This document shows positions 1 through 32,757 of a DNA stretch of 32,757 bases, one piece after another. The stretch is taken from assembly GCF_001499735.1 (NCBI RefSeq), contig NZ_LN848257.1, positions 457,867 through 490,623 of the forward strand, read 5' to 3'. Source of the stretch: Thiocapsa sp. KS1. GTDB taxonomy: Bacteria > Pseudomonadota > Gammaproteobacteria > Chromatiales > Chromatiaceae. The position numbers and the translations under genes were made by a program. The notes under the pieces are model-generated. The model searched no databases. It saw only the letters and a program-made list of their open reading frames with translations, and was not told the origin of the DNA. Numbering within the stretch: position 1 is the first letter of the stretch; each line of letters begins with the position of its first letter.

Positions 1-2613
<2,613 letters not shown>

Positions 2614-2617
2614 GCGG

Positions 2618-3028
2618 ATGAAGGAATTCGATCGTACGGAACGCATCGGCGCCGAGCTGAAGCGCGTCCTCTCTACGCTGGTGCGCGACGAGGTGAAGGA
2701 TCCGCGTCTGGCCAACATCACGGTCCACGAGGTGCGGGTGACGCGGGACTTGGCGCATGCCAAGGTCTTCTTCACCTGCTTCCCGACGGACGACGAGGCC
2801 GCCGAGCAGGCCCGCTTGCTCAACGGGCGGCTCGCCGGTTTTCTTCGGCACGGACTCGCCCAGCGGGTTCGTCTTCGGACCATCCCCCAGTTGCATTTCG
2901 TGTTCGACGAGTCGATCGGCAAGGGCGAGCGCCTTGCGGCGCTGATCTCGCAAGCGGTCGGGCAGTCCGACCAATCCACGCACCAAGACGCCGATCAGGA
3001 GCTGCAGGTTGATGGCACGCCGTCGTAA
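2618..3028 (+). CDS. rbfA: Ribosome-binding factor A
   Basis: RbfA is a small KH-like protein that binds the 30S subunit and is needed for late 16S rRNA 5'-end maturation and for cold adaptation. The 136-residue product matches the family length (133 in E. coli) and shows the typical pattern: an N-terminal R-I-G-A-E-L helix, V-K-D-P-R-L around residues 25-30, V-T-R-D-L-A-H-A-K-V-F near 42-52, and P-Q-L-H-F-V-F-D near 88-95. It starts with ATG only 4 bases after the infB stop, and its 3' end overlaps the start of truB by 17 bases, so the three genes are very likely translationally coupled. Nothing unusual was seen. Confidence 0.96.
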   Translation: MKEFDRTERIGAELKRVLSTLVRDEVKDPRLANITVHEVRVTRDLAHAKVFFTCFPTDDEAAEQARLLNGRLAGFLRHGLAQRVRLRTIPQLHFVFDESIGKGERLAALISQAVGQSDQSTHQDADQELQVDGTPS

Positions 3029-3929
3029 TACAGGCCGGGATGTCACGGGCATCCTGCTGCTGGACAAACCGCTGGGCCTGTCGTCGAACGACGCACTGCA
3101 GCGCGTGAAGCGGTTCTACCGTGCCGCCAAAGCCGGCCATACCGGGAGTCTCGACCCCTTGGCGACCGGGCTCTTGCCCTGCTGCCTGGGCGATGCAACC
3201 AAGTTCTCGGCCTACCTGTTGGATGCGGATAAACGCTATCGGGTGCGCGTGCGGCTCGGGGTGACGACGACGACCGCGGATGCCGAGGGCGACATCATCG
3301 CCGACGTGCCGGTTGTCGGTGTCGACGAGGCGCGGGTTCGCGAGGTGCTGCTCGGATTCCTCGGCACCATCTCGCAACTGCCGCCGATGCATTCGGCCGT
3401 GAAGCATCAGGGGCAGCGGCTCTACAAGCTGGCTCGTCAGGGCTTGGAGGTGGAGCGCACGCCGCGCGAGATCCGGATCTTCGCGCTCGATCTGCTCTCC
3501 ATGGACCTGCCCGAGATCGAGCTGGACGTGCACTGCTCCAAAGGCACGTATGTCCGCACGTTGGCCGAGGATATCGGTCGGGAGCTGGGCTGCGGCGCCC
3601 ATGTCAGCGGATTGCGCCGCACCGCCGTCGGGCCTTACGCGGAGACGACGGGTCCGTTCGTCGGTCTCGATCGGGTCGAGGCGATGGCCGGCGAAGACGA
3701 CATGGCGGGGCTCGATGCCCTCCTCCTGCCGCTCGACAGTGCCCTGGGCCACTGGCCGGCGGTGCGTCTGTCCGCCGATGCCGCCTTTTATCTGCGGCAG
3801 GGCCAGGCGGTCCTCATCCCGCAGGCGCCGACGGAGGGACTGGTTCGGCTTTATGATCCGTCGCAGATCTTCGTCGGTGTCGGGGACATCCTCGACGACG
3901 GGCGTGTCCAGCCCAAGCGGCTGATTTAG
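3012..3929 (+). CDS. truB: tRNA pseudouridine-55 synthase
   Basis: TruB converts U55 in the T-loop of tRNAs to pseudouridine. The 305-residue product has the family signature G-H-T-G-S-L-D-P-L-A-T-G, whose Asp48 is the catalytic nucleophile, then the K-x-Y-x-V-x-x-L-G motif (Y-R-V-R-V-R-L-G near 76-83) and a conserved S-K-G-T-Y-V-R-T-L block near 177-185. A C-terminal PUA-like region follows. I place the start at the ATG 3012, giving M-A-R-R-R-N; a TTG one codon upstream is also open. The gene overlaps the end of rbfA. Its stop is followed by about 150 bases before rpsO, where no terminator is obvious. Confidence 0.96.
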   Translation: MARRRNTGRDVTGILLLDKPLGLSSNDALQRVKRFYRAAKAGHTGSLDPLATGLLPCCLGDATKFSAYLLDADKRYRVRVRLGVTTTTADAEGDIIADVPVVGVDEARVREVLLGFLGTISQLPPMHSAVKHQGQRLYKLARQGLEVERTPREIRIFALDLLSMDLPEIELDVHCSKGTYVRTLAEDIGRELGCGAHVSGLRRTAVGPYAETTGPFVGLDRVEAMAGEDDMAGLDALLLPLDSALGHWPAVRLSADAAFYLRQGQAVLIPQAPTEGLVRLYDPSQIFVGVGDILDDGRVQPKRLI

Positions 3930-4083
3930 ACTACGCCGGGCTCCCGGACCCTGCGCTGGCACAAACACCGGTTAAACCCACGGTCCGATCCCCTGATGTC
4001 ATTGTCGGGGCGATCCATCCCTCTCCCGCATCGGAGACGGACCAGGACCTTTTTCTCTCCATCACCGAACCAGGAGACCACCA

Positions 4084-4353
4084 ATGACAATGACCGCAGC
4101 CGAGAAGAAACAGATTGTCGAAGACTACCGTCGTGCCGATACCGACACGGGGTCTCCGGAGGTGCAGGTCGCGCTCTTGACCGCGCGGATCCTGCAGCTC
4201 ACCGAGCATTTCAAGGAGCACAAGCACGATCATCACTCCCGTCGTGGCCTGGTGCGCATGGTCAATTCGCGTCGCAAGCTGCTCGACTATCTCAAGCGCA
4301 AGGATCTCGACCGCTATCGCGAGCTGATCACGCGTCTCGGCCTGCGTCGCTGA
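4084..4353 (+). CDS. rpsO: 30S ribosomal protein S15
   Basis: S15 is a primary binder of the 16S rRNA central domain. The 89 residues equal the usual family length and contain the hallmark D-T-G-S-P-E-V-Q near residues 21-28 and H-H-S-R-R-G-L near 50-56. A good ribosome-binding site (AGGAG, about 4070) precedes ATG 4084; a second ATG two codons later could also serve. The 154-base gap after truB probably holds its promoter and the autoregulatory leader known from enteric rpsO, though I cannot point to a specific pseudoknot. Its position directly before pnp is the classic bacterial arrangement. Confidence 0.97.
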
Positions 4354-4358
4354 CACGC

Positions 4359-4388
4359 CTCCCGACTCGGCGGTCGGGCGGTCGGGAG
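4359..4388 (+). other. Stem-loop in the rpsO-pnp intergenic region
   Basis: An 8-bp perfect stem (CTCCCGAC at 4359-4366 with GTCGGGAG at 4381-4388) encloses a 14-base loop just after the rpsO stop. No T-run follows, so it is not a standard intrinsic terminator. In E. coli this interval contains an attenuating terminator and an RNase III processing hairpin that controls pnp mRNA; a similar role here is an inference. Confidence 0.45.
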
Positions 4389-4535
4389 ACGCCCGATCCG
4401 CCCGCTCCCCGCGGAAGGGATGCCGCCGGCGGCACCGACGCACAGCCCTGTCACCACAGCGCCTGCAGGCGCGCCTGAGGTGCAGGGGTCCAAGGCCCGG
4501 CGCTACGACGGACCACATACCCCGAGGATCTACTT

Positions 4536-6635
4536 GTGATTCCCAAAGCTATCGTTAAGCAATTCAAGCTCGGTGACCAGACGGTCACCTTCGAGACCGG
4601 CGAGATCGCGCGCCAGGCCGACGGCGCCGTCCTGGTGAATATCGACGACACCGTCGTGCTGGTTACCGTCGTGGTCGATAAGCGCTCCGGTGTGGTCCGT
4701 GACTTCCTGCCCCTGACCGTCGACTATCAAGAAAAAACCTACGCGGCCGGGCGAATCCCCGGGGGGTTCTTCCGCCGCGAGGGTCGTCCGAGCGAGACCG
4801 AGATCCTGACCTCGCGCCTGATCGACCGTCCGATTCGCCCGCTGTTTGCGGATGGTTTCACGCAGGAGGTCCAGGTGATCGCGACCGTGAAGTCGCTGAA
4901 TCCCGCGGTCAATCCCGAGGTCCCGGCGATGCTGGGTGTCTCGGCGGCGCTGGCGATCTCGGGCGCTCCCTTCAACGGACCGATCGGTGCGGTGCGGGTC
5001 GGCTACAAGAACGGCGAATACATCCTGAACCCGGCCATGATCGGCCTGGGTCCGGATTCGGATCTGGACCTGATCGTCGCGGGGACCGAGAAGGCCGTGT
5101 TGATGGTCGAGTCGGAGGCGCGCGGCCTCTCCGAGGAGATCATGCTCGGTGCGGTCTTGTTCGGCCACGAGCAGATGCAACCGGCCATCCAGGCGATTCG
5201 CGAGCTGGCGGCGGAGGCGGGCAAGCCTCCGATGGCGTGGACCCCGGCACCGGTCGATGCCGCGCTGGCCACCGCCGTGGCCGGCGCCTGCGGCGACCGC
5301 ATCGCCGAAGCCTATCGGATCAAAGAGAAACAGGATCGCTATGCGGCCCTGGATGCCGTGCGGGCCTCGGTGGTCGCGGAGCTTTGCGGCGGCGATGCCC
5401 CCGCCTGGACCGAGCAGCAGGTCATGGGCGCGATCGAGACGCTTGAGAAGAAGACCGTGCGCGGCTCCATCATCGCCGGCAATCCGCGCATCGACGGACG
5501 CGACAACCATACCGTCCGGCCCATCACCATCCGTACCGGTGTTCTGCCCCGCACCCACGGCTCGGCACTCTTTACCCGCGGCGAGACCCAGGCTCTGGTC
5601 ATCACGACGCTGGGCACCGAGCGGGATTCGCAGATCATCGACGCACTGGAAGGCGAGCGGCGCGAGCACTTCATGCTGCACTACAACTTCCCGCCCTTCT
5701 GCGTCGGCGAGACGGGCCGCGTCGGCAGTCCCAAGCGGCGCGAGATCGGTCACGGCCGCTTGGCCAAACGCGGCGTCCTCGCCGTCATGCCGAGCATCGA
5801 AGAGTTCCCCTATTCGGTGCGCGTGGTCTCCGAGATCACCGAGTCCAACGGCTCGAGCTCCATGGCCAGTGTCTGCGGCACCAGTCTCTCGCTGATGGAT
5901 GCCGGCGTACCCGTGAAGGGTCCGGTCGCAGGCGTGGCCATGGGACTGATCAAAGAGGGCGACGCCTTCGCCGTGCTGACCGACATCATGGGCGACGAGG
6001 ATCATCTCGGCGACATGGACTTCAAGGTGGCCGGAACGGCGGAGGGCATCAACGCCCTTCAGATGGACATCAAGATCGAGGGCATCACTGCCGAGATCAT
6101 GGAGACGGCTCTCGGCCAGGCGAAAGCCGGCCGCCTGCACATCCTCGGCGAGATGAACAAGGTCATCGGCGCACACCGCACCGAGATGTCCGAGCATGCC
6201 CCGCGCATCATCGAGCTGAAGATCCATCCCGAGAAGATCCGCGACGTCATCGGCAAGGGCGGCTCCGTCATCCGTGCGATCACGGAAGAGACCGGCGCCA
6301 CCATCGACATCAACGACGACGGCGTGGTCAAGATCTTCTCGGTCGAGAAGGCCGCGGGCGAGGAGGCCAAGCGCCGGATCCGTCTGATCACGGCCGATGT
6401 CGAGGTCGGCAAGATCTACGAGGGTCGCGTTGCACGTCTGATGGATTTCGGCGCCTTCGTCACCATCCTGCCCGGACGTGACGGTCTGGTGCACATCTCC
6501 CAGATCTGCGAGGAGCGCGTCCAGAGTGTGAGCGACAAGCTCTCCGAGGGCGACCAGGTCCGCGTCAAGGTCCTGGAGGTCGACAAGCAAGGCCGCATCC
6601 GTCTGAGCATGAAGGCGATCGAGCCGGGCGAGTAA
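4536..6635 (+). CDS. pnp: Polyribonucleotide nucleotidyltransferase (PNPase)
   Basis: PNPase is a phosphate-dependent 3'-5' exoribonuclease, a trimer and usual degradosome partner. The 699-residue product has the full family layout: RNase PH domain 1 (about 15-145), an alpha-helical linker, RNase PH domain 2 (about 325-460), a KH domain with V-I-G-K-G-G near residue 570, and a C-terminal S1 domain (about 625-695, [13 protein letters not shown]). I use the GTG at 4536 because GAGGA (4524-4528) lies 7 bases before it and the protein then begins I-P-K-A-I-V-K-Q-F, as in the family. It lies 182 bases downstream of rpsO and ends at a clear terminator. A long open frame on the opposite strand is a shadow. 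Confidence 0.97.
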
Positions 6636-6658
6636 TCGTCACGTCTCATGGCATGTCG

Positions 6659-6683
6659 AAAAGGGGCCTATGGCCCCTTTTTT
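6659..6683 (+). terminator. Rho-independent terminator after pnp
   Basis: A perfect 10-bp stem AAAAGGGGCC / GGCCCCTTTT with a 3-base loop runs directly into a T-rich tract, 24 bases after the pnp stop. It closes the infB-pnp block on the + strand. The stem is symmetrical enough to act in both directions. Confidence 0.92.
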
Positions 6684-6797
6684 GTCTCTTCGGTAGGCGC
6701 CGGTTTTTCGGATTTCAAGTCGCTCGGCAAGGTGTCGGAAAGAAGCCTCGACACGCCAGTCGTGCCTTGCGCAGACGATCGACCGGAAGCGACGCCA

Positions 6798-7045
6798 TCC
6801 CCCGGGATAGACGACTTGCAGTCGTCCTCTTCGCCGGCGAGACCGAAGGAAAGCACCTCACAGCGCTTGCGCTGGCGTTTTTCCCCCGACCCTCGTGAAT
6901 GCGCCATCCTCTGGCGCTTCAAGCGGCTGGAAGCCGCTTAGACGACCAGCCGAAGAGCGTTCAGCGCGGTTCGCGAGAACTTCGCGTTGAGTGCGGCCGT
7001 CAGGACGGTGGAAGAGGACGACTGCAAGTCGTCTATCCCGGGGGA
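6798..7045. repeat. 248-bp hairpin-rich element with perfect 34-bp inverted ends (MITE- or REP-like)
   Basis: The segments 6798-6831 and 7012-7045 are exact reverse complements over 34 bases. Each end contains its own hairpin, GACGACT-TGC-AGTCGTC (6810-6826) and its mirror (7017-7033). Between them lie further perfect inverted repeats: CAGCGC/GCGCTG (6861-6874), GCGCCA/TGGCGC (6901-6917), AAGCGGCT/AGCCGCTT (6921-6939) and CGCGA/TCGCG (6972-6986). No convincing gene lies inside, and no clear target-site duplication flanks the ends. The layout fits a non-autonomous mobile element or a mosaic of short extragenic palindromes; which of these cannot be decided from one copy. It fills most of the 466-base gap between pnp and the next gene. 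Confidence 0.8.
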
Positions 7046-7101
7046 GCGGCGCGAAGTGCTACGATCCGTCGACGAGTCGAGAACACAAAGGCCATCCCCG
7101 T

Positions 7102-7875
7102 ATGTCAACGCGTCCGCTCCGCCCACCGATAGCCTTCGGTCTGATCGTGATCGGCGACGAGATCCTCAAGGGCTCCCGCGTCGATGCCCATCTGAGCGCC
7201 TTCAAGGGTCTGGTCGGCGAGCGAGGTCACGAGCTGGCCTGGCACTGGTTGCTCCCGGACGACCCCGAGGTGCTGGTCGCCCATCTGCGTTTTTCGATGG
7301 GGCGCCCGGATGCGGTGTTTGTGTGCGGCGGCATCGGCGCGACCCCCGATGATCACACACGGGCCTGTGCCGCGACCGCGGCCGGTCTGGACCTGGTGCG
7401 TCATCCCGAAGCCAAGGCGCTGCTCGAGGAGAAGTTCGGCACCGAGGCCTATCCCAACCGTATCCTCATGGCGGATCTGCCCGCAGGCTGCGATCTGATC
7501 CCGAATCCCGTCAATCGGATCCCCGGCTTTTCGCTGCGGGGGCACTGGTTTCTCCCAGGTTTCCCCCAAATGGCCTGGCCGATGGCGCAATGGGTTTTGG
7601 ATCGATACTACGGCATCTCGGACAAGGTCCAGGAGATGGCACTCCAGGTCCTTGATGTTCCGGAAAGCCGTCTGATCACCTTGATGTACGATCTCGGCGA
7701 GCGGTTCCCCGATCTCAAGCTCTTCAGCCTGCCGCACATGGGCGAAAACGCACACATTCAGTTGGGCTTTCGCGGGCGTAGCGGACTCGAAGCGGCGATG
7801 GACGCCCTGCGCGAGCGGCTTGAGCGCGACGCGATTCCTTATCGAGAGGCAGACTCGGATGCCCTGCATCCTTGA
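7102..7875 (+). CDS. CinA/MoCF-type molybdopterin-binding-fold protein
   Basis: The 257-residue protein has the MoCF_biosynth fold shared by CinA, MogA and MoeA. It begins G-L-I-V-I-G-D-E-I-L-K-G (about residues 13-24) and carries the signature G-G-I-G-A-T-P-D-D-H-T-R near 83-94. It lacks the C-terminal nicotinamide-nucleotide amidase domain of full CinA, so it belongs with the short stand-alone proteins usually named competence/damage-inducible protein A. Relatives have been linked to pyrophosphatase activity on ADP-ribose-like substrates; the activity here is not shown. The start is the ATG at 7102, since the open frame upstream runs into the repeat element. No strong ribosome-binding site is seen. 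Neighbours give no pathway clue. Confidence 0.8.
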   Translation: MSTRPLRPPIAFGLIVIGDEILKGSRVDAHLSAFKGLVGERGHELAWHWLLPDDPEVLVAHLRFSMGRPDAVFVCGGIGATPDDHTRACAATAAGLDLVRHPEAKALLEEKFGTEAYPNRILMADLPAGCDLIPNPVNRIPGFSLRGHWFLPGFPQMAWPMAQWVLDRYYGISDKVQEMALQVLDVPESRLITLMYDLGERFPDLKLFSLPHMGENAHIQLGFRGRSGLEAAMDALRERLERDAIPYREADSDALHP

Positions 7876-8099
7876 CAAAAAAGCGCCATGGCGGGCGTGT
7901 GAAGAAGGTTGTCAACGACGCTGTCGCGAGCGCCCAGCTCCGGCCCGCTCCGGAGATTCAGGGCCGATGTCGCGCCCCGCCGTTTGTCTACGCGCTGCTC
8001 CGCGGCAAGGGCCGAGATCGTGTACGGCGTTGCGTTCGGTTCGGGGGTGCGGATGGCTTGGCGGTCGTCTGCGGAACGGCTCTTCAATGAGAAATAAGC

Positions 8100-8786
8100 A
8101 TGTCGGCAAGCATTCTCATCGTTGAAGACGACATGCGCATGGGGAGTGTTCTCAGGCGTCATTTGACACGCGCGGGTTACGCGGTATCGATTGCCGTCAA
8201 CGGATCCGAGATGCGCAGGCTCTATCGTAACCACGGGGCGGATCTGGTGCTGTTGGACCTCAACCTGGGTGCGGAGGACGGCATGAATCTGGCGCGCGAG
8301 CTCGTCTCCTCGACCCCCGTGACCGTCATCATCGTGACCGGTCGCGATGACCTCCAGGATCGCATCGATGGGCTGGACGCCGGTGCCGACGACTACATCA
8401 CGAAACCCTTCGAGGTCGAGGAGCTGCTCGCGCGCATCCGAGCCGTGCTCAGACGACACGCGTTCGAGGCAGGCGTTCACGACACGATCCAACTCGGCAC
8501 GGTGACGCTCGAGCCGAGCGCCATGGTCTTGAGGGATGCGTCCAGCGGAGTCTGCGTGCGATTGACCGAAACGGAATCTCGCATTCTGGCGAACTTGATG
8601 CGTCAGCACGGACGAGCCCTGAGCCGTACACAATTGCTGAACCGCGAGCCCCTGAACCCGGAAGACCGCACGGTCGATGTCCACATCGGCAACATTCGTC
8701 GCAAGCTGCGCGAAGGCGGTATCCGCAATCTCGTGATCTGGCCGGTGCGAGGCCATGGCTACCGCCTGAGGCTTGAGGGCGACTGA
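8100..8786 (+). CDS. OmpR-family DNA-binding response regulator
   Basis: This is a two-component transcription regulator of 228 residues. The receiver domain (about 1-120) has the acidic pocket E9-D10-D11, phospho-acceptor Asp53 in L-L-D-L-N, Thr80 and Lys102 (T-K-P-F). The C-terminal winged helix (about 130-226) shows L-T-E-T-E-S-R-I-L and D-V-H-I-G-N-I-R-R-K-L, typical of OmpR/PhoB output domains. No simple partner kinase sits next to it; the nearest kinase is the giant hybrid kinase at 10896, which has its own receiver, so the two may belong to one phosphorelay. The 224 bases upstream hold no recognisable gene; the ribosome-binding site is weak. The target genes are unknown. Confidence 0.92.
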   Translation: MSASILIVEDDMRMGSVLRRHLTRAGYAVSIAVNGSEMRRLYRNHGADLVLLDLNLGAEDGMNLARELVSSTPVTVIIVTGRDDLQDRIDGLDAGADDYITKPFEVEELLARIRAVLRRHAFEAGVHDTIQLGTVTLEPSAMVLRDASSGVCVRLTETESRILANLMRQHGRALSRTQLLNREPLNPEDRTVDVHIGNIRRKLREGGIRNLVIWPVRGHGYRLRLEGD

Positions 8787-9049
8787 CCGATTCCGACAGG
8801 CTCGAAGCGGATACCCGGTCAGGCCCGTTCGACCGGCTCGGAAACAGCGCAAGCCGGTGTCGATCCACGCTGCTCGGCGGTACCGTCGAGCACATAAGAC
8901 CTTTACAAATATTGACTTGAAGAGAACGAGGTCGGCTCTGCTTAATATACGATCGTTTCGAAGCTAATTGACGCGGCCAGGGGCCCGCTAGCGCCCGAGA
9001 GCAGGCTGTGCGATCGGGATCTGTGTCGTGTCTTGATTGGAGGGTCTCC

Positions 9050-10759
9050 ATGCATTTGATCTGTCTCGATGACGATCCTCGAATCGAGGCCGTTCTGGGC
9101 CGTTTCCTGAAGCGGTTCGGGCATGGTGTCGATTTCCATGTGTCTGTCGCCTCCTTCAAGGCCGCGCTCGAGTCGGATCTCCCCGATATTGTCCTCCTTG
9201 ATCTCGGTCTGGGCCGGGAGAACGGCATCGATGTCATCCACTGGCTGGCCGAGGTTCACCCCCGGATTCCCGTCGTGCTCCTCTCGGGGCATGGCGACGA
9301 TCTGCTCGATACCGCGCGGCGCGTCGCCCGCTCCACCGGGATTCAAGTTCTCGGAGCGGTATCGAAGTCGCGGATGGTCAAGGAGCTTCCCGCAATTCTG
9401 GGGAGGCGCGTCACGGCGACATCGCGAGGACCGCATCAAACCCTGCAAGCCCGGGATGCCATTACCCGCCAGGATTTGGAATGGCAGATCCGTGGCGGCG
9501 GCATCCTCCCCTATTTTCAACCCATCGTCTCGCCGGACAACGGGCGTCTGAAGGGTGTGGAGGTTCTCGCGCGCCTGCGGCTGCCGAGCGGACAGATCCT
9601 CGGTGCAGGCGAGTTCATTCCGCTCGCCGAATCGAGCGGGCTTATCTACGAGGTCACCGAGACCCTGTTCGAGCGCCTCATCGAGTCGACCGAGACATTG
9701 GAGGCATCCGGCCTGACCTTCATTTCGGTGAACCTGTCGCCGCTGATCCTGCAGCAGGAACGGGCCTTGGTCTTGGTGCGCCGTCTCGTCGACGGGCTTG
9801 CGGGGATCTGCGCCGTCAAGATCGAGATGACCGAGAGCGCCGCCAGCGCCTACCCCGACATCCTGCGCAGCGTGGCGGCTCAGATCCATCTCATGGGGGC
9901 CTCGCTGGCAATCGACGATTTCGGGATCGGCTATTCCTCGATGCGTGCTCTGGCGGAGCTGCCGTTCGATACGCTCAAGATCGATCTGTCGTTCGTCTCG
10001 GAGATGTTCGATTCGCCGAAGGCACTCAGATTGCTGCGTGCCATGATCGCCTTCGGCCGGACGCTGGAGATGCAGGTGGTTGCCGAGGGGGTGGAGACGG
10101 AGGCGCAGCGTCGATTGTTGATTGAGGCAGGCGTCGATCTCGCGCAAGGCTATCTGTTCGGAAAACCCATGACAGCGGAGGATTTGGCGAGCACCTTCTC
10201 CATATCGCGGGTAGCTGGCGAGTCCAAATGCGGGCCGGAGCCGAGCGTTTCGGCCGGGGGAGGGGATGGGGTCGGAGCTGGCAGGACCGTCATGGTCGTC
10301 GACGACGACCAGCGCATGCTGCATGCCACGGCACGCCTGGTGACGGCCTGGGGCTACCGATGCGAGACCTTCACCGATGCACGCACCGCATTGCAGGTGA
10401 GCGAAACCGCTGCACCGCAGCTTCTCATCGTCGACATCTACATGCCGGAGCTCGACGGGTTCGAGGTGATCAAACGGATGCGCCGGATCGCGCCCTCGAC
10501 GCGGATCATTGCCGTGAGCGGCGACGTGGTTCGCGGACATCACACCAACGTTCTGGATATGTGTCGTGTCTTGGGCTCGGATGCTGTTCTGCAAAAGCCG
10601 ATTGCCCCGGATCGACTCCGGGCCGCGGTCGAACGTCTGATCGGCGGACCGAGCCCGATCGAGTCGAGCGGTGCGACCGTCGAGTCCGAGTGCCCGCCCG
10701 AGCCGCAGCGGGTCGAGGAACCGCAGGGCACCGACCGCGCCGAGGTCCCGGGGACGTAG
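9050..10759 (+). CDS. REC-EAL-REC cyclic-di-GMP phosphodiesterase
   Basis: The 569-residue cytoplasmic protein joins two receiver domains to an EAL phosphodiesterase domain. REC1 (about 1-118) has Asp51 as the likely phospho-acceptor. The EAL domain (about 138-380) keeps every catalytic signature I can check: E171-V-L (in place of E-A-L), V-N-L-S-P, K-I-E-M-T-E-S, I-D-D-F-G-I-G-Y-S-S, L-K-I-D, A-E-G-V-E-T and Q-G-Y-L-F-G-K-P, so hydrolysis of c-di-GMP to pGpG is expected. REC2 (about 413-536) has Asp462 in I-V-D-I-Y-M-P. I choose ATG 9050 over an earlier GTG because GGAGGG (9039-9044) lies just before it. An AT-rich patch at 8891-8970 upstream may hold the promoter. The gene sits between a response regulator and a hybrid kinase, so phosphorylation probably controls it. 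Confidence 0.93.
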   Translation: MHLICLDDDPRIEAVLGRFLKRFGHGVDFHVSVASFKAALESDLPDIVLLDLGLGRENGIDVIHWLAEVHPRIPVVLLSGHGDDLLDTARRVARSTGIQVLGAVSKSRMVKELPAILGRRVTATSRGPHQTLQARDAITRQDLEWQIRGGGILPYFQPIVSPDNGRLKGVEVLARLRLPSGQILGAGEFIPLAESSGLIYEVTETLFERLIESTETLEASGLTFISVNLSPLILQQERALVLVRRLVDGLAGICAVKIEMTESAASAYPDILRSVAAQIHLMGASLAIDDFGIGYSSMRALAELPFDTLKIDLSFVSEMFDSPKALRLLRAMIAFGRTLEMQVVAEGVETEAQRRLLIEAGVDLAQGYLFGKPMTAEDLASTFSISRVAGESKCGPEPSVSAGGGDGVGAGRTVMVVDDDQRMLHATARLVTAWGYRCETFTDARTALQVSETAAPQLLIVDIYMPELDGFEVIKRMRRIAPSTRIIAVSGDVVRGHHTNVLDMCRVLGSDAVLQKPIAPDRLRAAVERLIGGPSPIESSGATVESECPPEPQRVEEPQGTDRAEVPGT

Positions 10760-10895
10760 GCGGCTCGGTTTTTCCTTCGAGGGGATCGATGTTGCTGACG
10801 CCTCGCGAGCCTCGACGTTCGGCGCAATCCGGCTCCGAAGGTCGTGTCAAGCAGCAATGGTCGATGCATGCACACTCGAGTGCGGAGCGACAGGT

Positions 10896-13800
10896 GTGAA
10901 GCAGCAGTCAAGTCTCGTCGATGCAGTGAAACCGGGTGCCGACATGGGCCCGGTTCGCATCGCCGCCCTCACGGTCTTGCTGGCCGTGCTCGCCGTGGCC
11001 GGCAACCACTTCAACCTTTCGCTCTTCTTCGGTTTGCAGATCATCTTTGGATCCGTGGCCGTGCTCTTGGCGATTGTTTGGCTCGGGACCCGAGCCGGCT
11101 TGATCGTCGCAGCCGCCTCCGGTGCCTATACCTATCTCCTTTGGGATCATCCCTTCACGCTGTTGATTCTTTTGGCCGAGGCGGCTTTCGTGGGCTGGCA
11201 TCGGGATCGTGCGCGCAGGCGCGGTTGCGAGGTGCCGGCCCTCGGTCTCTCGGTGACGCTCTATTGGGCTTTGATCGGCATCCCCTTGGTTCTGCTGTTC
11301 TATCGTGTCGTCATGGGGATGGTCTGGCACCAGACCCTTGTGGTTGCGGTCAAGCAGTCCTTAAACGGCATCCTGAACGCGGCCTTGGCGGGGTTGGTCA
11401 TCATCGTCGTCGCCTTGGTCAGACGTCGCCCCGGCAGCCTCTCGGCACGGCAGGTGTTGTTCACGCTCTTCCTCTCGGGGTCTCTACTGCCGTCGATCCT
11501 CGTCGTGGCATGGGAGAATCGCGATCTCAAGGATCGTTTGGAGCTGGATCTCGCCGATCGTTTGAGGACATTCGGCGTGCTCGCGATCCACGATCTCGAC
11601 ACACATGCACACGAAGGGCCGACAGGGGCGTCCGAGATTCAGGCCCATGTGCAGGAGATGACCCGGCTCTTCGCCGCCACATTGCCCGAGCATGCAGAGC
11701 TCAAGGTCCGCCCGACCGGTCCGCCCGGGGACCTTGCGCCGATCGCGAGTGTCCCGAATAGAAGCCTTTCCCGAACCGCGGCAGAGGATTTGGTCATTTC
11801 ACTGCCGGAGGATTGGCATCCCTCGCGCATGGCGCTCTGGCGACAAGCGCACTATCGCATGATCCTGCCGCTTGCTGCCCCGACATTCGGCGAGGCTCTG
11901 TTGATCGAGCTCAGTGCGGCCCCGCTGGTCGACGAGCTGCACCGGGTGGTTCTGCGGCTGCTGACAGTCCTGTTGGCGATCGCGGGGATCGCGATCCTGC
12001 TGGCCGACCGCGTCTCATTGTTGCTGGTGCGTCCATTGAAGCAGCTCGTCGAGATCGCGACCGCATTGCCCGCTCGGATCGTCACGGGCGAGACGGTGGC
12101 CGTCCCGTCGTCCGGGCTCCTGACCGAGGGGCGTGTGCTGACCGAAGCCTTCGGTGTCATGGCCGACGGTCTCGCCGACAGCTTCGCGGCGATCGAGCGC
12201 GAGCGCGACACGCAAATCCGGCTGCGCTCCGTTCGGGATCTGCAGGAGCAGATGCTGGCCGGTTTATCGGCGTCCGGGGAAGACGAGCGCACGGCTTCAG
12301 AGCGGCTCTGTACCCTGGTTGAAGCCCTTGTCCCGACATGCCGCTGTGTTTTGTTCAGGCAGGGTTCGGCCGACTCCCTCGTGCACTTCGCCGGGTTCGG
12401 CCTTGGTGCTGCCGAGCAAACGGCCCTGGATCGCCGGTTGAGCAACGGGAATCCCGGCGAAGCGTTGCTCTCGGAGTCCGCGAGTCGGGTCTTTGTCGTG
12501 GAGTCGGCCGCGGATGCGGTCGGTACGGATGCCGCCGGTACGCAGGAGCCTGTCATCCTCCCGAATGTCCGCAGGGCCTTCTGGTGGTGCTGCCCTTTTT
12601 TCGCGCAAGACGGCAGACCCGCGGGCCTCCTGGCGATTGGTCCGTCTCGATTGCGCGAGCCCGACGCGGCGGTGCCGGAGATTCTGGAGACGGCGGCGGA
12701 CCTCGCCGCGCTGGCATTCGACACCCTGCGCACCCGTCGCCGCCATGCCGTTCTGATCAAGGCACTGACGCAGGCCGGCACCGGGATCGTCGTTGCGCGC
12801 CGAGTCGGCGAATCGGATTTCCGCATCAGCTATGTCAATCAGGGTTTCGAGACGCTGACCGGCTATCGAGCGGACGAGGTCATGGGTCTGAACTGTCGCC
12901 TTCTTCAGGGCGAGGACCGCGATCAGCCGGAACGCGCGAGGATTCGGGCCGCGCTTGCGGCCGGCGAGACCTGCCAGGTCACGCTGCGCAACTACCGAAA
13001 GGACGGAACGCGGTTCTGGAATGCCCTGAATCTCGCCCCGCTGTTCGACTCCCGGGGCGAGGTCACGCACTACGTCGGCATCCAGCAGGATCTGACGGCG
13101 GTGCACAAGGCTATGGAGCATCTGGCCCGCAGCGAAGCCTCCTTGCGCGAGGCGCAGGCGACCGCGCACCTCGGCAGTTGGGATCTGGATTACGTCGGCG
13201 GCCGGCTCGAATGGTCCGACGAGACGTTTCGACTCCTCGGCTATGCGCCGGGCGCCGTGCAACCGAGCCGTGATGCCTTCTTTGCGGTCGTGCACGTGGA
13301 GGATGTGGCGCGGGTTCGAGCCGAGATGGACGCCGCGCTGACGCGTCCCGACGGTCATTATGCCGTCGAGCATCGGGTGCTGGGTCCGGACGGCGTGCTC
13401 AGGATCCTGCGCGAGGAGGGGCGCGCGTATCTCGCCGACGACGGCACGCCGGTCAGGCTTGCCGGGACCAGTCTAGACATTACCGCGCAGCGCGCGGTCG
13501 AAGATGCCTTGCGGGTGCAGGAAGAGCGGTATCGACTGGTCGTCGAGAACATCGAGGATCTGGTGGTCCGCACCGATGGACAGGGCCGATTCGAGTATGT
13601 CAGCCCCTCGTATTGCCGCCTTTTCGGTCGCAACGAGGCCGAGCTGATCGGTGGCCACTTCATGCCGCTTGTCCATCCGGACGACCGAGAGCGCACGGCG
13701 GAGGCGATTGCTGCCCTGCAGAACCCTCCTTACACCTGTCTGGTCGAGCAACGCGCCGAGACGGTGCTCGGCTGGCGATGGTTGCAGTGGGTCGATCGCG

Positions 13801-16800
13801 CCGTTGTCGACGCGACCGGCCGGATCGGGTCGATTGTCGGGATCGGACGCGACATCACGGAACGCAAGGTAGCGGAGCTGGCGTTGGCGGAGGAGCGTCG
13901 CCGTCTGTCCGACATCATCGACGGCACGCGGATCGGGACCTGGGAGTGGGATCTCGTCACGAACGTCTTGACCTTGAATCGGCGTTGGGCCGAGATGCTC
14001 GGACACCGCCTCGAAGATCTGATGCCGACCACCATCGAGACCTGGCGGTACTTCTGTCATCCCGAGGATCTCCTGCAAGCCGAGGCCGAGCTCGCTCGGC
14101 ATCTCGGCGGCGAGACCGAGCACTACCGCCTCGAGGTGCGGATGCTGCACAGCGACGGCCATTGGATCTGGGTCCACGACCAGGGACGCATCTCGGCACG
14201 CGATGCGCAGGGTCGGCCTCTACGCATGGCCGGTACCCACGAGGACATTACCGACCGTAAGGAGGCCGAGCTCGAGCTGATTCAACGCGAGGCTCTCGAG
14301 CGCGAGCTCCTCGGGTTGGCCTCGGACTTCGTCGCCGTCTATGACGAGAACCTCGACCCGCTGATCGATCGAACGCTCGAGCGGCTCGGCAGTTTTACCC
14401 GATCCGATCGGGCCTATGTGTTCCGAATAGATCCGATAGCCGACACCATGAGCAACAGCCATGAGTGGGTGGCCCCGGGGGTCGAGCCGATGATCGAGCA
14501 TCTGCAAAACCATCCGATCGAGCATTACTCCGCCTCGATGCGGGAGCTCGAGTCCGGGCTGACGGCTGTAGTTCCCCGTGTCGCGGATCTACCGGACGCC
14601 TGGTCGGCGGAGCGCAAGATCCTCGAGCTTCAATCGATCCAGTCGGTCGTCCTGGTGCCCCTGATGCAGGATCAACGCCTGGTCGGTTTCGTCGGCTTCG
14701 ATGCTGTCCAGGCGCCGCGCGACTGGTCGGAGGCGGAGGTTCGCTTCCTGCGGGTGTTCGCGAGCATCCTGGTGAGTGCATTCGCGCGTGCCCGCACCTA
14801 CTCGGAGCTGCACGAAAGCAATCAGCGTTACGACGAGCTCGCGCTCCAAAGTCGAATCGTCAACTGGGAGGTCGACGCCGACGGTACCTACACCTATCTC
14901 AGTCCGGCGGTCGAGGCGGTCTGGGGTTACCGCTGCGAGGAGCTGGTCGGTCGGAGACATTTCTACGACCTCGCGCCCGAGACCGTGCGTGACCGCGTCA
15001 AGGCCGAGGGCTTGCAGCACTTTGGACACAGGGATCGCTTGACCGACTACGTCAACCCGATTCGTCGGCCCGACGGTTCGACGATCTGGGTGCTGACCAA
15101 CGGTGCCCCGGTCGTCGCCGCGGACGGCAGGCTGCTGGGATACCGTGGCACCGACGTCGATGTCAGCGAGCGGCATCGCGTGCAGGAGCAGCTCGCGGAA
15201 AGCGAGGCACGTCTCAGCGCGGTCTTCGAGAATGCACCTATCGGGATCGCGATCGCGGGTCCCAATCGGCGGCTACATCTGGCCAACCGTGCGCTTGGTG
15301 AGTTTCTCGGCTATGCCACGCAGGATCTGGTCGGGATGCGCTTTGACGATCTGAGCTGTGCGGATGATCTCGTGAATGAGCTTCCCCTGTTCCGTGACCT
15401 CTTGGCGGGAAAGCGGGATGTCTATCGGATCACCAAGCGCTACTGCAAGCGTGACGGCTCGCTTGCCTGGGGCGATCTGAGGGTCGTTGTCTTGCCCGAA
15501 GGAGGCGTCGACCGGCCCGTCACGCTCGGCATGGTCGAGGACATCACCGAGTTTCAGGCGGCGACCGAGCGTCGCCGTGAGCTCGAGGCAGCGATGGCGC
15601 GTTATACCGAGAATCTGGAGACACTGGTCGATCTGGCGAGCCGATCCCTGTCCGTCGACGAGGAGCTCCCCGCTTTGCTGGAGCTGGGCTGCTCGGGATT
15701 GGTGCTGGAGGCTGCCGACATCGGGGCTATCGAAGAGGGTCCGACCTACCGTCCGGTGACCTGGTATCCGCACGACAGGATGGCCGGAAGCGGCTCCGGG
15801 TCCGAATGCATGCTGAGCGCCGACATGGCCGACGCAGAGTCCGGAGTGCCCCGTGTTCTGGTCGGCGAGCAGTTGCCCGCCCAGGCTCGGGAGGCGGGGT
15901 ACGCTTCGTGCGTCGCGATGATGTTGCGCTGGACGGCACCGAAGGGTGCGGCAAACGCCCTGATGATCCGGTTCTGGGAACGCTCGGCGCGTTCGGAGCT
16001 CTCGGGTCCCGATCGGGAGCTGATCCGCCTGATCGGGCAACGCATCGTCGCACAGCAGTTCGAGCACCAATTGCAGGATGCGCTCATCCATTCGAAGGAG
16101 CGCGAGACCATCGGTCATCTGGCGAGCGGCGTGGCGCACGACTTCAACAACCTGCTCGGGGTGATCGACGCCAACCTCTATTACCTGGAGGCTATCCTCG
16201 GCGATGAGCATGGCGATCCGGAGGTGGCTCAGGTCATCGAGGAAACCCAAAGCGCGCTCGGTCAAGCGAAGGTCGTCACCTCGGGCATGCTGTCGCTGAG
16301 TCGTGCCGGCGGCATCGTACTGGAGACCGTGCCGATCGAGAAGACGATTCGTGAGCTGGTGACGATCCTGAAGCAGATCCTCCCCGCCAAGATTCAGCTC
16401 GCCTTGGATCTTCAGCCCGGGCTCGACGCCCAAAGCAATGCCGCATTTCTCCAAGCGGCCTTGTTGAATCTCGTCCTGAACGCGCGTGATGCTATGCCCG
16501 ACGGCGGGAATCTTGCGATCGAGGTGCGGACGGTCGCATGGGATGACTCGGTCCCGCTTGCAGTCGGACGACTGGATGAGGGCGAGTATGTCCAGGTCCG
16601 GGTCATCGATACCGGGTGCGGGATGTCCGAGGCGACTCTGGATAGACTCTTCGAGCCGCTGTTTTCGACCAAGGCCAAGCAGCGCGGGCATGGGCTGGGA
16701 ATGTTCATGGTTCAGGAGTTCGTGATGCGCTCCGGTGCGGGCTTGATCGTGGCCTCTCGGATCGGGAAGGGGACCGAATTTAGGCTGCTGATGCCGCGCG

Positions 16801-17231
16801 CGAGCGCAGGAGCTGCAACGCTCGGTGATCTCGGCACGGCCGACGCGCATCCGGCCAAGGCCATGCTGCGGATTCTCGTCGTCGACGACGACCCGCGTGT
16901 TCGGGACTCGGTCGGGCGTCTGCTGATCCTCGAGGGCAGTCTGGTCGCCTTCGCCGAGAACGGCGCGGACGCCCTCGCGTGCTTGCGCCGCGACGCCGAC
17001 TTTGACCTGGTGCTGTCGGATCTGGCGATGCCGGTCATGGATGGTGCGGCGCTTTGTCGTGCGCTGGCCGAGGCGTTTCCGAGCCTACCCGTGATCCTGA
17101 TGACCGGACAGGCCCCGTCGCTGTTTCTGCTCGACGATCTTCCGAGCAAGCCGACCGTGCTGCGAAAGCCCATCGATCAGCGCGCGCTGCGCGCCGCGAT
17201 TGTGGAGGCGACTGCCCGAGTCGGCTCCTGA
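10896..17231 (+). CDS. Giant membrane-bound hybrid histidine kinase with GAF, LOV and PAS sensors
   Basis: A 2,111-residue sensor kinase. Order, approximate residues: several membrane segments (17-210), a probable periplasmic stretch, another membrane helix (350-380), a HAMP-like linker, GAF (460-613), LOV (619-738), PAS (749-868), PAS (872-995), PAS (999-1123), GAF (1129-1302), PAS (1309-1428), PAS (1432-1558), a weaker GAF-like region (1567-1723), HisKA with phospho-acceptor His1748 in G-V-A-H-D-F-N-N, HATPase (1845-1968; N-A-R-D-A-M, D-T-G-C-G-M, G-L-G-M-F), and a receiver with Asp2042 in S-D-L-A-M-P. I prefer GTG 10896 because GGAG (10884-10887) lies 8 bases upstream; the frame is open earlier (ATG 10857) and an ATG at 10944 is also possible. 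Likely partners are the neighbouring response regulators. Confidence 0.93.
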   Translation: MKQQSSLVDAVKPGADMGPVRIAALTVLLAVLAVAGNHFNLSLFFGLQIIFGSVAVLLAIVWLGTRAGLIVAAASGAYTYLLWDHPFTLLILLAEAAFVGWHRDRARRRGCEVPALGLSVTLYWALIGIPLVLLFYRVVMGMVWHQTLVVAVKQSLNGILNAALAGLVIIVVALVRRRPGSLSARQVLFTLFLSGSLLPSILVVAWENRDLKDRLELDLADRLRTFGVLAIHDLDTHAHEGPTGASEIQAHVQEMTRLFAATLPEHAELKVRPTGPPGDLAPIASVPNRSLSRTAAEDLVISLPEDWHPSRMALWRQAHYRMILPLAAPTFGEALLIELSAAPLVDELHRVVLRLLTVLLAIAGIAILLADRVSLLLVRPLKQLVEIATALPARIVTGETVAVPSSGLLTEGRVLTEAFGVMADGLADSFAAIERERDTQIRLRSVRDLQEQMLAGLSASGEDERTASERLCTLVEALVPTCRCVLFRQGSADSLVHFAGFGLGAAEQTALDRRLSNGNPGEALLSESASRVFVVESAADAVGTDAAGTQEPVILPNVRRAFWWCCPFFAQDGRPAGLLAIGPSRLREPDAAVPEILETAADLAALAFDTLRTRRRHAVLIKALTQAGTGIVVARRVGESDFRISYVNQGFETLTGYRADEVMGLNCRLLQGEDRDQPERARIRAALAAGETCQVTLRNYRKDGTRFWNALNLAPLFDSRGEVTHYVGIQQDLTAVHKAMEHLARSEASLREAQATAHLGSWDLDYVGGRLEWSDETFRLLGYAPGAVQPSRDAFFAVVHVEDVARVRAEMDAALTRPDGHYAVEHRVLGPDGVLRILREEGRAYLADDGTPVRLAGTSLDITAQRAVEDALRVQEERYRLVVENIEDLVVRTDGQGRFEYVSPSYCRLFGRNEAELIGGHFMPLVHPDDRERTAEAIAALQNPPYTCLVEQRAETVLGWRWLQWVDRAVVDATGRIGSIVGIGRDITERKVAELALAEERRRLSDIIDGTRIGTWEWDLVTNVLTLNRRWAEMLGHRLEDLMPTTIETWRYFCHPEDLLQAEAELARHLGGETEHYRLEVRMLHSDGHWIWVHDQGRISARDAQGRPLRMAGTHEDITDRKEAELELIQREALERELLGLASDFVAVYDENLDPLIDRTLERLGSFTRSDRAYVFRIDPIADTMSNSHEWVAPGVEPMIEHLQNHPIEHYSASMRELESGLTAVVPRVADLPDAWSAERKILELQSIQSVVLVPLMQDQRLVGFVGFDAVQAPRDWSEAEVRFLRVFASILVSAFARARTYSELHESNQRYDELALQSRIVNWEVDADGTYTYLSPAVEAVWGYRCEELVGRRHFYDLAPETVRDRVKAEGLQHFGHRDRLTDYVNPIRRPDGSTIWVLTNGAPVVAADGRLLGYRGTDVDVSERHRVQEQLAESEARLSAVFENAPIGIAIAGPNRRLHLANRALGEFLGYATQDLVGMRFDDLSCADDLVNELPLFRDLLAGKRDVYRITKRYCKRDGSLAWGDLRVVVLPEGGVDRPVTLGMVEDITEFQAATERRRELEAAMARYTENLETLVDLASRSLSVDEELPALLELGCSGLVLEAADIGAIEEGPTYRPVTWYPHDRMAGSGSGSECMLSADMADAESGVPRVLVGEQLPAQAREAGYASCVAMMLRWTAPKGAANALMIRFWERSARSELSGPDRELIRLIGQRIVAQQFEHQLQDALIHSKERETIGHLASGVAHDFNNLLGVIDANLYYLEAILGDEHGDPEVAQVIEETQSALGQAKVVTSGMLSLSRAGGIVLETVPIEKTIRELVTILKQILPAKIQLALDLQPGLDAQSNAAFLQAALLNLVLNARDAMPDGGNLAIEVRTVAWDDSVPLAVGRLDEGEYVQVRVIDTGCGMSEATLDRLFEPLFSTKAKQRGHGLGMFMVQEFVMRSGAGLIVASRIGKGTEFRLLMPRASAGAATLGDLGTADAHPAKAMLRILVVDDDPRVRDSVGRLLILEGSLVAFAENGADALACLRRDADFDLVLSDLAMPVMDGAALCRALAEAFPSLPVILMTGQAPSLFLLDDLPSKPTVLRKPIDQRALRAAIVEATARVGS
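12750..13110 (+). other. LOV blue-light sensor domain within the hybrid kinase
   Basis: Residues about 619-738 of the kinase match the LOV subclass of PAS domains, which bind FMN and form a light-driven cysteinyl adduct. The photoactive motif is G-L-N-C-R-L-L-Q with Cys667 (canonical form G-x-N-C-R-F-L-Q). The other FMN contacts known from YtvA are also present: Asn666, Arg668, Gln671, Arg684, Asn699 (N-Y-R-K-D-G), Asn709 (F-W-N) and Gln730 (G-I-Q). The only visible departure is Leu for Phe after C-R. None of the other PAS domains in this protein has this cysteine motif. Confidence 0.9.
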
Positions 17232-17341
17232 TTCGAGCCGGGTTCGATGGGGCACTCTTTACATTTCTTCATTGGAGCGGTGCAACCCCCTTCGCGTATC
17301 TTGAGCGCAGATCGTTCCCTCCCGCGCTTGGAGCAAGCTGT

Positions 17342-18439
17342 ATGTTGGTTGTTGCTTCAATTCTTTCGAGTGCGCTGGCTGCCTGGATTCTTCTTCGCGG
17401 ACTTTATCCTTTGTCGTATCGCATCGGTCTGTTGGACAGGCCGGACCGGAAACGGAAACGCCACGAGAGGCCGGTTCCGCTGATCGGAGGTATTGCAATC
17501 TACGGTGGAATTCTGGCCGGATCTCTGTGGTGGCTTCCGCTTTCTTCTTCTCATCTCTTCATGCTGCTCGGTGCAGGCTTGCTGGTCGCGCTGGGTGCCT
17601 TCGACGATCGTTTCAAACTCGGCGTCGGCGTTCGTTTTCTCGGACAATCGATGAGTGCGCTTCTCATGATCTTCGGCGCCGATGTCCAACTCGACTCGTT
17701 CGGTAATCTTCTCGGGAACGGGCCGGTTGTGCTCGGAGCCCTTGCAGTTCCTCTGACCCTGATCGCGATCGTGGGCATGATCAATGCCTTTAATATGATC
17801 GACGGGATGGACGGTCTCGCCGGAGGTTTGACGCTCATTGCGCTGGGCAGTCTGCTGATGCTTCCGGGAGTGCCGGGAACCTCCCTTATTTTGCTTGTTC
17901 CGCTTTGCGCCGCCCTGCTGCCGTTCATGGTCTACAACCTCGGACTCTTCGGATGCGCGGGACGCAAGGTCTTCTTAGGTGACTCCGGCAGTATGCTGTT
18001 GGGATACCTGGTGGCTTGGGCGATGATCGTGTCCTCACAGGGGTCTGGATCACTGATGACGCCGGTGCTGGCGCTCTGGCTCGTAGCTATACCCTTGTTG
18101 GATACGCTCGGCACTATTGCGAGGCGCATCCGACGGGGAACTTCGCCCTTCGAGGCCGATAACCGGCACCTTCACCATTATCTATTGCGTATCCTTGGAC
18201 GACCGAAAACCGTACTGCTCGCAATTCTCGCATGTGCCGCCTTCATGGCCTCGATCACGATGCTTGCCGCCTTAAGGTCTGTGCATGATGTCATCCTTTT
18301 CTACCTCTTTGTCATCACCTGGTGTATTTACTTCGCGGCGCTTGGGAGGTTACCCGGACTCGTCCGCTGGTCCCGCCGAGCACGCCGTCGGATCGCCCCG
18401 CGGATGGAGGCGGTCGCGCGTGAAACCGGATCTTCATGA
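17342..18439 (+). CDS. wecA: WecA-type undecaprenyl-phosphate sugar-1-phosphate transferase
   Basis: An integral membrane enzyme that starts polysaccharide synthesis by moving a sugar-1-phosphate (GlcNAc-1-P in E. coli WecA) onto undecaprenyl phosphate. The 365 residues match E. coli WecA (367) and show all family motifs: P-L-I-G-G near 45-50, Asp88-Asp89 (F-D-D-R-F), N148-A-F-N-M-I-D-G-M-D-G, F-L-G-D214-S-G-S and the C-terminal H276-L-H-H box. About ten or eleven hydrophobic helices are visible. The ATG at 17342 has GGAG (17330-17333) 8 bases upstream, so the longer open frame, which overlaps the kinase gene, is not used. It overlaps rfaH by ATGA. The exact donor sugar cannot be told from sequence; MraY is excluded by the WecA-like C-terminal box. 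Confidence 0.88.
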   Translation: MLVVASILSSALAAWILLRGLYPLSYRIGLLDRPDRKRKRHERPVPLIGGIAIYGGILAGSLWWLPLSSSHLFMLLGAGLLVALGAFDDRFKLGVGVRFLGQSMSALLMIFGADVQLDSFGNLLGNGPVVLGALAVPLTLIAIVGMINAFNMIDGMDGLAGGLTLIALGSLLMLPGVPGTSLILLVPLCAALLPFMVYNLGLFGCAGRKVFLGDSGSMLLGYLVAWAMIVSSQGSGSLMTPVLALWLVAIPLLDTLGTIARRIRRGTSPFEADNRHLHHYLLRILGRPKTVLLAILACAAFMASITMLAALRSVHDVILFYLFVITWCIYFAALGRLPGLVRWSRRARRRIAPRMEAVARETGSS

Positions 18440-18936
18440 TGAGCGAGCAGGCTCGATGGTTTGTGGTTCAGTCCAAGCCGAGGCAGGCGTATCGCGCCGA
18501 GCTTAATCTTGCGCGGCAAGGATACGTGGTCTATCACCCGCGGATCTTGCGCGAGCGTGTCAGGCGCGGGAAGCGTTGCGCCGCGGAAGAGTCACTCTTC
18601 ACGAATTATCTCTTCATTCGACTGCAACGTTGGGTCGACAATTGGTCTCCGCTGCGTTCGACCTTCGGCGTATATCGCTTGGTTTCGTTCGGGAACGAGC
18701 CGACTCCGGTTCCGGACGAGCTGATTGCGGCAATTCAAAATCGCCTCCTAGTCCCTTCGATTCAAACCGTATTTCATCCGGGCCAGGGTGTTCAAGTCAC
18801 ACAAGGCCCATTCAACGGACTTGAGGCGATCTTCACTGCCTATGATGGAGAAGATCGTGCTCGGATACTCATCGAGATGCTCGGCCGACCGATTCAGGTC
18901 GGTCTACCTTTGTCGGCTCTTCGATGTTCAGCCTAA
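18436..18936 (+). CDS. rfaH: RfaH-type NusG-paralogue antiterminator
   Basis: RfaH joins RNA polymerase paused at ops sites and promotes transcription and translation of long polysaccharide and virulence operons. The 166-residue product aligns along its length with RfaH: W-F-V-V-Q-S-K-P-R-Q at the N-terminus, R-R-G-K-R-C-A-A-E-E-S-L-F-T-N-Y-L-F near 43-60 (compare R-G-K-R-x-x-x-x-E-P-L-F-P-N-Y-L-F in E. coli), then a KOW-like C-terminal domain with G-P-F-N-G-L-E-A-I-F. Its ATG overlaps the wecA stop, so the two are co-translated. Pairing of an RfaH/UpxY-type regulator with a WecA-type transferase is typical of the head of a polysaccharide cluster, yet no glycosyltransferases follow here. Confidence 0.88.
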   Translation: MMSEQARWFVVQSKPRQAYRAELNLARQGYVVYHPRILRERVRRGKRCAAEESLFTNYLFIRLQRWVDNWSPLRSTFGVYRLVSFGNEPTPVPDELIAAIQNRLLVPSIQTVFHPGQGVQVTQGPFNGLEAIFTAYDGEDRARILIEMLGRPIQVGLPLSALRCSA

Positions 18937-18988
18937 AGGGCTCGGAGGATTGGGATCTCGCTTTTCCCTTGTTGATGATGATTGATGT

Positions 18989-19591
18989 ATGATCGATTTC
19001 CTTCTCAACGGCCTGCGAAGCAGTGCTCGGACACGCTATGCGGACAAGATCCGTGATCAATACGATTGTGTCTCTGCCTATTCACGCGTCATCACCGCGT
19101 CTTCTACCTATTCTCCCATGAGCTCGGTCTGTGATATTCGGATTCGCCGCGATCTTGATTTCGGCACCTCGTCGAAGGAGGTCAAGAGTTGTCTCGGTCG
19201 TCCGCAGCATTCCGTTGACTCCCTGAATCCCTTGACCGAGGCAATCTTTGTCTATCGCTACCGATTGGATGAGTATCGTATCCGTGAAGAGCTCCATTTT
19301 TCATCTTATGGACTCTTCTATGTTACCCGGACCTTCTCCTCCGCATCGCCGAGACAATATGAGACACTTCTGCACGTTTTGTCTGATAAGTATCTGAGCG
19401 GAAAGGTATTCGACGGCATTAAGAAGAAGATTGTCGATTCGCGTGGCCGCGAGATCATGACCACGTCGAGCCCGGCCGTCGTCGTAGAATATCTTGCACC
19501 CCTGGATCCGGTCCTATCCAAACTCACTATCGCGCTGCCAACGTCGCTGAATGAGATTCAAAAGCCGGCTGCTATAAGGAGCTGGTTGTAG
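18989..19591 (+). CDS. Unrecognised 200-residue protein with a BamE/SmpA-like segment
   Basis: I do not recognise this protein as a named family. Residues about 56-117 read L-D-F-G-T-S-S-K-E-V-K-S-C-L-G-R-P, then a Y-R-Y-R strand and a L-H-F strand, which resembles the SmpA/OmlA (BamE) pattern of G-x-t-x-x-x-V-x-x-x-L-G-x-P followed by tyrosine-rich beta strands; this similarity is an inference by eye. No signal peptide or lipobox is visible. The start ATG 18989 is the first after an in-frame stop and has no good ribosome-binding site. Base composition is lower in GC than its neighbours (42% and 52% in two 60-base lines counted), which hints at a different origin. It follows rfaH by 52 bases and may share its transcript. 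Confidence 0.6.
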   Translation: MIDFLLNGLRSSARTRYADKIRDQYDCVSAYSRVITASSTYSPMSSVCDIRIRRDLDFGTSSKEVKSCLGRPQHSVDSLNPLTEAIFVYRYRLDEYRIREELHFSSYGLFYVTRTFSSASPRQYETLLHVLSDKYLSGKVFDGIKKKIVDSRGREIMTTSSPAVVVEYLAPLDPVLSKLTIALPTSLNEIQKPAAIRSWL

Positions 19592-19885
19592 GCTTTGACG
19601 CGATCGTCCTTGGTCCGAGGGGCCCGGATCCCGTTGTACGCTCGGCGGGGCTTGGCTGGAGGCTCGGTCGCGTCTATGGCATCTTTCGAGGATGGCTCGG
19701 ATCGTGTTTTCCTGATGTGGAAACCGATGCGCGGTCTTGCGCTGTCCCGGGCCATCGGCGAGCATAGCCGAGAGTCTGGCTCGGGCTTACGATTTGGCCT
19801 TCGAGCCGAGGGCGTTTCAGCGGCCGCTGTCCGGAGTCCAATATTCAGGGGGAAACGTGATGTGGCCCGACCGGGAGGGAGATCA

Positions 19886-21973
19886 TTGAGCAGGCGCGTT
19901 TCGGGGATCCGACAACGCCTGTCGGCGGAAGAGATCGGGGAGCCCGAGTTCTTCCGGCGCATGATCGCGGCCAGCGCCGACCGTTTTGCCTATCTCGATC
20001 GAGATCTCACGTATCGTGCCGTAAATCCGGCTTACCTGATGTCCTGGGGATTGAAGCCCGAGCAGGTGATCGGTCGCCGCGTCGATGAGGTCTTGGATCG
20101 GGACCTCTATGCGGAGGTGATCTTGCCGCGCTTGGAGGCGTGCCTTGCCGGACACACAGTCGTGTACGAGGCCCAGCTCCCGCGGCGAGGTGTGCGGGTC
20201 GGCTGGGGAGAGGTGACCTACATCCCTTGGCTGGACCGGGTCGGGAGGGTCGAGGGGATCGTGGTCTGCGTGCACGATATCACGGCCCGGCACGCGGCGA
20301 GCAATTCGCTCAGCCGTCTCGGGGAGATCGTCGAGAAGGCGCAGACCGAGGTCTACGTCTTCGATCCCGAGCACTTGTACTTCGAGCAGGTCAATCAGGG
20401 TGCCCGGACCAACCTGGGGTTCGACATGAACGAGCTGACCGTGATGACCCCTTTGGATCTGATGCCCGATTACGACCCGCAAACCTTCTCGCGGTTGCTC
20501 GAGCCGCTCCGCCGAGGCAGCAAGAGCCAGGTTATCGTGGAGACGCGGCATCGGCGCAAGGACGGAACCTGCTATCCCGCCGAGATCCGCCTGCAGCTCC
20601 TCGGCACGGAGCCGCGCTTTGTTGCCTGGGTGATGGATACGACGGAGCGCCGGCGTGCCGAGGAGGCGATCAAGCATCTTGCGTTCATGGATCCGCTCAC
20701 TGCGCTGCCCAACCGAAGGCTCCTGATGGATCGCTTGGAACGCGCCATCGCGGCGAGCCGACGCAGCCATCGCTTGGGCGCCTTGATCTTCATCGATCTG
20801 GACGATTTCAAGACACTCAACGATACCCTTGGCCATGATCAAGGTGACCGATTGCTGCGTCAGGTCGCCAAACGTCTCTCCTCCTGTCTGCGAGAATCCG
20901 ACACCCTCGCCCGGCTCGGCGGGGACGAGTTTGTGGTGATGCTGGAGCGCCTGAGTCGTAGAGCCGAGGATGCAGCAGCGCAGGCGGAGACCCTCGCGAA
21001 CAAGCTTCTCATGGCATTGCGCGAGCCTTGCGGGCTCGAGTATCGGGAGTATCGGTGCTCGGCGAGCATCGGTGTCACGCTGTTCGGTCCGCGGGCGGTC
21101 AGCGTCGAGGAGCTGATGAAGCAGGCGGACTTGGCGATGTACCGGGCGAAGGCTTCGGGACGGGATACCCTGCGTTTCTTCGACCCGGCGATGCAGGCCG
21201 AGGTGAGCGCCCGCGCCGCACTTGCGGCGAATCTTCGTCGGGGCCTGCAGCACGGTGAGTTCCTCCTCCACTACCAGATGCAGGTCGATGCGGACGGTCG
21301 AATGACGGGTGCGGAAGGACTCCTGCGCTGGCAACACCCGCAACGCGGGCTGCTCGAGCCCGCTGCCTTCATCCGTCTCGCCGAGGAGACCGCAACGATC
21401 CTGCCCCTTGGTCGGCAGGTTCTGGACATGGCCTGCGCGCAGTTGGCGACCTGGTCGGAACGACCCGAAACCGCCGACCTCATCCTGGCGGTCAATATCA
21501 GTGCACTCCAATTTCACCACCCGGATTTCGTCGATCAGGTCCTTGCCGCCGTGGATCATCGAGGATGTGATCCCAACCGACTGAAACTGGAGATCACCGA
21601 GAACCTCTTGCGGGACGACCGCGACGGCACGATCGCGAAGATGTCGGCGCTGAAGGCGCGGGGCATCAGCTTTGCGCTGGACGACTTCGGAACCGGCTAT
21701 TCCTCTCTGACCGATCTCGGGCGGCTGCCGTTGAAGGAGCTCAAGATCGATCGCTCCTTCGTGCAGGATCTCGTGACCAACGAGAGGGATGCGGCGATCG
21801 CACGCACCATCATCGCCCTGGGAGACACGCTCGATCTGGATGTCATTGCCGAGGGGGTCGAGACCGAGGCCCAACGCGACTGGCTCGCCGGACACGGCTG
21901 CCATGCCTTTCAGGGTTACCTGTTCGGCCGGCCGGGTCCGGCTGCGACATCCGCACCACGGCTCGATGCGTGA
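19886..21973 (+). CDS. PAS-PAS-GGDEF-EAL bifunctional c-di-GMP protein
   Basis: A soluble 695-residue protein with two PAS domains (about 10-130 and 140-265), a GGDEF diguanylate cyclase domain (about 270-430) and an EAL phosphodiesterase domain (about 447-690). The cyclase site is intact (G345-G-D-E-F) and an inhibitory I-site, R336-E-S-D339, lies exactly five residues before it. The EAL domain reads E477-G-L and keeps V-N-I-S, L-E-I-T-E-N, D-D-F-G-T-G-Y-S-S, L-K-I-D, A-E-G-V-E-T and Q-G-Y-L-F-G. Both activities may be present. The frame is open back to 19595, but homology begins only near residue 10 of the form given. I chose TTG 19886 for its GGAGG 7 bases upstream; GTG 19862 is a good alternative. 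The 294 bases before it show no other gene. Confidence 0.92.
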   Translation: MSRRVSGIRQRLSAEEIGEPEFFRRMIAASADRFAYLDRDLTYRAVNPAYLMSWGLKPEQVIGRRVDEVLDRDLYAEVILPRLEACLAGHTVVYEAQLPRRGVRVGWGEVTYIPWLDRVGRVEGIVVCVHDITARHAASNSLSRLGEIVEKAQTEVYVFDPEHLYFEQVNQGARTNLGFDMNELTVMTPLDLMPDYDPQTFSRLLEPLRRGSKSQVIVETRHRRKDGTCYPAEIRLQLLGTEPRFVAWVMDTTERRRAEEAIKHLAFMDPLTALPNRRLLMDRLERAIAASRRSHRLGALIFIDLDDFKTLNDTLGHDQGDRLLRQVAKRLSSCLRESDTLARLGGDEFVVMLERLSRRAEDAAAQAETLANKLLMALREPCGLEYREYRCSASIGVTLFGPRAVSVEELMKQADLAMYRAKASGRDTLRFFDPAMQAEVSARAALAANLRRGLQHGEFLLHYQMQVDADGRMTGAEGLLRWQHPQRGLLEPAAFIRLAEETATILPLGRQVLDMACAQLATWSERPETADLILAVNISALQFHHPDFVDQVLAAVDHRGCDPNRLKLEITENLLRDDRDGTIAKMSALKARGISFALDDFGTGYSSLTDLGRLPLKELKIDRSFVQDLVTNERDAAIARTIIALGDTLDLDVIAEGVETEAQRDWLAGHGCHAFQGYLFGRPGPAATSAPRLDA

Positions 21974-22009
21974 AATGCCCCGGAGGTCCGGCGTTGCCCG
22001 GCGGCCGAC

Positions 22010-22882
22010 CTAGACCATCTTGTTCAGCCTGTACTCGAGGATCCCCTGCGCACCGGCCGCGCTGAGCTTCGGGACGAGATCCCGCACCGAGGCGGCATCG
22101 ACGATGGTCTCGAGCGCCAGCCATTGGCGGTCGTAGAGATGGCTGACCGTCGGCGCGTGCAGACTCGGCAGCAGCGCGACCACGGCGTCCAGGCACTCGG
22201 CCGGGACGTTGCATTTGAGCGCGACCTTGTGGCGAGCCCGCAGCGCCGCTTGAAGCATCAGGGCGATCTGCTCGATCTTGGCCCGCCGCGAGGGATCCTG
22301 CATCGCCTGCGGGTTGGCGATCAACCGCGTCTCGGTGATCAGCAGATCCTCGACGATGCGCAGTCCGTGGGCGCGAATGGTGCTGCCCGTCTCGGTGATC
22401 TCCACCACGGCGTCGACCAGCCCCTCGACGACCTTGGCCTCGGTGGCGCCCCAGGAGAACTCGACGGCCGCCTCGATCCCGCGCTCGGCGAGATAGCGCT
22501 TGGTGAAGCCGACCAGCTCGGTGGCGATCTTCTTCCCGGCTAGGTCCTCGATCCGCTGGATCGGCGAGTCCTGAGGCACCACCAAGACCCAACGGCTCGG
22601 GCGGTTGGAGACCTTGGAATAGGTGAGGGTGCAGATCTGCTCGACCTCGGCTTGGGATTCCAGAATCCAATCCAGCCCGGTCAGCCCGAGATCCAGCGCG
22701 CCGCGCTCGACGTAGGGGGCCATCTCCTGGGCGCGGATCAGGGCGCAGCGGATATCCGGATCGTCGATATCCGGGTAGTAGTTGCGCGCGTGCGCCGTGA
22801 TGTTCCAGCCGGCTTGAGCAAACAGCTCGATGGTGGCCTCTTCCAAGCTTCCCTTCGGGATGCCGAGCTTCAATAGGGGCAT
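22010..22882 (-). CDS. hisG: ATP phosphoribosyltransferase (long form)
   Basis: HisG condenses ATP with PRPP in the first step of histidine synthesis and is feedback-inhibited by histidine. The 290 residues match the long form with a C-terminal regulatory domain, so no HisZ partner is needed. Motifs seen: L-G-I-P-K-G-S-L near the start, L-D-L-G-L-T-G-L-D-W near 62-71, and the PRPP-binding loop D-A-V-V-E-I-T-E-T-G-S-T-I-R near 157-170. Start ATG 22882 is preceded by GGAG at 22891-22888; the frame is open further upstream but without homology. No other his gene is adjacent: the gene faces the GGDEF-EAL gene tail to tail and diverges from the gene at 23101, so hisG appears to be transcribed alone. 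Confidence 0.95.
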   Translation of the reverse strand: MPLLKLGIPKGSLEEATIELFAQAGWNITAHARNYYPDIDDPDIRCALIRAQEMAPYVERGALDLGLTGLDWILESQAEVEQICTLTYSKVSNRPSRWVLVVPQDSPIQRIEDLAGKKIATELVGFTKRYLAERGIEAAVEFSWGATEAKVVEGLVDAVVEITETGSTIRAHGLRIVEDLLITETRLIANPQAMQDPSRRAKIEQIALMLQAALRARHKVALKCNVPAECLDAVVALLPSLHAPTVSHLYDRQWLALETIVDAASVRDLVPKLSAAGAQGILEYRLNKMV

Positions 22883-23100
22883 GCGTACTCCGGTCGATGT
22901 CGTCGGTGCGGGCTCGCTATTATGCTCCAAATCAAACACCGGGAGCGCTTGCCTAATCGGCTGCGACGGCCTATTCCTAAAGCGACAAACGGCGAAGACC
23001 CGGAACCGGGAGGCGGTCGGGACGTGAATATTCCAAGGGGTCGCGATCCTGCGGCGCGTCGTCTCGGCCTTCGTGCCGGTCGGGAGGCAGCTGTTCCGCG

Positions 23101-23751
23101 ATGAATCGACGACGCGATCTTGCACTCGCCGTCGGGGCGATCTTCTTTGCGATCTTCGCCGTGACCGCGCTGATCCTTGTCATCCTGGGCATACCGGGGC
23201 GCCAGGCGGAGCAGCTCGGCGCTCCCGCGCCTCGGCCGACACGGCAGACGGAATGGACGCCGTCCCTCACTGCACCGGATCCATACACGCCGCCGACGGG
23301 TTGGTCCGAGGATCGAGCGTTTCGGTACGGGTCGGAACAGGATCGAGGCTCGGTGCTCGATGGCTATCGCTTCCGCCCGCTTGACGAGCGTGAGGTGAAG
23401 CGGTTCGGGTGGCGGACGGATGCGCTCGACGACCGATCGACGGCGGCATCGGGCCGCGACGATCGGGCTTCAGACGGCCCCGTCTTCCGTCAAGACAGCG
23501 GCTTGCCGGATGGCTTCACGTCGGATCGGGGCGAGACGCCCTATCGTTTTCGCCCGATCGAGCCTCGGGGATCCCCGCCCGATCCTTGGCGTCCGATGCA
23601 GGATCAAGGCTCGCCGCGGGGCTTCACCGATCCCCGGCTTTTCGAGCCGCCGCCGCAATGGGGGGCGACACCACCCTTGCTGCCGCCGCCCTGGCCGGAT
23701 CTGTATCCGAATCTCGTCCCGCAAAAGGATCATCGACTCACGGTACGATAG
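23101..23751 (+). CDS. Single-pass membrane protein with proline-rich, YRFRP-containing tail
   Basis: Unrecognised 216-residue protein. A short basic start (M-N-R-R-R-D) is followed by one hydrophobic helix (about residues 7-30), which acts as a membrane anchor or uncleaved signal. The remainder is hydrophilic, low in complexity and rich in Pro, Arg, Asp and Gly. It carries an imperfect repeat: Y-R-F-R-P-L near residue 90 and Y-R-F-R-P-I near 147, each preceded by a D-R-G segment. Such a tail is probably disordered or binds another protein or the cell wall. It diverges from hisG across a 218-base gap that must hold both promoters. Coding is supported by frame length and position but not by homology. 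Confidence 0.6.
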
Positions 23752-23807
23752 CGGGGTCGTCATCCACCCCGGTTTCCCGATCGCCCCATCGGAGTCGCGT
23801 TGATCCC

Positions 23808-25232
23808 ATGCCGAGAGTCCAAGCGGTCGCCGCCGCGAGCCCATCCGAGCGCGTCGCCTCGGTTCCCGACGTCTGTGCCCTGTCGGGCCGGCACGCGCTG
23901 AATCTCGGTCTCGCGCTCGTCGTCTTTGCCTTTGTCCCGGGCGCGCTGCTCGGCCTGCCGCTCTTCGGCGACGGGGCCTATTACTTCTTCAAGGTCGCGC
24001 TCGACGGGGTTCCGCTCGTTCCCAATCTGCGTGTCGGTGCGGTTCTTCCGCAGATCCCGGCCCTGGCGGCGAGCTGGCTGATCGAGGATGCTCGGCTGCT
24101 GCGCCATATCTTCTCCTTCGCGTACGGCGGCCTTCCGGCGGCATCGCTGCTGCTGTGTTGGCTGGTGGCCCGCAAACGTGCGCCCGAGCTTGTCCTCTTG
24201 CCGTTGCTGTTCATGGTTGCCAACCAGATCAATTTCTCGGCGGTGTCCGAGCTGTTGGTCAGCCTCTATCTCGCCTGGCCGTTCGTGCTCCTGGCGGCGC
24301 TCGCGCCGCACCGACGTCCGACCTGGATGTACGGCGCAGCCTTGGCTCCGCTGCTGTTGGTGCTTCATCCGCTGAACTTCGCGCTGGCCGGGCTCTTAAG
24401 TCTCGTCGCGGTGTCGAGGGCAGGGTCCGGTGGGCCGGCCGGGCGCATCTGGGTCCGGCTTGCCCTGGCCTTCGGGGTCTGCGCCCTGCTGCGTCTGGTC
24501 TGGACCCTGATCGGCGCCAACGACTACGAGCGTTCGGTGACCGAGCCGGACTCGGTTGCCCGCTACCTGCTCCCCGACACGCTGTCGCAAGGCGTCTTGT
24601 TGACCTGGGTCGTCGTATTGGCCCTGTTGGTGGCCTTGCGACTCATCGTCGGCGCGGGCCGCCGAGGTGGCGTCGAGCGCCTGCTGTGGCCGGGCTTTCT
24701 TCTGTTGCCGATCATCGGCGTCCCGGTCGCCGCCGATATCCTTGCAGGCGAGGGGATCAAGCTGAAGGCGGCGCTCACCTTTCCGATCGCGTTGCTCTTG
24801 ATGGGGCTCGCGGTCGCGATCGCCGGGCGCACGGTCGTTGCGGATGCACGCGGAATCCGGTCGCTCGGCCGGCTCGTGCTCGTCGGCGCGCTGACCGTTA
24901 CACTGATCGCGACCGCCAAGTCCGCCGCCTGGTGGACGGCCACCCGCGGTCTGATGAACGCCACGGCCAGTGCCGAGACGGCCTGCCTGCCGTTCGGCCC
25001 CGAGGAGCCCTACGCGCTGCAATGGCCTTGGATGGCGATTATCGACGACTGGGCAACCCCGATGAATGCCCTGGTGTTCCGCGCCCCTTGGGCGATCCCG
25101 CTGCTGTTGCCCGGAGAAGGTTGCCGTCGATTGGAGCAGACCGGTCAGGCTCGGCTGTCCACGTGGATTCGGCGACCCGCCGCGCAGCTCGAGGCCACCT
25201 TCGGACCTCTGCGCAGCATCGGAAGCCCCTGA
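23808..25232 (+). CDS. Polytopic inner-membrane protein of unknown function
   Basis: The 474-residue product has about ten or eleven hydrophobic helices spread over its length, starting near residue 30 and ending near residue 375, then a soluble C-terminal segment of about 90 residues with several Trp and Cys residues. I do not recognise a family; the many-helix layout with a loop containing D-G-A-Y-Y-F-F near residue 53 loosely recalls membrane glycosyltransferases of the GT-C type, but no diagnostic motif was found. Start ATG 23808 has GGAG at 23791-23794, a rather long spacing of 13; the same frame is open upstream through the previous gene and is not used. It lies 56 bases after the previous gene and 50 before the permease gene, so co-transcription is likely. 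Confidence 0.72.
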
Positions 25233-25282
25233 GGACGAATCAGGCATTGCACCTCCGCTTTCCAATGGATGAGTGAGTTTTT

Positions 25283-26464
25283 ATGAATCAAGATCTTGTC
25301 AATAAATGGGTCGTCATCCTGCTGGCGCTCGGGATCTCCGCGCTCTTTCTCGCGATGATCCAGCAGTTTCTGATGGCGCTCTTTCTCGCCGGGCTCTTCA
25401 GTGCGATGGCGCGGCCCTTGTTCCTATGGCTACAGTCGCGTCTGCGCGGCAGCCCGAGTCTGGCGTCGCTCACGACGCTTCTCGTGGTGGCCGTGGTCGT
25501 TTTGATCCCGCTGTCGTTGCTGATCGCGGTCGTGGTGGCCCAAGCGCTCGATGTCACCCAGACCTTCGTGCCCTGGCTCAAGGAGCGGCTCGCCGATCCG
25601 GATGCCTTCCTCGAAGGCATGCGCCGTCTCCCGTTCTACGAGGATCTGCTGCCCCTGCGCTCGATCCTGATCGAACGTGCCGGGGAGGCCGCCACCATCG
25701 CCAGCAAGTTCATCGTCGGAGGTCTCTCGTCGCTCACGATGGGCACCCTGAACCTCTTCTTCATGGCGTTCGTGATGCTCTACAGCATGTATTTCCTGCA
25801 GATCGACGGACAGAAGCTGATCAACAAGATCCTCTATTACCTGCCGCTGAAGAGTGCGGACGAGCGGGTCTTGCTGCAGAAGTTCACCTCGGTCACCCGT
25901 GCCACGCTCAAGGGAACGCTCCTGATCGGGCTCTTGCAGGGCGGACTCGCCGGGATTGCCTTCGCCATCGCGGGGATCGAGAACGCGGTGTTTTGGGGCA
26001 CCGTCATGGTGGTTTTATCGATTATTCCGGCCGTCGGCTCGGCGCTCGTCTGGGTGCCTGCGTGCATCGTGCTGGCCGTGCAGGGGCAGGTGGGAAGCGC
26101 GATCGGGCTGGCTGTCTTCTGCGCCCTGGTCGTCGGCAGTCTCGACAACGTGCTGCGGCCCATCCTGGTGGGACGCGATACCAAGATGCACGAGCTGATG
26201 ATCTTTCTGAGCACGCTCGGCGGCATCTTCATGTTCGGCTTCAACGGGCTCTTTATCGGGCCGCTGATCGCCTCGCTCTTCATCTCGATCTGGGAGGTCT
26301 ACGGGGTCGAGCTCGCCGATTTCCTGCCCGATGTCGACGCGGTCCTGGACGACCTGGGCAACACCGCAGAGAAGAGCGGGCCGAAGCCGGTGGTCGATCC
26401 CGGTATCGATCCCGATGTCGACCTGGGGGTCGAGTCGCGCGAGGCCCCGAGTCGTGGACCTTGA
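25283..26464 (+). CDS. AI-2E family (PerM/YdiK-like) transporter
   Basis: A 393-residue inner-membrane protein with about eight helices in the arrangement of the AI-2E transporter family: an N-terminal helix pair, a soluble helical segment (about 90-150), then a C-terminal helical bundle. Family features seen include I-I-P-A-V-G-S-A-L-V-W-V-P near 247-260 and V-G-S-L-D-N-V-L-R-P-I-L-V-G near 286-300, then F-G-F-N-G-L-F-I-G-P-L. Members have been linked to AI-2 export (TqsA) or Na+/H+ antiport, so the substrate here is unknown. The C-terminal 45 residues are Asp/Pro-rich and unlike the family core. ATG 25283 follows a modest GAGTGAG. Confidence 0.9.
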   Translation: MNQDLVNKWVVILLALGISALFLAMIQQFLMALFLAGLFSAMARPLFLWLQSRLRGSPSLASLTTLLVVAVVVLIPLSLLIAVVVAQALDVTQTFVPWLKERLADPDAFLEGMRRLPFYEDLLPLRSILIERAGEAATIASKFIVGGLSSLTMGTLNLFFMAFVMLYSMYFLQIDGQKLINKILYYLPLKSADERVLLQKFTSVTRATLKGTLLIGLLQGGLAGIAFAIAGIENAVFWGTVMVVLSIIPAVGSALVWVPACIVLAVQGQVGSAIGLAVFCALVVGSLDNVLRPILVGRDTKMHELMIFLSTLGGIFMFGFNGLFIGPLIASLFISIWEVYGVELADFLPDVDAVLDDLGNTAEKSGPKPVVDPGIDPDVDLGVESREAPSRGP

Positions 26465-26554
26465 CGCCCTCGTGGCGCCTTTGCGCAACCGATTGCGCAA
26501 CCCGCGTCGGGCTCCATTCCGAGACGCATCCGACATCGATGGAGGACGCAGCGG

Positions 26555-27472
26555 TTGACCACGCAACAGCGACCACGCGAAACGCTTTCCTTGGCTCTCG
26601 GCAGCGGCGGCGCGCGTGGTCTTGCCCATATCGGCATCATCGAGTGTTTGACCGCCCGCGGCTATCGAATCACCTCCATCAGCGGCGCATCCATGGGTGC
26701 CTTGGTCGGCGGCATCTATGCCGCCGGCGAGCTGGATGCGTACAAGCGGTGGGTCTGTGCGCTGAGCCTGGGCGATGTTCTGAGGTTCGTCGATTTCGCC
26801 TTCAGCGGGGCCGGTCTGCTCAAAGGCGATCGCATCATCGAGACCTTGCGCTCGATGGTCGGCGATCATGCGATCGAAGACCTGCCGATCAGCTTCACCG
26901 CCGTCGCAACCGACATCGACCGACAACGCGAGGTTTGGATCTCGCAGGGTCCGCTCTTCGACGCCGTCCGTGCCTCGATCGCCGTGCCCGGCATCTTCAC
27001 GCCTTACACCTATCGCGGCCTGACGCTCGTCGACGGCGGACTGCTCAACCCGGTGCCGATTGCTCCGACCTTCCGCGACTTCACCGATCTGACCGTGGCG
27101 GTCAATCTCAATGCCGAGATCTCGGCGCCGACCGGTGTCGAGCGGATCCGAGATCCCGCAGCGCCGTCGGAGCCGGCAAGCGAGGAATCGCCGACGGACC
27201 TCGGTTATCAGGAGCGGATCCGGCAGTTTTTCGATGCGATCGGCGAGACCTTGGGAGGACGCGACGACAAGCAGCTCGGGGTGTTCGATCTCACGCTCCG
27301 CTCGTTCGAGACCATGCAGAACGCGATCGCGGCGGTCAAGCTCGCCGCCTATCGTCCGGATGTGGTGATCGAGGTCCCGCGCGACGCCTGCGCCGCGCAC
27401 GAGTTTCATCGGGCACGCGAGCTGATCGAGCTGGGGCACCGGCTGGCGGAGGAGGCGATGGCGGGGCGATGA
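26555..27472 (+). CDS. Patatin-like phospholipase (RssA/NTE type)
   Basis: A serine lipase or lysophospholipase of the patatin family, 305 residues. The oxyanion-hole motif G16-S-G-G-A-R-G, the nucleophile elbow G-A-S46-M-G and the catalytic dyad Asp160 in D-G-G are all present, so the enzyme should be active. No signal peptide or membrane helix is seen, so it is probably cytoplasmic or peripheral. The start is TTG 26555 with a strong GGAGGA (26541-26546) 8 bases upstream. Residues about 195-240 form a hydrophilic insertion. It follows the permease gene by 90 bases on the same strand and converges with the small gene at 27617. Confidence 0.9.
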   Translation: MTTQQRPRETLSLALGSGGARGLAHIGIIECLTARGYRITSISGASMGALVGGIYAAGELDAYKRWVCALSLGDVLRFVDFAFSGAGLLKGDRIIETLRSMVGDHAIEDLPISFTAVATDIDRQREVWISQGPLFDAVRASIAVPGIFTPYTYRGLTLVDGGLLNPVPIAPTFRDFTDLTVAVNLNAEISAPTGVERIRDPAAPSEPASEESPTDLGYQERIRQFFDAIGETLGGRDDKQLGVFDLTLRSFETMQNAIAAVKLAAYRPDVVIEVPRDACAAHEFHRARELIELGHRLAEEAMAGR

Positions 27473-27616
27473 ATCGACGCCGGAGCTTCAATCCGGGGCA
27501 TGTCCAACCCGCGAGTCCGAGGGAAAGAACCCGACGAACGAGGCCGACTCGCGGCGACCAGGGAGGTGGTGCGTCCCTGCACCGGCGGAGAGCGGGCTGC
27601 GGGTCTATATCAGGGC

Positions 27617-28006
27617 TCAGTGCGCGGTCGCTGTGATGGCCTCTTCACGCGTGTAGAACCGACCGTCGCGGATGAATCCAGAGACGATTCCCTGACGGAT
27701 GGCGGTCACATGACCTTCATGATCCCGGTCGAGGATCCAGGACACGGGCAGGCCGTCGAGCAGATGCACCGGCGCCGGGGTTCCGTCTGCAAAGCGCGAC
27801 AGTACCGCCTCGCCGCTCGCACCGTCGAGGTAACCGGGGCGAAATCCGAACGATCCGTTGCTCTGGCTGACGCCTCTGGTCCGCGCGTAAAGGACGTTTT
27901 CGTTTCGAAGTGACGCTTCCGTCAGAGCCCCGTGGAGCCGGCGTGCGCGTTCCTGATCCTGTGTCGTCCCTGTCGTCGTCTGGGCTTGAATGTGTAGATC
28001 GTTCAT
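27617..28006 (-). CDS. Unrecognised 129-residue protein
   Basis: I do not recognise this protein. It is hydrophilic, has no membrane segment or signal peptide, and starts with a Thr/Gln-rich stretch (M-N-D-L-H-I-Q). The middle holds V-S-Q-S-N-G-S-F-G-F-R-P-G-Y-L-D-G and the end I-R-D-G-R-F-Y-T-R-E-E-A, both looking like short turns and strands of a compact domain. Start ATG 28006 is supported by GAGGAG about 7 bases upstream; the frame is open a further 17 codons. It lies 74 bases downstream of the restriction-modification gene on the same strand and could be read through from it, though a link in function is not shown. Confidence 0.65.
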   Translation of the reverse strand: MNDLHIQAQTTTGTTQDQERARRLHGALTEASLRNENVLYARTRGVSQSNGSFGFRPGYLDGASGEAVLSRFADGTPAPVHLLDGLPVSWILDRDHEGHVTAIRQGIVSGFIRDGRFYTREEAITATAH

Positions 28007-28080
28007 GGGTTTCTCCTCGCCTCTGATCGATGAGGCTTTCGCTGGAGATTCAAGCATTCGGCATGCCGGGCGCGCAGGAT

Positions 28081-31038
28081 CTATGCGACGACGGCTGGTT
28101 CGGGCGGTGTTCGATCGCGGTGGATATCCGGATCCGCCGACCGCTTAAGGTTCAGCGCCAGCAACCGCGCGAGGATCTCATCGTCGGGCATGTCCGGTGC
28201 GTAGTCCGACCACCCATAGGCAGTGGCAACTGCGGCATCGAGCGTCTTGTGCGCGTTGTCGAGCCACGCCGGACGCGCGTTGTAGAGGTTGGTCAGGGTG
28301 CGCTTCTTCAGCTCCGCCGCGTGCTCGGGCTTGGGGATGATCCGGTCCGGGTAACCCTGCACGACTTCAGGCACGCGATCGATCCACTCGGGAGGATTCA
28401 GCCAATTCTCGCGGAGCTGGTTCAGGCGATGGGCCGCTTCGGCGATCGCCAGCGCGACCGGGCGCAGCTCCTGGGCGACAGGCGGAAGGATGATCCCGGT
28501 GTCCAGGGTCTCGGTCGGGCCGGCCGTGTCGGCGGGCGTCAGGCCCTCGGGGAAGGGAAAGGTCTCGAAGGTTGTGGTCGGCGTGTAGCGCGGGTCGTTG
28601 CCCTTGCCCAACCAGGTGCAGAGTCCCAGCGACCAGAGTTCATGGAATCGCGAATGGAGGATGCCGAAGGTGGTGTTGTCCGATCGGGCGATGACGATCA
28701 GTTGCTGATCTGGAAGCACTCTGGTATCGAACCACACGAACATCCGATGTTTAGCGGTCATTGGTGTTGCGATTACGCGACTGTATTCGCGCGTTGCCGA
28801 TCTCAATCCGGGCCGCGCTTCCTCGTGAATCCACCAACGTCTTCGGGTTCGCTCTCTTCTGACAGTGTCTCTGTAAGGCTTAACTTGGGCCATGAGATAA
28901 GCGAAAGGCGCCTCGTAAAGGGCGGCTTCGGCCTCCGGCATGTTCACCCCGAAGTCGATTATCCAGGTATCCGTAGCGCGGCCAGTGACATCTTTGCCGT
29001 TCAACCAGGGCTTGATCACGTCGCTGTTGGGTCGGCCGTGAGGATTCGGAAGCAGAAGCCATGCCCTCGCGATGCTCCCGCCAATGTCGAAATCACCGTA
29101 CTTCTTGGTTCCCTGAAAAGCGATTCGATTATCGATAAGCCTTGAAGCCAGTGAAAGGTTGGCGGAATTGATGCCATTGAATTGGGTGATCCCCTGGAGG
29201 TGCCGATTGATCTCGCCGACGACTTGACCATCCAGTTTCGGCTGCCGAGTCAACTCACGAACACCAAATGCCACAAGTGATACGCGGACTGCAGCTCCCT
29301 CGTTGACCCAAGGCTCATCCGACCAAGCGTTGAAGATGGTTCCTGTTTGAATAATTCGATCTAGAACTCCCCGATTACTCGGCTGACGGATGCTGTTGGT
29401 CGCGACCAAGCCCGCGCACTTCGCCTGGCCCGCCTCGATCTGCGCCCGCGCCTTCTCGAACCAGTAGGTGACGAGATCCGCGCCGCCCGGCACGCGCCCG
29501 CCGAAGAGTTTGTTCAAAGTCTCGAAGTAGGCATCCCCTAGAATCGACCGCTTCTTGCTGCCACCCAGGAAAGGCGGATTCCCTACGATGGCATCCGCAT
29601 CGGGCCACTCCGGCTCGGTTCCATCTGCGTTCACGATGGCGTCGCGCTGCTGGATGGTGTCGAGCGGTTTTAGGATGGGGTTCTTCGACAACGAGAACCC
29701 GTGCCCGAGCATCCACTGAATCTCGCCGATCCAGATGGTGACCCGTGCCAGCTCCGCCGCGTAGGGATTCAGCTCGATGCCGAGCACGTTCTCGGGTCCC
29801 ACCATCGGAAAGCCGCGGGGCAAGCCAAGGCCCTCGGCTTCGAGCAACACCAGATGCTCCAGATCCTTCAGCCCAAGCAGCGAGAGCAGGAGGAAGTTGC
29901 CGGACCCGCACGCCGGATCGAGCACGCGAAACCGCCGCAGACGCTCGAGAAAGGTTTGTAGAAGGGTCTGAGCCCGACCCTTGGCCCGCGTACTGGCCGC
30001 CGTGGACTTTGCATTCTTGGCCTTGTCCATGATGGCTGCGATCCGATCGCGCAGCCCCGTCCACTCGTCCCGCAAGGGATCCAGGACAACCGGATCGACG
30101 ATCCGCATGATCGAGGGCTCGTCGGTGTAGTGGGCGCCGAGCTGCGCCCGCTTGTCCGGGTCGAGCCCGCGCTCGAACAGGGTGCCGAAGATGGACGGCT
30201 GAATCGCCGACCAATCGAGCCCGGCCAGCGCCAGGAGCTGTTGAAGATCGGTCTTCTCCAGGGGTAGGGCATCGCGCGCGGTGAACAGACCGCCGTTGAA
30301 CCAATCGATCCGTTTGTAGTTGACTCGCCCGCCGCTGGCCATTGCCCCGAACAGCTCTTCGAGCATCCCTTGCGCGCTGTCAGGCTCGTCGATCCCGGCT
30401 TCAAGCAGTTGCGAGAAGAACTTGTCCGGCAGAAGCCCGATATCCTCGGCGAACAGACAGAAGAGCACCTGGTGGCTGAAGTGCGCGACCCGCAGCGGAT
30501 CATGGCCGCGCGAGCGCCACACCTGCGCGAGATCGCCGAGCTTGCCGGCCGCTGCCTCGGTGAGCTCGGCACGCGTCTGGCGCGGGCGCAGCTGGTCGGG
30601 ATCCGTGAAGGCCCATTTGAGGAGCCGCCGCTTGGCATGATCGCGCAGGTCTTCGAGCGTCAGCTCGTGAATCACCGGAACCAGGCCGGTGAAGGCGGTA
30701 TGGATGCGGATTGTCTGGATGTCCGAGACAATCAGCAGCGGGGGATACTCCAGCGACGGGGTGTAGATCTGGAGCTGTTTGAAGGCTTCGTCGAGATCTC
30801 GGCCAGGCCCCTTGTACTCCCAACCGAAGTGCTTGCGCTTCCAGACGTCGGCCCAGCCGTCTCCTCCGCCGGCCTTCTTTGCGCCCTTCTCGAACGCATA
30901 CCAGGTGCCGCTCGGATCCGCTTCGACCGGCGCCTTCTCTCCGAGCATCTGGCACAGGTCATTGAAGTGCGATTGAGAGGACGCTCTCTCGGTCAAGGTG
31001 ACCCCTTTCCACCGTGAGATGAATTCGTCTGGTGACAT
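28081..31038 (-). CDS. MmeI-like single-chain type II restriction-modification enzyme
   Basis: A 985-residue protein combining an N-terminal nuclease with an N6-adenine methyltransferase and target-recognition region, as in MmeI (type IIL/IIG). The PD-(D/E)XK site is Asp64 with E74-Y-K76, the same D-x9-E-x-K spacing as MmeI. A helical connector follows. The SAM-binding motif D374-P-A-C-G-S-G-N and the catalytic N487-P-P-F are intact. The final ~350 residues would hold the recognition domain and C-terminal helical part. Start ATG 31038 has AAGGAG 6 bases upstream. It would cut and modify DNA with one polypeptide, so no separate methylase or specificity gene is needed, and none is nearby. It lies directly downstream of higBA. 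YeeA/DrmMI-type methylases are related, but no helicase partner is present. Confidence 0.88.
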   Translation of the reverse strand: MSPDEFISRWKGVTLTERASSQSHFNDLCQMLGEKAPVEADPSGTWYAFEKGAKKAGGGDGWADVWKRKHFGWEYKGPGRDLDEAFKQLQIYTPSLEYPPLLIVSDIQTIRIHTAFTGLVPVIHELTLEDLRDHAKRRLLKWAFTDPDQLRPRQTRAELTEAAAGKLGDLAQVWRSRGHDPLRVAHFSHQVLFCLFAEDIGLLPDKFFSQLLEAGIDEPDSAQGMLEELFGAMASGGRVNYKRIDWFNGGLFTARDALPLEKTDLQQLLALAGLDWSAIQPSIFGTLFERGLDPDKRAQLGAHYTDEPSIMRIVDPVVLDPLRDEWTGLRDRIAAIMDKAKNAKSTAASTRAKGRAQTLLQTFLERLRRFRVLDPACGSGNFLLLSLLGLKDLEHLVLLEAEGLGLPRGFPMVGPENVLGIELNPYAAELARVTIWIGEIQWMLGHGFSLSKNPILKPLDTIQQRDAIVNADGTEPEWPDADAIVGNPPFLGGSKKRSILGDAYFETLNKLFGGRVPGGADLVTYWFEKARAQIEAGQAKCAGLVATNSIRQPSNRGVLDRIIQTGTIFNAWSDEPWVNEGAAVRVSLVAFGVRELTRQPKLDGQVVGEINRHLQGITQFNGINSANLSLASRLIDNRIAFQGTKKYGDFDIGGSIARAWLLLPNPHGRPNSDVIKPWLNGKDVTGRATDTWIIDFGVNMPEAEAALYEAPFAYLMAQVKPYRDTVRRERTRRRWWIHEEARPGLRSATREYSRVIATPMTAKHRMFVWFDTRVLPDQQLIVIARSDNTTFGILHSRFHELWSLGLCTWLGKGNDPRYTPTTTFETFPFPEGLTPADTAGPTETLDTGIILPPVAQELRPVALAIAEAAHRLNQLRENWLNPPEWIDRVPEVVQGYPDRIIPKPEHAAELKKRTLTNLYNARPAWLDNAHKTLDAAVATAYGWSDYAPDMPDDEILARLLALNLKRSADPDIHRDRTPPEPAVVA

Positions 31039-31159
31039 ACCCGCTCCTTGTTGATGTCTCTGACGGCTTGTCCCGAGCCGACGTGATCGCCGCTTCGACA
31101 ACCGCCACGTGCATCGCCGCTTGGGTTGCGTCCGAGCAAGGCAGACGTTTGCCTCGCCA

Positions 31160-31510
31160 TTAAGCCGCTCGAGGAGTGACCTCGGCGGCAACGGTTGCTC
31201 CAACTGTCCGTTTCGCCATCTCCAACTCGTAATTCTGCTGGAGGTTCAGCCAGGACTGAGGGGTCGTGCTGAAGTAACGGGCAAGCCGGAGCGCCGTGTC
31301 GGCGGTGATCGAACGCGTGCCGTTCAGGATCGCAGTGATCCGATTGGGCGGGACACGCAACGCTTTGGCCAGGGCATTCGCCGATAGACCCAGTGGCTCC
31401 ATGAAGTCCTCGCGCAGGATCTCTCCCGGCGTGATCGGAGGCATGAGGTCTGCGCCGTCGGCGATGTCGGAGAAGTCGATCTCGTCCAGGTGTTCTCTTC
31501 GTATGCTCAT
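31160..31510 (-). CDS. higA: HigA-family antitoxin
   Basis: A 116-residue antitoxin with a Cro/C1-type helix-turn-helix. Residues 24 onward match the family: P-P-I-T-P-G-E-I-L-R-E-D-F-M-E-P-L-G-L-S, then A-L-A-K-A-L-R-V-P-P-N-R-I-T-A-I-L-N-G-T-R-S-I-T as the DNA-binding helices, and T-A-L-R-L-A-R-Y-F. It should bind HigB and repress its own promoter. It follows higB by 45 bases on the same strand, in the toxin-first order typical of higBA. The 23-residue N-terminal leader is longer than in minimal HigA, and the start could lie at the methionine before P-P-I-T; no strong ribosome-binding site settles this. Confidence 0.9.
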   Translation of the reverse strand: MSIRREHLDEIDFSDIADGADLMPPITPGEILREDFMEPLGLSANALAKALRVPPNRITAILNGTRSITADTALRLARYFSTTPQSWLNLQQNYELEMAKRTVGATVAAEVTPRAA

Positions 31511-31555
31511 GTCGGTCTTGAACAGGCTGATTGCGCGGGAATGTTGCCGGCGTGC

Positions 31556-31837
31556 TCAGTGATAGTCAGTCACCTCGACATCATAGGCATCGTGGTCTTG
31601 CCAGCGGAAGCAAAGACGCCATTGGTCGTTGATGCGGATGCTCCACTGACCTTCTCGGTCGCCACGTAACGGCTCCAGGCGGTTCGAGGGCGGAATCCGC
31701 AGGAAGTCGAGTGTGTCCGCCGCATCCAAAGCTTGGAGCTTGGCATAGGCGCGGCGATGGATATCGGGCGGGAACCGGCGCACGCGACGACCGCAAAAGA
31801 GGGCGGCCGTAGCCTTGTCAGCAAAGCTTTTGATCAC
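31556..31837 (-). CDS. higB: HigB (RelE/ParE superfamily) toxin
   Basis: A 93-residue toxin of the RelE/HigB fold that would cleave mRNA on the ribosome. The sequence has the family pattern R-R-F-P-P-D-I-H-R-R-A-Y-A-K-L-Q-A-L near residues 20-36, then P-S-N-R-L-E-P-L-R-G-D-R-E-G-Q-W-S-I-R-I-N-D-Q-W-R-L-C-F-R-W, with the conserved L-x-G-x-x-x-G-x-W-S-I-R-I-N-x-x-W-R block. The start is GTG 31837, with no ribosome-binding site and a predicted promoter whose start point would fall almost on this codon. It opens the higB-higA unit, and the R-M gene lies downstream. Confidence 0.9.
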   Translation of the reverse strand: MIKSFADKATAALFCGRRVRRFPPDIHRRAYAKLQALDAADTLDFLRIPPSNRLEPLRGDREGQWSIRINDQWRLCFRWQDHDAYDVEVTDYH

Positions 31838-31844
31838 CCGACCG

Positions 31845-31873
31845 AGGATAGTACGCGTTACGTTTGACGTAAA
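31845..31873 (-). promoter_or_regulatory. Probable higBA promoter with palindromic operator
   Basis: On the - strand TTTACG (31873-31868) and TATCCT (31850-31845) are separated by exactly 17 bases, a sigma-70-like pair just upstream of higB. A perfect inverted repeat TTACGT-TTG-ACGTAA (31858-31872) overlaps the -35 box and spacer. It is well placed for autorepression by the HigA-HigB complex. The sequence is seen directly; the function is an inference. Confidence 0.55.
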
Positions 31874-31897
31874 GCCCGGACGTACATCACCTCGCCC

Positions 31898-32362
31898 TCA
31901 ATTCAGCGGGAGACTGGCACGCTCCACCACACGCCGCAGAACAAAGCTTGAGTGCACGCCGGTCACCCCCTCGATACGGGTGATCTTGTTGAGCAGAAGG
32001 TCCTGGTAGGCATCCATGTCGCGCACGACGACCTTGAGCTGGTAATCGGCGTCGCGTCCCGTGATCAAGAGACATTCCTGCACCTCGGGGATGGCCGCAA
32101 CGGCGGCGTCGAAGCGCTCGAAACGCTCCGGGGTGTGCTTGTCCATCGAGATGCTCAGGAGCGCCATGAGGTTGAGCCCGAGTGTCTTGGCGTCGAGCAG
32201 GGCCGCATAGCCGCGGATGATGCCGGACTCTTCGAGTGCCCGGACGCGCCGCAAACAGGGCGAGGGCGACAGGCCGATACGGTCGGCAAGCTCTTGATTG
32301 CTGATGCGCCCGTCGCGTTGCAGCTCTTCGAGGATCCGGCGGTCGTAACGGTCCAGCTTCAT
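31898..32362 (-). CDS. Lrp/AsnC-family transcriptional regulator
   Basis: A 154-residue regulator with an N-terminal helix-turn-helix (about 1-60: L-D-R-Y-D-R-R-I-L-E-E-L-Q-R-D-G-R-I-S-N-Q-E-L-A-D-R-I-G-L-S-P-S-P-C in pieces) and a C-terminal RAM ligand-binding domain (about 65-145; V-Q-E-C-L-L-I-T-G-R-D-A-D-Y). Such proteins form octamers and respond to amino acids. The length and S-P-S-P-C-L-R-R-V signature match Lrp itself and AsnC-like paralogues. Start ATG 32362 has GGAG 8 bases upstream. It is read away from the AT-rich region to its right, which probably includes an autoregulatory site, and ends 60 bases before higB. Its ligand and targets are unknown. Confidence 0.92.
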   Translation of the reverse strand: MKLDRYDRRILEELQRDGRISNQELADRIGLSPSPCLRRVRALEESGIIRGYAALLDAKTLGLNLMALLSISMDKHTPERFERFDAAVAAIPEVQECLLITGRDADYQLKVVVRDMDAYQDLLLNKITRIEGVTGVHSSFVLRRVVERASLPLN

Positions 32363-32405
32363 TGCGGTTGCTCCGTTCGGTGTGTCTTCCGGGGTGGCGA
32401 TTTCT

Positions 32406-32439
32406 AATCTGCCTTAAAATCCATAAAAATTCGCAGATT
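32406..32439. promoter_or_regulatory. AT-rich control region with inverted repeat upstream of the Lrp-type gene
   Basis: A perfect inverted repeat AATCTGC (32406-32412) / GCAGATT (32433-32439) encloses a 20-base, very AT-rich spacer, 44 bases before the start codon. A further CAGATT copy lies at 32454-32459, exactly 20 bases (about two helical turns) from the copy at 32434. Spaced AT-rich half-sites of this kind suit an Lrp-family octamer, so autoregulation is inferred. No clean -10/-35 pair could be assigned. Confidence 0.4.
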
Positions 32440-32757
32440 CTTGCGTAGATACTCAGATTTAGAGGCATATTTGCAATCATCTGCGTGCCTGTCGAGCCTA
32501 TTCTATCCCCGTCGGCCAACCAGCCGCGACTCGGGCAAGGGCTCACGAGGCACCTGCCCACCAGGCTCCAGGTCCTTACCGGGACGTGAGCAGCCAAGTC
32601 CCCTACCGGGGCACGGCAAACCGGTTCCGCCCCGCCGTTCGCTCGGCGCGGGCGTGAACGATCATCTATCGAGGATAGCTATGAGCTATGAGCTATGAGC
32701 TATCGGCGATGATCTTTGATTTGACGGCGTTTCGTTGAACACCCTGACTTGGCTGGC
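32440..32757. other. Non-coding right end of the window
   Basis: I see no convincing gene here. The first part continues the AT-rich control region to about 32485; the middle is GC-rich without recognisable motifs; the end holds the tandem repeat and palindrome at 32660-32714. A gene may begin just beyond the window. Confidence 0.5.
32660..32714. repeat. Tandem AGCTATG repeat inside a GATCATC palindrome
   Basis: The 7-base unit AGCTATG occurs three full times and once more lacking its last base (32677-32703). Outside it stand GATCATC (32660-32666) and its exact reverse complement GATGATC (32708-32714), and a small hairpin CTATC-GAG-GATAG (32665-32677) sits on the left. It lies in non-coding DNA. 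A slippage-prone repeat or a structured site are both possible. Confidence 0.7.

Follow-up and report, generated by a model that had tools for sequence, protein, structure and literature searches.

A predicted LOV photoreceptor domain in a membrane hybrid histidine kinase of Thiocapsa, present in some orthologues and absent from others

The window, by which we mean the whole 32,757-nucleotide stretch analysed here, comes from a genome of Thiocapsa, a purple sulfur phototroph. A first-pass annotation made from the letters alone had guessed that the host was phototrophic, and the genome indeed carries two reaction-centre genes (PF00124, E = 1.5e-110 and 2.9e-103). The central feature is a gene for a large hybrid histidine kinase, preceded by two response-regulator genes (Table 1). 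Its reading frame is open from 10671 to 17231 on the forward strand (2,186 codons), which sets an upper limit of 2,186 aa on the protein. The modules follow in the order six hydrophobic segments, HAMP-like region, GAF1, LOV, PAS1-3, GAF2, PAS4-5, a stretch without a Pfam match that we suspect to be a third GAF, HisKA-like region, HATPase, and receiver. The HAMP-like helix region had no match in Pfam and was assigned by eye. The assignment as a hybrid histidine kinase rests on the predicted histidine acceptor, the HATPase, and a receiver with its aspartate; His1748 and Asp2042 were read from the sequence, and HisKA itself scored below its cut-off. About 1,000 residues, with six or seven domains among them, separate the LOV from His1748. 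The window also contains a gene for an MmeI-like restriction-modification enzyme (28081-31203, reverse strand).

Table 1. Features of the kinase locus, in positions of the window.
Feature	Position	Strand	Basis or remark
OmpR-type response regulator	8100..8786	+	Assigned by eye; conserved neighbour, 5' of kinase
REC-EAL-REC gene, predicted c-di-GMP phosphodiesterase response regulator	9008..10759	+	Start uncertain; 5' of kinase
Hybrid histidine kinase gene	10896..17231	+	Inferred start at GTG 10896, giving 2,111 aa; alignments with several orthologues begin at residue 1
N-terminal membrane region	10896..12188	+	Six hydrophobic segments above hydropathy cut-off, then HAMP-like helix region
GAF1+LOV cassette, residues 432-741	12189..13118	+	In-frame absence in T. 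marina and two G001 copies
GAF1	12282..12722	+	Weak: GAF_2 26.4 bits, cut-off 28.6 not reached
LOV domain, residues 622-737	12759..13106	+	Profiles, PDB matches, pocket residues
Codon TGT of Cys667, predicted adduct-forming cysteine	12894-12896	+	Numbering from GTG 10896
PAS1, PAS2, PAS3	13206..14240	+	
GAF2	14349..14771	+	
PAS4, PAS5	14892..15557	+	
His1748, predicted phospho-accepting histidine	16137..16139	+	HisKA-like region; Pfam HisKA 17.4 bits, cut-off 26.9 not reached
HATPase_c	16440..16799	+	Pfam, E = 4e-18
Receiver domain, predicted phospho-accepting Asp2042	16872..17201	+	Response_reg, E = 1.9e-17

To judge from its sequence, the stretch from residue 622 to 737 is almost certainly a LOV domain. 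The first-pass annotation had proposed one at 12750-13110, a few nucleotides wider than the limits we use (12759-13106), and we found the motif GLNCRLLQ with Cys667 where it had been placed. All seven of the FMN-contact residues that it had named (N666, R668, Q671, R684, N699, N709, and Q730) are present. Their offsets from Cys667 (-1, +1, +4, +17, +32, +42, and +63) equal the spacing in phototropin LOV2. A six-frame scan of the window found a LOV-type motif once, in the kinase LOV. Searching the PDB with the domain (phmmer) returned 158 distinct sequences at E <= 0.001, the best at 2.7e-33 (7r5n, which we take to be a Pseudomonas-type LOV); the best 60 of the 158 are LOV proteins as far as we could recognise the entries. 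The three displayed alignments all cover the Cys, Arg, Gln, and both later Asn, and the contact residues except the first Asn align with an identical residue in each. By these sequence measures, the match to LOV proteins is not a chance one.

A comparison of LOV with general PAS profiles, which had been proposed as a check, came out on the LOV side. Taken alone, the domain scores 126.7 bits with YtvA_fam against 69.6 bits with sensory_box, so that the best LOV model outscores the PAS model by 57 bits; the NCBIfam blue-light kinase model gives 107.4 bits. Over the 2,186-aa frame, YtvA_fam matched a single stretch and none of the five other PAS domains. The YtvA family equivalog NF052652 matched the LOV part only, at 141.5 bits (whole-protein cut-off 250), and the LOV histidine kinase equivalog NF052306 reached 130.4 bits (cut-off 450). 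The forecast that automatic annotation would see only PAS domains was borne out: Pfam names PAS families alone at the LOV, and in NCBIfam TIGR00229 ('PAS domain S-box') passes and the LOV models stay below their cut-offs. Routine annotation is therefore very likely to overlook the LOV. In a tree of LOV and PAS sequences (40 rows, 134 columns, long branches), the LOV label requires three changes against a shuffled mean of 13.6, a far closer grouping than in the shuffles, though the LOVs were not all recovered as one clade.

The first-pass annotation had also pointed to a Phe-to-Leu change beside the motif and suggested that it might alter adduct lifetime. The replacement itself stands: among the seven orthologous full-motif LOVs, the position after NCR is Phe in five and Leu in two (the window and T. 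roseopersicina). The effect on adduct lifetime is weakly founded, as the position varies among Phe, Leu, and Ile; Ile occupies it in eight of ten short LOV proteins of the genus. Among 369 genomes of the class, the DNA pattern GxNCR-Leu(CTN)-LQ occurs in two, once in the window and once within a 48-aa open stretch that we take as chance, and GxNCRFLQ in eighteen, at nineteen places (pattern matches, not inspected singly). Leu at this position is rare in the scan, with TTR-coded Leu and AGR-coded Arg lying outside the pattern.

Eleven genomes of the genus were searched, including the window's own, with at most seven candidates scored per genome. A kinase with a complete LOV was found in six: the window's genome (G000), T. 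roseopersicina DSM 217 (G002), Thiocapsa S07.Bin152 (G003), T. imhoffii DSM 21303 (G006), Thiocapsa UBA6158 (G008), and G010. The kinase of T. roseopersicina is 97-98% identical to the window's. Two genomes carry the kinase without the LOV, namely T. marina 5811 (G005) and G001, where it is present in two copies that are 96% identical; G007 has a 45% identical kinase that also lacks the LOV. Only matches to PAS parts were found among the candidates scored from G004 and G009. A fragment from the Chromatiaceae genome SJ691 supplies a seventh complete LOV. Of eight orthologues with a GAF-LOV homologue, the window's included, seven have NCR[FL]LQ and all seven contact residues. The orthologous kinase of Halochromatium glycolicum (L067:5674-6093) keeps the GAF-LOV, with a LOV 57% identical and the motif NCLFFH; Arg+1, Gln+4, Arg+17, and Asn+42, by positions read from the alignment, are replaced, and the pocket is ruined. 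Two side observations concern the genomes: G001 holds, besides its two LOV-less copies, a broken third one with part of the EAL gene next to it (L050, L051, L052), and the window's assembly (10.38 Mb in 43 contigs, one of 5.07 Mb) is roughly double the other ten of the genus in size (3.3-6.1 Mb) and perhaps mixed.

The absence in T. marina and G001 is exact. Both read SFA followed directly by RLA, at the places of window residues 431 and 742, with exactly 310 residues (GAF1 and LOV) missing in frame. In G001, a single contig, the best LOV-profile match is a short LOV protein, so the kinase cassette has not moved to another place. In a tree of the core region, the three LOV-less rows form a group (100/100) nested within a group of LOV-bearing Thiocapsa (96/99), which makes loss the simpler reading; the tree favours T. 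marina and G001 as probable cases of secondary loss of the cassette. G007 and G029 are very long rows in this tree, and the chosen outgroup does not fall on one side of a branch. The least count is three changes, part of it on the Halochromatium side, where gain and loss could have come in either order. Because relatives keep an otherwise intact frame without the LOV, and because the H. glycolicum pocket is ruined, light input to the kinase is at most modulating and dispensable.

Where the LOV is present, it is well kept. Its identity to the window is 82-86% in four Thiocapsa orthologues (leaving out T. roseopersicina, 97%); SJ691 gives 78%. For those four genomes, GAF1 is 55-60%, GAF2 74-79%, and PAS1-5 64-81% identical. 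By identity, the LOV is the best-conserved sensor module among LOV-bearing orthologues. Mean dN/dS over six to ten pairs is about 0.20 for the LOV, 0.18 for PAS2, 0.17 for the HATPase, and 0.51 for GAF1. These ratios indicate that the LOV is under selection where present, with PAS2 equally constrained.

Each linker was counted from the D-[ILV]-[TS] end of a LOV or PAS domain as far as an anchor within the PAS that follows. The LOV-to-PAS1 linker is 33 residues in all seven sequences that have the junction (H. glycolicum included), as are the direct PAS-PAS linkers measured; T. imhoffii, in which PAS1 is missing, has 40 (33+7). In LOV-less proteins, the first PAS follows the HAMP-like anchor at a distance of 25 (T. 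marina and G001; G007), 32 (Halochromatium A10; Lamprobacter and H. roseum), or 39 (G029). These are five distinct junctions in eight rows, and all are 4 modulo 7, a heptad result that carries our choice of anchors by eye. The counts exclude PAS3-to-PAS4, which has GAF2 between, and rows that span modules missed by the anchors (S07 162, Halochromatium A10 335, Lamprobacter and H. roseum 334, H. glycolicum 339, G007 337, G029 168 and 210), part of which were re-measured with anchors set by eye. The LOV end lies at a variable distance from the HAMP-like anchor (302, 297, 298, 299), because GAF1 intervenes. In coiled-coil signalling, successive sensor modules are described as spaced by heptads (PMC6798134). 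Since the measured linkers differ by whole heptads, the LOV appears to sit in the coiled-coil register, built into a register-keeping array from which it could be removed without breaking the register.

The product of the adjoining REC-EAL-REC gene matches the EAL profile at E = 7.9e-56, and the motifs E(V)L, N, E, DDFG, K, E, and Q can be read by eye, judged against the consensus; by profile and catalytic residues together, it is a predicted phosphodiesterase. By tblastn, this gene adjoins the kinase in eight of ten loci of the genus (L048, L050, L051, L058-L061, and L063, with partial matches at L051 and L061) and in all four Halochromatium/Lamprobacter loci (L064-L067). Part of it lies beside the broken third G001 copy (L052), and tblastn did not find it beside the divergent G007 kinase (L056) or in G029 (L057). 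The OmpR-type gene was found in ten of fifteen loci, that of G007 included; the same search did not find it in L050, L052, L057, L064, or L065, of which L064 ends close by. Another gene concerned with c-di-GMP, encoding PAS-PAS-GGDEF-EAL, lies at 19595-21973 on the forward strand, 3' of glycosyltransferase-4 and NusG-like genes.

We propose the following route for a light signal. Blue light would drive formation of a covalent adduct between Cys667 and bound FMN, and a flip of Gln730 together with the helix after the LOV would pass the signal on. It would then run along in-register PAS and GAF dimers linked by coiled coils and shift the kinase/phosphatase balance at His1748, in one direction or the other. 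The phosphoryl group would go to the attached receiver and probably also to receivers in the two adjoining gene products, REC-EAL-REC and the OmpR-type protein, so that light may be coupled to c-di-GMP breakdown and to transcription. Blue-light control of a phosphorelay, to which the first-pass annotation had pointed, remains an inference, as does phosphate transfer among the kinase, the REC-EAL-REC protein, and the OmpR-type regulator. We put the chance that the LOV is photoactive and coupled to the kinase at roughly three in four on the present sequence evidence, though the coupling could be weak, given some 1,000 residues to the histidine. That GAF and LOV together form an optional input cassette of a conserved Thiocapsa membrane hybrid kinase is probable. 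For output to c-di-GMP through the neighbouring REC-EAL-REC protein, the odds are about even.

Other readings of the domain deserve weighing. That it is an ordinary PAS domain whose cysteine is there by chance, and no flavin photoreceptor, would agree with the general PAS names in Pfam, the missed equivalog cut-offs, and the 40-row tree, which does not show the LOVs as one clade; against the complete pocket, the 57-bit lead of the LOV model, and a PDB match at 2.7e-33, this is very improbable. If the domain does bind flavin, it might serve mainly as a redox or oxygen sensor within the PAS array, with light incidental. The array belongs to what is presumably a facultatively anaerobic type of phototroph, and protonation of N5, hence signalling, can come about by photoreduction and not by the adduct alone, according to PMC6798134. 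A pure redox role would have no need of the photoactive cysteine, which is kept in all seven orthologous full-pocket LOVs, and we regard this reading as unlikely.

Slightly less likely again, the LOV may take up FMN and form the adduct yet not be coupled to the kinase, persisting as a passive remnant before its loss. The cassette is gone from T. marina and G001, by loss according to the tree, and the ruined H. glycolicum pocket marks the domain as dispensable in some lineages; strong conservation where the LOV is present, and linkers in register, speak for a coupled domain instead. The fuller form of the coupled, photoactive reading is a swappable GAF-LOV cassette in an OmpR/REC-EAL-REC/hybrid-kinase phosphorelay, by which blue light sets c-di-GMP breakdown in some species, while in sister species the kinase has naturally lost its response to light through an in-frame, in-register excision and still works. 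We hold this fuller form tentatively, at a little under an even chance. If true, one kinase would exist in natural LOV-plus and LOV-minus forms, and these would show that coiled-coil register governs how sensor modules are gained and lost.

Several known systems resemble this one in part. The best sequence matches to the kinase LOV (E = 2.7e-33) are Pseudomonas short LOVs, which share the positions of the Cys, Arg, Gln, and later Asn; we take the PDB entries named 'Sensory box protein' to be PpSB1/PpSB2 and those of SBW25 and W619. These short LOVs stand alone, whereas the Thiocapsa LOV belongs to a membrane hybrid kinase with at least eight sensor modules in all, and position -1 is Asn here but Asp in the three displayed PDB rows. 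The 6rhg series, going by its entry name rather than full architecture, also has its LOV within a 'multi-sensor hybrid histidine kinase', and its host is likewise an anoxygenic phototroph, we believe Chloroflexus aggregans, of another phylum. The histidine kinases of NF052306, presumably the Brucella type, likewise have a LOV upstream of the kinase, but the Thiocapsa protein (130.4 bits, cut-off 450) is a membrane hybrid kinase with a receiver. With YtvA and the engineered kinase YF1, it shares the pocket (YtvA_fam 126.7 bits on the domain). The coiled-coil linker logic is also in common (PMC6798134). Points of difference are the lack of a STAS domain in the Thiocapsa kinase and a LOV that feeds a PAS array and not the kinase directly. 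Kinases have also been constructed from Pseudomonas short LOVs (PMC13322254), and histidine kinases are given as the commonest effector of prokaryotic LOV receptors (PMC6798134).

A LOV hybrid kinase is thus of a known class, and the value of this one is in the natural plus/minus series. Within one orthologous kinase, the series runs from a complete LOV through a ruined pocket to a LOV missing at a coiled-coil junction, and could be used to test how a long PAS array transmits light input and what disappears along with it. It also suggests that purple sulfur bacteria may have a route from blue light to c-di-GMP. Literature searches, by title and start of abstract for a Thiocapsa LOV protein and by title for Thiocapsa among papers on LOV kinases and c-di-GMP, found none; subscription papers lay mostly outside their scope, which makes both weak evidence of absence.

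Loss of the kinase LOV does not mean that all blue-light sensing is lost, since short LOV proteins, PHY-domain genes, and BLUF genes are also present. Ten of the eleven genomes of the genus, some that lack the kinase LOV among them, encode a short LOV protein bearing the Cys motif, and none was found in G007; the motif is NCRILQ in eight of the ten, NCRFLQ in one, and NCRFLH in one. PHY-domain genes were found in six of six genomes searched and BLUF in two of six. The Cys motif was read at 25 loci (24 and the window's kinase) of 38 LOV-profile matches, so further Cys-bearing LOVs may exist. The short LOV of the window's own genome lies at G000:C1:3624440-3624814 (L090; L002), with GHNCRILQ in a frame of 225 aa. 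Cys-bearing LOVs also occur in other large proteins: L079 and L085, of another genus of the family (G029), with NCRFLQ and NCRFLH, and L096, of Thiocapsa UBA6158, with NCRFLQ.
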